From: a virus
DNA: 55,764 nt
Strand: one strand, 5' to 3'
Virus record (IMG/VR): IMGVR_UViG_3300035145_002852
Span: 1 to 55,764 of that record
Shown here: one piece after another, positions 1-55,764 of the stretch
How positions within the stretch are numbered: position 1 is the first letter of the stretch
Layout: the number at the start of each line of letters is the position of its first letter
The notes under the pieces: model-generated
What the model was told of the DNA's origin: nothing
What the model saw: only the letters and a program-made list of their open reading frames with translations
Databases searched by the model: none
Translations under genes and position numbers: made by a program

Positions 1-1
1 C

Positions 2-3000
2 TTTGGTGGGACTTGGGGAGGTGCGGGGTTAGAAGACCCAATTACGAGAGAAATACAGCCTAGATATTTAACACTAGAGTTCTACGCCAACTCACCGAAC
101 CCTCCTTTAACTCCTTCGAGTTCTTTGCCTAGCCTTGGTGCAGGCTTGAATACCATCAAAAATCAGATGGTATTTCTTGAAAACGAGATAGATGACGTTG
201 TGATGACGGGAGTTAGAGAGAAGACTGAGTACTCTATTTCTCTTCCTTTTTACGAGGTAAAGCATATCCCTGTTTACGAGGGGATGTTTGAGCCAAGTCG
301 TGTTAGTCGTTTGTTCCCTGAAGAAGTGCAGTTTATGACTACACTCTCACCTTCAGAAATAGGAAGATACACAGCAGGACATGAAGTACAAGTAGACCCT
401 TCTGACAAATCTCTATTTGCGAAAACAAGAGAAGTAGTAACAAAAGGCTCTGCTATAGGTAGGACTCAAAACCCTGCATATGGTCTTGTTAAGAATGTCT
501 CTTCTATTTCTAAGCTTAGTAAGAGGGTTGCTAGGTTTAGGGTTTGGGACTATAGCCCTACAGGTTTTGTAGAAATACCAGACTACCCTGCTGAATACAT
601 TGGAAAGCCTGCTCTTATTTTGACAGCGATGGATTTCAGCACCTTCCCTATAACGGAGCTAGGGTATCCTGACGTAGATGCTTTAACAGAGCAAGACACT
701 AATCCAAATGCGATTAAATACCCTACAGTAGAGCGAGGGAACTTTAATCTGAAGTACTCAGGTCTGAGTGTAGGGGATAAGGTAGAAATAGGCAGACCCT
801 TAGAAGGCTTCTCTCCTATTGTAAACACACAAGAGATTGCTTCTTCCGAAAACTCTTTGGGTTTGTCTATATACTCGCCTACCTTTGCAACGATAGAAGC
901 CATATGGGGAGGATGTGTTGTTATTTTGAATGGTAACGCTTCTTCTTTGTTTAGCTTTGGAAATAGCTTTTTAGAACGCCCTCCTCAGAGAGGAGATACT
1001 CTCATAGAGTCTCTAAGGAAGAACATTGACGACTCTTCTACTACAAGAAGAACTTACGAGGTCGGTGAAAATATTGGCTTAAGACAGAACACAGGAGAGT
1101 TCTTAGATATTACTCTACCTTCAGAGAATGACGTATATCTCTTGAACCCTTTTGAGATTAATAGCTTGGGTATAAAAGAGCTTTTAAATCAAGTAACACC
1201 CGATCCTCTCATGAATTTAGAAGGTCGTGTCGGGTTTGGTTCCTCACTTAGAGAACCTTTTAAATACCCAGCTTTAGATGGTTTAGAGTACAATGATAGT
1301 GGAGACTTTTCGATCCCTTATTTATCTGAACCTTCTGAGAGAGACTTGCTCCCACAGATCGCAGGAGAAATTAGAAAGATTATTTCTTCTAAGGTTGGTG
1401 ATGCTTTTGTCTATCCCGATGAGTTGAGGATGGAGGGGACTACTGACTTAGGTGACATTATTTCTAATGTGTCTCTTACGCCTTACTCTGATGATAACAC
1501 GCTCCCAAGTGTAGACGTTAGAAACGGAGATTTGCTTGTAGTAGACCTTGAAGCAAACAACTCGGCTACGGGGTTTGTAGAAATAAGCGGAGTAGACACT
1601 GACACAGATCGCTTGATCGCACCTAGATTTACTTCTCCTGTAGAAGCAGGTAAGCTCATCAAGTATGACTTGTTGAATTATTTCCATGCAGATAAGACAA
1701 ACACAGGCATTGGTATTTCTTTCAAACAAGATAACCTTAACCCTAATTATCTCATCACGATGAACTTGTCTTCTAATGGCACAGGCATCAAATACTCTGA
1801 ACTATTTCTATTTATAGAAGACAGTACAGCAGGTGCATTTTTAAATAGATTTAAGTTGAAGGATATTGGGTCAGGTCTTTCGATTGAGTTCCAAAGAGAG
1901 TCAGGTGTTTGGTATGTTGCTTCAGTAGGAGCACGACAACTTATTTCTAATCTTACTCTCGTAAATGACTATACTTTCACCTTTGAGATACCGAACCCTC
2001 TGCTGACAAATTCACAATGGGGTGGACTTTACACCTACTACACACTCGACCAAGGACTCGATGTTTTCACTTTTTGGGATCAAGATAGTATTCTGAATAT
2101 GAATGGGAACTTCGACTTTGTGGGGGTTGACGGTACGGGAGTAGATTACAAGGCAGACGTACTATTCTCTGATGGGAGCTATGTAGATGTAAATGGGCAA
2201 TCACAATCAGGAGAAGGAGCTACCTTTACTTTAGAAATAATGGCAGATCGTGTTTCTCTGAAAGAAATGAACGTCAACTTCGCCAATCAGTTTCTTCAGT
2301 TTGCAGAGGAGACAACTCCCACAGAGTTATACATCTATGACATAGAGATAGATTTTGTGAAGAACGGGGTTGTTAGCCCATTCTTCACAAGAATGAATAG
2401 TCATTCATTCTTAAATAATGGTGTCCCATACCTGTTAAAAAGAATAAGAAATGAAAACGAGTATGTCGTACATTCTTTGAGACATGGAAATAACTATGTC
2501 AACTTTGCAGACAAGAAGATGTCAGTATGGTCAGGATCAGAAGTCTATAAGAATAGCTCAAGTGAGGGGGTTATTTTCAACGGTGAGTGCGAGTTAGGGT
2601 TTATTGACTATGATGGTACAGATATTTCTTTAAGCCCTTCTAAGCTCAATTTACTCAAAACATCTGTAGACACTTCAAATATAAAGGGCGGAGACCTTGC
2701 CTTTGTAGAGACAGGCCACCACGCAGGTGTGTATCGTGTCTTAGATGTTGTGGGAGAAGAAGCAATAGATGAACCTAAAACTCTGAACTTTGGGTTCGGA
2801 GCATTAAAAGCCTTGCCTACTATTTCTTCACTCGATCTCGCAAACAACGCTATTGTGTTCAACGGCGACATTTCTGATTTCTACCATAGTTTGCAAGATA
2901 ATAACGGAGATAAAATAGGAGTGGTTCTTTCGGAAGCTAACATTAGAAGCTTGCCTCCTATTTCTGAAGATACGCTTGAAACTTCTGCAATTGTGTTAGA

Positions 3001-5050
3001 TGTCGTATCTTATGACGCAAGCACTTTTACTTTGGTGTTCGAGCCATCGTTATCTGTAAATCTTGGAAGTACCTCTCCCTTTACAGGCAACCACGAAGAC
3101 GTACTTTCTGTAGGTCAGTCTATTACAGGCATAAATAAAATACCTATTTCTTCTTATGAGGCTTTAGGTTTTTCTAACTCAGGCAGAATACCTGTAGAAA
3201 TAAATGTTGAAAGCATCTCTATATCTAGTGGCTTTGGTGGAGGAGCGGTTGGAGAGATTGGGGACTCCACTCACAACATCACACCTGTGTATGACTCCGA
3301 TGGATTCTTAACTCATATTTCTTTTGAGGGTATTTTTGCTAACTGCATACCTCTACATCCAAACTCATACGTCCTAGTAGAATTCTTGGACAACACCGCT
3401 ACCCTACAGACAAGACCCATATTTCTTTTGGCAGGAGATCAGATCACTCTGAAATACAGTGTAGATGCAGGCATATATACAGACAACATGTTCCCTACGA
3501 TGGGGACACGCAATTACACAGATAATCAAACACATTATTTCTCAACAGCTTTCAGCTATGGTATGAGAAATACGTTACCTGACATTACAACAAATGCAGG
3601 TGCTGGTCGTTATTCTGAGACTTCTGTAGTCTCTGTTCGTAGGCTTAGAAGGTTCACCCCTGCATTCTTTAACTTCAGTTCAGCATTTAAAGCTCTTAAC
3701 CTTCTTTATGAAGAGAGATGCGGATCAGTTCTGAGTATTACAAAAGACAATCTACCTCCAAATCTTATTACTTTGGTCAGTTCTCCTGTAGACAGAGAAA
3801 AGGCTTTAGACGATAATGGTACGGCTACTCAAATTGGGGACTTTACGGATGAAGGTGTAGTGAAGCAGGGAGACTACGTTAAAGTCTTTGACAGTAACTC
3901 TGAAGAAGTCTTGTACCTCAAGGTTATAGATTTTGCCGCTGACACATTAACTTGTAAGTACATCAACGGGGTTGTACCTACGGTCATAGATAACCACACG
4001 TTTAAGCTAGAAATAAAGAAGCACATTGTCCCACAGCTTCAGTCCTACAACAGCTTTGTTGAAACAGCTTTGGTGGAGAAATACACGTCTCTAACGGGAC
4101 AAGTAGATTTAATAGACGGAGAGTTATTTCTTACTGACCCGAACCAAGATTTCTCAAATGTAGAGCCTGAAGACTATATCCTTATAGACCCTCAAGGATT
4201 ACTCTCAGGTACAATCTCTGAATATGGAGCACCTAGACGTGGGGATATAGGGAAGGAAGGTACGCTCGTTTATGATGATACGAATGACCCAAGCCCATTT
4301 GACGACAACCGTGGTGTCTATAAGGTTGTCTCTGTGGACACAGATGCGAGCACTATTTCCGTAGAGCCTGTGGCTACCTATTCAGGCTTTTCACCTGCTG
4401 AGTATAATCTGATACCTACAATCAAAGGAGAAGACGGAGCTGGCTTGAGGGAGACGAGAATGATCTCTGATGGCTCACATGCGAGTCCCGACAACATTCA
4501 GTTTTCTATCGCTCCTTTTACTTATAAGGTCTTCAGTAGAAAACAAGAAGTTAATCAAGATTTAGTAGATACTGTTCTCTTCCTAAGAGAACGCACTCTT
4601 TCTTGGGCTGAGAAGATGCTTAGTTATGGAAGGCTCAAGCCTTCCACATGGGCTTTATATGAAACAGAAGATTATATTTCTACGATTGGTCTTGGAGACC
4701 CTACGCACCCAAGCAATCAAGAATTAGTCAGCATAGAAGGAGAGGTTGATCACCAACCTAATGATGTACCTTTCGTAACTTCATTTGAGTGTCTGTCTGT
4801 TCTTGACCGTAGGTTCTTAACTGAAGACATTAAGGTTTTTGCAGAAGGGTATGGCTCTTTCTACACTAGCCCTAATGAAAACATTGGGATAACAACACTC
4901 TTAAATAATGGTATTTCCTTTATGGATGCGAGAGATATACGGTATTCTTGGATTAACGTCCGAGTAAACCGACTGAAAGGGACTTTAGTTGAAGCGTCTC
5001 GTGTAGATTTCTCTAACCCGACTCAGAAAGCATTAAAGGACTTACAATGA
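2..5050 (+). CDS. Large virion structural protein, 5' end cut by window edge
   Basis: The reading frame is open from base 2 to the TGA at 5048-5050, so the TTG at 125 is only the first possible start inside the window; the true start lies upstream and the protein exceeds 1,680 residues. I recognise no named domain. It is rich in Ser, Thr, Asn, Gly and short hydrophobic runs, typical of beta-structured phage tail or fibre proteins. The last ~200 residues change character: a helical stretch (FLRERTLSWAEKM) followed by an ending with RYSWINVRVNRLKGTL, which may be an assembly domain. It is coupled by a 4-bp ATGA overlap to the small coiled-coil gene that follows. A virion role is inferred from size, composition and neighbours; exact function unknown. 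Confidence 0.75.
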   Translation, partial: FGGTWGGAGLEDPITREIQPRYLTLEFYANSPNPPLTPSSSLPSLGAGLNTIKNQMVFLENEIDDVVMTGVREKTEYSISLPFYEVKHIPVYEGMFEPSRVSRLFPEEVQFMTTLSPSEIGRYTAGHEVQVDPSDKSLFAKTREVVTKGSAIGRTQNPAYGLVKNVSSISKLSKRVARFRVWDYSPTGFVEIPDYPAEYIGKPALILTAMDFSTFPITELGYPDVDALTEQDTNPNAIKYPTVERGNFNLKYSGLSVGDKVEIGRPLEGFSPIVNTQEIASSENSLGLSIYSPTFATIEAIWGGCVVILNGNASSLFSFGNSFLERPPQRGDTLIESLRKNIDDSSTTRRTYEVGENIGLRQNTGEFLDITLPSENDVYLLNPFEINSLGIKELLNQVTPDPLMNLEGRVGFGSSLREPFKYPALDGLEYNDSGDFSIPYLSEPSERDLLPQIAGEIRKIISSKVGDAFVYPDELRMEGTTDLGDIISNVSLTPYSDDNTLPSVDVRNGDLLVVDLEANNSATGFVEISGVDTDTDRLIAPRFTSPVEAGKLIKYDLLNYFHADKTNTGIGISFKQDNLNPNYLITMNLSSNGTGIKYSELFLFIEDSTAGAFLNRFKLKDIGSGLSIEFQRESGVWYVASVGARQLISNLTLVNDYTFTFEIPNPLLTNSQWGGLYTYYTLDQGLDVFTFWDQDSILNMNGNFDFVGVDGTGVDYKADVLFSDGSYVDVNGQSQSGEGATFTLEIMADRVSLKEMNVNFANQFLQFAEETTPTELYIYDIEIDFVKNGVVSPFFTRMNSHSFLNNGVPYLLKRIRNENEYVVHSLRHGNNYVNFADKKMSVWSGSEVYKNSSSEGVIFNGECELGFIDYDGTDISLSPSKLNLLKTSVDTSNIKGGDLAFVETGHHAGVYRVLDVVGEEAIDEPKTLNFGFGALKALPTISSLDLANNAIVFNGDISDFYHSLQDNNGDKIGVVLSEANIRSLPPISEDTLETSAIVLDVVSYDASTFTLVFEPSLSVNLGSTSPFTGNHEDVLSVGQSITGINKIPISSYEALGFSNSGRIPVEINVESISISSGFGGGAVGEIGDSTHNITPVYDSDGFLTHISFEGIFANCIPLHPNSYVLVEFLDNTATLQTRPIFLLAGDQITLKYSVDAGIYTDNMFPTMGTRNYTDNQTHYFSTAFSYGMRNTLPDITTNAGAGRYSETSVVSVRRLRRFTPAFFNFSSAFKALNLLYEERCGSVLSITKDNLPPNLITLVSSPVDREKALDDNGTATQIGDFTDEGVVKQGDYVKVFDSNSEEVLYLKVIDFAADTLTCKYINGVVPTVIDNHTFKLEIKKHIVPQLQSYNSFVETALVEKYTSLTGQVDLIDGELFLTDPNQDFSNVEPEDYILIDPQGLLSGTISEYGAPRRGDIGKEGTLVYDDTNDPSPFDDNRGVYKVVSVDTDASTISVEPVATYSGFSPAEYNLIPTIKGEDGAGLRETRMISDGSHASPDNIQFSIAPFTYKVFSRKQEVNQDLVDTVLFLRERTLSWAEKMLSYGRLKPSTWALYETEDYISTIGLGDPTHPSNQELVSIEGEVDHQPNDVPFVTSFECLSVLDRRFLTEDIKVFAEGYGSFYTSPNENIGITTLLNNGISFMDARDIRYSWINVRVNRLKGTLVEASRVDFSNPTQKALKDLQ

Positions 5051-5247
5051 GCAGTGAATGGAAAAAGCCAAACTCTGAGCCAAAGTTTGAAGGGGACGCA
5101 AACAAGTTCCTATCTGATTTGAAGGTCGTACAAGCTTTGCTTGAGAAACAGTTGCAAGCAGAAATCAGCAATCTCCAAAAGTCTGAACTTGAACTAAAGA
5201 GAGTACAAGCTCAATCAAGACGAAGAAGAGAGCAGAAAGATGGCTGA
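5047..5247 (+). CDS. Small coiled-coil protein
   Basis: A 66-residue protein whose ATG overlaps the stop of the upstream structural gene (ATGA) and whose end overlaps the next gene by 8 bp, so all three are probably translationally coupled. Residues ~18-60 are highly charged, with regularly spaced Leu/Val (LKVVQALLEKQLQAEISNL), predicting one long helix or coiled coil; the tail is basic (QSRRRREQKDG). There is no signal peptide or membrane segment. Its position between two large virion-type genes suggests a small assembly or structural partner, which is inference. I do not recognise the family. Confidence 0.65.
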   Translation: MSSEWKKPNSEPKFEGDANKFLSDLKVVQALLEKQLQAEISNLQKSELELKRVQAQSRRRREQKDG

Positions 5248-7660
5248 TATTATACAGAACCCTCCGGTATGGACAGGTATAGACACAAGAAAAGCCAATG
5301 AGTGGATAGACCAAACTATCAGACCTGTGGCTGAAAGTGTTGATGGTTTCTTTCAGACCATCATAGGCTTTGAGCAGTTCTTGCAAGAAATACTAGATTT
5401 TGCGATCACCTTTCTACAAGGGATCAAGAACCCTTTAATTGCACTCATACAAGCTATCATAGATTCTCTGAGAGCCATATTGAATGACCTCTCACAGGCG
5501 GGGTTCTATTTTACTTTAGATTCTGCATTGAACGATGCTTCTTCTTTCAAAGAAATATCTAAGTTTGAAGGTGGGTATAGTCGTTTTAAAAGACAGCTCA
5601 CGGAAAAACTTACGAACCCCAAAGATTTGGGCAGACCTAATTTCTCTGAACTTACAGGGTTGCTTACGATTACAGCATATGCGTCTTCTGACGTAGATGA
5701 TTGGATCGCAACCTATAACGCTATCATTAAATTCTGCCGACTTTTTAAGATCGAGTCTGTTTCTTTCTATACCCCACCTGTGAATATTTCTTCGAGCTTC
5801 TATAAAACAAGGTTTGGGTTAAAAACAGAGCTTACCGCTAAGGAGATCGACATAGATCAGCAACCTGAAGGACTACTCTTAAAATGGAGCTTACCTTCAG
5901 TGAGAAAGTCTCCTGTTTTTCCAGAAATAAAAGCTCCGCCTAACTCTTTTCTGATTACTATCTCAACTAGAGCAACACCTCTAATGCTTGTCAAAGAAAG
6001 ACAAGTGTCTTCTTCTACAAGTGGGGGTTCTACACTCAACACGATAATCGAGCCTCTATATCTAAACCCAAAGAAGAATGAGGTGGCGACTACTTTACTA
6101 TTGTCTGAAATGTACAATACAAACCGAAGAAATATTGGAAGCCGATTATTTAGGTTATTTTTAGATAGTGCGTGTATTAAAGACCCAAACGCTGAGATCG
6201 GAGCAGGTCAGTATAAAATATATGCTACAGACTACATCAACTCACCTTTAAAGATCAGCTTAGAAAAAATAAAAGAGGAGTCACATAGTTTCCTAATAGA
6301 AACAGGTGTCTTCGGGGTTGTGTTTACAGGTTCTGATTACAAAGAAGAGTTCTCCTATCGAGAGCTTCCTAAAAAGCTCTACGATAGGACTAGCGACAGA
6401 TATTCTGAAGACATCTCTAAATACTATATTTCTATCTGTTCCGTCATGGATGTAGATGACGATTTACAGAAGATGATCTTCCCTGACATCTCTATAGATA
6501 GTGAGTATGTCTCAAAGACTCACCCTTCTTTCTCTATCCCAATAGAGCACAAGGCGATTGATTCAATCACGCTCACATATATAAATGCGGTCAAAGAAGC
6601 ATTGACTAGGTTTTTGGTCTACGAGAAAACACTACACTCTAAAAGTCTGAAAACAATGCAGAGTCAGTACGATGTAGATCGTCTTGCTATAGAGAGAATA
6701 TACAGCTTGTTTAACAGGAACTCTAGCTCTCCTGTCTTTAAACAACTCGCAACACAAAAGCCTGAGAAATACTGTCTAAGCATAAAAGAAAAAGTAGATG
6801 GTGCAGTACAAGTACTCTTAAGCAGAGGTCTTCCTGAGAAAAAAGACATAGAAAGAATCCTCGAAGACTTGAAATACTTTACTGAAGGTAGACTAGGGTC
6901 AAGAGAAGACTATTATTTCTACAAGTCTTTAAGCACTCTAAAAAACCAAGGAGACGATGGGATATATGCAGACATTCGTTTAGGAGATGAAGAATACACC
7001 TCTTTAGAAGTGAGGAAAAAAGAACCTTGGTTTAGAGATGGTATTTCTTCAAGCTTTAAGTCTGAAGGAGATACGCTCACACATGTAGATGAAAAAGGCA
7101 TCTCTACTCCTTTGTTTAAAAAAGGAGATGACATCATTTATCCTATCCTAGAATCAGAGCTGTTTGGAAACTACGATGAGCTATTTCAAAGCCTCCCTTC
7201 AAAGAAGAAAGAAATAGCAGTCGGAGAAAGTGAATGGAAGTTTGTTCGGTTCTTTGGCAAGTTCCCTGAACTTGAAGAATTCTTAGAGAAAATAGAGTCT
7301 TTTCTCCTCTCTATTTCTAAGTCACTTGCGGGGTTCATAGACGCACTAATAGAATACATCAATCTCATAAAACAAAGAATAGCGTCACTCATGGCTTTCA
7401 TCGCTCGGATAAAAGCTATCATCGACATGCTCTTAGACTTAAGACTTCCTGACACAAATATTAAGTACCTCGTCACAAGATCGAGAGGTACTCTAGGCTT
7501 TGTAGAAGACCTCTCGGCTTCAAAGGAACAGCCCCTGTCTGGAAGTGGGGTTTATTCCACTTATGCGACTCTTGTGTTTGGCTCAGGTCTACCAAAGATC
7601 GCAGAAGACTTTATCTTAGGGTTCCTTACTCCAGATAAAGAAATTGAACAGATAGAATAG
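5240..7660 (+). CDS. 806-aa probable virion protein with amphipathic helical blocks
   Basis: The ATG at 5240 overlaps the end of the coiled-coil gene. Residues ~45-90 and ~690-745 are long runs of Ile/Leu/Ala helix broken by Lys, Asp and Arg (for example NPLIALIQAIIDSLRAIL and LIEYINLIKQRIASL). These look amphipathic and are reminiscent of tape-measure or membrane-interacting phage proteins. Between them lies a long mixed, mostly hydrophilic part with a beta-rich section near residues 200-260 (FLITISTRATPLMLV). There is no signal peptide. It sits in a tight cluster with a large structural gene upstream and a helical 290-aa gene 9 bp downstream. A virion role is likely from context; the precise one is unknown. 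Confidence 0.65.
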   Translation: MADIIQNPPVWTGIDTRKANEWIDQTIRPVAESVDGFFQTIIGFEQFLQEILDFAITFLQGIKNPLIALIQAIIDSLRAILNDLSQAGFYFTLDSALNDASSFKEISKFEGGYSRFKRQLTEKLTNPKDLGRPNFSELTGLLTITAYASSDVDDWIATYNAIIKFCRLFKIESVSFYTPPVNISSSFYKTRFGLKTELTAKEIDIDQQPEGLLLKWSLPSVRKSPVFPEIKAPPNSFLITISTRATPLMLVKERQVSSSTSGGSTLNTIIEPLYLNPKKNEVATTLLLSEMYNTNRRNIGSRLFRLFLDSACIKDPNAEIGAGQYKIYATDYINSPLKISLEKIKEESHSFLIETGVFGVVFTGSDYKEEFSYRELPKKLYDRTSDRYSEDISKYYISICSVMDVDDDLQKMIFPDISIDSEYVSKTHPSFSIPIEHKAIDSITLTYINAVKEALTRFLVYEKTLHSKSLKTMQSQYDVDRLAIERIYSLFNRNSSSPVFKQLATQKPEKYCLSIKEKVDGAVQVLLSRGLPEKKDIERILEDLKYFTEGRLGSREDYYFYKSLSTLKNQGDDGIYADIRLGDEEYTSLEVRKKEPWFRDGISSSFKSEGDTLTHVDEKGISTPLFKKGDDIIYPILESELFGNYDELFQSLPSKKKEIAVGESEWKFVRFFGKFPELEEFLEKIESFLLSISKSLAGFIDALIEYINLIKQRIASLMAFIARIKAIIDMLLDLRLPDTNIKYLVTRSRGTLGFVEDLSASKEQPLSGSGVYSTYATLVFGSGLPKIAEDFILGFLTPDKEIEQIE

Positions 7661-7669
7661 GGAGTCCTC

Positions 7670-8542
7670 ATGAGCTTTGGTTGGACATTAATGTTTAGAG
7701 AGGGGCAGTGGCTAGAGCTGAGGTCGTTTCTCTTAAAGCAAAGAACGAATGTTGCTGAGAGAATTCAGTACATCGAAGAAGAAATACGCAAGATCGGGGA
7801 AGTCTCTATTGTTTATGAAAGAGAGATACCTGATGACATCACCTCTCCTATGACAGAGAGGAGAAAGAGCATTATTGTTTCAGACAATACTTCTCTCTCA
7901 AAACTAATCAAAGCATATGTGGTCAAAGGTGGGAATCCTTTTGATATTTCTATGTTTTTACATCCAGATAAGAAAATAATACAAGAGGTGGAGGGAGGTT
8001 CTCCTGTTGAAACAGAAACACAGCCTTACGGTGGAGTAGTTTTTCCTAAATCAGACGATAATTTCTTTGCTGTTATTTCTGAAGCTGGTCTCTTACCTAT
8101 ATGGAAAGACCCTTACCGAAAGTTAGGTCTAAGGAAAAACATATGGGACGAGAAGCTAAGTCCCGATGAAGTTCTTATTAGAACTAGAGAAGCTCGCAAA
8201 TGGGTGTCGAAAGAAATAAAAGAGCTAAGAAATAACCTAGAAGCAAAGATCATAAAGCTTTGCGACTTAAAAGAGCAACTTAAGCTTGAGCAGAAAGAAA
8301 TACTCGCAGGTTGTGTTGGGGGGTTTTCTTCCTCAGATTTAGATGCAGACTTTGAGAAGTTTAAAAAAGACCGACATCTCAGCACGATCATAGATTATTT
8401 CGACAGTAACTTCTTCCAAAAAGACGAGGACGGGAATATTGATTTCTCTAAGTCGGTGCCAGCGAGAATAAAAATAAAATTTTACAGAGACATGTATCTT
8501 GAAGACGCAAACGACGGCTCTGAGAAGTTCACCTCTCTTTGA
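7670..8542 (+). CDS. Hypothetical helical protein of the plus-strand structural cluster
   Basis: A 290-residue protein starting at ATG 7670 behind a GGAG ribosome binding site at about 7660, 9 bp after the 806-aa gene. Predicted helical segments lie at the N-terminus (~15-45, LKQRTNVAERIQYIEEEI) and in the middle (~180-225, charged and leucine-rich, coiled-coil-like). No membrane segment, signal peptide or catalytic motif is visible. It is the last gene of this structural group: a 73-bp gap with a possible promoter follows. Function unknown; a virion or assembly role is inferred only from its neighbours. Confidence 0.6.
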   Translation: MSFGWTLMFREGQWLELRSFLLKQRTNVAERIQYIEEEIRKIGEVSIVYEREIPDDITSPMTERRKSIIVSDNTSLSKLIKAYVVKGGNPFDISMFLHPDKKIIQEVEGGSPVETETQPYGGVVFPKSDDNFFAVISEAGLLPIWKDPYRKLGLRKNIWDEKLSPDEVLIRTREARKWVSKEIKELRNNLEAKIIKLCDLKEQLKLEQKEILAGCVGGFSSSDLDADFEKFKKDRHLSTIIDYFDSNFFQKDEDGNIDFSKSVPARIKIKFYRDMYLEDANDGSEKFTSL

Positions 8543-8543
8543 G

Positions 8544-8572
8544 TTGTTTATTTATTTTGTCCTACTTATGTT
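8544..8572 (+). promoter_or_regulatory. Weak candidate sigma-70-like promoter
   Basis: In the gap between the structural group and the small-gene/tRNA region, TTGTTT (8544-8549) and TATGTT (8567-8572) are separated by 17 bp. Both boxes are poor matches to the consensus, so this is only a candidate start for the 8616 gene and the tRNA region. AT-rich DNA yields such matches by chance. Confidence 0.2.
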
Positions 8573-8615
8573 GTAAGAAGTAACACCCAATCCAACTCAG
8601 AAAAAGAGAAACACC

Positions 8616-8915
8616 ATGAAATACGACAACATTAGCGTTAAAAGTGTAATGCTCAAGTACTTAAACAAGAAATCTTCCGACTACACTTACTCAACTCTGA
8701 CTGAAAAAGAGTTCGTATTTCTTAACCTTGTAAGCACACACCCCTCTTATCGTACTGACAAGATCATTGGTCTTTGGCGAAACGCTACAAGAGCAAATGA
8801 CTTCGATAACGTCATAAACAGTTTAAAAGCAAAAGGTTTTCTCCTAGAGGACATAAACCTTGAGCTGTATCTTATTAGCTCAAAGGGTATGCTTGAGCTG
8901 AAAAAGATCAAGTAA
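8616..8915 (+). CDS. Small hypothetical protein (99 aa)
   Basis: Encoded alone after a 73-bp gap; the upstream AGAG at ~8603 is only a weak ribosome binding site. The protein is basic, mixed helix and strand, with a pattern that could be a winged helix: helices around residues 26-40 and 62-75, then a LYLISSKGMLELKKI ending that resembles a wing and last helix. That structural reading is a guess. No catalytic or metal-binding motif is visible. It is the first gene of the small-gene/tRNA region. Confidence 0.55.
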   Translation: MKYDNISVKSVMLKYLNKKSSDYTYSTLTEKEFVFLNLVSTHPSYRTDKIIGLWRNATRANDFDNVINSLKAKGFLLEDINLELYLISSKGMLELKKIK

Positions 8916-8966
8916 TCTGAAAAAAGATGACTAACTTGTGCCTTTTGAGGGTATAAAGACACACAG

Positions 8967-9030
8967 GAGCTTCTTCCACTACTTTATTCTGCTCATTCTG
9001 AACGGTGTGTATGATTAAACGAAGAAGCTC
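8967..9030 (+). repeat. 10-bp perfect inverted repeat just upstream of tRNA-Arg
   Basis: GAGCTTCTTC at 8967-8976 is the exact reverse complement of GAAGAAGCTC at 9021-9030, with 44 bases between. The right arm ends 5 bases before the tRNA. In RNA this would form a stem closing a large loop, a plausible pre-tRNA processing structure. A -10-like TATAAA lies at 8952-8957 just before the left arm, without a well-spaced -35. Confidence 0.4.
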
Positions 9031-9035
9031 TTTCC

Positions 9036-9108
9036 GCATCCTTAGCTCAGTTGGAAGAGCATCGGCCTTCTAAGCCGCAGGTCGTAGGTTCGAGTCCTAC
9101 AGGATGTA
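9036..9108 (+). tRNA. tRNA-Arg (anticodon UCU)
   Basis: A full cloverleaf can be drawn. The acceptor stem pairs 9036-9042 with 9101-9107 (one G-U), the D stem is GCTC/GAGC, and the T arm is GTAGG/CCTAC with loop TTCGAGT. The anticodon stem at 9062-9066/9074-9078 has one mismatched terminal pair; its loop CTTCTAA puts anticodon TCT at 9069-9071. The discriminator base is A9108 and no CCA is encoded. It decodes AGA, a codon common in these genes. Confidence 0.93.
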
Positions 9109-9130
9109 TTAGACTTCCTTACTTTACAAG

Positions 9131-9149
9131 TGAGTAGGTAGTCTACTCA
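9131..9149 (+). other. Hairpin downstream of tRNA-Arg
   Basis: TGAGTAG (9131-9137) and CTACTCA (9143-9149) form a perfect 7-bp stem with a 5-nt loop, 22 nt after the tRNA. No T-run follows, so it is not a classic terminator; it may be a processing or 3'-protecting element. An (AC)7 microsatellite follows at 9157-9171. Confidence 0.4.
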
Positions 9150-9186
9150 GTCCCCAACACACACACACACAGAAAGGATTTTTCCT

Positions 9187-9396
9187 ATGGGTGACAAAAA
9201 CAACGGTAAGAATGGCTATGAGATTCGTGAATCTCTACTCAGTATGGCTGTCGGTATACTCTCAGAGAGAGACTCACGTCTTCGTGAAAATGAGTACCTG
9301 AAGCCAGAAGGGACTCGTAACCCCATCAACGGTTACGATCTTGACGAGGTTCTCAAAACTGCTGAACGACTCTATGAGTTTGTAAGTCAGAAATAA
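9187..9396 (+). CDS. Small conserved-looking phage protein (69 aa)
   Basis: The ATG at 9187 is preceded by AAAGGA at 9173-9178. The sequence has a GYEIRESLLSMAVGILSER segment (residues ~11-29) and a DLDEVLKTAERLYEFV ending, a combination I associate with short uncharacterised proteins in many large myoviruses; I cannot verify this here. It is soluble, helical and has no metal-binding residues. It lies between the Arg and Glu tRNA genes, so it is co-transcribed with the tRNA cluster. Function unknown. Confidence 0.65.
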   Translation: MGDKNNGKNGYEIRESLLSMAVGILSERDSRLRENEYLKPEGTRNPINGYDLDEVLKTAERLYEFVSQK

Positions 9397-9450
9397 GTCA
9401 TTCTGAAAGAGGCTGTGGCTAGAAATAGTTTGAGTCTCTTTCCCCCATCC

Positions 9451-9522
9451 GGTCCCATCGTCTAGTGGTCAGGACTGCGGCCTTTCACGCCGTCAACACG
9501 GGTTCAAATCCCGTTGGGATCA
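9451..9522 (+). tRNA. tRNA-Glu (anticodon UUC)
   Basis: The acceptor stem is 9451-9457/9515-9521 with one G-U pair. The anticodon stem is GCGGC/GCCGT with loop CTTTCAC, giving anticodon TTC at 9484-9486. The T arm is ACGGG/CCCGT with loop TTCAAAT. Discriminator A9522; CCA is not encoded. It decodes GAA, part of the over-represented AGAAATA heptamer. Confidence 0.94.
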
Positions 9523-9539
9523 TTCAAATAATGAGAATA

Positions 9540-9592
9540 GGACTCTTAAAGTCCTTAAAGATTACTGAGAATATCTTTTAAAGAGAGATATT
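9540..9592 (+). other. Two small hairpins between tRNA-Glu and tRNA-Lys
   Basis: GGACT (9540-9544) pairs with AGTCC (9550-9554), and AATATCT (from about 9570) pairs with AGATATT (ending about 9592). Both lie in the spacer between two tRNA genes, where they may help process the precursor transcript. No T-run follows either. Confidence 0.35.
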
Positions 9593-9614
9593 TGACGATA
9601 TAGCTCTTTTATGT

Positions 9615-9687
9615 GGGTTGTTAGCTCAATCGGTAGAGCAGCGGACTTTTAATCCGTTGGTTCAGGGTTCGAGTCCCTGACGACCCA
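9615..9687 (+). tRNA. tRNA-Lys (anticodon UUU)
   Basis: Complete cloverleaf: the acceptor stem GGGTTGT/ACGACCC is 9615-9621/9680-9686. The anticodon stem GCGGA/TCCGT has loop CTTTTAA and anticodon TTT at 9648-9650. The T arm contains GGTTCGAGTCC. Discriminator A9687; no encoded CCA. It decodes AAA. Confidence 0.94.
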
Positions 9688-9699
9688 TTCTTACATTTC

Positions 9700-9774
9700 G
9701 GGCAGTTAGCCAAGTCGGTGAAGGCATCCGTCTCATAAACGGAAGATACCTGGGTTCGATCCCCAGACTGCCCA
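9700..9774 (+). tRNA. tRNA with CAU anticodon (elongator Met or Ile2)
   Basis: The acceptor stem GGGCAGT/ACTGCCC (9700-9706/9767-9773) is fully paired, ruling out a typical bacterial initiator tRNA with its unpaired first base pair. The anticodon stem TCCGT/ACGGA has loop CTCATAA, with CAT at 9734-9736. The T arm is CTGGG/CCCAG. A CAU tRNA may be elongator Met, or an Ile tRNA whose C34 is converted to lysidine to read ATA; sequence alone does not decide. ATA is heavily used in these genes, which makes Ile2 worth testing. Confidence 0.9.
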
Positions 9775-9811
9775 CTTCTTAAACTTCTTAGTAAGAAATA
9801 TACAAATTGTA

Positions 9812-10069
9812 ATGAAAAACTTCTTAGCGATAATACTGTTTCTCTGTTTTGTATTTACTCTCCTATATGTAGATCGCCACAGAGAAGAGGTTTTGTATGA
9901 GTGTCAGAAGAACCAAGATTCTTCTCCGTATTTTATAGGCTTAGAGAGCGATTTCTTAAGACTACAAGAGACGCTATCCTCTTATAGACAAAAGGATTGC
10001 CATAAAAAACCAATTATGAGACACGATTGGTACAGGATCAAAAACCAAATCAAATACAGGAAATACTAA
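9812..10069 (+). CDS. Small membrane-anchored protein (85 aa)
   Basis: Residues 3-19 form one hydrophobic segment (FLAIILFLCFVFTLLYV) followed by a charged, mostly helical tail ending in basic residues, so it is probably a single-span inner-membrane protein with a cytoplasmic or periplasmic tail. It has two further Cys in the tail (residues ~30 and ~68). The ribosome binding site is poor; the region just upstream is AT-rich. Its stop overlaps the next ATG (TAATG), which supports the reading. A lysis or spanin-like role is possible, but nothing specific shows it. Confidence 0.5.
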   Translation: MKNFLAIILFLCFVFTLLYVDRHREEVLYECQKNQDSSPYFIGLESDFLRLQETLSSYRQKDCHKKPIMRHDWYRIKNQIKYRKY

Positions 10070-10227
10070 TGCGTTTCGAGAAATTAGGATATTTTAAATA
10101 CACAGTACATAATCTGATTGCCCATCCTCTTATGGAAATACTCCACCTTATCGGACTTTCTTCATGGGGGGATAAAGTCCACGACTACACTCTGCCTTCT
10201 TCTCATGGAGAAGAAGATGAAACCTGA
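10069..10227 (+). CDS. Conserved small phage protein with HNLIAHPLMEILHL motif
   Basis: I place the start at ATG 10069, which overlaps the upstream stop (TAATG) and has AGGAAA just before it, giving 52 residues; the longer frame from 10027 would overlap the upstream gene. Residues ~12-30 carry YTVHNLIAHPLMEILHLIG, followed by GDKVHDYTLP. I remember this His/Pro-rich pattern from many unrelated phages as an uncharacterised small protein. The central segment is hydrophobic enough to lie on or in a membrane. Its end overlaps the next gene by 11 bp. Function unknown. Confidence 0.7.
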   Translation: MRFEKLGYFKYTVHNLIAHPLMEILHLIGLSSWGDKVHDYTLPSSHGEEDET

Positions 10228-10480
10228 ATATCAGCTTGGTGATATTCTTATAAAAAGAGTCAGAAACGGTTGGCTTGTAGTAATTGGGTCTGAGGTAGAT
10301 GAGACTAAAACAGAAGTCTTTGTCTATGAAGACACCCATGAGGGAGGTGTTAGAGAATCCCTTTATCATCTCCTCACAGATCAATTTGGTGACTACTGTC
10401 AGTCTAAAAGACAGTCTGGTATAAAGATGTCATACTCAAATCTTTCAAAAGAAGAAGAAGAGTGTATGAACTCCGATTAG
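10217..10480 (+). CDS. Small hypothetical protein (87 aa)
   Basis: The start is taken as ATG 10217, with GGAG at 10207-10210 in front; ATG 10205 in the same frame lies too close to that site and farther upstream starts overlap the previous gene heavily. The N-terminal half (DILIKRVRNGWLVVIGSEV) looks like a small beta sheet; the C-terminal half is acidic and ends in EEEECMNSD. The combination of a GWLVV strand with FGDYCQSKR resembles short phage proteins of unknown role. No catalytic motif is visible. Confidence 0.6.
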   Translation: MKPEYQLGDILIKRVRNGWLVVIGSEVDETKTEVFVYEDTHEGGVRESLYHLLTDQFGDYCQSKRQSGIKMSYSNLSKEEEECMNSD

Positions 10481-10538
10481 TTTCGGTAGTACCTTAATAC
10501 CTGTATATTGTCGCTTAGTCTTAAGAAAGAAGGTTACT

Positions 10539-10685
10539 ATGTGGTGCTTGGAAGTTATAAAAGAGATGAATAAACCAAAACCAAAAGTAATCTGCGAAGT
10601 ATGCTCCAAAAGGAAAGACGAGCAGGGTTCTAAAGAAGATAAGAATCACGGCTCATGTGAGAAATGCACACCTAAATCAAATTAA
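10539..10685 (+). CDS. 48-aa putative zinc-knuckle protein
   Basis: ATG 10539 is preceded by AGAAGG about 7 nt upstream, and the frame runs to TAA at 10683-10685. Two CxxC pairs (C19-x2-C22 and C40-x2-C43, in ICEVCSK and SCEKCTP) are spaced as in small zinc ribbons, with a His just before the second pair. The rest is Lys-rich. It fills what would otherwise be a 270-bp gap. Such mini zinc proteins in phages often bind nucleic acids or protein partners; its role here is unknown. Confidence 0.5.
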   Translation: MWCLEVIKEMNKPKPKVICEVCSKRKDEQGSKEDKNHGSCEKCTPKSN

Positions 10686-10698
10686 ATAAAGCCTCCTC

Positions 10699-10736
10699 CT
10701 CATAAGGTGTCGTAAAAAACGATATACCCTTGTGAG
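10699..10736 (+). promoter_or_regulatory. Long bulged hairpin abutting the SLOG-gene ribosome binding site
   Basis: CTCATAAGG (10699-10707) pairs with CCTTGTGAG (10728-10736) through nine pairs including one G-U. TGTCGT pairs with ACGATA above a 3-nt bulge, closing an A-rich loop. The stem ends directly before AAAGGAG (10737-10743), the ribosome binding site of the next gene. There is no T-run. It may insulate the SLOG/UVDE transcript, stabilise its 5' end or tune initiation. Confidence 0.45.
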
Positions 10737-10750
10737 AAAGGAGAGCCAAT

Positions 10751-11263
10751 ATGGAATTGTTTTACGCAGGAATTGGGAGCAGAGAGACTCCCATCTCTGT
10801 TCTCAACCAAATGACTAGGATTGGTTCTTTCCTAGCAGAAAGAAACTATATTCTGAGAACAGGGGGGGCGATTGGTGCAGACTCTGCTTTTGAAAAAGGT
10901 TGCGATCTCTCTCAAGGCAGAAAAAAGGTTTGGCATCCCGATGGGGTTTTCTACCCACTACACGAATGGGCTACGGATAAAGCCTCTTCTGTATGTTGGG
11001 AGTATCCTCTTGAAAAGATGAAAGGATACACCATCAAACTGATCACAAGAAATATGTATCAGGTCTTTGGGGAAAACGGAAAAGACCCTGTTCAGTTTGT
11101 AGTGTATTGGTGTAACGGAAACCCCTTGGATAAGGGGCATGACTCTGGTGGGACTCGTTATGCAGTAAGAGTTGCACACGAAGTTGGCATCCCTACTTTT
11201 AATCTGAGGACCCAGAAAGAAGACTTTGCACTTCTCTTGAAAGAAATAAAAGGTGCGAGATGA
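10751..11263 (+). CDS. SLOG/DprA-like Rossmann-fold protein
   Basis: A 170-residue single-domain protein. GIGSRETP (residues 7-14), RTGGAIGADSAFE (36-48), a VVYW strand (117-120) and GGTRYAVRVAHEVGIPTFNL (133-152) are the nucleotide- or ligand-binding loops of the SLOG superfamily, which includes DprA and phage DprA-like proteins. It lacks the extra domains of bacterial DprA. Family members bind nucleotides or single-stranded DNA, so a role in DNA metabolism or nucleotide sensing is plausible but not shown. The ATG has a strong AAAGGAG site. Its end overlaps the UVDE gene (ATGA), implying coupled translation of the two. Confidence 0.88.
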   Translation: MELFYAGIGSRETPISVLNQMTRIGSFLAERNYILRTGGAIGADSAFEKGCDLSQGRKKVWHPDGVFYPLHEWATDKASSVCWEYPLEKMKGYTIKLITRNMYQVFGENGKDPVQFVVYWCNGNPLDKGHDSGGTRYAVRVAHEVGIPTFNLRTQKEDFALLLKEIKGAR

Positions 11264-12186
11264 ACTTAGGCTATGCTTGCATCAATACAACGCTGAACTC
11301 TGATAAGAACAGAGTCACAACGAACAGGACTATGACAAAGAAGACCTTTAAAGAGAAAGGTCTTGCTTATGCTTCTGAGCTTTCTCTGAAGAACAGTAAA
11401 GACATTTTGAAAATCCTTCAATGGAATGAAGAGCATGGGATAAAGTTCTTTCGACTTTCTTCTGACCTATTTCCTTGGGCTTCCGAATACGAATTAAAAG
11501 CATTGCCCGACTATGAAGAGATTTGTGAGGTACTTGAGACAGCAGGTTTGTATGCTCTAGCCTTTGGTCACAGAATAACCACACATCCCGGTCCATTTAA
11601 TGTTTTATGTTCTCCCAAGGATAATGTAGTGGAGAACACCATAAGAGAGCTTGAGCGTCATTCTGAAGTGTTTGACTTGATGGGACTTGAAGAAAGCCCC
11701 TACGCAAAAATAAATATCCATGTTGGAGGCTCATATGGAGGAGACTTCGAGGGGACTGCACAGCGTTGGGTTGAAAACTACTTCAATCTCTCACCTATTT
11801 GTAGAAATAGGATAACAGTTGAGAACGACGATAAGAAAAGTATGTGGAGCACCGCTCTTCTTTACGATCTTATCCATAAGAATACTTCAGCCCCTATCGT
11901 TTTCGACTACCATCATCATAAGTTTTGTGATGGTGGACTTTCGGAAAAAGAAGCACTAGAGATGGCATTGTCTACTTGGAATAATGTACTACCTGTAGTA
12001 CACTACTCACAAAGTCGTTCCGAAGAGAAAAAAGACACTAAAATAAAGCCACAAGCTCATTCAGACTCTTATTGGACACCCATAAACACTTATGGGAACG
12101 ACTTTGACGTTATGTTGGAGTGTAAGAAAAAAGAGCAAGGGCTATTTAAAATGAGACAGCTTTTGGGAGAAATAAATTGGCACTAA
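11260..12186 (+). CDS. uvsE: UV damage endonuclease (UVDE family)
   Basis: A 308-residue protein of normal family length. UVDE enzymes nick DNA 5' to UV photoproducts and some abasic sites, starting alternative excision repair with a metal-dependent TIM-barrel fold. Family motifs appear in order: GYACIN at the N-terminus, RLSSDLFP (65-72), THPG (108-111), INIHVGG (151-157), VENDD (187-191), FDYHHH (215-220), VHYS (247-250), HSD (267-269) and MLECK (285-289). These supply the expected His, Asp and Glu metal ligands (H109, H154, E188, D216, H219, H248, H267, E287), so it should be active. It is coupled to the upstream SLOG gene. In a phage it would repair the phage genome after solar UV. Confidence 0.95.
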   Translation: MNLGYACINTTLNSDKNRVTTNRTMTKKTFKEKGLAYASELSLKNSKDILKILQWNEEHGIKFFRLSSDLFPWASEYELKALPDYEEICEVLETAGLYALAFGHRITTHPGPFNVLCSPKDNVVENTIRELERHSEVFDLMGLEESPYAKINIHVGGSYGGDFEGTAQRWVENYFNLSPICRNRITVENDDKKSMWSTALLYDLIHKNTSAPIVFDYHHHKFCDGGLSEKEALEMALSTWNNVLPVVHYSQSRSEEKKDTKIKPQAHSDSYWTPINTYGNDFDVMLECKKKEQGLFKMRQLLGEINWH

Positions 12187-12416
12187 AAACAATTTTAAAA
12201 ATAAGTATCACTTGGGACACGGACTTGGATGATGAGGAGCTTGAGTTTCAAGATTACTCTGAAGAAGAACTCCCAAAAACAGTAGAGATGGTACTTCAAG
12301 AAGGAGTCTCTGAAGAAGACATAGATCAAGAAGCTATCCTTGAAACACTCACAGAAGAATATGGCTTTTTAATTGAGGGAGCAAAGTTTGAGTATGTCTA
12401 CGAAATCGAAGACTGA
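12177..12416 (+). CDS. Small acidic protein with TTG start (79 aa)
   Basis: The start is TTG 12177, supported by GGGAGA at 12165-12170 with 6-nt spacing inside the end of the UVDE gene; no ATG is available. The protein is strongly acidic (DLDDEELEFQDYSEEELP near residues 16-33) and probably helical in its second half. It overlaps both the UVDE gene and the helix-turn-helix gene after it. Acidic small phage proteins sometimes mimic DNA or block host factors, but nothing specific supports that here. Confidence 0.6.
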   Translation: MALKTILKISITWDTDLDDEELEFQDYSEEELPKTVEMVLQEGVSEEDIDQEAILETLTEEYGFLIEGAKFEYVYEIED

Positions 12417-13251
12417 GAACCACAAAAAGAAGTGGACTTATGAAGACACTCTCGTAATTCGATATGGCGTAAAATACTTCACAATAGAAGACATAGCTGA
12501 AAGGCTAGGTCGATCTGAAAGCTCTGTCAGATCGAAGATCAGAGACTTGGGTATATCCGTCTCTAAAGAGAGAGATGGAAATCTCCTCAAGAAAAGACCC
12601 AAAAATAGTTTTTGGACAGAAGAGAGGGAAGAGTACGTCAAAGCTCAAGTCTTAAAAAGAACGATAGCTGACGTAGCGGAAGAAATAGGTAAGTCTGAGA
12701 AGAGTTTAAGTTCTAAGTTGAGAGCTATGGGCATAAAAGTCCGAGACGTTCGTGGATATATCACGGACAAAAAGAAACCCAATGCTTGGACTAAAAGAGA
12801 AATACGGTATTTAAAAAACAATGCTGGAATTAAATCCTCTATAGAAATAGCTAAGAAGCTAAATCGCACTCGTCTTTCAGTGAAGCAAAAAGCCACACGA
12901 TTAGGGCTTACTCTTGAGAAGAACCCTTGGAGCCAAGAACAGACGGACAAGCTCTACGAACTCCATTCAAAGGGCTTCACAGTAAGACAAATGTCTGAAG
13001 AAATCGGGCGAAGTATCGAGTCAGTACGGACAAAGATGAGAGGCTGTATGCTCGAAGTGAACTATATTTGGAGCGAAGAAGATATACAGTACCTTGTCGA
13101 ACAAAGAAATAAAGGTGCGACATACTTAAGTATCGCAGAAACTCTAGGTCGTACAAAACAAGCCTGTGCTAAAAAATACAGCAAGGTCGGTATTAGTAAG
13201 GGAAAGAAAGGACAGAACCAAAATGGCAAAAAAAAGCACAAAAAAACGTGA
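12394..13251 (+). CDS. Putative DNA-binding protein with five tandem Myb/SANT-like HTH repeats
   Basis: ATG 12394 is preferred over the in-frame TTG at 12373; GGGAG lies 12-17 nt upstream. The 285-residue protein consists of five similar units opening with a Trp (W14, W74, W132, W179, W226). Each has an acidic first helix and a helix-turn-helix of the form IAExLGRSxxSVRxKxxxLGI. Linkers are basic and the C-terminus is a Lys-rich tail (KGKKGQNQNGKKKHKKT). This architecture predicts sequence-specific binding to a long site or several sites on DNA. It overlaps the acidic gene before it and the basic gene after it. It could be a transcription factor or a genome-packing protein. Confidence 0.8.
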   Translation: MSTKSKTENHKKKWTYEDTLVIRYGVKYFTIEDIAERLGRSESSVRSKIRDLGISVSKERDGNLLKKRPKNSFWTEEREEYVKAQVLKRTIADVAEEIGKSEKSLSSKLRAMGIKVRDVRGYITDKKKPNAWTKREIRYLKNNAGIKSSIEIAKKLNRTRLSVKQKATRLGLTLEKNPWSQEQTDKLYELHSKGFTVRQMSEEIGRSIESVRTKMRGCMLEVNYIWSEEDIQYLVEQRNKGATYLSIAETLGRTKQACAKKYSKVGISKGKKGQNQNGKKKHKKT

Positions 13252-13888
13252 TGTTCAAAAGAGACACTTACGGAAAAATGCAAAGAATAAAAAAAAGAGG
13301 GAATCCTATAAATATAAAGGCCAAGCTAAGGACTCTCCTGTGAAAGTTAAACCTTTACCTCTTGAGCAAGTAGTGGACTTGTCCTTTGCAACCTTTGCTG
13401 AAGGGATCAACTCTTACTTTGAAAGCGAAGAAACACCTAATAAAAAGAGCTTCATCGAAAGCCAAGGAAGAGGGTTTAACTTCAATTCTGGTATGAGAGC
13501 TTACCTGTCGGAGGAAGGATTGAAAATAAGCCCTCCTATTTCTTGGAGACCTAAGTCTGAAAACCCAACCGTAGGTGACTATGTTCGAGAAATATACGAC
13601 TCAAGCATCGAAGAGATGCAACTAAACTGTTTTAATTTTCTCTTATGCCCTGAAGAAGATGAAGAAGGTTTCAAGCCTTTAGCTAGTTGCATCATCTCTT
13701 CGTCACCAAACCCCGTAGAAGAGGGTTCAGCTTATCTTGTATTAAGAGAAATAGAGTACGACCAAGAAAAAGACGAAATCATGATAATGAAAAAGTTCTT
13801 CGCAGGAGAAGACTATACTTCAGATTTGTCTGTTTTGAGTATGGGACTCGAACCGTTAAAGAGAGAAGAGGAAAATGTCGAGCCATAA
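13223..13888 (+). CDS. Basic N-terminal hypothetical protein (221 aa)
   Basis: I place the start at ATG 13223, with AAGGA at 13208-13212; the frame is open farther upstream but would overlap the HTH gene extensively. The first ~40 residues are almost all Lys and Arg (AKKSTKKRDVQKRHLRKNAK), suggesting nucleic-acid contact. The rest is acidic to neutral with no recognised motif (centre: RPKSENPTVGDYVREIYDS; end: PLKREEENVEP). It overlaps the HTH gene by 29 bp and the zinc-finger gene by 14 bp, so it belongs to the same transcript. Function unknown. Confidence 0.6.
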   Translation: MAKKSTKKRDVQKRHLRKNAKNKKKRESYKYKGQAKDSPVKVKPLPLEQVVDLSFATFAEGINSYFESEETPNKKSFIESQGRGFNFNSGMRAYLSEEGLKISPPISWRPKSENPTVGDYVREIYDSSIEEMQLNCFNFLLCPEEDEEGFKPLASCIISSSPNPVEEGSAYLVLREIEYDQEKDEIMIMKKFFAGEDYTSDLSVLSMGLEPLKREEENVEP

Positions 13889-14453
13889 TCAGTGTATTGT
13901 TAGATATTATACTGACAGTCAGGGAGAGCGTAGGTGGAGGTGTGGGAAATACCTCATGTGCTCTGCGGTAGAATTCAGAATGACTTCTGAGAAGTGCTAC
14001 CACTATAAGTGCCCCGGAAGAAAGCCACCAATAAAGATATGTGCTTGGAAAGACTGCATCAACAGAGTTGCCCCAAACAAAGAAAGACATTGTTCTGAAG
14101 TTTGTAGGAAAAGAGATAACCGATGGGCTTACCGACAAAGACAAAAAGAAAAGATCGCAAAAGAGAAAGCCCTAATAAAGATATGTGCTTGGAAAGATTG
14201 TGATTTACCTGTTGCCCCCAACAAAGAAAGACATTGTTCTGAAGTTTGTAGGAAAAGAGATAACCGATGGGCTTACCGACAAAGACAAAAAGAAAAGATC
14301 GCAAAAGAGAAAGCCCTAATAAAGATATGTGCTTGGAAAGATTGTGATCAACCTGTAGCCCCAAACAAAGAAAGACATTGTTCTGAAATTTGTAGAAAAA
14401 GAGATAATCGTTGGGCTTACCGACAAAGACAAAAAGTTATGAAAGAGAAATAA
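13875..14453 (+). CDS. Protein with three 48-residue Cys4 zinc-finger-like repeats
   Basis: A 192-residue protein starting at ATG 13875 behind AGAAGAGG. The N-terminal 50 residues hold five Cys (C7, C23, C29, C41, C46) and may form a separate zinc site. Three units of 48 residues follow, each with CAWKDC, a VAPNKERHCS loop, C and RKRDNRWAYRQRQK. Cys spacing is C-x4-C-x11-C-x3-C (C56/61/73/77, C104/109/121/125, C152/157/169/173), like treble-clef fingers with a basic helix after the last Cys. Nucleic-acid binding is likely by composition. Adjacent genes encode HTH and ribbon-helix-helix proteins. Confidence 0.75.
   Translation: MSSHNQCIVRYYTDSQGERRWRCGKYLMCSAVEFRMTSEKCYHYKCPGRKPPIKICAWKDCINRVAPNKERHCSEVCRKRDNRWAYRQRQKEKIAKEKALIKICAWKDCDLPVAPNKERHCSEVCRKRDNRWAYRQRQKEKIAKEKALIKICAWKDCDQPVAPNKERHCSEICRKRDNRWAYRQRQKVMKEK
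14031..14453 (+). repeat. Tandem 144-bp repeat, nearly three copies
   Basis: ATAAAGATATGTGCTTGGAA recurs at 14031, 14175 and 14319, an exact 144-bp period (48 codons). Copies 1 and 2 are identical over roughly their last 100 bases, differing mainly in the short finger-loop segment; copy 3 carries more changes, including synonymous ones. This points to in-frame tandem duplication with one recent event or homogenisation. Confidence 0.95.
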
Positions 14454-14455
14454 GA

Positions 14456-14632
14456 ATGACTGACCGCAAAAAAAACAAAGTAAGCATTTACCTCCCAAAA
14501 GAAATACTAGACGAGCTTAAAAATGAAAAAGAACGACTAGATCGCTCTGCCTCTTGGCTAATTCAAAGAGCTTGGAAGGTTGCTTACAAAGAAATAAAGA
14601 AAATGCCTTCAATCAAAGATTCTGACACTTAG
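14456..14632 (+). CDS. Ribbon-helix-helix DNA-binding protein (58 aa)
   Basis: ATG 14456 begins 2 bp after the zinc-finger gene. Residues 8-16 (KVSIYLPKE) give the single beta strand and 17-48 the two helices (ILDELKNEKERLDRSASWL, then RAWKVAYKEI) of a CopG/Arc-type fold, which binds DNA as a dimer. The LDRSxSWLxQRAWKxA...MPS pattern closely resembles a small family I associate with Myxococcota and related bacteria (TIGR04563-like, from memory). The gene is last in the plus block and its 3' end overlaps the convergent minus-strand gene by 20 bp. A role as transcriptional regulator is likely. Confidence 0.8.
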   Translation: MTDRKKNKVSIYLPKEILDELKNEKERLDRSASWLIQRAWKVAYKEIKKMPSIKDSDT

Positions 14633-14915
14633 ACATTATTTCTTCTATTAAGATGGGGGTAGTGAGGTGTTTGACCGCTTCTACAAAATCTGAAGTCTCA
14701 AACCGCTCAACCACTCCTGACCTTTCAATACAAACAAGGTAGTTCTGATTTTCTTTCGTTATTGAAAAAGAACTGCCTGATTTATTTCTTAAAGTAAGTG
14801 CATTAGGCATACTAATCACTTTTACTTTCAGAGAAGAAGCTATCCCGCCTCTAGGAAAAGAACCTAAAGGCAGATCGAAAAGACTTTTGATTGCTTCTAT
14901 TTCTTCTGAAGTCAT
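14613..14915 (-). CDS. Small hypothetical protein at the end of the tail block (100 aa)
   Basis: Starts at the ATG with its first base at 14915, 3 bp after the stop of the 1723-aa gene, with AAAGG about 9 nt upstream. It reads as a small alpha/beta protein: an N-terminal helix (SEEIEAIKSLF), a central beta-rich part (LTLRNKSGSSFSITKENQNYLVCIE) and a C-terminal helix. There is no known motif. It is the last gene of the minus-strand block, and its end overlaps the plus-strand ribbon-helix-helix gene tail to tail. No terminator is visible between the two. Confidence 0.55.
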   Translation of the reverse strand: MTSEEIEAIKSLFDLPLGSFPRGGIASSLKVKVISMPNALTLRNKSGSSFSITKENQNYLVCIERSGVVERFETSDFVEAVKHLTTPILIEEIMSKCQNL

Positions 14916-14918
14916 AGA

Positions 14919-17900
14919 TCAGCCTTTATTGTATTCAGCAGGGCTTACAGGACTTATGTCTGGACTATTACCCTTAACCAAAGGTCTTCCACTGATCCTA
15001 TATCTGTCGGAAGAAGCGTAACCCTCACCAAAGCCACTAGGTGAGATTTCTCCTGCAATTCTTACATCCTTGCCGTTTTTGAAAACACCTTGGGTAACAA
15101 TGAGCATTTGCACTTCGTCACCGTAAGTGCGATCTTTTGGCGAGCCTGAAAACGCAGTCTCTTTAAAGTTACGGACAAGCATAGCACGACAAGAAAGAAT
15201 ACCACCTTTAAGAATAGGGCGGGACTCTTCTCCAAAGGAATCGTTGAGCCAACTTAAAGGTGCTCCAGGAACATTTCCAGAAGCTCCGAATACTGCCCCA
15301 CCCCCTCTGTGTATTCTGTATTTCCTTGTGCCTGTAGGATTGTCTGAAACATTGAACGCAATCCAATTCTCGACATCACCATCCCCTGCTTGAAGAAGCT
15401 CTCCTGTCGCCCCCACTATTTTTGTATAAGGAGCACCTGTTGGAGAAACACCCACAGTAGAAGGCAAAGAAGTGAGCTTAGAGCTTAAAGTCTGAAGAGA
15501 CTTAGAGCCATCTCTAAGTGGGTCTTCACACAAGAAATCATGATCAGAAACAAGAACTCCAAGAGGGAGTCTTGAAGTCATACCCACTAAAGAAATATCG
15601 TTGTTTCCCACACCTCCATTTGCAGGGAGAGAAGCTCCTCCTGCAAAATTTACTTTTTGTGGAGTGGAGACATCTCCAAAAGTAGAAATATTTCTTCCAC
15701 TATAAAGACGAGTCGCATACCAACCTTCTAGTAGTCGATTTCCAGCAACATCTGCTATGTAAACTTCAAGAGTAGAAGCGTTACCTTCTTCTCCGTTTAA
15801 GTTACTTGTGAAAATAAGTGCGATCACCTCATCACTAGGAGTAGTTTCATTTCGTACAACTTGTACTTTCTCCACAGAGACACTCAGATTTTTGAAATAA
15901 TCGACTATCTCATCTACATAATCATTTAAAGTGTTCTCTGTTCCTGCACTGAAACTAAACTCGTAGACGACCCCACTCTCGGTCATTTGAATAACTAGTT
16001 TTTTCTGTTGCTCGCCTAAATTAGAGTACAACCCCAAGTAGCTCTGCTTTAAAATAAGCGAGCATTTAGATTTGCTAAGTTCTACGTTAGACTGAGTAAA
16101 TAGCCCTGAGTTATTCTGAGGGATACTCTCTGCATTAGAAGAAGGTATTTGACCAATCTTGCTTGAGTACCCTACATCTACAACAGTGTTCTTGTAGAGT
16201 GACCCACCTATGGAGCCAGAACCGAAGGTGGTGTAGAAATCAAGAGACGCAAGCACCTCATACGTTCTGCGGTTAGGAATATCTATCGCAGAAGCACCTG
16301 CACTATCTAATTGATCTCTACGCTCGCTTAAGTAGTAAGAGTTGGAGGACAATACTTGTCCTTCTCTATACGGAGAGTCTGATATTTCAATATTTGAACC
16401 GCCAATCGTATAGAAGGGGTCTCCTTGGTAGACTGTTCTTCTACCACTTACATAAACTATTTCTGACTGATCTACCGCAGAAGGTACAACCATTGGGACT
16501 TGATTGAGGTGCGAAGGGTCGGCAGAAATATCTGAACCATCCCCCGCATATCTACGAGAGAGCACAAAATTATTCTTGTTGATGAAACCACGTCCAAAAC
16601 CAAACACAACACATTCAACAACATAGTTAAAGTCTGAGAACTTGTTTGATGGCGTGTATGTAGGGATTAAAGAAATGTCGATAGCATGTTCTGTTAGAAT
16701 ATATGTATGACAGTCTTCTTCCCCTGTTAGTGCGTCTCCACCACCCTTCTGAATATAGAGTGTATATGAGTCAGCGTCTTTTCTAAGAAGGTTTTTAGCA
16801 GAAATAGTAGACTTGAAAGTTTCTCTGTCAGACTCAAAGCACGAACCATTAAAGTTTGTCGCAGAGCTGATTAGATCGTTCAACTCATAAACTCCGTAGA
16901 CTCTCGCAATACCAAAGAATGGTGGAAGTTTCACACCTCTAAGAACTGTCCCAAAGTCTGTAGTGGGAAGATTGACGATCTCTGCTTTCTCAGCACCATA
17001 TGCTTTAGTGTTGATATTTCCTGTAGAAATATCTGCCAAGTTTCCATATGTATGGTTTGTAGAGAAAAAGATTGGATTGATAACAGACTGTCCACCATTG
17101 TCTTGTCCACCAATAATATTAAACACGTTGTTAGCGTTATTATTTCTAGTGTCTGAGAAAAGGTGGTTAATACCTTCCATGAAGAGGTCTGTAGCACCTG
17201 TTTTTACATGGTAAGGAATATCTTGCCTTCCAAATCTAGGCATGACCTCATGGGGTACTAAATAGACCTTATTGTCTAAGAGTGGCGGATTGGGGTTTGA
17301 AGACCAACCTGCATACGCAGAGCCTGTAGCATCCACGGTAGCCAGATCGTGTCGGTAAATCTTCATAGATTGATATGAGATAGGTCTGAGAACTAAAGTC
17401 TTAGAACCTAAGTCATAGAAAGCTTCTGCTTCCTTATCTATTTCCCCATTAACGATATTTCCACCGTAGTTTGCACTTCCACCTTCACCTGAAATCATTC
17501 CTTCAGAAGATAAACGACTCCATGTAGAAATATGGTTTTCCGTTGGGAGATATATTTCGTTCTCAGGATAAAAATTAAATGCGGTGTCCTGATCTAAACC
17601 TGCTGGAGCGTTTCGGACAAAACTCTGAGAAATATTTTTTATGCCCACCCTAGAAATAGAGTCTAAAGTTCGAGACATAGCCCCATGTGCAGGAGGCCAC
17701 AGTACAGAAGTAGACAGAACCATATCCACTTCTCTGTCGGCACTGTCGGGGAAGTTGTGGTTGGTGTCAACATCCTCAACAGAAGTAAACACAATACAAC
17801 TATCGTTGTCTCTTGAGTCTAATCTCTGAGTTCTCATCTCTAAAGAAAGAGTAGCAGTACTGTTTGCGAAGTCTGCGTTTGAAGAGCCTACTCTCTTCAG

Positions 17901-20090
17901 AAATAAGCAGAAAGGTAAATCCACATCCGCCATCGGTGCGTCTAAAGAAGAATTGATAGGCGTAATATCAGAGGCTCCGATAATCTTAAAACACCCGTTG
18001 TTCGTCTCTTGGTCATCGTCGCCGTATGCTACAAGATAAGCTTGTGAATAAAAACCCGAAGGATATTTACCTTCATCTGTAATAAGTCGGCTTAACGTAG
18101 TTGACCCATTTAGCACCAAGTTGTCTTTGACGTTTGTATAATTAGTGTTGGTTTTAATGACCCAAATTTTCTCCCCATTAAATGTACGATTGAAAATCTG
18201 AGTGTTCAACACGGCAGAGGTGGTGTTAGGGAGGAAAGAACTACCTAAAACGATGAAGGGTTCTTCAAAGTCGCTTTCTTTTGTTGGAGAGGTATAAAGA
18301 CCTTGGTCTCCTGCTTCAGTCTCTGCATTAGGTCTATTATAATCAGGGAAGAAAATCTTAAAAGGATTAAATCTCCCTTCCATTTCTCTAGGAGAGACAA
18401 AACGAACCGTAGACTGATTTTGGTTAATTCCGTATCTTAGTCCACCTGTCCCACTCTCTCCACCGATCTTAAAGAATAAACATGTGCCGTTTGTTCTTCC
18501 TGTTGTAAAAAAACCTCTAGGCTGAAAATCTGCACCGATTGTCCAAGTGAGCTTTCTATTTACGTCAAGACCCTGTGCATCTAGGGGGTTACTGTTTGAT
18601 AGATCAATTAAACAGGTGATGTCACTCTGAAAAGCAGAGGCATCAGACCAAACAGTACGGACGGCATTTGCTTGGTCTCGGACAGTACAATAAGTAAAGG
18701 TGTTGTCTGTAGAGAAAACGGAAACTTCTTCTATGACTGTACCCTTGGAGAAACTGCCTGTACCTGCTTGCTTCATTGTCGTTCTAAGATTGTTAGTAAG
18801 AAGATCAGAAACAGCATTGTTTAAGAGTTGAGTGTAGTCCCAACTCCCAATGTTCACAGCATGACGTAGATCAAGAAGATCATCTTGGTGTACTTGATCT
18901 GCGTATAAGTTGTCTGAACGCTCTATAAATCTCTTAACTGAAGTACCTGCTTGATGAGGCTTGGCTTGTGTACCGCCATGTCCTCTCGATACGACAGAAA
19001 TAGTCGAGTTTGCGGTAGAAATACCGTCTAGCTTTACTATTTCTTCTTGTAGCCCATCTCCGATTTTTGCAAAGAGATTGTCTCCGCCTTCAAAGAAAAG
19101 TACATCGTCAAAACCTGAGCCGATTAAATTCTGAACTTGGATATTCCCAATGTCAGAAGCACCTAATGTGTTCAAAAGAGTTATGTTTTGTAATAAGCCT
19201 TTTGTCCCACTTGGAGTTCTTGTAACTGAACCGTTATGGCTAGGGTGAAGACTATTTAACTCCACTGCGGTATATCCTCCACTATTTCTACGGAAGACAG
19301 CACAAACAGGTATGGAATACACATATCCGTCTACAGACCCTAAATCTGTTTTACTCTGAGCATCTCCCGAACCTGCTCTCCACAACCCCACATCCCCAAG
19401 CTCTTCTCCCATATTAGAGAAGGTGTACCCCATAACAGGAAGATTAGAAGTCCCTTGTGCATAAAGATCAGAGGCTCCGAGTCCTTCTAGGTATTCTTCT
19501 ATTGAGTTATTTCCTTCTGTAACTCTGAGTCTGTATTGTACTTGCACTCGCTTGGTTGTCTCAAAACCTACGTTTGCATCTACCATTTCGTCTGCTAAAG
19601 AAGAATGTGTGTATTGGACATTTCCATATGGATAAATAGCATTCTCTTCTGGCTTATTTGTACTATCATTGGGAGAGACTACCGCTCTCCAAACCTCAAG
19701 AAATACTATATCTGTCCTTGCTTCTGTAGTCGGAGGGGGTGGCAGTGTGATGACATTCTTAACACCGTCTGAAGAATTACACCCAATAACAGGAACTACC
19801 CAACCATTTACGAGAGCTACAAGAGGGTTGTCTAAACCTCTGTTAATCTCAAAATAATTCGAGGACTCTTCATAGAAAAAGAAATCTTCTTGTGCTCTTA
19901 AAGGGTCTAAAAGAAATCCACTATGTGTCGTATTTCTTAGATGCTCTGCTTGGTTTTCCCAATTTACCTGACCAACTAAGTTCAACTCACTATCGAGTGG
20001 AGGCTTACCTGCCTGCCAAACTACATTGGAGAAGTTATATTTAAGAGTCTCTAATACATTAGATACATTATTTCCGTAGTTCTCAGCCAT
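14919..20090 (-). CDS. Large tail/baseplate-associated protein (1723 aa), GKPxLDSELN family
   Basis: The ATG is preceded by AGGAG. Near the N-terminus, WQAGKPPLDSELNL (residues 25-38) is followed by RTDIVFLEVWRAVVSP (125-140), YPYGNVQ, ETTKRVQVQYRLRV and LGSVDGYVYSIPVCAVFRR. The same blocks in the same order occur in the 1071-aa protein of this operon, so the two are paralogues. The motif recalls the QGRVxLDxDWN signature of contractile-tail-associated proteins (comparison from memory). A VSRGHGGTQAKPHQAG segment follows, and the remaining ~1,200 residues are Ser/Asn/Gly-rich and beta-like, as in fibres. It is probably a peripheral baseplate or fibre component. Confidence 0.7.
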   Translation of the reverse strand: MAENYGNNVSNVLETLKYNFSNVVWQAGKPPLDSELNLVGQVNWENQAEHLRNTTHSGFLLDPLRAQEDFFFYEESSNYFEINRGLDNPLVALVNGWVVPVIGCNSSDGVKNVITLPPPPTTEARTDIVFLEVWRAVVSPNDSTNKPEENAIYPYGNVQYTHSSLADEMVDANVGFETTKRVQVQYRLRVTEGNNSIEEYLEGLGASDLYAQGTSNLPVMGYTFSNMGEELGDVGLWRAGSGDAQSKTDLGSVDGYVYSIPVCAVFRRNSGGYTAVELNSLHPSHNGSVTRTPSGTKGLLQNITLLNTLGASDIGNIQVQNLIGSGFDDVLFFEGGDNLFAKIGDGLQEEIVKLDGISTANSTISVVSRGHGGTQAKPHQAGTSVKRFIERSDNLYADQVHQDDLLDLRHAVNIGSWDYTQLLNNAVSDLLTNNLRTTMKQAGTGSFSKGTVIEEVSVFSTDNTFTYCTVRDQANAVRTVWSDASAFQSDITCLIDLSNSNPLDAQGLDVNRKLTWTIGADFQPRGFFTTGRTNGTCLFFKIGGESGTGGLRYGINQNQSTVRFVSPREMEGRFNPFKIFFPDYNRPNAETEAGDQGLYTSPTKESDFEEPFIVLGSSFLPNTTSAVLNTQIFNRTFNGEKIWVIKTNTNYTNVKDNLVLNGSTTLSRLITDEGKYPSGFYSQAYLVAYGDDDQETNNGCFKIIGASDITPINSSLDAPMADVDLPFCLFLKRVGSSNADFANSTATLSLEMRTQRLDSRDNDSCIVFTSVEDVDTNHNFPDSADREVDMVLSTSVLWPPAHGAMSRTLDSISRVGIKNISQSFVRNAPAGLDQDTAFNFYPENEIYLPTENHISTWSRLSSEGMISGEGGSANYGGNIVNGEIDKEAEAFYDLGSKTLVLRPISYQSMKIYRHDLATVDATGSAYAGWSSNPNPPLLDNKVYLVPHEVMPRFGRQDIPYHVKTGATDLFMEGINHLFSDTRNNNANNVFNIIGGQDNGGQSVINPIFFSTNHTYGNLADISTGNINTKAYGAEKAEIVNLPTTDFGTVLRGVKLPPFFGIARVYGVYELNDLISSATNFNGSCFESDRETFKSTISAKNLLRKDADSYTLYIQKGGGDALTGEEDCHTYILTEHAIDISLIPTYTPSNKFSDFNYVVECVVFGFGRGFINKNNFVLSRRYAGDGSDISADPSHLNQVPMVVPSAVDQSEIVYVSGRRTVYQGDPFYTIGGSNIEISDSPYREGQVLSSNSYYLSERRDQLDSAGASAIDIPNRRTYEVLASLDFYTTFGSGSIGGSLYKNTVVDVGYSSKIGQIPSSNAESIPQNNSGLFTQSNVELSKSKCSLILKQSYLGLYSNLGEQQKKLVIQMTESGVVYEFSFSAGTENTLNDYVDEIVDYFKNLSVSVEKVQVVRNETTPSDEVIALIFTSNLNGEEGNASTLEVYIADVAGNRLLEGWYATRLYSGRNISTFGDVSTPQKVNFAGGASLPANGGVGNNDISLVGMTSRLPLGVLVSDHDFLCEDPLRDGSKSLQTLSSKLTSLPSTVGVSPTGAPYTKIVGATGELLQAGDGDVENWIAFNVSDNPTGTRKYRIHRGGGAVFGASGNVPGAPLSWLNDSFGEESRPILKGGILSCRAMLVRNFKETAFSGSPKDRTYGDEVQMLIVTQGVFKNGKDVRIAGEISPSGFGEGYASSDRYRISGRPLVKGNSPDISPVSPAEYNKG

Positions 20091-20104
20091 TTTACATATT
20101 CTCC

Positions 20105-20821
20105 TTAAAACATAAGGGCATACGAGAGAAAGAAGATGTCTTCAGAAGAGTGATTCACAAAAGCGATTCTTATATTTTCTGCTCTTTCTTCAAAACTTAC
20201 GGGAGTAAGCCTCTTTGCTAATTCGTATGTGTTGCCGTCATTGTTAGAAATATAAACTGAGTATTGAGAATCTTCTTCTGCTTCGACATATTTCATTCGA
20301 GAAGGGTTGTTTTCTTTGCCTAGAAAACCCACAGAAGGTTCGGGAGAAAGCGGAGACTGATCGTGTGTTACTATTTTTCTTACAGCTCTCCAGTAAAGAA
20401 GAAAGGTCTCTCTGCCCAATCCGTCGTCGGTCTGAGCAGAAATATCTATACTCTGAGTTACTGCAACACCTTTCCAAGAGGTACTCGTATTTACAGGCAA
20501 CACTGCAAAAGAGTTAGGTGTCTCCCCTATCTTATATCTTGAAGCTGTCTGCCCTGTGGAGAATGGGAAATTCTGAGAACTGTCTAAAAAGGCATAGTTG
20601 TGAATGATAGGGTTATAGATAACGTGGTCGTAGGAAGGATACTGCTTTAAAAACTGAGGCTCCACCTCTCTCGACACTATTTCCAATGGCGTCCCATCAA
20701 GCCTATCTACTCTGATACAGTCGGGAAAATCCACAACGTATTTCCCATTCATCTCAATGTTTTCGTTTAAGTGTCGAGTAGTCTGAACAGGTTTATTGTC
20801 AGACCTAGTAAAAATAATCAT
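20105..20821 (-). CDS. Hypothetical virion-associated protein (238 aa)
   Basis: The start is placed at the ATG whose first base is 20821, overlapping the stop of the giant gene by one base (TAATG), with GGGAG about 7 nt before it; the longer upstream frame would run inside the giant gene. The sequence is beta-rich. It contains YSVYISNNDGNTYELAKR (~residues 190-207), a phrase I have seen in structural proteins of large phages, and ends in the hydrophobic IFFLSYALMF. It is sandwiched between two giant tail genes. A baseplate or fibre-connecting role is inferred from position only. Confidence 0.6.
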   Translation of the reverse strand: MIIFTRSDNKPVQTTRHLNENIEMNGKYVVDFPDCIRVDRLDGTPLEIVSREVEPQFLKQYPSYDHVIYNPIIHNYAFLDSSQNFPFSTGQTASRYKIGETPNSFAVLPVNTSTSWKGVAVTQSIDISAQTDDGLGRETFLLYWRAVRKIVTHDQSPLSPEPSVGFLGKENNPSRMKYVEAEEDSQYSVYISNNDGNTYELAKRLTPVSFEERAENIRIAFVNHSSEDIFFLSYALMF

Positions 20822-23800
20822 TAATCTTCTCCCATAGTGTTCACGTCTTGAGTCCACGCAGTACCATCTGCGGTTTCTACTTCAAATGAACATTTTACTG
20901 AAGAAATCCAAGTTCCATTGTTGGTATCTGTGTTTTTATGTGACCAAGGCACAGTTGCTTCTAAGAATACTCTCGCACCTGGCGGTAGCATTGAACCACT
21001 TTGGGCTGGAATTCCATACGCTCTCAAAATATTATCTAGCCAATTACCTACCTTAAATCTTCGGTCTTTAGGTTCTGTACCTGTATTTGTCTCTAAGGTT
21101 CTCCCATACCTTCCGAAATCCCAATGATCTACATTGGCGAAATCTTTGTAAAAATAACCTGCGAATCTGTTCTCCCCACCTGTAATAGATGGCATATTTA
21201 TATATCCTGTTGGAGCTTTGAAGCTATCTCCCACAGGAGTCAAAGCCACTGTAAATGAGTTGTGAGAAGAGCTTGTTTTTGTGTTCGCAGGTGTTATGCC
21301 ATCTACTCCGTTAGTGGAGTAGTTATCAATTCTGTTAGAGGATGAATTTAAAGACGATGCACCACCATGTGCAATCGTAATACCTGTGGTAGCCGGTGCA
21401 TGTATTGCAAGTGGTGAGGGGACAAAAGATGCAAAAGGATCAAACAATCGAGTGTCTGGAATCAGTCCCGAGGTGAAGGAAGAGGTTACTCCACCCCCCA
21501 TCCTAGAGCTTCTAGGCATTGAAGAAGCTAGGACACCTGCTGAACGTATATCTGAGAAAGTCATGTAAGAGGAATTGGTGATACCCTTATTGGTTTTAGT
21601 ATTCGATTCGAGTATGTCGCCCTGGGTGCGAGGGGTGTAGAAATCTTCATTAGAGCTTGAATAGAAATTCTGAGAACCCCAAACCACAGGAGTTATAGAA
21701 TTAATCTCCATCTCTAGTCTCGTACCTTGACCTCCAAAAGGATACAAAAATTCACTATCAGAAAATTGCGTATAATGCACATTCTTATCGTAAAGATATG
21801 CGTTCGTATCCATTGGTGTTGTGCCGAGTCCTCTGTACCAATCTCCTATAGACCAGTCTGAATGGTAGAGGTGCTTATTCTGATTGAGTGAGAAAGGAAT
21901 AGGGGAGGAAGAGTTTACATCCTTAAATCGAGCAGGACCTACGTTTACAAACCTCTCCATAATATTGGGCATCATGTCCCCCGCTTCTCTATTTATATAG
22001 AGAGGAACTACGATTGTACCTCCGAAGTACTGAGACTGATTTGTTGGGATATGGTTTGAGTAATCATCATGCTTTACCCTCTTATCTTCAGAATTGTTTG
22101 AATGGCTGTATGCCCCTGTGGGTAGTCTGCCTCCAAATGTACTTCCGTTAGAGCCACCTATACTACTAAACTCATAGTCTTCTCCGATGAAATCTTTCCA
22201 GTCTTGGTTATATCTCACCCCGACATCTAATTGTGAGGTATATCCAAATTCAAAATCTTCCTGAGAAGATGCAACTGAACCGGGTAATTCGACTACAAGA
22301 TTAAAAGTAATAGATCGGTTTGTTGCTTTTTTGTTAAGAGACCTAAACATAGATTCAGACAATTCACCAACGCCATCACTTAATGTTTTAATGGTTTTTT
22401 TGACCTCAGTATTTCCTAATACTGTGTCATTTAAGTTAGTCCCTCCTGTATTCTCTATATACTCTTCATGGTCTTTGTTAAATGGTGATCCTGGTAAAGG
22501 AGATGCGTCACCATCCAACCCAAAATTCACCCAAATTCTATTAAGCCTTGATCCTCTTGGAGCCTTCCCTGCGTAAGGGGTGTTCAAACCACTACCTGCT
22601 GAAACAGACTGTGTAAATGCTTCTGTTAGATCAATTCTTAAAGTAGGTGGGGGTGTGGTTGGAGAAATAGGGGTTTTCCTCTTGGCGTAGCCGTCAATAT
22701 CAGACTGAGCATAAGAATAAAGAGGCGTCTGAATCTGCCACCACTCTCCAGCCGGACACCAAGTATATATTGCACTCGAAGGGAAATAGCTATTTATCGT
22801 ATAAAGCTCTTGTGACCCATCCTCAGCGTTCCCTTGTTCTATTTTGTAAAGGTCTGCACTGTTGTTATACTCACCAAAAACATTTACAGGCAAGTCTTGT
22901 GGGTTTCCTTCTGTGGATTCCGCTACTGTAGGAGAAATAAAGTATTGGTCATGCGTTTGCATGGCGTTTTCTCTACCAAGCAACAACCAAGGTCGAGAAA
23001 CATCCATAAGAATCTTCTCACCCCAATGATAGTCTTTACCGTACTCGTCTACGTTCAATCCATTAGTTGACAAAGAAACAGAAATGCCCGTAGTTGAAGG
23101 GTCTGATACATAATATTCCCCGTCATGATTACTAAGTGAGAAGTCCCCGCTTGGGTTTGAGAAACTACCTACACCTGTAAGAGAAAGAGCACCATCTGTC
23201 TCAATCGCTAAGGGGTTCGCAGGGATTACCATAGGTGCAGTACCATGCTGACCTCTCGCTAAGACTATTGAAGAGTTAGCACTGCTCGGATTGATCGTAA
23301 CAATTCTTTCTCTCGCAATAGGCTGTAGAGCGTACATGATTGGATAGTTCAAAGAACCCGTATCTGGCAGGTTTTGTGTCACTGAGTCTGGCCAATTTCC
23401 TCCTACAGAAAGGGGAGAATAAGATATTTCTAGCCCTTTCTTAGTAAACCCTTTTCGGCTTCTGCAAAGAATATCTTCCACCGCATAGGACTCACAGTCC
23501 CCCCCAACGAGTATATCTCCTGTAGTCGGACATCTGTTTATTCTGAAGATGTCTGTAGAGAGATCAAGCTGTTCTCCGTTAAGAATGTCTGCTTCGTTCT
23601 GATAACCTGAAGTCCAACCAAAAGGATTTACAAGCGTACTCTCAGTTGCACCTGTTTGACGATTTCGGTGAGAATTTAACGCATTTTTCTGAGAGAAGGT
23701 TGGGGTTCCAAAGCGATACGGTCTTTGCTTTGTAAGATGCAGATATGAACCTACATTTTCTTCTAAGAGAGGACTTGAGAAGACCCACCTTATACCTCCA

Positions 23801-26800
23801 GTAGCTGAGTCTGAAGACCTCGACCCATCATTAAGAGTATATATGTCCGTAGCAAAGTCTGCTGACGTACTATTTCTCACAACGTACTTTGAAGTCGGTG
23901 CTGTGAGTACGTTAGGGAAATAACTGTTCTTGTCTAAATGAGAAACACACACATTAGTGTTGACGCCTCTACGGTAATATAGCCCTTTATATAAAATAAA
24001 GTTCTGCTCAAACTGAGCACCAAAAGTATCTATGGTTTCTAAGTCGGGGAAATTCACACTTGAGAAATCATCTCCGAAATAACCTTGATTATTGAAAAGA
24101 AGGTCTACATTTAAGAATGTACCTCGACCAAGAACAGTCTCAATTTGGTCTTTCGTCAAAACACTTGTATCAATGGTACAAGAAACACCACAATTAACCC
24201 TAGAGCCTGTTTCTGCGGTGGTGATATTCGTCGGAATGGTGTACTTAGAGTAACCGTCGTAATAGGAAGTTTTCGGCTCCCACTTTAAGAACTGAACATC
24301 ATAGTTATCTGCCCAAGCACTTAATCCTATGTCGTGGAAATACTTACCTAATACTCTACCATTGTAGACAGGGTTGGCTCTTAAAGCCGTTACAAGTCCA
24401 AAAACACCTAAGCCTTTACTCAGGTCATTAAATAAACTCAAAGAACTAGAGTCAAGACACCAGCCCATCCATTTTAGATTTTTGTCATCATCTAAGTATT
24501 GGAGAGCCATCCAAATATTGGTGTGATGTTCAGAGTCATATCTGACTCCTGAGTACTCTCCAAAATAGATGCTCCTTGCATGGGAGTTATAAGATGAATC
24601 CGTTATGAAGGAGTCTCCAAGATGAGAGTCTATATTGTATTGGTTATTTCCGCTAAGGATGTTTTTTCCATTTGAGTTAGCGTCCACAGTCATCTCTAAG
24701 ATTGGAGATTGTGGTCGCATAGGTAAAATCTTATCATCCTCTACATCAGGATTACTTAGGTATTCACCAGACCTCTTAATCTTTCTAACAACTGCAACCT
24801 CAAAGGTTTCAGAACTACCTGTCATTGTAGGATTGATAACATAATTTGAGATCACATCTGTGACAACCCACCAACCCACATAGCCGTACTCATATGTCCC
24901 ACAAATATAGATTTTCTTCCCTATATCTGTTTTTAAGAAAGAATAGTTCGCATCAAAAAGAACTGCATCCGCATTCTTAATGTATCCTTGGTAACTAGTG
25001 CTTGGGTCATATGGCACACAAAGACCACCTCTTACCGAGCGATAACCAAGAACAGGAACAAACTCGACATTAGGTACAACTCTGAACTTATGACCTAACA
25101 AAGGTCTACGAACATAACCATTGTCTACAATGTCTCCAAAACCATTCTTCCTTTGAGTAGTAGGATAAGAGTCTTCATTTAAATACCCATACATAGATCG
25201 CTCATAGTTGAAGTGACTTGAAAGATCAGTAAGAATCTCAGGAGAAGAATGTCCGTTACTAGAAATAATAGACCCAAAATTAGCATTACGAATTAAAGGG
25301 CTTCCGTATATTTCTTCCATCTCAGGCGTATGTTGAGTTTGATCAAGAAGGTGCATACCATGCTCGTAGTGAACATAGTCACCCACTTGAGAAGTTGGCT
25401 TCATATGAGAGTGCCAACCTCTGTATCTTCCTATTTCTCCTACTGTGTAAAAAGTCCCTGTCGTCACATCTTCTAAAACCATGCCGTCAAGAAGACGCAC
25501 TTGTAGGTTTGAATTAACTCTTTCTGAACCTTCTTCATACACTTCACTATTAACATCTGAATCAGGCACTTCAAACACACGGTCGAAAACCTCATTATTA
25601 TCTGCAAAAGGAGTAATACCTGTATTAGTACCATAACAGAGATCGTTCAGTTGTGTATAGCTCCCTAATATTCTTACATACGAATATTTAAGAGCAGCTT
25701 TGCCAGATAATACAGGGGCAAAATTGTTCGCAGTCCAATTAATCGAATGTAAAATCTCTTCAAAATTGGAGATTGAACCATTAGGGGCGTAGAACCACGC
25801 ACGACCAGAGTAGTCTAAGAATTTATGTTCTACAGAAGTGGCGAGAGAGCCGAGGTTATGGTTATGAGGGCTTATATATTCCCAATAGTCGAGAGCATTA
25901 GCCCCCGACACTAGAGCATTAGATGTATTTTCAGGGGGTAATGTAAGAGTTACACTACTCTTCGTACTAAGTAATAGACCGTGTGCGGAATAGATATTCC
26001 ACCCTGTATTCTGATTAGCTGAAAGAGGATTGTCATTTCGACCTTTCACTTCCACAAAAACGTGTTGGATACCATCCGGAACATAGAAAGAGAAGTTTGG
26101 CTCTATTGTTCTTGAAACATCACTTGTATGCGAACCATACACATCTCTCCCAATTACAGAAGACTGCGTGTTATTCCCTGTATTTACATATTGATACTCA
26201 GGTTTATCTCCTGTTCTACGCTCTATCGGAAGAGGTTGAAAAGCATCCTCAATCAAATCTAACTCAATATATACGACTTTGCCTCGATAAACATAAAACA
26301 AAGAGAAATACTGATCGAAATAATAAGGTCTGCCACTTGGAGCATTCGTAAAGTTAAAAGATCCACCTGAGAATTTCAAGAGAGCAAGATAACCATAAAG
26401 CTTATTGCTCTTTGGAGTTAAGATTTCTTTACGACCACCCCACTCATCAGAACCATTTGATCTTGAATGGTGGTATGCTTGAGATAAGATTCCTGGATCG
26501 TATTCGATTGGGTCACTCTGAGAATTATTTCCTTTAGGGGCAAAAAGAAGCTGTTTCTCATTTTCTGTGGTGGGGAATCCAGGTCTTCCATAAACTCCAT
26601 GTTCTTGAAGTACATTTCCTATAGAAATAGCGTGAGTACCCCCATAGTTTAACCTAGTCGGACCATTATAGAACTCGTATAGCGGTAAGTCGGTAGGTGT
26701 ATTCCCTATTCTTATTTTAGCTCCCTCGCTGTTTTCGAGGACTCTACCACCTAGAGTTGGCGGTCCTTTTGGAAGAAGCAAGCACTCTCCAAATGCAGGT

Positions 26801-29800
26801 ATTTCTAGCCCCTTAATACCACGGTCAGACTTTGCTCCTTTACTGTGAGAAACAACAACGTCAGAACCTGTAGCGTCTTGAGGTCTGAAAGCTCTCTCGT
26901 AAACCAATCCGCCACTACTCTTAACTCTAACCCCCACGTTAGTCCAAGGAAATAAAGTGTCGTTTGGAAGAGGAGGGGCTGGAATATTTCTAAACAAGTT
27001 AGACTCTATGTAATTATAAAAATTACCATTTCCTAAATCTAATTTCCTGAAATAGTTTCCGATTTCTGAGTCTAAGAAGAAATCTATATACTCTGAGAAA
27101 CTCCCATCAGTAAGGAAGTCATTTTTATTTTGGTGGGTGACTCTCATCTGATTAGAGAGGCTTGCATAACTAATCGTCAAAGACTGTTGGTTTCTTACAG
27201 TAGAAGCAGACGCTTCGTTCTCATTTATTCTAGCAAAGGAACCTTCAGCGGAACGAGAGTCTTCAATAACTATATCTGAGTTATATCCTGCGACAACCAC
27301 GTCCCCATAGAATTCAGTTCGATTAAATCTTGAGGGGAGTGAAACAGCGTCCCCATCTCTGACATCATCTCTAGGGTCTGCATAAGGGAAAGAATAAAGT
27401 AAAAGAGCACCTAGTGAGTCTGTGCTTCCTTTTTGTGGGTGGACTCTTACTGCATTTCCACTCACGACACCCAATCCACCATCAAGGACAATGCCAAGAC
27501 CCATTCTCTCAGGGTATCCTAGAGAAACAAAACCAGACTCTCCACTTTCAAATCTTCTTTTGGTGGTAATTGCGTAAGACTCGTCAAGCCTGTCTGATCT
27601 TTCTGAAGAATAAACTACAAGACGTGCAGGTGTGTTTCCAACTACTTCAACGAGATCAGAGATAGGAGTTTGAGTCCTTATTTCTTCTCCTCCTGCATCA
27701 CCTTGGAAGAAGTCGTATGAAGCCTCATCTTCAAGACAAACAAATGCGACTGAGCTTGTCTTACCTCTCATGTCCATATTACGATGTACACCTAAGAGTC
27801 GCATCGTAAAGTTTTTAGGGTCATAAGAAAGAGGTGAGAGATTATTGGGGGTGGTCAGCTCTGTGGGGGTGTCAGAAGGACTGTCTGATGTCGCTAGAGG
27901 AATTAACTCAGCAGGTAGAGATTGCTTGCCGAGTGCTCTTGGGCTGATCTCTATACCCTGTAAGTCTGAAGAAGAAGAAGTTGGTGAACCTCCGCTATTC
28001 TCAACGTCAAAAACGTATACCTGCTGAAAATTTGTACCAGCAGCGTTACCTGCGTGGTGTAAAATTCTCCACTTATAAGAATTAGTTAAGTTGTCGTAAG
28101 TATCTCTAATCTTATTCTGTGGAGGAGTGATCTGATCTACACGGGTTATACGACTATTGTTTGATTCGTTGGGTATTTCTGAAAGGTATCTGTTAGATTC
28201 TACTCTGACAGTAACATTCGCCACGATAGCTGAAAGACTATTTCTGACTTTTGAGTTATAGTCAGAAATATAGCCGTGTAATGTATTTTCACTTCCGAAC
28301 TTAGATTCTTGAGAGGAAGCATCTATGGGAGAAATAACAGGAACGTCTATGATCTTGTAATAGCCGTCAGACTGATCAAGACCTTTACTTTCCAAGTAAA
28401 GATAACTACCTCTCAATGCAGGTAGAGTCATGGTATTAAAGTCTGAAACTGAAGACTGACCTATTTCAAATAATGTTTCACCCGTCTTGGAAGCAGACCG
28501 ATCATTGTTTTCACCAATAAAGGGGTTTAACTTTCCTTGGTCTTCCATTTGATCAACTAGGTTTTGACCTAAACTTGCAGAAATACCCTTCAAATCTGCG
28601 ATTGTAAGTCCTAAAGAGACTGTAGCAGTTCTTCTTACAGAAGCATTAGCTCCATTGACGCCACCAAAAGTGTTGTTGTAGCCAAACAGACCTACGCCAG
28701 CAGGCATATGTGCTCCTGCACCTCTTTGCTGACTGTTTCTTCCGTTTTGTGAGAAATAGCCAATGGAGCCTGTGGTAGAAGGCTCCCAGTCTTTCCAATA
28801 TTCGTTAATAGATTCAGTTACTCTACTGTTTCCGATTAAATAGTCTGTGGTGGTGGCAGGAGCATTGTCTGAATGTACAATAAACGCTGTGTATCTATCT
28901 GTCCCAAAAGGACGAGCATTCTTAACATAGAGTTGTATGTCCCCCGAAACACGAAGACCCGCAGTTCCTCCGAACACAGCACCTTTGTAATTCGATTTCT
29001 TTGTGCTGTCGCTAGAAAGATGACCTAGCGTACCCACATTGTCTGAACCTGAACCTGAAGGAAGACTTACAAAAGGAAATACACCATGATCCAAGAAAGT
29101 CTCGAAGACTCTGTAGCTTTTTTTCTCATAATTGCTGTAGGTAGGGTCTACTTCTATATATTGACCCGAAGTGTGTCCTCCTGTGATAGAGGCAAAAGAA
29201 ATACCTGTCTGAGATAAAGGGAGTCCTGTAAATAAACCTACTCGACCTCCAGATATAAGAGTGGCAGATTGAGAGCCAAATGTACCAAACCCACCATCTA
29301 CCGCTGAAGAACTTCTCTCAGTGTTGTTAGGTGAGGCATAATCTGCGACAGACTGTGTGTTCAGCAGACTTTTAATGTTCCCTTCATTCCAAAGGACATT
29401 ATTCCCAACTACAAGAGATGCGGATTTATATGTGAAGTTAAGATAGTTTGGTCTAAATTTCCCATCTTCGAGGACAATCTCAGAAACAGAAGGTCTGAAG
29501 CTAGGCTTGATCTGACTGAAACCTCCAAATTGACTCCCCACTGCTTGCATTAAAACTCTTAAAGAAATCTTCGTGTTCTCTGAATAAACACTTTCATTTA
29601 CAACACTTATTATCGTTGCTTTATGGTGGGAAGGTTGGGAGTCAGAGCCTGCTATGTAGAACAGGTCTCCTTTTTGGAGAACACTTCTGTCGATAAGAGG
29701 GGTGATAAATTTAGAGGAGTCAATCTTAGCAACATAGTCTTCATGTCCAAGATTGTTATCATTGTCACCTAAATAACTTCCGTAAAAATAACTTCTCTCT

Positions 29801-32800
29801 TTTGGAGTCGCAGAGAAAGTTGCATGTATTTCGACATAACCGCCCACAGAAGGGTCTTGGTTGTAGGGAGTAGCACCATCATAAATCAGCTTAGAGAAAT
29901 AATCTCTCGACACCCAAGCGTAATTTCTGAAATCGGGAGTTTCATAAGAGCTTCCTTCAAAAGCAAAGCTCTGATTGTCGAGCCAGCTGTTCTGTATTGC
30001 AAAATCTGAACTTTCTGACGCTTTATCTGGTAGTCCTGATGTTAGGTATGTGCTGTCATAAGATAGTGTAAGATTGCTTCTTATAGGGTAGTAGGCAGGT
30101 CTGCCTGTAGGGTCATCTACAAAACCAACCTCAAAATCACAACGACCATCATAAGTGGTGTTTTGTGCTTTTATTCTGAAAGATTCACCAAGAAGCCTAC
30201 CTAAAGGAAGAATACCTTCACTAGGGAAACCTAAAGCAAGGTTTCCTGTCTGTCCCATTACTGTGGGATTTCCTGTAGCCGTAGTGTTATCTGCAAGAGT
30301 TTCTTCTCTATGGTAGTAGCCAATACGGTTGAACTTGGTAAGCCCATCTTTAAAGATGTACCACATGAAAGATTGATCTATCTCACCGATAGAGGCAATG
30401 ACATTTATGAGTCTATTCTCTTGGAGAATAGACTGCTCTTTCATCTCATCAAGTGTACCATTTAAGCTCTTGCTTGCACCTCTACCCGTACAAATAAGTG
30501 CTAAAGTATGTGAAGCATAGTTTGTAAGACTAAACTCTGAAAACTTTGGGTGACGTACATCTGAAGGAGAGACCCAAAGAATCTGACGCTCACCATACTG
30601 ATCCCCTGCCGTACCTTTAATGCTGGCATCTAGTCCACCATTTGACGTATAATTTGTACCATCCCAATCTTGACCTTGGCTGTCATAGAAACCAGCACGA
30701 TCTAAGAGTCGTGCGGAGTGTCCAAAATAAAGGTCTTTGTTTAGCTTTTCTGCGATATACTCAAGCATGGACACAACGTCCACATAATCGTCTGTGTCAA
30801 AGCTTATTGCTTCATTGTTTACAACTAAGCTGACCCAACGATCTTCTAAGCCCGGCTCGGTGCTCTCTAAGGAAAGTAAATATCTTGATGCAGGTAGGGT
30901 ATAAGTGCCTCCTAATTGAGCATGAATCTCTGCCGAGATTTCATAAATCTGAGCTGTTTCTACAAGTGCATATGCAGGATAGATACAGGCGTTTCTGCCT
31001 GTAATCGAAACATGTCCATCATTAACATCACTTGCGTCGTAAGAAATGGCAGGCTGTTTTTCTGAAGGAAGTGCAGACTTCAGGAAATCCTCAACCTCTT
31101 CAGAACCTACTACCTCTACATGAAGTTCGGACTTGTACCATTCAGATGCAAAAGGGTTGTGGCAATCAGGGATATAATCTAAACCAAAAACAATCCTATT
31201 GTTTGGAGGTATAGATAGGGTTTCTTTTGTGATTATGGTTACAGCTTCTGTGTTAAGATAATAACCTCTCAAATCTTCGTGGTTTCCGAAACCATCTTCA
31301 GTCGTAAAAGTAAAACTACATCCCGGCTCATTAAAAGATGTCGAAGAAGAAATCTTCAAAGACTGAGAATACGGAGCAATAGTTAAATCGGAATTATCAA
31401 ACTCAACGACATTGGAAGCTACAAGGTCTCCTCTAGTTACAGAGAGATTTACATTGTAGTCTCCGGATATTTCCCATTTATTCTCTGAACTATCATAGAG
31501 AATAGAAGACTCTTCAGTAGATAAGCCACTTACTTCAAGAGTCTGATTCCCACGCTCATCTAAAGAAATAAGACCATGTGCAAAAGTAACTTCTTCCGTT
31601 CGGAGGCTTAATCCCGCATATATAGATTCTCTGAATGAAACAGAGGGGTTTCTTACAAACTCGATGTGAAGGGGATTTGAAAGACCATAAGTCCCCATCG
31701 AATCTCCAATTTGTGTCGTGGAAGATATTTTAAGAACTACTCCTTCAAGATGTGAAGTTACTAAGTTGTAGGTAGCAGTAACATACTCCACATTTTCAGT
31801 ACCAAACTGACTTAAATCTTTTCGGAACTCGATTGCACCTGTACTTGGTATCTCACCCAAAGAAATACCTGGTAAATAAACCGAAGAAGGGAAATCTGGG
31901 ATTTCTGACAGCGTTTTGCCAAAGGTTGCTGTGTCTCCGCTTAGGATATTCTTAATAGTAGGTGTCTTAAACGCACCCTTTACGATCCCCTCTTCTTTCG
32001 CTGTAAATCTATTTCCGAAGGAAGCATTTTGACTTAGGGGAACACAAGAAATAAATAAGACCGGACTACCTGTTGGGTTTTGTGCATGGTTTAAATACTT
32101 ATCTTCTTGTACAACCTCTTCGTGGAAATAGATTGTAGCACCTTCATAGTCTATTTCGTATAAGTTTGAGTCTACAGGGCTGTTGAAATCCGCAACAAGA
32201 TTGGAACCTTGCAATTTGGGGTTATAGATAACGGCTTTAAACCCAAGATCAAGAAGATTAGAAATCTCACCCTCTCCCCAAGTACAGTCATTTGCTCTCA
32301 TCATCGTAGGTCTTACGTTAGAAGAACGATCTGAGTGTAGTGGAGAAATAAGAGACTTTATTCTTGTAGAATCAATTTCGTGTGGCTGTGGGTTGCTCTT
32401 ACTAAGTAAGTCTGAAACGCTCTCATGGACTGTAAATTTTATATCATATTGTGAATCCGCAGAAGCAATATCCCAACTGATATTTCCTGAAATGTGGTTT
32501 TGTGTCGTCACACCTTTCAAGGTCAATTCGAGAGGAGAGCGTCCCGACGCTGAACCACCCGACAACTGAATATCTGTAATTTCAAAGTAACCTAGATAAC
32601 GATTTGAAGCTTCCTCTTCAATAGATACAACTCTAATTACATAACCAACTTTAAATAGAGTCCCTAAGAGTTGCTGAGTTTCTAGTCCCGTTTTTCCGTC
32701 TAAAATATTTGACCCTTTTGAAAATTCATCGTCTACATAAATCTTAAAAGTAGAGACAGCAGGAGTTGAAACATTAAGGATGATCCCATTAAATATTTCT

Positions 32801-33711
32801 ACACCTTCATATTGTAAGGGGCTTAGTACAGGAAGATTTGATCTATTTCCGTAGGTTTCTACACTACCTGACTTGCCAAGACCGTCAAAAGAACCATCAA
32901 GCCACGCCTCGAAAGGTGGCTCAATGTCTAATGAAAGCGATTTTTCAGGTGGCATGACAAAGAAAGTCTGGCGATTACTTGAAGGGACACAGAACATGCG
33001 TGAAGCTACTTTTCGTACAAAAGTAACCCCCGCTATTGTGTTATCCGTCGAATAATCTAAAACGTCAGAAATAGGAGTGTCGCTAGATATTTTTACGCTA
33101 TAGTCCAATACACCATTTTCAGCTACTTTAAAAATGTGATAGGGGGTTCTTTCACGATCACCATCCAAATAATCAAGGTCTCTACCGAAACTGCGGAGAA
33201 TAACATAAAGACCTTCATCGTCTGAGATGTTAGAGTAGGGGTATGCTAGATTACTATTATCATTAATCCCATAGAGACTAGGGATTGTGCCACTACCTGC
33301 ATCCCAAAGGATTAAATACTCACCATCTGAGTATCTTGCGATCTGCCAAGTCCAATCCACAAGAGGGGACTTAAGAGTAGGCCCTATCACTTCAAAAGAA
33401 ATAGGAGAGCCTAATGTCGCTTCTCCCTCCAGTCCTATTCTATTTGTGTTTTCCACATATGGGATAAAATCTATATCCCCATAACCTTGCAGACCTAGAC
33501 CTGTCTTTATACTAGGGAGAGGATGTGTGTCTTTTTTATTGCTGACTCCAAAAGAAAAATCGCTCGCCCAAGAACCTTCAAACCTAGACAATCCGGATTT
33601 GATTTCTTCTGAACGAACCGTCCTATTTCTTGAGTAATGCTCTGACTCCGTGTTATTCGTAGCCTGTGTGTTTAGAGAAGCCTTCTTCAAACGATCTAAA
33701 TCAGAAGCCAT
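20821..33711 (-). CDS. Giant virion protein (4296 aa), probable tail fibre or appendage
   Basis: One uninterrupted frame of 12.9 kb starting at an ATG behind GAGGT, predicting roughly 465 kDa. Composition is even along its length: rich in Ser, Gly, Asn, Asp, Tyr and Thr, with short beta-like stretches, no membrane segment and no long helices except the short charged N-terminus. I recognise no enzymatic motif. About two-thirds along is a SSIVLARGQHGTAPMVIPA phrase similar to VSRGHGGTQAKPHQAG of the 1723-aa protein, hinting at a shared fibre module. The C-terminus has LPPGARVFLEATVPWSHK. It could be a long fibre, a baseplate skirt protein or a surface-binding adhesin. The missing frameshifts and strong start argue it is expressed. 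Confidence 0.75.
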   Translation of the reverse strand: MASDLDRLKKASLNTQATNNTESEHYSRNRTVRSEEIKSGLSRFEGSWASDFSFGVSNKKDTHPLPSIKTGLGLQGYGDIDFIPYVENTNRIGLEGEATLGSPISFEVIGPTLKSPLVDWTWQIARYSDGEYLILWDAGSGTIPSLYGINDNSNLAYPYSNISDDEGLYVILRSFGRDLDYLDGDRERTPYHIFKVAENGVLDYSVKISSDTPISDVLDYSTDNTIAGVTFVRKVASRMFCVPSSNRQTFFVMPPEKSLSLDIEPPFEAWLDGSFDGLGKSGSVETYGNRSNLPVLSPLQYEGVEIFNGIILNVSTPAVSTFKIYVDDEFSKGSNILDGKTGLETQQLLGTLFKVGYVIRVVSIEEEASNRYLGYFEITDIQLSGGSASGRSPLELTLKGVTTQNHISGNISWDIASADSQYDIKFTVHESVSDLLSKSNPQPHEIDSTRIKSLISPLHSDRSSNVRPTMMRANDCTWGEGEISNLLDLGFKAVIYNPKLQGSNLVADFNSPVDSNLYEIDYEGATIYFHEEVVQEDKYLNHAQNPTGSPVLFISCVPLSQNASFGNRFTAKEEGIVKGAFKTPTIKNILSGDTATFGKTLSEIPDFPSSVYLPGISLGEIPSTGAIEFRKDLSQFGTENVEYVTATYNLVTSHLEGVVLKISSTTQIGDSMGTYGLSNPLHIEFVRNPSVSFRESIYAGLSLRTEEVTFAHGLISLDERGNQTLEVSGLSTEESSILYDSSENKWEISGDYNVNLSVTRGDLVASNVVEFDNSDLTIAPYSQSLKISSSTSFNEPGCSFTFTTEDGFGNHEDLRGYYLNTEAVTIITKETLSIPPNNRIVFGLDYIPDCHNPFASEWYKSELHVEVVGSEEVEDFLKSALPSEKQPAISYDASDVNDGHVSITGRNACIYPAYALVETAQIYEISAEIHAQLGGTYTLPASRYLLSLESTEPGLEDRWVSLVVNNEAISFDTDDYVDVVSMLEYIAEKLNKDLYFGHSARLLDRAGFYDSQGQDWDGTNYTSNGGLDASIKGTAGDQYGERQILWVSPSDVRHPKFSEFSLTNYASHTLALICTGRGASKSLNGTLDEMKEQSILQENRLINVIASIGEIDQSFMWYIFKDGLTKFNRIGYYHREETLADNTTATGNPTVMGQTGNLALGFPSEGILPLGRLLGESFRIKAQNTTYDGRCDFEVGFVDDPTGRPAYYPIRSNLTLSYDSTYLTSGLPDKASESSDFAIQNSWLDNQSFAFEGSSYETPDFRNYAWVSRDYFSKLIYDGATPYNQDPSVGGYVEIHATFSATPKERSYFYGSYLGDNDNNLGHEDYVAKIDSSKFITPLIDRSVLQKGDLFYIAGSDSQPSHHKATIISVVNESVYSENTKISLRVLMQAVGSQFGGFSQIKPSFRPSVSEIVLEDGKFRPNYLNFTYKSASLVVGNNVLWNEGNIKSLLNTQSVADYASPNNTERSSSAVDGGFGTFGSQSATLISGGRVGLFTGLPLSQTGISFASITGGHTSGQYIEVDPTYSNYEKKSYRVFETFLDHGVFPFVSLPSGSGSDNVGTLGHLSSDSTKKSNYKGAVFGGTAGLRVSGDIQLYVKNARPFGTDRYTAFIVHSDNAPATTTDYLIGNSRVTESINEYWKDWEPSTTGSIGYFSQNGRNSQQRGAGAHMPAGVGLFGYNNTFGGVNGANASVRRTATVSLGLTIADLKGISASLGQNLVDQMEDQGKLNPFIGENNDRSASKTGETLFEIGQSSVSDFNTMTLPALRGSYLYLESKGLDQSDGYYKIIDVPVISPIDASSQESKFGSENTLHGYISDYNSKVRNSLSAIVANVTVRVESNRYLSEIPNESNNSRITRVDQITPPQNKIRDTYDNLTNSYKWRILHHAGNAAGTNFQQVYVFDVENSGGSPTSSSSDLQGIEISPRALGKQSLPAELIPLATSDSPSDTPTELTTPNNLSPLSYDPKNFTMRLLGVHRNMDMRGKTSSVAFVCLEDEASYDFFQGDAGGEEIRTQTPISDLVEVVGNTPARLVVYSSERSDRLDESYAITTKRRFESGESGFVSLGYPERMGLGIVLDGGLGVVSGNAVRVHPQKGSTDSLGALLLYSFPYADPRDDVRDGDAVSLPSRFNRTEFYGDVVVAGYNSDIVIEDSRSAEGSFARINENEASASTVRNQQSLTISYASLSNQMRVTHQNKNDFLTDGSFSEYIDFFLDSEIGNYFRKLDLGNGNFYNYIESNLFRNIPAPPLPNDTLFPWTNVGVRVKSSGGLVYERAFRPQDATGSDVVVSHSKGAKSDRGIKGLEIPAFGECLLLPKGPPTLGGRVLENSEGAKIRIGNTPTDLPLYEFYNGPTRLNYGGTHAISIGNVLQEHGVYGRPGFPTTENEKQLLFAPKGNNSQSDPIEYDPGILSQAYHHSRSNGSDEWGGRKEILTPKSNKLYGYLALLKFSGGSFNFTNAPSGRPYYFDQYFSLFYVYRGKVVYIELDLIEDAFQPLPIERRTGDKPEYQYVNTGNNTQSSVIGRDVYGSHTSDVSRTIEPNFSFYVPDGIQHVFVEVKGRNDNPLSANQNTGWNIYSAHGLLLSTKSSVTLTLPPENTSNALVSGANALDYWEYISPHNHNLGSLATSVEHKFLDYSGRAWFYAPNGSISNFEEILHSINWTANNFAPVLSGKAALKYSYVRILGSYTQLNDLCYGTNTGITPFADNNEVFDRVFEVPDSDVNSEVYEEGSERVNSNLQVRLLDGMVLEDVTTGTFYTVGEIGRYRGWHSHMKPTSQVGDYVHYEHGMHLLDQTQHTPEMEEIYGSPLIRNANFGSIISSNGHSSPEILTDLSSHFNYERSMYGYLNEDSYPTTQRKNGFGDIVDNGYVRRPLLGHKFRVVPNVEFVPVLGYRSVRGGLCVPYDPSTSYQGYIKNADAVLFDANYSFLKTDIGKKIYICGTYEYGYVGWWVVTDVISNYVINPTMTGSSETFEVAVVRKIKRSGEYLSNPDVEDDKILPMRPQSPILEMTVDANSNGKNILSGNNQYNIDSHLGDSFITDSSYNSHARSIYFGEYSGVRYDSEHHTNIWMALQYLDDDKNLKWMGWCLDSSSLSLFNDLSKGLGVFGLVTALRANPVYNGRVLGKYFHDIGLSAWADNYDVQFLKWEPKTSYYDGYSKYTIPTNITTAETGSRVNCGVSCTIDTSVLTKDQIETVLGRGTFLNVDLLFNNQGYFGDDFSSVNFPDLETIDTFGAQFEQNFILYKGLYYRRGVNTNVCVSHLDKNSYFPNVLTAPTSKYVVRNSTSADFATDIYTLNDGSRSSDSATGGIRWVFSSPLLEENVGSYLHLTKQRPYRFGTPTFSQKNALNSHRNRQTGATESTLVNPFGWTSGYQNEADILNGEQLDLSTDIFRINRCPTTGDILVGGDCESYAVEDILCRSRKGFTKKGLEISYSPLSVGGNWPDSVTQNLPDTGSLNYPIMYALQPIARERIVTINPSSANSSIVLARGQHGTAPMVIPANPLAIETDGALSLTGVGSFSNPSGDFSLSNHDGEYYVSDPSTTGISVSLSTNGLNVDEYGKDYHWGEKILMDVSRPWLLLGRENAMQTHDQYFISPTVAESTEGNPQDLPVNVFGEYNNSADLYKIEQGNAEDGSQELYTINSYFPSSAIYTWCPAGEWWQIQTPLYSYAQSDIDGYAKRKTPISPTTPPPTLRIDLTEAFTQSVSAGSGLNTPYAGKAPRGSRLNRIWVNFGLDGDASPLPGSPFNKDHEEYIENTGGTNLNDTVLGNTEVKKTIKTLSDGVGELSESMFRSLNKKATNRSITFNLVVELPGSVASSQEDFEFGYTSQLDVGVRYNQDWKDFIGEDYEFSSIGGSNGSTFGGRLPTGAYSHSNNSEDKRVKHDDYSNHIPTNQSQYFGGTIVVPLYINREAGDMMPNIMERFVNVGPARFKDVNSSSPIPFSLNQNKHLYHSDWSIGDWYRGLGTTPMDTNAYLYDKNVHYTQFSDSEFLYPFGGQGTRLEMEINSITPVVWGSQNFYSSSNEDFYTPRTQGDILESNTKTNKGITNSSYMTFSDIRSAGVLASSMPRSSRMGGGVTSSFTSGLIPDTRLFDPFASFVPSPLAIHAPATTGITIAHGGASSLNSSSNRIDNYSTNGVDGITPANTKTSSSHNSFTVALTPVGDSFKAPTGYINMPSITGGENRFAGYFYKDFANVDHWDFGRYGRTLETNTGTEPKDRRFKVGNWLDNILRAYGIPAQSGSMLPPGARVFLEATVPWSHKNTDTNNGTWISSVKCSFEVETADGTAWTQDVNTMGED

Positions 33712-33754
33712 GTTTAGAACCTCGCTTTAAATATTTTACACCTACAATGTTGTG

Positions 33755-33769
33755 ATACTCTGAGAGTAT
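33755..33769 (-). other. Short palindrome after the 1345-aa gene
   Basis: ATACTCTGAGAGTAT is palindromic apart from its central base and lies ahead of the giant gene, 12 nt downstream of the previous stop on the minus strand. As RNA it makes a 6-bp stem with a 3-nt loop and no T-run. It could be a protein-binding or processing site. This 68-bp spacer is one of the few real gaps in the minus block. Confidence 0.35.
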
Positions 33770-33779
33770 TAAAGAACAA

Positions 33780-36700
33780 TCAAACGTAAACTACTTCATC
33801 CTCATCGTAGTTTTTACCATTTGACATTCTTAGTATTTCTAAGCCTACCAAACCTCTCCTTAGAACTACAGGATAATACTCTGTAGACATAGCAGGAGGG
33901 TTAACTCCAGGTTCAAAATCCAACTTCATACTATTATCGTAACCTTCCATCCCCAAGCCCTTGAAAGAAACTTTCACAAGAACAGGACACTCGCCCGTAG
34001 AATTCTTTGCAAAGGTGGCTAAAGGCCCTAACTCCAAAGTAAGATCAGTAAAGTAGACATTCTCTTTAACAGTGAAACCTTCTCTCTCAGAAATAAGACA
34101 CCCTGAGCCATCTTTGGAAATATGCTGTTTACTTACGCCCTGATTATTTGCCCTTCCAACATCCAGCCATGCAGTCAAGCCTGGAATTTTCACATAGATT
34201 GAAACTCCACGGTCTGATTTGAATGCGAAATCTGAAAAACTTAAGCCAAGGACTCTCATTTGAAAGCGAGAAGTCCCTTTCATATTTTCAACAGTACCAC
34301 TACGACTAAACTCTACGTCAAAAGCTCTGCTGTAAGAAAATTCCCTATTGTAATATGTGCCTCCTACCCCGTGATTGTAGTCTGGCTGTCTGTAATACAA
34401 TCCAACTTCTCCCATAGCACCAGTAGTCCAGCTTGGATCATAAGTCTCGTTGGGGAAATAAGTATCTACTTGGTAATTAAGTATTGGAAGTCTTAATAAA
34501 CCTCTACGGGGAACCCCGTATTCTCCTCCATTTAATGGAGCCAAAGCTAAAGAAGGTAAGCCCGATACTTGTGCTTCACCTTCTTTGTTATATAGATTCC
34601 CATTACCATCATAGAAAGGTGAATTATTTGTGAATACACACCAGTCCCAATGGTGTGAGTTCCTTAAATAGCCTGCACCTCCGTGGACTGATGTAGCAAA
34701 CACATCATCTCTTACTCTTAAGAGGTTCACCCTTGAACCTTGAGGAAGTCCCGGACCTTGAATATTTTGTTGGTCTTCAATACCTTCAAACAAGACGCTC
34801 AACCTGTAAGATTCGTCAAGAAATCTTTCTTGTGTGTCTTTTCTTGGGGTAAATAAAGTCGTCAGAGGAGCTACGTCATTGGGGAAAATCAACATATTTG
34901 AAAGTACGGGAGATGTGCCTAGAGACATGGCAGAAATAATGCCTCTTTGGTTCTGTGTAAAATTCCCATAAGTAGGGAGACTAGGGTCTACATCCTTAGA
35001 GACTTCATGTAAATCGTACCCATGATGCAGTTTTGACCTAGTATCAAGTATTATGTTGGGGTCGATGGATGCACTTCCGCTTTCTGTAGTAAGAATCGCA
35101 CTGATACCATACCCTGCTGACCTGTTATTAAACTCAGCAGAGTTCCCATAGGCTCCTGAGAAGTTAGTAGCTACATCTGTAGCGTAATCTACATCATAGG
35201 AGGTTCCCACTACAGAATAGTCGAAAAGATTAGCAGCGAAACCAGACTGTGCTTCAACATAATACGTCTCCCCACCTACTAAAAGTGCAGTTGCGTCTTC
35301 GCTTCCAAAGGCGTTTCTCTGAGGTGCTTCTGTATTTATTTTAGGCCGATATATAGGGTACGAAGGAAAAGCACCCCCACCTCCTATTTTGTTTTCACCC
35401 GAGCAGAGTTCTATTCTGTCGTCTGTCAGGTCTAAACTAATATAAACTCTGAAACCTTCAGGGTCATACCTGAAGATCGCAAAAGCTTGGTCTGCATTTC
35501 TAGCTCCTGCAAGATAAGAGAAGTGGAAATAAAACAGACTTGTATTTGCGTTTTGAATTAAAGAGACGAGTCTTGAAGAGTGATATAAGAAATTAGAGGT
35601 CTGATGTCCATCATTTAGATTACTAGGGGTATATGAGGGCTGTAAGACATCTGCATACCCCAAACCATCATAATGGTATAGAGGACTCTTATACATCACA
35701 GAGATATTTCCTTGGGTTGTAAAAGTACAGAGACCCGTATCTCCTTGAGGTATCACATTTACATCAAAATAAGTCCCTGCAACCGTGGGGTTGTAGGCAC
35801 TCATATCCGCCTTAATATCGTCCCACCCCAAAGTGACGAGCTGTTTACCTGTAGAGATTTCTTTGAGACTAGGCTCTTCTACAAACAAGTTAGAGTCTGA
35901 AGAATATGCCGAAAAATTTAAAACGAACGGAGATGAAGGCTCGTTATATTTCTTTGAAGCACTTGTTTTGCTAGAGAAATACCTTGGGATAGAAAAATCA
36001 GAAAGGTGTACGTCTCCTACCAAAGAAACTTTGTTCAGTATCTTATTATAAGACTCTGAAAGAAATACAACATCCGAGCTTTTCTTGGATTTGTCTCTAG
36101 TTGGCAGAATATATTTGACACCAGAAATAGTGGTGAAATACGCATCTCCAACTTTAAATCTCAAGTCTGCACTAGAATCAGCATCTTCATTCTTGTGCGT
36201 AATGTGTGTTCTTGATGTTGAGCCTTGTAGCTTGTCAGCACTGCTTCTGCTTCTGACGAACACGTTAGGTTTTAAAATTGTGTTAGAAGAGGCATCTTTA
36301 TTCTTAGGTGCGAGTACTGGAATCCCATACTCATTATAGTCTTCTCCGTCTGAAACGATATTAGCCACGTCTTCACCTTCAAGAAGGTTGAAAAAGCTGA
36401 CAGAATAAAGATCATCTTCTGAAGGAGAAATACCATCTCGCACAAGTCTCTCAAAAGTATCCTCTTTTTTGAAATGCACTAGAGCAAAAGAACCTTTCGA
36501 GGTTGCTGTAAGGTCTAACTCTTCGTAAGAAACGACATGTCTGTATCGGGCTACTTGGTAAGTGTAATAGTCGTCTCCGAAAGTCACATAGTCACCCGCT
36601 GTATCAAAGTCTGAAGAAACAGAAGCAGGTTGTATTACTTGAAAGAAACGCTCTCGGTGCTCATTTGGAGTTTTTAAGCCAGAAGGAGAGTAATCTTGTA

Positions 36701-37817
36701 ACGCAGGTAGACGATACGCCAAAAAGTTCGTGTCGTTTTCTACCCAATCAGAGGCTACTTTCTCATCCCAAGAATAAGCACCAAAAAGAACAGGAATATT
36801 TCCTCTAGGGTCTACTGTAGGCTGTCCTACACCAAAGAAACAAGCACCCGGCTCTTTTAACAGACGCACTGATCCTAAATTAGGGTCTGCAACAAAATCT
36901 GTAAAAGAAACAGGAAGACCTGCATCTGCCAAATCATTTCTAATAAGCCCTGTTTGCATTTCTCTTAAGTCATACTGACCTGTGAGCTTGCTAGGAAAAA
37001 CAAACTGATCTGTACCTTCATTGAAGATCGAAGGCGAACTTTCTTTGTTTAGTCGTCCTTCCCCTAAGTTGATTGCAGAAATAACCCTTTGAGATATTTC
37101 TGAAACTGAAGTGGCTGTAGTATAAGAGAAATTAGGCACACCTGTAGCCCAATATAAAAGAGCGACAGTCCCCCTATCCGCAGGAAATAAGAAACCTGAA
37201 ATAGTAAAACCTTCGGAAGTGGTTGAAGAAGCCCCCTGATAAGTTACTCTACAATGTCTGAAAGGCTCGTTTACTTGCTCTCTCGCTGAAGCTAGGAAAG
37301 AAGCACCTTCTCCGCCCCCTAGTAACTTTGTGTGATCATAGTTAAAGGTCAAATCCGTACTTGGGTCAGCACCTTCTGAACCATTTGGCGTGGGCTTATT
37401 GTAAGAATATAATAAGGTTTCAACATTTGTATTTCTAAAATAAGTGCTATCTAAAGGAAGAAAGCCAACCGTTACCGTACTGTTTCTATCCCATACTGTG
37501 TTGTCGGCTTGCTTTAGAACCCCCCAATCGGGAGTCCCTGAGATAGTTTTTGTATTACCACCATAGCTATAACTCTTAGCACCTTCTCCAAGGTATGGAG
37601 GCTTCACTTTTACTTGTGAAGCTAGATCGTCTAGGTGTGACTGTACTTCATCTCCGAGATATGTCTCAAAAGGGTTTTCAGCAGAAATCTGCTCCGCATC
37701 ATAGGCGTCTTGAGCCATTTGGACTTGAGTAGAAAGATTACCTTTAGAACCATCTTGGCAGACGGAACTACCTTCTCCTATTTTTATAACCGATTTTGGA
37801 TTATTCTTACTAGGCAT
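33780..37817 (-). CDS. Large virion protein (1345 aa)
   Basis: ATG behind a strong AAGGAG site, 13 bp after the 1071-aa gene. The N-terminus is polar and probably helical (TQVQMAQDAYDAEQI near residues 29-43); the rest is Ser/Asn/Gly/Tyr-rich and beta-like. Near residue 790 there is a more ordered block (AFAIFRYDPEGFRVYISLDL). No domain is recognised. It belongs to the group of very large proteins downstream of the baseplate wedge genes and most likely contributes to a fibre or baseplate rim; this is inference from company and composition. Confidence 0.65.
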   Translation of the reverse strand: MPSKNNPKSVIKIGEGSSVCQDGSKGNLSTQVQMAQDAYDAEQISAENPFETYLGDEVQSHLDDLASQVKVKPPYLGEGAKSYSYGGNTKTISGTPDWGVLKQADNTVWDRNSTVTVGFLPLDSTYFRNTNVETLLYSYNKPTPNGSEGADPSTDLTFNYDHTKLLGGGEGASFLASAREQVNEPFRHCRVTYQGASSTTSEGFTISGFLFPADRGTVALLYWATGVPNFSYTTATSVSEISQRVISAINLGEGRLNKESSPSIFNEGTDQFVFPSKLTGQYDLREMQTGLIRNDLADAGLPVSFTDFVADPNLGSVRLLKEPGACFFGVGQPTVDPRGNIPVLFGAYSWDEKVASDWVENDTNFLAYRLPALQDYSPSGLKTPNEHRERFFQVIQPASVSSDFDTAGDYVTFGDDYYTYQVARYRHVVSYEELDLTATSKGSFALVHFKKEDTFERLVRDGISPSEDDLYSVSFFNLLEGEDVANIVSDGEDYNEYGIPVLAPKNKDASSNTILKPNVFVRSRSSADKLQGSTSRTHITHKNEDADSSADLRFKVGDAYFTTISGVKYILPTRDKSKKSSDVVFLSESYNKILNKVSLVGDVHLSDFSIPRYFSSKTSASKKYNEPSSPFVLNFSAYSSDSNLFVEEPSLKEISTGKQLVTLGWDDIKADMSAYNPTVAGTYFDVNVIPQGDTGLCTFTTQGNISVMYKSPLYHYDGLGYADVLQPSYTPSNLNDGHQTSNFLYHSSRLVSLIQNANTSLFYFHFSYLAGARNADQAFAIFRYDPEGFRVYISLDLTDDRIELCSGENKIGGGGAFPSYPIYRPKINTEAPQRNAFGSEDATALLVGGETYYVEAQSGFAANLFDYSVVGTSYDVDYATDVATNFSGAYGNSAEFNNRSAGYGISAILTTESGSASIDPNIILDTRSKLHHGYDLHEVSKDVDPSLPTYGNFTQNQRGIISAMSLGTSPVLSNMLIFPNDVAPLTTLFTPRKDTQERFLDESYRLSVLFEGIEDQQNIQGPGLPQGSRVNLLRVRDDVFATSVHGGAGYLRNSHHWDWCVFTNNSPFYDGNGNLYNKEGEAQVSGLPSLALAPLNGGEYGVPRRGLLRLPILNYQVDTYFPNETYDPSWTTGAMGEVGLYYRQPDYNHGVGGTYYNREFSYSRAFDVEFSRSGTVENMKGTSRFQMRVLGLSFSDFAFKSDRGVSIYVKIPGLTAWLDVGRANNQGVSKQHISKDGSGCLISEREGFTVKENVYFTDLTLELGPLATFAKNSTGECPVLVKVSFKGLGMEGYDNSMKLDFEPGVNPPAMSTEYYPVVLRRGLVGLEILRMSNGKNYDEDEVVYV

Positions 37818-37830
37818 CTTGGACTACTCC

Positions 37831-40800
37831 TTACGACTGCACATCAATCGTTGATATTTTTCTTTGCTTATTTAATACTCTTCCTTGCGTTCTATACACA
37901 CAAGCCACAGTGTCATCGTCACTGTCTAAAAGTGCGACATAGTTAGAACGAGAAGGGTCAGAGATACCTGTATCAAGAGCCTCAGATACTCTTGAAATAA
38001 CGACTAGAACTACTTCTCCTCTATTGAAGTGACCACTAGAAGATGCTTTCACCAACCCCAATAAACAAGTAGCATTCTTGTGCCTAATATTATCGCCAAG
38101 CTTTCTAGCGTAAGTGCTCGGCATGTAAGAGTTTGATTGTACTCTCCGATACACCACTCTCTTACCCATATCCATTTGAACGCCCTCAAACAAAAACACG
38201 TCTGTTTGATCCATAGGGACGAGTGCATTCTGATTTAAGAGTCCTGTGTTAACATCGAAGTCTTCTAAAGAAATAAAACAGCTCCCAAGCAAATCCGCTT
38301 CTGAAAATACCAAGTCAGGATTTACACCGATCTGCTCAAAAGGAGCTAAAAAGGGGTACGCATCTTCTGTAGAAGATGCACCTTTAGTGATCGACCATAC
38401 TTTATCTGAAATAATGATTGGTTGTATTTCTAAACTAAGATCAGCATTGGTAGGTGTGGCTTTTGACCCACAGGTCTGAGGTGAAACGGAGCGGTAGTAG
38501 CAAGCGATCTGATAACCACTAGCCCCGTAGTTAGAAACAGGCATTCTAGGATAAGAAGCCACCTCAACTAACGCAGTTTGTGCGATTGGGGTCAAAAACT
38601 TTAAGTATGTGTCACTAGAACCAAACTTAGAGGAGTTTAAATCTAAGGGGATCACAAAGTTATCACTGAGGCGAGTCACGGTAGGTTCAAAACCATTTGA
38701 AAAGTGTACTCTCCAAGGAAGACGAACTCCAAATACACTTTCAGAAATAAACTCTGAAGTAATAAGCTCCCCCACTAGCTCAACTCCAACCTCACGACTT
38801 CCTTCTCTATAGAAAATCTCAGGAGGACGATCTACATGAAATGCGTCTATTTGCTTTTGGTCTCTCCTATATTCCAATACCGGTCCTGTAGGGTAGACTG
38901 TTGTGTCTCCTTGGATTGCTTCACTTAAAGGTGTCGCAGAAGTCCCTTGTTTAGCAGGGTACTCCACAAGAAGTGTGACGAAAAGGCTTCGATCTGAACC
39001 TAGATCACCGTCATTCGTATTTCCAACAATCTGAGTGCCTGTAGTCCCTAAGTTTATGGCAGTGTTATTTCTGTCTAAAATAATAGAAATACTGTCAGTA
39101 CCTAACCCTGAGACTCTTTTTATTTGGACGCTAGTGTCTATTTCTGAAGCACTGTTTCCATCGTCGTGCCAACACTCCAAAACATCTATAATATATGTCC
39201 CTGTAGGAGCACAGTCTGCAAAGCTCAAACCTGGTCTTGAAGGTGCGTCCCAATATCTGAACTTTGAGCTGGCTTCTAACGAAGTTAGATCGAAAGAAAT
39301 AACATCACCATCATACCAACCATTTACACCGTTCTTAGTTACAGATAGAACCCCACTGTAATTTTGAGACACATCATACTTAATCTCAAAAATAACACGC
39401 TCTAAAGAAGGAGTGTTACTAAATCTCCTAGAAATATGGTCGAAGTCTCTTATGTATGTGCCTCTTTGAGTCGTATTTCCTACGCCCCCATTCGCAACAG
39501 ACCTTCCTATTTCTTCACACACGATGGGTTTTGTAGAAATACCCCCACTTGCATTGGCGAGCGGTCTGAAATCAGAGGAATCTATAGCCCAAGTCTCGTT
39601 CCTGTTGTCTAAAAGAAGTTGAAACTGCCTCACTAACTCTGAAGCATAGTCAAAACCATGTGGGAATACCGTAGTCCTCAAATCTAAAATATCTTGAGGA
39701 TAGATAAGGTCACTAAACTGACCATCAGGTCTATCTGAAATACCTGCACCAACTGAAATAATCGTGTCTGAAATTAAAGCATTGTTAGAAGTACCAGTAT
39801 GGGTAGACAACAAAGCGTTGTTCGCATAGTGCTCAGGATCAAAAGCACCTTGAGTTCTTCGGAACACATAACAAATAGGAATAGCGTAGACATAACCATC
39901 TACAGTACCTAAAGCAGTGGAGCTTTCTTCAGTCCCATCTCCACAATAAAATAGACCGGAGTCAACAAAAGGATAAGAGTTTGTCTCCCCATCTGCTCTA
40001 ACAATGTCTGTCCCATTTGCCTTGGAGAAATAGTAGCCAGCTTGTGGTACTGTCTTACCCCCTTGAGCTAAGACATTGATGTTATCAAACCCATAGAACT
40101 GAGTCTTTGGGTTGATACCATCGGGGTGGGACTGCCCTTCTCCGTTATAATCCAAAGAAAACACTCTGAAGCGATATTGTATCTGAACTCTTTTAGTGGT
40201 TTCTTCAGCCACAAAACTATCGAGAATATCTGAAGCCAAATAGAGAGTCGGGTCTGCTTGAGTGTTGCCATTTGGGTACAGACTTGTAGGGTTTGGCATA
40301 CCCTGCCCATTCGTACCTCCCGAGGGGGATTTCACATTAACGTCCCCTGCTGTGGTGATAACAACATTATTAGAAGAAGCACCTCCACCAATAGTGATAA
40401 AAATGAACTCTGTTCCGTTTGTCTCTGCTTCTATAGGCAAACCAAGCGTATTAGACGTGCTTTGTAGATTGATCGCATCTCTAATATTTCTTGCCGTTTC
40501 AGGGATAGTAGCACCTATTTGAAAATCTACTCCTACAGCTAAAGTTACAAACCCTCCACCAACATTTGAGGTTCCATCGAAGTAAACGTCCCCCATGCTA
40601 TTAGACATTAATCTTAACATCGCAGTTGCAGGTGAACTAGGAGAAACCAATTGTTTCCACACTTCAAGAAATACGAAGTCTGTTCTTTTAGAGTCTGGCG
40701 GTGATCCATTAACTGTAGGGGCAGGCAAAGTAATCACATTAGAAGCAGTAGTTGAATTTGAGCCTGTTACAACGATTTCTTCTCCTGAAATATACGCAGA

Positions 40801-41046
40801 AAAAGACTTGATTGAGAAAGTGTTTGGAGTCTCACCGAAAACAAAATTAAACTCTGAAGGTTCTCTAGGGTAGACAGAAACAACCCCCGAAGCAGTAGTG
40901 TTGTATTTGACTCCTTTAGATATGTCTTGGCTAAGATTAAGTTCGCTATCTAAAACAGGCTTCCCATCTTGAAATACCACACTGTCCCAAGAACGATCTA
41001 AAACAGGCAAACTTCTTGTCGTTGAGGGTAAATATTTAACAGACAT
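37831..41046 (-). CDS. Tail/baseplate-associated protein (1071 aa), GKPxLDSELN family with inserted domain
   Basis: Very strong AAGGAGG site before the ATG. FQDGKPVLDSELNL lies at residues 25-38, exactly the position of the matching block in the 1723-aa protein; RTDFVFLEVWKQLVSP (121-136), LYPNGNTQ, ETTKRVQIQYRFRV and LGTVDGYVYAIPICYVFRR follow in the same order. The difference is an extra ~110 residues (about 138-252) between LVSP and LYPNG, containing ARNIRDAINL and NNVVITTAGDV. These resemble a small beta domain found inserted in phage and flagellar proteins. The rest is beta-like. Probably a baseplate or fibre-network component paralogous to the 1723-aa protein. Confidence 0.72.
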   Translation of the reverse strand: MSVKYLPSTTRSLPVLDRSWDSVVFQDGKPVLDSELNLSQDISKGVKYNTTASGVVSVYPREPSEFNFVFGETPNTFSIKSFSAYISGEEIVVTGSNSTTASNVITLPAPTVNGSPPDSKRTDFVFLEVWKQLVSPSSPATAMLRLMSNSMGDVYFDGTSNVGGGFVTLAVGVDFQIGATIPETARNIRDAINLQSTSNTLGLPIEAETNGTEFIFITIGGGASSNNVVITTAGDVNVKSPSGGTNGQGMPNPTSLYPNGNTQADPTLYLASDILDSFVAEETTKRVQIQYRFRVFSLDYNGEGQSHPDGINPKTQFYGFDNINVLAQGGKTVPQAGYYFSKANGTDIVRADGETNSYPFVDSGLFYCGDGTEESSTALGTVDGYVYAIPICYVFRRTQGAFDPEHYANNALLSTHTGTSNNALISDTIISVGAGISDRPDGQFSDLIYPQDILDLRTTVFPHGFDYASELVRQFQLLLDNRNETWAIDSSDFRPLANASGGISTKPIVCEEIGRSVANGGVGNTTQRGTYIRDFDHISRRFSNTPSLERVIFEIKYDVSQNYSGVLSVTKNGVNGWYDGDVISFDLTSLEASSKFRYWDAPSRPGLSFADCAPTGTYIIDVLECWHDDGNSASEIDTSVQIKRVSGLGTDSISIILDRNNTAINLGTTGTQIVGNTNDGDLGSDRSLFVTLLVEYPAKQGTSATPLSEAIQGDTTVYPTGPVLEYRRDQKQIDAFHVDRPPEIFYREGSREVGVELVGELITSEFISESVFGVRLPWRVHFSNGFEPTVTRLSDNFVIPLDLNSSKFGSSDTYLKFLTPIAQTALVEVASYPRMPVSNYGASGYQIACYYRSVSPQTCGSKATPTNADLSLEIQPIIISDKVWSITKGASSTEDAYPFLAPFEQIGVNPDLVFSEADLLGSCFISLEDFDVNTGLLNQNALVPMDQTDVFLFEGVQMDMGKRVVYRRVQSNSYMPSTYARKLGDNIRHKNATCLLGLVKASSSGHFNRGEVVLVVISRVSEALDTGISDPSRSNYVALLDSDDDTVACVYRTQGRVLNKQRKISTIDVQS

Positions 41047-41058
41047 TTACACACCTCC

Positions 41059-41670
41059 TTAAAAAGTCAAACGCCAAGTTATCGCAAGCACCGAACCCTG
41101 TGGCTTATTGATTACTGGAAACGTCAAGTAATTAACGAGAATATCGTAAGCTCTCAAGTCTCTTTCTGTGTCTCGATCTTGAGGGTCTTGGTCATTAATC
41201 ACAGAAGGAGAAGAGGGAGATACTAGACCCATTTCATTCAACCCACTGTTAGCCTCATTCTCTGAGAAAACAGTAGTAAAATCAATAACATTGGTCGGAA
41301 CGTCGGACACAGAGCCATCTGGCTTTCGGTAAACTACAGCGGAGAAGTCTTTTCTTTCTACTTCAACATTCAAGCGTCTTTGTCTGTCTGTAGCAATATC
41401 GGGAGAACTAGCGTCTCCGTTAGCTCCATTTCCTACAGCTAACTTCTTTAGACCACCCACACCTGCTTCACCCTTAAAAAGCATCGCCGCTAAAACACCA
41501 CCATCAAGAGTATAGATGTTTTTTTTATCTACGACTATTTCTTCTCTGCCGTCTGCATATGAAAGCGTAGCCTTCACTTCCCCCAATACAGAGACACCCG
41601 TTTCTCTGAAGTTAAACCCAAAACCTAGCCCTGTTGTAGCAGGTGCAGAAATAAAGTCTTTATTTTTCAT
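41059..41670 (-). CDS. Probable baseplate/tail structural protein (203 aa)
   Basis: ATG preceded by AAGGAGG. The layout is typical of small phage tail proteins: an early strand pair, a LKKLAVGNGA phrase (~residue 80), RRLNVEVERK, VIDFTTVFSE and LNEMGLV, ending ITWRLTF. The same order (AVGTN, then FTTTFGTGEGNIEISEIALW, then EVSYTITF) appears in the adjacent 251-aa protein, so the two look distantly related. A baseplate or tail-tip role is inferred. It ends 12 bp before the 1071-aa gene. Confidence 0.6.
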   Translation of the reverse strand: MKNKDFISAPATTGLGFGFNFRETGVSVLGEVKATLSYADGREEIVVDKKNIYTLDGGVLAAMLFKGEAGVGGLKKLAVGNGANGDASSPDIATDRQRRLNVEVERKDFSAVVYRKPDGSVSDVPTNVIDFTTVFSENEANSGLNEMGLVSPSSPSVINDQDPQDRDTERDLRAYDILVNYLTFPVINKPQGSVLAITWRLTF

Positions 41671-41689
41671 CTAGTCCTCCTTATCGGGG

Positions 41690-41722
41690 TTATGTGTTGG
41701 AGTTTATTTTACCAACACATAA
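41690..41722 (-). promoter_or_regulatory. 11-bp perfect stem-loop in the spacer before the 203-aa gene
   Basis: TTATGTGTTGG (41690-41700) and CCAACACATAA (41712-41722) form a perfect 11-bp stem with an 11-nt AT-rich loop. On the minus strand it lies about 5 nt upstream of the AAGGAGG site of the 203-aa gene. There is no T-run after it. It may protect or process the mRNA, or partly occlude initiation. Confidence 0.5.
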
Positions 41723-41758
41723 ATCAACAACAAGAAAGAATAGAAAGACTATTACATT

Positions 41759-42514
41759 TTAAGTCCCAAAGGTAATCGTGTAAGACACCTCTAAAGTACC
41801 GTCATTGGTCTTAGAAATAGTGTTAGCTAAGACTCTGCGAGCAAACATTCTCATGTTTGTTGTAGAATTGGGGTAGTTTCTTGACGCTGTGTTTGTGTTA
41901 GCTACAAAACCATTTGCGTCAATGTTCTGACCTGCTGTCCAAAGAGCTATTTCTGAAATCTCAATGTTACCTTCACCCGTACCGAACGTAGTCGTGAACT
42001 TAAGTTTCTTAGCCTCTGTATAATCGAAAGAGTCGATCTTCCTGCAATACTTAGCATCGTTTGCACTATCGTCCCCTGCTTGAAGGGGGTCAAATGAAGA
42101 ATCAACCATCGTGTATTGGTATGTAGGTTCAGTTACATCTTGGTTAGCATTGGAGTGTGCTCCACCTTGTCCCGTATTGCCTGTGTTTGTCCCAACTGCA
42201 ATCCAACCAATCATATTAATATGATTACTCTGATTTATGTTCGACAGCCCCGAAGAGCCTACAGGACCCATATAGTCAAAGCCTGTGGGATAAACAGAGT
42301 CGTCGGTATATTGTCTGCTGTCGGTTGTTGGTCGTATCGCACCTCTATCAGGAGCTGAAAAAGGGGTTGCATTAGTTCCAACCATAGGTGAGAGACAGTC
42401 CATAAGAATGTTGTTACTCATCTCTGTGAGAGAGTTCTCACCTTCTTCGATTTGAACAATCTCTCCTTCTCTATTTCGGAGGACACATTTAACATAGCCT
42501 TTGATTTTCAACAT
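41759..42514 (-). CDS. Probable baseplate/tail structural protein (251 aa)
   Basis: ATG behind AAGGAG. It starts with a strand-rich segment (KIKGYVKCVLRNREGEIVQIEEGEN), has WIAVGTNTGNTGQGG near residue 108, FTTTFGTGEGNIEISEIALW near 173-192, and ends ARRVLANTISKTNDGTLEVSYTITF. The GNIEISEIALW plus ITF ending is typical of small tail or baseplate proteins repeated in phage operons, and it resembles the neighbouring 203-aa protein. Function is inferred from this pattern and from position after the 1628-aa protein. Confidence 0.6.
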   Translation of the reverse strand: MLKIKGYVKCVLRNREGEIVQIEEGENSLTEMSNNILMDCLSPMVGTNATPFSAPDRGAIRPTTDSRQYTDDSVYPTGFDYMGPVGSSGLSNINQSNHINMIGWIAVGTNTGNTGQGGAHSNANQDVTEPTYQYTMVDSSFDPLQAGDDSANDAKYCRKIDSFDYTEAKKLKFTTTFGTGEGNIEISEIALWTAGQNIDANGFVANTNTASRNYPNSTTNMRMFARRVLANTISKTNDGTLEVSYTITFGT

Positions 42515-42559
42515 AACAATCTCCTTTTGGGAATGAAATGAGTATAAAAGATTAAAAAA

Positions 42560-45500
42560 TCACTTAATGTATATCTTACCATCCTGTCGGATGTAGAATA
42601 GGAAAGAATTGGAGTTGTTAGTTAACGTATTGAAGTTAACTACAGGTGGGGGGTTAGCAGCGGTGTAAGCAGTGTACGAGTCTGAATAAAGTCGTGTCTC
42701 TAAGTGGATAGAAATCTTAGAGGGGTCTGACACTGTGATGTGGTAGTGTTTATGAGAATGAATCCAAAACTCTATTGGTGCATTGTGGTCTGTGAAAGGA
42801 GATAGAGTATTCTTAAGAGTTATTGTACGAGTCCCTGAAGACTCTGTATCTGGGAAATCCGTAGATGTGTAGCCATTTATTTCATGGGGGAATAACTCGC
42901 TACTGTACGAAGGCACATTGTATGAATTACTTGATGTTGCAATTCTTTCTTCAATAGAAATAGATTCGTCGCTATTAGAATTCCAACTAATAAACAGACC
43001 TAAGTACAATACGACAGGCGTACCTCCCTGATTAGGTGTGGTGTCTTCTACTGGAATAGGTGGATAAATCTGAGTGTGGTCTATAGGAGCATTAGTTAAG
43101 TTTGTAACTCTCTCCATAGGTAATCTTGCAGGATGGGTGTTGTAAGGGTTATAGAAAGATAAGGAAGAAGCAACGCCATTTATTCTTGTGTCGTAGTGTG
43201 GTGTAGTTTCAAACTTCCAAACTCTTGTTTCTGTGGTAAGAATATTAAAATGATTAGTACCTGGAAGGGAAGACAATATAAATTGAGTGGTGTTTGTCGT
43301 AGACTCCCACAATTCTACATAGTTACCTCTCAACTCACCCATGTTGTCTTGAGTATCGCTCGTACCTAAGTTGAAAGAGCTAGGCGACTTAAACACCATC
43401 TGCATGGAAACTCTGAAGTTCATGGGTAGGAGATTAAAAGCGGCGTCTGAATCATTCTCCCCTTGAGAAGTAATAAGCATATAATAAGTTTCGTTGAGTA
43501 GTATTGGGTTTGAAGAGTCATTTCCCACATACAAATCTATCACATGATTGTTAGAATATTGTTCATTAATATAGACGTTCGCACCACTACCAGACTCTAT
43601 AACTTGATCTCCCCCTATAGAAGAGAGCTTGAAGTCATTACCAATATTGGAAGACCAAGTTGGATTTCTTATCTCAAAAGAAGGGGTTTGATTAGAGTTA
43701 GAAGTTTGTCCCGAAGCCACAATTTCAGGGTAATCAAGTTTGTAGTATGGACCGTTAAGGTTTTGTTCTTCAGGAACCCTATAGATTGTGATATTAAAAT
43801 CGTAATCTGCCATCCTCTCGTCCATTTGGACTGAAAGAATAAGAGTTGGAGCGTAATCCAAATCTATTTCTTGGTCTGTAACTGAAACTACATCTTGTTG
43901 CAGAGCATCGGGCAAATAATATCTAAATTCAGCACTAGCACCATCATCTTGAAGGCTTACAACGTCATCTACGGTAGATTCAGGAACTGGTAAGAATTGA
44001 AGTTGTGCATTTACAACTCCTTCAGAAATATTTAGATCGTCTGTTTCTGAGACAGGGTTGTATTGGTAAGAAACCAAATCACTCTCATTCATCGCATCAG
44101 AAATAGTTAGAGTGTCTGTTTCTGAGATAGGGTTGAACTGATAAGAGGTTAAATCACTCTCATTCATCACATCAGAAATAGTTAGAGTGTCTGTTTCTGA
44201 GATAGGATTGAACTGATAAGAAACCAAATCGCTCTCATTCATCACATCAGAAATAACTACAGTATCTGTTTCAGAGATGGGGTTGAATTGATAAGTGACC
44301 AAATCGCTCTCATTCATCACATCAGAAATAACTACAGTATCTGTGAGGAACTCATCTGTTGTGAATCTATAATCCGTCTCAACGGGTTCATCTGTGTTAG
44401 ATACTATGTCTGACACATCCTCGTCGGAAGGTGTGTATAAATACTCCGTACCGAGAGGCTCTATGTCTGAGATTGAGACACCATCTTCGAGGTTTTCAGA
44501 AATTGTGAAGGTAAACTCAGTGTCGATAAGCTCATCAGAAACTAAAACCGTGTCCAACACATCCTCGTCAGAAGGTGTTAGCAAGTACAAAGTGTCAAGA
44601 GGGTCTAAATCTGAGATTGATACGCCATCTTCGAGGTTTTCCCCTAAAAGAAAATTCCCACCAATCACTAAAGGATTGTCTTGGATTAGAGGAACTTCGT
44701 CTTCAAGAGAAAGGTTGAACTCTAAAGAAACACCGTCATCATTGATGTTTAGTACATCACCGACATCTTGGTGGTCTTTGAAAGAAATAAGAGGTATTTC
44801 TTGGTCAGCATCATTGATGTTGACTTGATCTTCTAAGAACACACCGAAAAAGAATCGTGAAAGAAGATCAATGTCTTCCTTGGGGATTAGTTTTATTCTT
44901 AGCCCTTCACTTTCAAGCACTTCACGCCTGTTTAGAACACTCCGTATCCCAATAAGAGTGTTAGAAGTGTTTGTCATCAGAGAGGGGCGAACTACTTTAA
45001 CTGTGGGCTTAATCGCTTTTATGTTTCTAATAAAAGGATGTCCTTTTATTTCTAGCCGAGTCAGATCGTCTTCGTAGAAAATCTCCTCTGCCACCACCCC
45101 TTCAGATGTTATTTCTTTGTGGTATAAGTCTAGTCTTTGTTCGTCTTCCGCAAAATCTGAAGAATCTAGTACTCTTCCTTGTGGATTTCGCATGATGTCT
45201 TCGGGAAAAGACGTAGTTTCTCGAATACTCTTCTCAGGGAAATCAAAAGGAGCTTGCCCTTCGCTGAGGACATTTCCTTTTGCCCAAGTAGATTTCTTGT
45301 ACGGGTTAGTGGAAATCGAAGTGACTGTAACTTCAAGACCTTCTTCCGCTCCAAAAACCTTCAAACCTCTAGGCGTGATCTCATATAGATACTCTCTCAA
45401 GTCTGAATCTAAAACCGAAACGATAAAGTCAGGTCTGAAGCCTAGAGCGTTGAAAGAGACAACACCTCCAAAAACACTTAAAGTCTTTCTTGCATAGTCT

Positions 45501-47446
45501 TTTATGTCAGAAACATTAGAGGAGACTTTGTTGTATGTGTTCAATGTGAAGTGCGTATAAGAATTATACTTAGAGTTCAAACCTACGAGAAGTTGGTTCC
45601 TCTGCGGGTTTGTAATGTCTGTCGGATCATATGTGTTTAAGCCAAAAGTACCTAAAGAAGTAGAGTCTGCTTTGAATGTCTCAAAGTTAAAAGGCTGTCT
45701 TGGAAGAGTCGGATACAATCCGACTGTAGGCGAAGAACTAGAGTTGTATTTACTCTGAGTTGCGATCTTTGACGGGCTAGGTGCTTTCTCGCTTCTTCTT
45801 GTTTTTCTCGAAGCATTTAAAACGAATTGTTCTGAGTTAAGTTCCGTGAAGTTGATAAGATCGTCTTCACCTAGTGGACATAGTATTTCTATTTCTTGCC
45901 CTTCAGTTAGGTTGGTGTTCTCAAATTTCAAGACAATCTTGTTAGAAAGACCTGCTATAGACAAGAAATAAGGGTAGTATTCTAAAAGAACATATTGTGG
46001 GTCTATAATAAAATCTTCTTTAAGAATAGGTAGTCCTCTAAATGTTTTTCTTTGAGGCACATTCAACTCTGCGTAGAAAAAACCCCCGTGTTCTCTAACT
46101 CGGATAACAGCTTTTCGGTATTTAAGTGAGGTGGGAGAGTACCAGCTTAAATCTAAGAAAGAAACTTCATTTAGACCTTCTCCGACATCTACAGAAGAAG
46201 CTAATCTTATTTCTATAGCTTTAAGGTACGAAACTCCTTTTGCCCTTTTCTCTGCAAAATAACACTCTCCGTCTATTACAAAAACTTCGTTATTTCCTAT
46301 TGTTTCATCTACAGAAATAAACCCGTTTAAAACATTCACAGTTAGAGTTTTGTTATGTCTTAAAAGGTTTGCAACATATTCTCCATCTGCAATAGAGACT
46401 TCTACAACCTCCGACACTTTTCTGATTTTCCCACCTACAGAGATATTGTCGAGAGGTTTGACAAGGGCATTGGAAACTCTGATCTTTTGGTCTTTATAGT
46501 ATCCAAAGACGACATTCTCCCATGTACCTGCCCTTACCTTTCTCATGTTTTCTTGGTAAGAACCCCCAAGCGAGAAGATGAAGTCCTCTTCCTTTTCAGG
46601 GTTAACTACAGAAATAACCCCACCTTCTTTTTTAAAGTTCACGGTCGAACCTGAAGGAGGCTGAATTCTCTCAGCTAAAACAGAAGATACTTCTCCGATC
46701 TTTAGGTGAGCAGGCTTAGTAGTACGCAACACCTTTCTCAGATTTTCTTGTTCTTCAAGAGAAGTGGAAGAAATACCTAGCTCTACATCATGTGTATGCC
46801 CGTTATAAGGTTGCACCACCCCATCTACAACTTCGTGGTAGTGAAGCTCTTCTCCCCAATTCTTACCAATAGGTGCAGAAGTCGCCCCGACACCATTCGA
46901 CTTAGCGAACACAACATGTCGGTGCATTGGGGTTGTCGTATCTAAAGGGTTGCTTGTGTATTTAAGGGTCGAAGAATATATAGAAATAACATGCTGACTG
47001 ATCTGCCTTAGCTCAATTAAGTCACCATCTTTAGTGCTCTCTAAAGCTTTTAGTATGCTTTCTTCGGTAGAACCCAAGAGAAGACTTTGAACTACCTCTT
47101 GGCAGAGGTATCTTAAATTCTCTGAATCTTTTATGTTTGGGATGTTTTCGTCTTCAAAAACCAAGCTTAGAAGCTTGTTGGCTATAAACTCCGATCTTAA
47201 ATTAGAAAAAGAAATATCGTCTTCAAAGTCTGAAATATCTACAAATATTTCTGCAATGATCTTCGCTACAGACTCAAAAATAATCCTCTGATTTGAGCCG
47301 TAATTTTGGAAGTTATAGTTAGAAGCAGTCGAATTAGCTAAGTTTAAAGTGACTTGCTCTGAAATATAATCGACAAATTTCTTTTTGTTTTGAGACGACG
47401 ACCCTAGAGGGTCTTTGTCTTCTCGAAGATCAGGGATAAACTTCAT
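42560..47446 (-). CDS. Large baseplate-region protein (1628 aa) with HxH motifs and acidic tandem repeats
   Basis: The ATG overlaps the stop of the baseplate J-like gene (TAATG) with GAGGT upstream. Residues 1-150 are helical. Three HxH motifs then lie within 45 residues (H175-x-H177, H202-x-H204, H217-x-H219), separated by Gly-rich loops (NGVGATSAP, YNGHTHDV), a pattern known from phage virion proteins that may bind metal. The middle is beta-like. Residues ~860-1135 are acidic repeats built on DxVxISD: two 48-residue units, then four 25-residue units (TDTVVISDVMNESDLVxYQF). The C-terminal ~450 residues are Thr/Ser/Asn-rich. Position directly after the J-like gene suggests a baseplate-attached, fibre-like extension. 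Confidence 0.72.
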   Translation of the reverse strand: MKFIPDLREDKDPLGSSSQNKKKFVDYISEQVTLNLANSTASNYNFQNYGSNQRIIFESVAKIIAEIFVDISDFEDDISFSNLRSEFIANKLLSLVFEDENIPNIKDSENLRYLCQEVVQSLLLGSTEESILKALESTKDGDLIELRQISQHVISIYSSTLKYTSNPLDTTTPMHRHVVFAKSNGVGATSAPIGKNWGEELHYHEVVDGVVQPYNGHTHDVELGISSTSLEEQENLRKVLRTTKPAHLKIGEVSSVLAERIQPPSGSTVNFKKEGGVISVVNPEKEEDFIFSLGGSYQENMRKVRAGTWENVVFGYYKDQKIRVSNALVKPLDNISVGGKIRKVSEVVEVSIADGEYVANLLRHNKTLTVNVLNGFISVDETIGNNEVFVIDGECYFAEKRAKGVSYLKAIEIRLASSVDVGEGLNEVSFLDLSWYSPTSLKYRKAVIRVREHGGFFYAELNVPQRKTFRGLPILKEDFIIDPQYVLLEYYPYFLSIAGLSNKIVLKFENTNLTEGQEIEILCPLGEDDLINFTELNSEQFVLNASRKTRRSEKAPSPSKIATQSKYNSSSSPTVGLYPTLPRQPFNFETFKADSTSLGTFGLNTYDPTDITNPQRNQLLVGLNSKYNSYTHFTLNTYNKVSSNVSDIKDYARKTLSVFGGVVSFNALGFRPDFIVSVLDSDLREYLYEITPRGLKVFGAEEGLEVTVTSISTNPYKKSTWAKGNVLSEGQAPFDFPEKSIRETTSFPEDIMRNPQGRVLDSSDFAEDEQRLDLYHKEITSEGVVAEEIFYEDDLTRLEIKGHPFIRNIKAIKPTVKVVRPSLMTNTSNTLIGIRSVLNRREVLESEGLRIKLIPKEDIDLLSRFFFGVFLEDQVNINDADQEIPLISFKDHQDVGDVLNINDDGVSLEFNLSLEDEVPLIQDNPLVIGGNFLLGENLEDGVSISDLDPLDTLYLLTPSDEDVLDTVLVSDELIDTEFTFTISENLEDGVSISDIEPLGTEYLYTPSDEDVSDIVSNTDEPVETDYRFTTDEFLTDTVVISDVMNESDLVTYQFNPISETDTVVISDVMNESDLVSYQFNPISETDTLTISDVMNESDLTSYQFNPISETDTLTISDAMNESDLVSYQYNPVSETDDLNISEGVVNAQLQFLPVPESTVDDVVSLQDDGASAEFRYYLPDALQQDVVSVTDQEIDLDYAPTLILSVQMDERMADYDFNITIYRVPEEQNLNGPYYKLDYPEIVASGQTSNSNQTPSFEIRNPTWSSNIGNDFKLSSIGGDQVIESGSGANVYINEQYSNNHVIDLYVGNDSSNPILLNETYYMLITSQGENDSDAAFNLLPMNFRVSMQMVFKSPSSFNLGTSDTQDNMGELRGNYVELWESTTNTTQFILSSLPGTNHFNILTTETRVWKFETTPHYDTRINGVASSLSFYNPYNTHPARLPMERVTNLTNAPIDHTQIYPPIPVEDTTPNQGGTPVVLYLGLFISWNSNSDESISIEERIATSSNSYNVPSYSSELFPHEINGYTSTDFPDTESSGTRTITLKNTLSPFTDHNAPIEFWIHSHKHYHITVSDPSKISIHLETRLYSDSYTAYTAANPPPVVNFNTLTNNSNSFLFYIRQDGKIYIK
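44045..44344 (-). repeat. Tandem 75-bp coding repeat, four full copies
   Basis: The phrase ctctcattcatc recurs at 44082, 44157, 44232 and 44307, an exact 75-bp period (25 codons) encoding TDTxxISDxMNESDLxxYQF units. A degenerate fifth copy continues below 44045. Copies differ by a few, partly synonymous, changes. Confidence 0.95.
44354..44641 (-). repeat. Tandem 144-bp coding repeat, two copies
   Basis: Two adjacent 144-bp units (48 codons each) encode ENLEDGVSISD...TPSDEDVxD... in the same protein as the 75-bp repeats. The phrase ccatcttcgaggttttc begins at 44481 and 44625. More degenerate versions of the DxVxIxD theme extend upstream to about 44870. Confidence 0.9.
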
Positions 47447-50400
47447 TACTGTACCTCTTCATATGTGAAATTCAGATCACCTGTTCTAAAGAAAGAGAAG
47501 TTGTTTAGCTTGAGTTCTGAAACTGTCTCTATTTGTCCTTCAACATTGTAGTCTACATAGTAAGAATACTCTGAAGGACTCTCCCCTATATTTAAAGCAA
47601 TCAAAATTCTGTTGTTGGTCTTTATACCCTCTATGCCTAAGCCAACATCATTTACGATGGTACAGGTTTTATGTTCCCAAGAAGGCGAGTTCACCCTCTC
47701 CAAAGTATCCAACATCCTCATTTCTTCTTTCTCGATAAAGACTCGACCTCTAGCCCCACCTAAGTCTTGTGTCTTATTTAAAAGTTCTGAGTCTATTGCC
47801 CACACAGATACTCTTGAGTTTGAGAGAGAAGGCACACGATTGAAGCCACTAGACCCAAGAGAAATACTCTCTCTTAGGATATAGGTGTCGTGTGCGAAGG
47901 ACATTTGAGTTAAAGGCAACACCACATGATTTACGCCATCTACGCTATTCAAAACGGTGACTACTTCTGAATGTCTTATTGAACCTCCAAGAGAAGATTC
48001 ATTGATGAAGGAAGTCAGAGCATAGCGTATTTCTGAATCTACAAGCGTAGACCGAACTCCACGATCTAAAACTACGGTAGCTTTTATATCAACAAAACAA
48101 CCGATAGCTTCTTTCACTACAATATCGGCAAAGATATTCTTACTATTGTCGATGCTGTTTTGTGCGTTCGATACGACTAGATTTGTAACGTAACTAACAA
48201 CAATATTCTCCAAGTGCTCGTAAGAAACATGAACCACGTCACCATCTTTTATGGCACTGTCTGAAGTTCTCTGTATGTAAGTAATGTCATTAGAGTCTCT
48301 TGAAATAGTGTAGTCAGGAGAGTCGTTCAAAAATGGGCTTTTGTATATTGTCGTCCCTGCAACATCCGACACAACTATAGAAAGCTGATCGACTCCAAGA
48401 TTTCCAAGCCTTTCAGGGTAGAACCCAACTACAGTATGTGGCTCTCCCGTAATGGAAATAATCTTATTTCTTGTGGTGTCATTCGTGATCAAAACATGGT
48501 CAGAAGACTTTGAAGAGCGTCCCAATCTAAGAGCGTCCTCTTTATCTACAAAAACAAAATCTGAGATTTCTGTACCTTCAGCGTAGCTTATCGCTTTGAT
48601 TTCTCTTACAGGTTGTCTCTTTAAAACGATTTTACTTGAGACGTTCGATCTCCAATCTCCCACAATGTTGTCTGCCACATTGTAGGTTGGTTGGGGGATG
48701 GTGTTGTCGAGCTGTATCGTCCTGTAGTCTAAAACCGTCACGTTTGTAAGATCAAATACTGTAGAGGTACTTAGGTTTCTCAACCCAAAGCCTAGATTTC
48801 CTCGGTCTATCATCTGAGAAATAGGAGACTCTACAGTAGCTTCCATATTTCTGAAAACATAGCCTGTAGAAATAGGAATGAATCTGCTCTCAAAATGAGA
48901 TTGGTAGCTCGGAGCATAAATATCTGAAACAGTGGCTAAACTCTCGCCTCTTACCCACACGTCCACCTTCCCACCAAGACCCTCATCTCTTTGCATGAAA
49001 GGACTTTCGCTGTCCACTACAAAGCTGTTAACTACTCCTGCAATACTTCTTGAAACACGCTCTAAACCGGCCTTCGTACCTACATCGACTGAAGACAAAG
49101 TAGCTAAAGCTCTTGAAGCTAACTCTGAGTTGGTCTCAGTCTCTGTCCCTCCAAAAGTTGGGGCTGAGTTCGTCACTTTCAGCCCAAAAGGTGCTCCTTG
49201 GTTTATCTGATCAGAGGTCAAATTACCATTTAGACCTGCTTCTAAAGCTTGGACAGGAACCGTGATCGAGTATTTCTTAGTGGTAGGGTTGTAATACTGA
49301 CTTAGCTGATCTACGTTCATCACAACAGAGAGGGTGGTGATGAAATCCGAAGTGGAAGAAGAAACCACAGTGCCTGTCGGTATAGAAATAGAAGAAGTAG
49401 GTGTTGTGGTAGTAAAGAACTCTACTTCACCAGAAGCTTGTTTCCCTATACTTCTGCTCACACCAAAATTAGAGGCAAGCTTTTCAAATGCCGAGTCGAT
49501 GAAATACTGAACTTGGTCTTCTGTTGTAAAAAGAGCTTGGGTTAAGACTGTCTTATATTGACTGTCTTCTACCGAAATAGAAGCCCCTTCATTTAGTGGG
49601 TCGTCAATACTGAGCAACCCCGAAAAAGAAGAAGAACGATAACAGAAATCTAAAAGGAAACGAACTCGCTCCATTTCTGACAAGAAGGGGTCTATAATTA
49701 CATCCCTAACCACCGAACCTGCTTGCACCGCAATGTTAGGTTGGGCTAGAAATATACTCTGAATCATATCCGTAGCCATTTGATCTCTACCTACAACAGG
49801 TAGGGAGAGTGTGGTGTTTGTCACTTGTATTGGCATCCCCGAAACTTCACTAGAAATAGCACTCTCTACTTCTACACCTCCGATAACCTTAACGGAAGTC
49901 GCCACATAGTAGAGAGGCTTATCTAAAGGAGTAGAGCTAAGAACACCCACAGGTATGGTAGGAGGGATAGAGGTTGGCTCTGCATTTCTAAAGTGGTTAA
50001 AAGAAACACGGGTCTTTAAAGCGACACTCTGAAAAGAAGACGAAATACGCACTCGACTCACAGTCTCAGGCACTTCAAACGCATCAAGAACATTGTTAGA
50101 GAGAGTTACGTCAGAAACGTCTTTTTGTTGTACGGACAATTCTAAGAAAAGAGGGTCTACAGGCTCAACGCTCATGTCTGAAGAGATTTGTTTGATCAGA
50201 CTAGAGGTTTCTTCTCTCTTCCCATATTTGCTAGGACTAAGTGGCTCGAAGTTTATTTTAAAATAGTTACTAAGGACACCACCTGAAACACTACTCGCAT
50301 ATATATTATAGTAAGAAACACTCTCATCTGTATGGTCGAAAGATATTTCTACAGAGTTGTTAGAGCGATTGACTTTTAACCCACTAGGAGGAGTTGATAA

Positions 50401-50721
50401 ACCTACAACGTCAGAGGAGAAAATAACATTCAGCTCTAACTTCCCATACGAAATATTGCTATTGAACGCAGTAATCTTAAAGTTATTTTGACCTGTAGAA
50501 AGATCAATGCCTTCTGAAAAAACATTTGGATTAGGGAAAGTAAACTGTCCGTTGTTTATATATACGTCTTCGGGAGAAGAAAAATTCGTATTCGCATATT
50601 CTATTTCTATACGAGTAGTCTCTACCGGCACTAGACCCCGTATATAAACTGTTTGTTGGCTTGTACTATAGTGGACAGGTGTTTCTACGGTATTCCCATC
50701 GGGCTTAATAATCTTAATCAT
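47446..50721 (-). CDS. Baseplate J-like protein (gp6/J family), long form
   Basis: J-family proteins form the baseplate wedge of contractile tails. The family signature starts around residue 450: SISIPTGTVVSS, a DFITT strand, YNPTTKKYSITVPVQALEAGLNGNL, then SAPTFGGTETETNSELASRAL and VGTKAGLERVSRSIAGV. An earlier block with AQPNIAVQAGSVVRDVIIDPF fits the usual N-terminal region. At 1091 residues it is much longer than typical P2-type J proteins. The first ~320 residues contain Ig/FN3-like strands (LSTPPSGLKVNRSNNSVEISF), and the C-terminal part has a second repeat-like J-type section. The ATG has GGAG upstream and overlaps the gp25-like stop (ATGA); its end overlaps the 1628-aa start, so wedge genes are coupled. 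Confidence 0.9.
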   Translation of the reverse strand: MIKIIKPDGNTVETPVHYSTSQQTVYIRGLVPVETTRIEIEYANTNFSSPEDVYINNGQFTFPNPNVFSEGIDLSTGQNNFKITAFNSNISYGKLELNVIFSSDVVGLSTPPSGLKVNRSNNSVEISFDHTDESVSYYNIYASSVSGGVLSNYFKINFEPLSPSKYGKREETSSLIKQISSDMSVEPVDPLFLELSVQQKDVSDVTLSNNVLDAFEVPETVSRVRISSSFQSVALKTRVSFNHFRNAEPTSIPPTIPVGVLSSTPLDKPLYYVATSVKVIGGVEVESAISSEVSGMPIQVTNTTLSLPVVGRDQMATDMIQSIFLAQPNIAVQAGSVVRDVIIDPFLSEMERVRFLLDFCYRSSSFSGLLSIDDPLNEGASISVEDSQYKTVLTQALFTTEDQVQYFIDSAFEKLASNFGVSRSIGKQASGEVEFFTTTTPTSSISIPTGTVVSSSTSDFITTLSVVMNVDQLSQYYNPTTKKYSITVPVQALEAGLNGNLTSDQINQGAPFGLKVTNSAPTFGGTETETNSELASRALATLSSVDVGTKAGLERVSRSIAGVVNSFVVDSESPFMQRDEGLGGKVDVWVRGESLATVSDIYAPSYQSHFESRFIPISTGYVFRNMEATVESPISQMIDRGNLGFGLRNLSTSTVFDLTNVTVLDYRTIQLDNTIPQPTYNVADNIVGDWRSNVSSKIVLKRQPVREIKAISYAEGTEISDFVFVDKEDALRLGRSSKSSDHVLITNDTTRNKIISITGEPHTVVGFYPERLGNLGVDQLSIVVSDVAGTTIYKSPFLNDSPDYTISRDSNDITYIQRTSDSAIKDGDVVHVSYEHLENIVVSYVTNLVVSNAQNSIDNSKNIFADIVVKEAIGCFVDIKATVVLDRGVRSTLVDSEIRYALTSFINESSLGGSIRHSEVVTVLNSVDGVNHVVLPLTQMSFAHDTYILRESISLGSSGFNRVPSLSNSRVSVWAIDSELLNKTQDLGGARGRVFIEKEEMRMLDTLERVNSPSWEHKTCTIVNDVGLGIEGIKTNNRILIALNIGESPSEYSYYVDYNVEGQIETVSELKLNNFSFFRTGDLNFTYEEVQ

Positions 50722-51761
50722 GTCAAATCTCCATCTAATGAAAACGAACCAGGAACAGCAAATACAAGGTTGATGCTTACTTGTTCACTAGACATACTCT
50801 CTGCCACAATAGAAACCAAATAAGAGGTTTCATCTTCTCCAATTGTAGAAACATCTATATTTACCACCCTACGCAATCTTTCTTTCAAAGACATATCTTG
50901 AATAGAGGCTTGCTGATCTTGGACATTCTTAAAAGTAGTAAGAGCATCACGAACAGACGCACGAAGGGACTGAACTACAGAAGCACTAACTTTACGACCA
51001 ATTAAAGTCATAGCGTTAGAGCCATACCAATTATGGTATGGGTTTGAGGTAATCTCTGTAAGAAGAACTTTAGAAAGAGACTGATAAAGTAGGTTGTGGT
51101 CTGCAATCGTCTTTATCCCACCTCTCTCATCAAATCTGAAGTCGTTCTCAACTCCTGTAGTTGCACACCTTCTGCAAAAATTCTTTTCTGTGATGTAAGA
51201 AACATCCACAATCCCGTCAAAACTCTCTTCTTTCTTGAAGAATATCTTGTATCCGCCTCCAAAACGCTTCTGTAAACCCCACTCTCCTATCTGCTTCTTA
51301 TTTCTTACGAAAACCTTAGTAGAAGCATACCCTAGTTTTGTCAAAGCTGTGCCTTTAAGAGATAAGCTCTCACTATTCTTTTGGTTGGTCAGTTTTACAG
51401 AAGACTCGTAAGGTTCGGCATACACGGGAAAGGCAAGCTCTTTGTTTAAGAAAGAAACCATCTCTTTCTGAGTAAATAGGAGGTCTGTTGGGAACTGTAT
51501 ATTTCTTTCTTTGCCGTCAGATAATACTAAGAGCGTATTTGTGCTTGAGGTAAAACGATAAGGAGCTGAAGAAGGGAACACAGTCTCAGATGCCAGCACT
51601 AAACCTTCTTTCGGTATTTCTTCCCCATTAAATCTTAAAACGAGAAGATTAGTAGAAGAAATAGGAGATTGGGTGGTTATTTCTCTACCACCCATAATTG
51701 TTGCCCTCTCATACCTTATATGGTGAGGACAAGCGTGTGCTAACAAAGCATCTTCGCTCAT
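50718..51761 (-). CDS. Baseplate wedge protein with gp25-like C-terminus
   Basis: A 347-residue protein. Residues ~222-347 (HNLLYQSLSKVLLTEITSNPYHNWYGS, then an alternating helix region and VNIDVSTIG...YLVSIVAES) match the overall pattern of gp25/GPW-like baseplate wedge proteins, which sit beside J/gp6 proteins as here. The first ~220 residues are an extra domain, with C11-PHH at the N-terminus and C196-RR-C199 just before the gp25-like part; together these could make one zinc site. The ribosome binding site AGGAG lies within the 3' arm of a perfect 22-bp hairpin, suggesting regulated or processed initiation. It overlaps the J-like gene by 4 bp. Confidence 0.7.
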   Translation of the reverse strand: MSEDALLAHACPHHIRYERATIMGGREITTQSPISSTNLLVLRFNGEEIPKEGLVLASETVFPSSAPYRFTSSTNTLLVLSDGKERNIQFPTDLLFTQKEMVSFLNKELAFPVYAEPYESSVKLTNQKNSESLSLKGTALTKLGYASTKVFVRNKKQIGEWGLQKRFGGGYKIFFKKEESFDGIVDVSYITEKNFCRRCATTGVENDFRFDERGGIKTIADHNLLYQSLSKVLLTEITSNPYHNWYGSNAMTLIGRKVSASVVQSLRASVRDALTTFKNVQDQQASIQDMSLKERLRRVVNIDVSTIGEDETSYLVSIVAESMSSEQVSINLVFAVPGSFSLDGDLT

Positions 51762-51818
51762 GTTTATTCTCCTAGAATGTTGTTAAATCTTCTCTCACAA
51801 CATTCTAGGAGAATAAAC
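51762..51818 (-). promoter_or_regulatory. Perfect 22-bp hairpin sequestering the gp25-like ribosome binding site
   Basis: Arms 51762-51783 and 51797-51818 are exact reverse complements over 22 bp with a 13-nt loop. On the minus-strand mRNA the 3' arm contains the AGGAG of the gp25-like gene and ends directly against its ATG, while the 5' arm holds the matching TCTCCT. The folded mRNA would hide the site. There is no T-run, so it is not an intrinsic terminator. Possibilities are an RNase III processing site, translational control, or a DNA-level protein site. Confidence 0.85.
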
Positions 51819-51832
51819 TAAATATTAAAAAC

Positions 51833-54800
51833 TCAGTTTCCGAGAGCTTTTTGTACTTTCTTTGCCGTCTTTCGCTTATCTGCATCTGTGGCAAGACTAT
51901 CCATGAAGTCAAGGCACTCATCAGAAATATCAGGGTCTGCAAGATCGCCTGTAATAGACTCTAAAGCCCAAACAGAGGAAAGATAAGCCAAGTCCATGAC
52001 TGCTGATCTAAACCACTCTAGCATAAGACGAGATCGTGCAATTCTGATCCCTTGGTCTTCTTTCTCGATCACGTTTTGGAAACCATCAATAATCGTAGTG
52101 GCGTCTGCCGAAGAAATACCAAAGTCTGAAGCAAGTCGCTCTACCATAAGAGCCTTCATGTCGTTCTGAATTTGAGAAATAGAGTGGGTTAGCTTTACCC
52201 CGTCCTCATTAGTGTAAGTCATTTTGTCACCTTTTATTGCGACATTGACTCGATCTTGTGAGAACTGAACGATCTCCAAAATAGGAGCATAAGCACCTGT
52301 AAAGAAAGACTCTGGAATAGAACCAATGCTCCCATCAATACTCTTATTCACTCGAAGCACATTGTCGAGTGCATCGACACCGAAAGTATTGTCGGGCATA
52401 ACCATAGTATTGTCTTTGTTGTCTATACCAAAGAAATCCATATGGTCTGCCATTCTAGGACTATACTTAGAACGCAAACCTCTTCTGAAGCTCTTGATAA
52501 GATCAATACCAATTTGAGCGTTTAAGAAATCATTAGGGAACTTCAAGTCACTTGACTGATAGACGCCTGTGCTAAAGTCTGCAAAAATGCTTAGACCCTG
52601 ATCTACTGCTTTAAAATACATCTTCATCAGTATCTTATTCGCTTTAGGGTCTGGTGCTGTAGGCAGACACTCTGAAAGATCAAGCAAACTGTTCAAAGAA
52701 GCTAGAGACATATCCATAACCTTAGCACTTCTGAGAACATCGTTGACATTCTTAAAGCCAAGGTTACGCTCCGCTTCGGTGACTTTTGCGTTGAGGTCTT
52801 CATATATCTTACTACGAATTGCCTGTGCTCTTTGCATCTTACGCTTTCGAGCACCTGTAAACTCGTTCTTGTCTCGGCTCTCTAGTAGATTCTCAAGAGC
52901 TTGCTGTATCCCCTGAGAAAGCTCTTTTCGAGTCTCCATCTCTTTATCTGAAAGCTCTTGCTCTATTTCTTCAGATGCACTGCTCTCTTTGTACTTAGCT
53001 TTAAGACCATCCACAAATGTTCTTCTAGCACTAGCGGCACTCTTGTACTCTTGTACGAGTCGGTCAGTTCCGCTGTCTATATCTAAGTTTTGCAAAGCGA
53101 CATAAATTGCAGACAGCTTTCTTTGAGCTACAGCATATTTCTGATCGTCTAAGCTAGTTTCAGATTGAGGTGGAACTTCTTTGTTGTCTACCATCAACTC
53201 AAGCTCGTCACCGTCAACTTGAACGCCCATAGCCTTCAAGATTTTAAGTGCGTCTTTGAGCTTATCTTCAACTTCGTCTTTCCAAGCTTTCTTGGCAGAC
53301 TCGTAGTTGTTCTTAGGGTCATTGTCATACTCAAAAAGATCACGATCAAAGTCAGAAGCTGAATACGCAACCGCACGTTGGCGGAACGCTTCTTCTTTTG
53401 CTTTCACTAGCTCACTCTTAGGTACGCTTCCTGTGTAAGCATCAATATTTCTCTCAACTGTAAGGACTCTCATGTCTGAGAGGTCTTGCTCTGTTGCCAC
53501 GCCTTCTGTAGTTAAGATATTCTCAGCGTCTGTATTCAACAAGTCCTCTATAGAACGCAACAACGCCATTTCTTTCACTGCGTCCATCTTGATCTTCTTT
53601 AAGAGTGCGTCTCTCTTTTTAAACCAAGAGTCACGGTCTATGATCTTCATGCTGTCGAGAGCGGTCTTAATCTTTTTCTTACCGTCAGAGTCAGAAATAA
53701 GACCACCAATCAAAAACACGCTCTCATTCTCGCTGAGGACTTCCTTCGCTAACTTTGTAACTTCTCTTGATGACAAATCAGTACGAACCTCTGAGATGGC
53801 TTCTTTGAGTACATCGAGTGGAGGAACTGTCGCTGAGGCGTATGGGAATTTACTGCTCTTGTCCTTCTCTCTTGAAGAAACCCAAGAGTTTGTAGGTGCA
53901 AGAAGAGTCTGTGAGGCACTGAGACGAACATCTTGGCGTGACTTGTTCTGTCTCCCTCTTCTTCTTTGAGGTCGAAGATCAGCCTCTAATCTCCCCCTAA
54001 AATCTGAAAGCATTTCTTCTGCTTTCGCTTTCTCCGAAGGGTCTGAAGACTTATAGAGCCTCCTCCACTCGTCTAACTTCTCGACATTGCCGAGACGACC
54101 CATAACAAACCGCTCTACATCTTCCTCATTCTTAACGAAATCGTTGGCATAGCCTGTCGCTAAACCTGAAAGATAAGCCCTACGGTCAGATTCAGACAAA
54201 TCGAGTATTTCTGGAGTAGAAAGATCACCTTTGTTCAGTCTTCTCTGATATAAGAGTTCTCTAACGCTATCAAACTCTGAAGGACTAAACTGATCCGAAG
54301 ATTGCTCAATCACCTTATTAATGATCTCAAGATGCTCCCCAACCTCAGCCATCGCTTTCTTGGTAGCTTTATTAACTTTAGAAATAGCACCAATGAAGTC
54401 AGAAATAATCTGAGTTGAGTCTGGATTTTGAACTAAGATGTTCTCCAAGATGCCCTGTAGTTCTTCTAGTTCATCTGCGTCTCCAACAACGTCCATCATG
54501 GTGTCTTTGTCTTGGAGGAAGCCTACATACTCTTGAAATGCTCTTCGATCACTATCTGTGATCCCACCCAAAGAAGAAGCAGTATCTCTCAAAAGCTGTC
54601 TTGAAATAAACTGCAAGTCAGTTTTCGCAACGTCTTTATGCTTTACCGCAGAAACAACGGCTTCTATAAAGTCTGAGCGAGCGTCTAATATTTCTTTACG
54701 CTCTTCAAGGGTAGTCTCTCTAGTGATGTCTGTCTTCGCAAGGTCAGCTTTATTTCTCTTGACCTCTTTGTATCTCTCTACAGACTCTTCTCTGCCTTCA

Positions 54801-55681
54801 ATCAAGTCAAAAATGCCGTCTGTTTTCTTCAACACGCTCTTATAAAGCTGTTGGTCTTCGTTGGCATCTGTGATCTCTCGCTCCATGTTCTCACCGATGA
54901 AGCTACGATCTACATACTTAGAAAGCTCTGCCTGTGCATACATCTTAATCTGATTATTAAAGTATTTGGCATCTTTGAGGATTCTCATTCTAAGACCTTT
55001 GATGCCTTGGAATTGAGTTCCTCTCATTCTTCTATTGTTGTAGAAGACATATGTTTTTGCATAGAGGGTAGACCTACCTTTAAAACGTAATTTCTTAAGA
55101 AGGTCTGATTTTAATGCACCCTGAAGCTCTGGAAGCTCTCGGAGAAATTCTTGAGCATAACTAATCTCTAAAATCTCATCTCTCTTGCCGACAGAAACTA
55201 ACTCTAAAATCTTACCTACGAAATACTCGTCTGAGGGGACACCTTGGATTTGAGTGATGTCTTGCTTAATTATAGTCCCAATCGCCTTATTGAAGTAAGA
55301 ATTAAAGTAACCTCGAACAGTACGGTGCAACTGCTCTAGGAATTTAACCTGCTTATTTCTACGCTCTAAAATATTTCGTGAAGAAATAAGCTCTTTCTTT
55401 TCTTTGTCAGACGCTAGTGTGTTGTATTCTCTGACATCTTCATAAGTGTTGAAAGTAGGACAAACACACAATCTGAAAAGATCGTCCATCAACACAAAAC
55501 CTTCTTCACCTTGGTGGTGTATGCTTGCACAAAGCTTGGCAAAGAGCTTAGAGCTTTCTGTTTCCACAATTCTCTGTCTATTTGCTCCTTGAATAGCCTC
55601 AAGACGGATACCCATGACGTGCAAGAGATAGAGATTCGTAGCTCTATCCACGCAAAGTTGTAAAATAGCCTCAGTGTTCAT
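51833..55681 (-). CDS. Large helical protein opening the tail block (1282 aa)
   Basis: ATG with GGAG 8 nt upstream; first gene of the visible minus block. The sequence is almost entirely charged helix and coiled coil (Lys, Glu, Asp, Arg, Leu), unlike the beta-rich proteins that follow. The N-terminal 90 residues hold a Cys/His group (C10, then LCASIHH and LCVCPTF), possibly a metal site. There is no transmembrane run of tape-measure type. The C-terminal 100 residues are more hydrophobic (SRLMLEWFRSAVMDLAYLSSVWALES). Its place just before baseplate wedge genes suits a tape-measure, scaffold or inner-tail protein, but no motif confirms any of these. Confidence 0.6.
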   Translation of the reverse strand: MNTEAILQLCVDRATNLYLLHVMGIRLEAIQGANRQRIVETESSKLFAKLCASIHHQGEEGFVLMDDLFRLCVCPTFNTYEDVREYNTLASDKEKKELISSRNILERRNKQVKFLEQLHRTVRGYFNSYFNKAIGTIIKQDITQIQGVPSDEYFVGKILELVSVGKRDEILEISYAQEFLRELPELQGALKSDLLKKLRFKGRSTLYAKTYVFYNNRRMRGTQFQGIKGLRMRILKDAKYFNNQIKMYAQAELSKYVDRSFIGENMEREITDANEDQQLYKSVLKKTDGIFDLIEGREESVERYKEVKRNKADLAKTDITRETTLEERKEILDARSDFIEAVVSAVKHKDVAKTDLQFISRQLLRDTASSLGGITDSDRRAFQEYVGFLQDKDTMMDVVGDADELEELQGILENILVQNPDSTQIISDFIGAISKVNKATKKAMAEVGEHLEIINKVIEQSSDQFSPSEFDSVRELLYQRRLNKGDLSTPEILDLSESDRRAYLSGLATGYANDFVKNEEDVERFVMGRLGNVEKLDEWRRLYKSSDPSEKAKAEEMLSDFRGRLEADLRPQRRRGRQNKSRQDVRLSASQTLLAPTNSWVSSREKDKSSKFPYASATVPPLDVLKEAISEVRTDLSSREVTKLAKEVLSENESVFLIGGLISDSDGKKKIKTALDSMKIIDRDSWFKKRDALLKKIKMDAVKEMALLRSIEDLLNTDAENILTTEGVATEQDLSDMRVLTVERNIDAYTGSVPKSELVKAKEEAFRQRAVAYSASDFDRDLFEYDNDPKNNYESAKKAWKDEVEDKLKDALKILKAMGVQVDGDELELMVDNKEVPPQSETSLDDQKYAVAQRKLSAIYVALQNLDIDSGTDRLVQEYKSAASARRTFVDGLKAKYKESSASEEIEQELSDKEMETRKELSQGIQQALENLLESRDKNEFTGARKRKMQRAQAIRSKIYEDLNAKVTEAERNLGFKNVNDVLRSAKVMDMSLASLNSLLDLSECLPTAPDPKANKILMKMYFKAVDQGLSIFADFSTGVYQSSDLKFPNDFLNAQIGIDLIKSFRRGLRSKYSPRMADHMDFFGIDNKDNTMVMPDNTFGVDALDNVLRVNKSIDGSIGSIPESFFTGAYAPILEIVQFSQDRVNVAIKGDKMTYTNEDGVKLTHSISQIQNDMKALMVERLASDFGISSADATTIIDGFQNVIEKEDQGIRIARSRLMLEWFRSAVMDLAYLSSVWALESITGDLADPDISDECLDFMDSLATDADKRKTAKKVQKALGN

Positions 55682-55764
55682 GTTTTTTTCTCCAATATGT
55701 TCGTTAGTGTCTGCCTCACTAGAATACCCACAGCATAAAAGATAAAAAAATAAAAAAATTACTT
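55682..55764 (-). other. AT-rich upstream region of the tail block, no gene seen
   Basis: Read on the minus strand, two T-rich runs (within 55741-55764) precede a more mixed stretch and the ribosome binding site of the 1282-aa gene. The T-runs could belong to a terminator of an upstream gene or to an AT-rich promoter; no convincing -35/-10 pair or stem is visible, and the window ends here. Confidence 0.3.

Follow-up and report, generated by a model that had tools for sequence, protein, structure and literature searches.

A hairpin over the ribosome binding site of a gp25-like phage baseplate gene as a probable promoter-linked lock against read-through mRNA

The window analyzed here is the whole 55,764-nt stretch of the IMG/VR virus record IMGVR_UViG_3300035145_002852. 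On its minus strand lies a gp25-like baseplate gene of 347 aa (50718..51761), the first in a run of tail and baseplate genes. The identification as gp25-like, though weak, has support: the protein matches the baseplate wedge family PHROG 43 with an E value of 6e-6 and Pfam Sheath_initiator with an E value of 8e-4, the latter below the cutoff of that family, and the gene next to it matches Baseplate_J (E value of 4e-17). The upstream gene (51833..55681, minus strand) encodes a 1282-aa protein without a family match, is co-directional with the gp25-like gene, and is the presumed source of read-through transcripts. A spacer of 71 nt separates its end at 51833 from the ATG at 51761 and carries a hairpin, which was correctly placed by an initial annotation of this DNA between the 1282-aa gene and the baseplate genes. 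The same annotation described the genes as otherwise packed at 4 to 14 bp, which is not true everywhere, since the window has other spacers of 45 to 88 nt.

The inverted repeat (51762-51783/51797-51818) has arms of 22 nt that are 100% complementary, as had been claimed, and a loop of 13 nt. It is the single instance of such a repeat in the window, where about 2e-7 perfect 22-bp hairpins are expected by chance. Read on the minus strand, the 5′ arm (51797..51818) is followed by the loop GAGAGAAGATTTA (51784..51796), which together with two stem bases makes up the conserved GTGAGAnAAnATTnA, and then by the 3′ arm ACAACATTCTAGGAGAATAAAC (51762..51783), which abuts the ATG of the 347-aa ORF (51761..50718). 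The 3′ arm contains AGGAG (51769..51773), which by its sequence is the Shine-Dalgarno (SD) element of the gp25-like gene, 7 nt before the ATG, and the 5′ arm contains the anti-SD CTCCT (51807..51811), which pairs with it (51773-51769). The ribosome binding site is thus hidden inside the stem, as the initial annotation held, with a predicted unpaired probability of 0.0 in read-through RNA. An RNA of 131 nt from the plus strand, where the inverted repeat is equally present, folds with -45.6 kcal/mol (z = -7.3; 0 of 200 shuffles as good), and the minus-strand RNA of 130 nt likewise gives -45.6 kcal/mol. The sequence directly 3′ of the stem is ATGAGCG rather than the T-run of an intrinsic terminator. 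A search of the hairpin against Rfam returned sub-threshold matches only, mostly to microRNA models, which long stems match in general.

The 5′ foot of the stem overlaps a promoter-like box, TTAATATTTAGTTTAT (51813..51828, minus strand), which agrees with the extended consensus of the box, TTAATAGTTTNTTTAT, at 13 of 15 positions. Its terminal GTTTAT forms the stem foot, and the anti-SD CTCCT occupies offsets +2 to +6 past the box. It is the only match of at least 13/15 on either strand of the window (0.25 expected), and the consensus is found 6 to 64 times per relative contig, compared with 0 to 4 times in shuffled sequences. In the upstream regions of G021, a relative of 375 kb, two motifs recur, TAGTTTNTTTAT and GTAACCCCTTA; the former occurs 41 times in G021 (0 by chance) and 12 times in G013 (0.3 by chance). 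The core TA-N5-TTTAT is more frequent upstream of genes in the sense than in the antisense orientation in all larger contigs, and a similar core precedes the stem in the gp25 homologues. We infer that its promoter class is probably late; weighing against this, the box also precedes a UvrD-like helicase gene and a ribonucleotide reductase gene. No multi-subunit RNA polymerase was found in the search for one. Sigma-70 region 2 gave weak, below-cutoff matches in frames of 208 to 273 aa from three relatives (G019:C1:241730-241882, G010:C1:270952-271134, and G005:C1:3272-3478), which are candidate phage sigma factors for reading the box. A second promoter-like motif, GTAACCCCTTATCTAT, has 62 copies of its core in G021 (L253-L271) and 40 in G018 (L294-L305), with 0 expected; a helicase gene and one for an AAA-type protein are among those it precedes, and SD pairing is absent from it.

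Relatives were collected by IMG/VR searches and range from 97% down to about 25% protein identity. In all, 19 distinct sequences have the hairpin in front of this gene, the most divergent at about 39% identity. At or above about 39% identity, all distinct relatives except L035 have a strong hairpin directly 5′ of the ATG, and their best SD candidate lies within its 3′ arm. The stem sequences are almost wholly different between subgroups, yet the pairing is retained. We compared the arms by hand, anchored at the loop, because automatic alignment misaligned stems of differing length, and counted 9 compensatory pairs between L045 and L048 and 10 between the window and L048. Among 255 aligned pair positions, 228 are Watson-Crick, 16 are G·U, 1 is A·C, and 10 are other. 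The claim that the stem is maintained by selection is supported by this compensatory change. The excess of G·U over A·C mispairs indicates that the pairing structure is in the sense RNA, and a DNA dyad or cruciform was rejected on this ground. The dyad operator suggested by the initial annotation is also at odds with the freedom of the stem sequence to change and with the orientation effect described below.

The hairpin is not uniform among these relatives. The absence of a T-run, as first described, holds for the window and fails in L045, L217, and L048, where a T-run follows the stem as in a terminator and might also stop read-through at the level of transcription. L045 has an additional terminator-like hairpin upstream, yet the SD hairpin is retained. 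In L002, the stem is interrupted where the SD lies (predicted unpaired probability of 0.52 for the SD in read-through RNA), which points to a weaker lock there, while the upper stem is preserved. The gp25 homologues without a strong hairpin (L035, L168, and L171) have an upstream neighbor on the opposite strand, whereas the neighbor is co-directional in nearly all of those with a hairpin; in L048, which has the hairpin, the immediate upstream neighbor is an opposite-strand gene fragment. No such hairpin was found in relatives of about 30% identity with a co-directional upstream gene. In L050-L104, which are about 30% identical and mostly GC-rich, the hairpin is replaced by a recurrent CCTATA(G) about 25 to 45 nt before the gp25-like start, possibly the promoter of that group.

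The box-hairpin arrangement, of which the window hairpin is among the strongest instances, recurs at many other genes, an extension that, like the box itself, the initial reading of the hairpin lacked. As a measure of pairing, we took the score of the strongest duplex that the 12 nt following the box can form with the final 20 nt upstream of the start codon, with swapped partners as the control. With gp25 excluded (n = 235), the pairing of the leader with its own SD region scored 12.97, compared with 10.36 for swapped partners (z = 18; 0 of 300 swaps as high). The control motifs GTAACCCCTTA, CATATAA, and AAAGA showed no such signal. After removal of similar leaders (n = 158), pairing was found in windows starting about -5 to +10 from the box end and was gone from +13; the signal is limited to about -5 to +18 around the box end. 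The mean pairing excess was +4.25 where the upstream gene is co-directional (n = 94) and +0.47 where it is divergent (n = 63), with a P value of 2.6e-6 after deduplication; genes in the relatives were called by a longest-ORF rule, and as the genomes are related, these tests are not phylogenetically independent. Strong hairpins were present in 30 of the 94 co-directional and 4 of the 63 divergent leaders. This concentration at co-directional upstream genes is expected if the hairpin silences read-through mRNA, and the direction effect is predicted by a read-through device and not by an mRNA stabilizer, a DNA operator, or a general repressor site. Once gp25 is set aside, G013 and G005 lack the general pairing signal, and the orientation effect was not significant when the box was restricted to its strict form AGTTTNTTTAT (P = 0.66).

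The stems of these other leaders are 8 to 15 bp long. Between phages, apparent orthologues, judged by their N-termini, have hairpins whose stem sequences are unrelated; examples are the FKRNQIL protein (G019, G010, and G013) and a C39-like peptidase (G019 and G021). A protein family starting with MRRSASExxRxLExRIARLE (L256, L257, L262, L267, L327, L328, and others) is often encoded behind a TTAATAGTTTNTTTAT box with SD hairpins; the short N-terminus that its members share resembles a signal for virion packaging or cleavage. A further case is a small protein (L266:653-1228 and L295:258-818, both on the minus strand) that has hydrophobic, holin-like stretches and no family match; in both phages, its gene has an SD hairpin of 10 to 11 bp behind the box. 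The window itself contains a second leader element (41671-41758, minus strand) before a 203-aa gene, a hairpin TTATGTGTTGG/CCAACACATAA followed by CCCC and GGAGG; the hairpin-CCCC-GGAGG layout is retained with a different stem sequence at the orthologues in L117, L239, L309, and L333.

The position of the transcript start bears on whether an RNA made from the box would carry the anti-SD. A purine peak at +16 after the box (0.77 and 0.75 in the co-directional and divergent sets) and the finding that the SD rarely begins before +15 are hints in the sequence of a start near +16. The predicted unpaired probability of the SD in the window rises from 0.0 in read-through RNA to 0.36 with a start at +7 and 0.57 with a start at +12. 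For strong co-directional leaders, the median predicted accessibility is 0.0 in read-through RNA and 0.66, 0.59, and 0.52 in RNAs from +7, +12, and +16, respectively, and in 82% of them the predicted unpaired probability in read-through RNA is below 0.1. The predicted gain is small, from 0.0 to about 0.13 to 0.25, in several class B relatives and in L040.

We therefore suggest that the hairpin is most likely a promoter-linked translational lock against read-through mRNA, although L045, L048, and the hairpin-free relatives of about 30% identity weigh against it. An mRNA reading through from the upstream gene would carry both arms, the ribosome binding site would be buried, and gp25 would not be made. 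An mRNA from the gene's own promoter would begin in the 5′ arm or the loop, would not contain the anti-SD, and would be translated from a free SD. Synthesis of the baseplate would thereby be tied to the use of its own, probably late, promoter. Formation of the lock would be independent of the activity of the box, and its opening would need an RNA start downstream of the anti-SD. Transcripts starting inside the loop, which had been named as evidence against the first reading of the hairpin, would be the own-promoter transcripts, and the stem would form on read-through RNA. A translational switch had been among the functions first proposed and appears probable; the check suggested with it, a comparison of relatives for compensatory changes, had a positive outcome.

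A comparable lock is known from T4. On early read-through mRNA of genes e, soc, 49, and I-TevI (and also of segB and Aeh1 mobE), a hairpin hides the SD and is absent from the late mRNA, and for gene e the repression on long transcripts is about 100-fold (PMC3014915, PMC2988022). The likeness to the locus studied here extends to the SD in the 3′ arm and its sequestration in read-through mRNA (by prediction here), to a promoter (here the promoter-like box) that overlaps or adjoins the DNA for the 5′ strand, and to co-directional upstream transcription (here the 1282-aa gene, 71 nt upstream). The box at the foot and the purine peak at +16 suggest that own-promoter transcripts may lack the 5′ strand here as well. 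The differences are that the box resembles TTAATAGTTTNTTTAT and not the T4 late promoter TATAAATA, that the anti-SD lies within about 16 nt directly after the box, and that the arrangement occurs at many genes per genome, here as read from sequence alone. T4 gene 25, a baseplate gene of the gp25 family, likewise has a conserved stem where translation starts; as PMC3014915 relates it (Nivinskas 1999; Malys and Nivinskas 2009), that stem lies between the SD and the AUG, shortens the distance between them, and enhances translation. Here, AGGAG is inside the 3′ arm, 7 nt before the ATG, which is not the split ribosome binding site outlined in that account.

The lock does not fully account for the loop before gp25. 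In class A relatives, the loop GUGAGAnAAnAUUnA is conserved while the stem turns over, and it normally occurs once per contig, before gp25, even in a contig of 312 kb; G001 has one extra match without such a hairpin. Class B relatives have a different loop. A pattern search of viral contigs for the loop with ATGAGY returned 63 stretches, with strong stems almost only at gp25. A motif search in the loop regions of other leaders gave weak, unspecific signals and confirmed no general element, and a genome-wide promoter element in the loop is not supported. A small leader peptide from a GTG in the loop was also rejected, as its reading frame is not retained among relatives on inspection of the sequences. 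The arm-loop junction of the gp25 leaders lies at +15 to +17 after the box, and the conserved loop may be what is transcribed first when the gene uses its own promoter.

The conserved loop also speaks for another explanation, in which a phage or host RNA-binding protein recognizes the loop and regulates gp25 translation, with the hairpin as its operator. The T4 gene 43 and RegA operators (PMC3014915) are likewise RNA sites that coincide with a ribosome binding site, and in gene 43 some loop bases are conserved. However, the arrangement here goes together with a promoter box and with the orientation of the genes, and the repressor is hypothetical; an operator does not explain why a box stands at the foot, why the arrangement recurs at other genes whose loops are unrelated, or why orientation matters, and the loop is another one in class B. 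We consider an operator unlikely. Searches for RegA (PF01818, in 12 records) and for the RegB family gave no hits, but the controls were equally silent, which makes these negatives uninformative. A 5′-terminal stem that mainly shields its own mRNA from decay, with incidental SD pairing, would fit a box that could put the RNA 5′ end near the stem, and would fit L002, where the upper stem outlasts the SD part. Such a stem should be indifferent to the direction of the upstream gene, yet pairing depends on it (P = 2.6e-6), and the match of the arm is specific to the SD region of its own gene, which makes protection from decay quite improbable.

Two further explanations concern the polycistronic transcript. 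A terminator before the gene, stopping read-through during transcription, would be consistent with the orientation effect and with the T-runs after the L045, L217, and L048 stems, but no T-run follows the stem in the window or in most relatives. A terminator scan found none at the window stem and none in L045, whose structure may exceed the loop and bulge limits of the scan, and we regard termination as very unlikely. The window stem is long enough for RNase III, and processing by this enzyme has classical precedents in other phages, so that cleavage might free the SD or separate the messages. Nevertheless, the other leaders have stems of only 8 to 15 bp, neither the box nor the orientation effect is predicted by cleavage, and no phage RNase III was found in the family search. 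The proposal that cleavage sets the ratio of the two genes obtained no specific support, and this explanation seems highly improbable.

Returning to the promoter-linked lock, the read-through lock has so far been described, in the papers we found, for a handful of T4 and related genes, and the open-access literature yielded no report that extends it to all members of a promoter class. We think it reasonably likely that, in this large-phage clade, the promoter-to-start spacer of an entire, probably late, promoter class stores gene-specific anti-SDs, each lock being opened only by its own promoter, and that the gp25 loop is in addition a conserved initiation or binding element. If the lock is routine in a promoter class of large phages, it would constitute a general, protein-free means of silencing genes in dense, co-directional genomes. 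If this is true, the promoter class and gene timing would be predictable from metagenome sequence alone, and the arrangement would provide a simple design rule that is testable by reporters.
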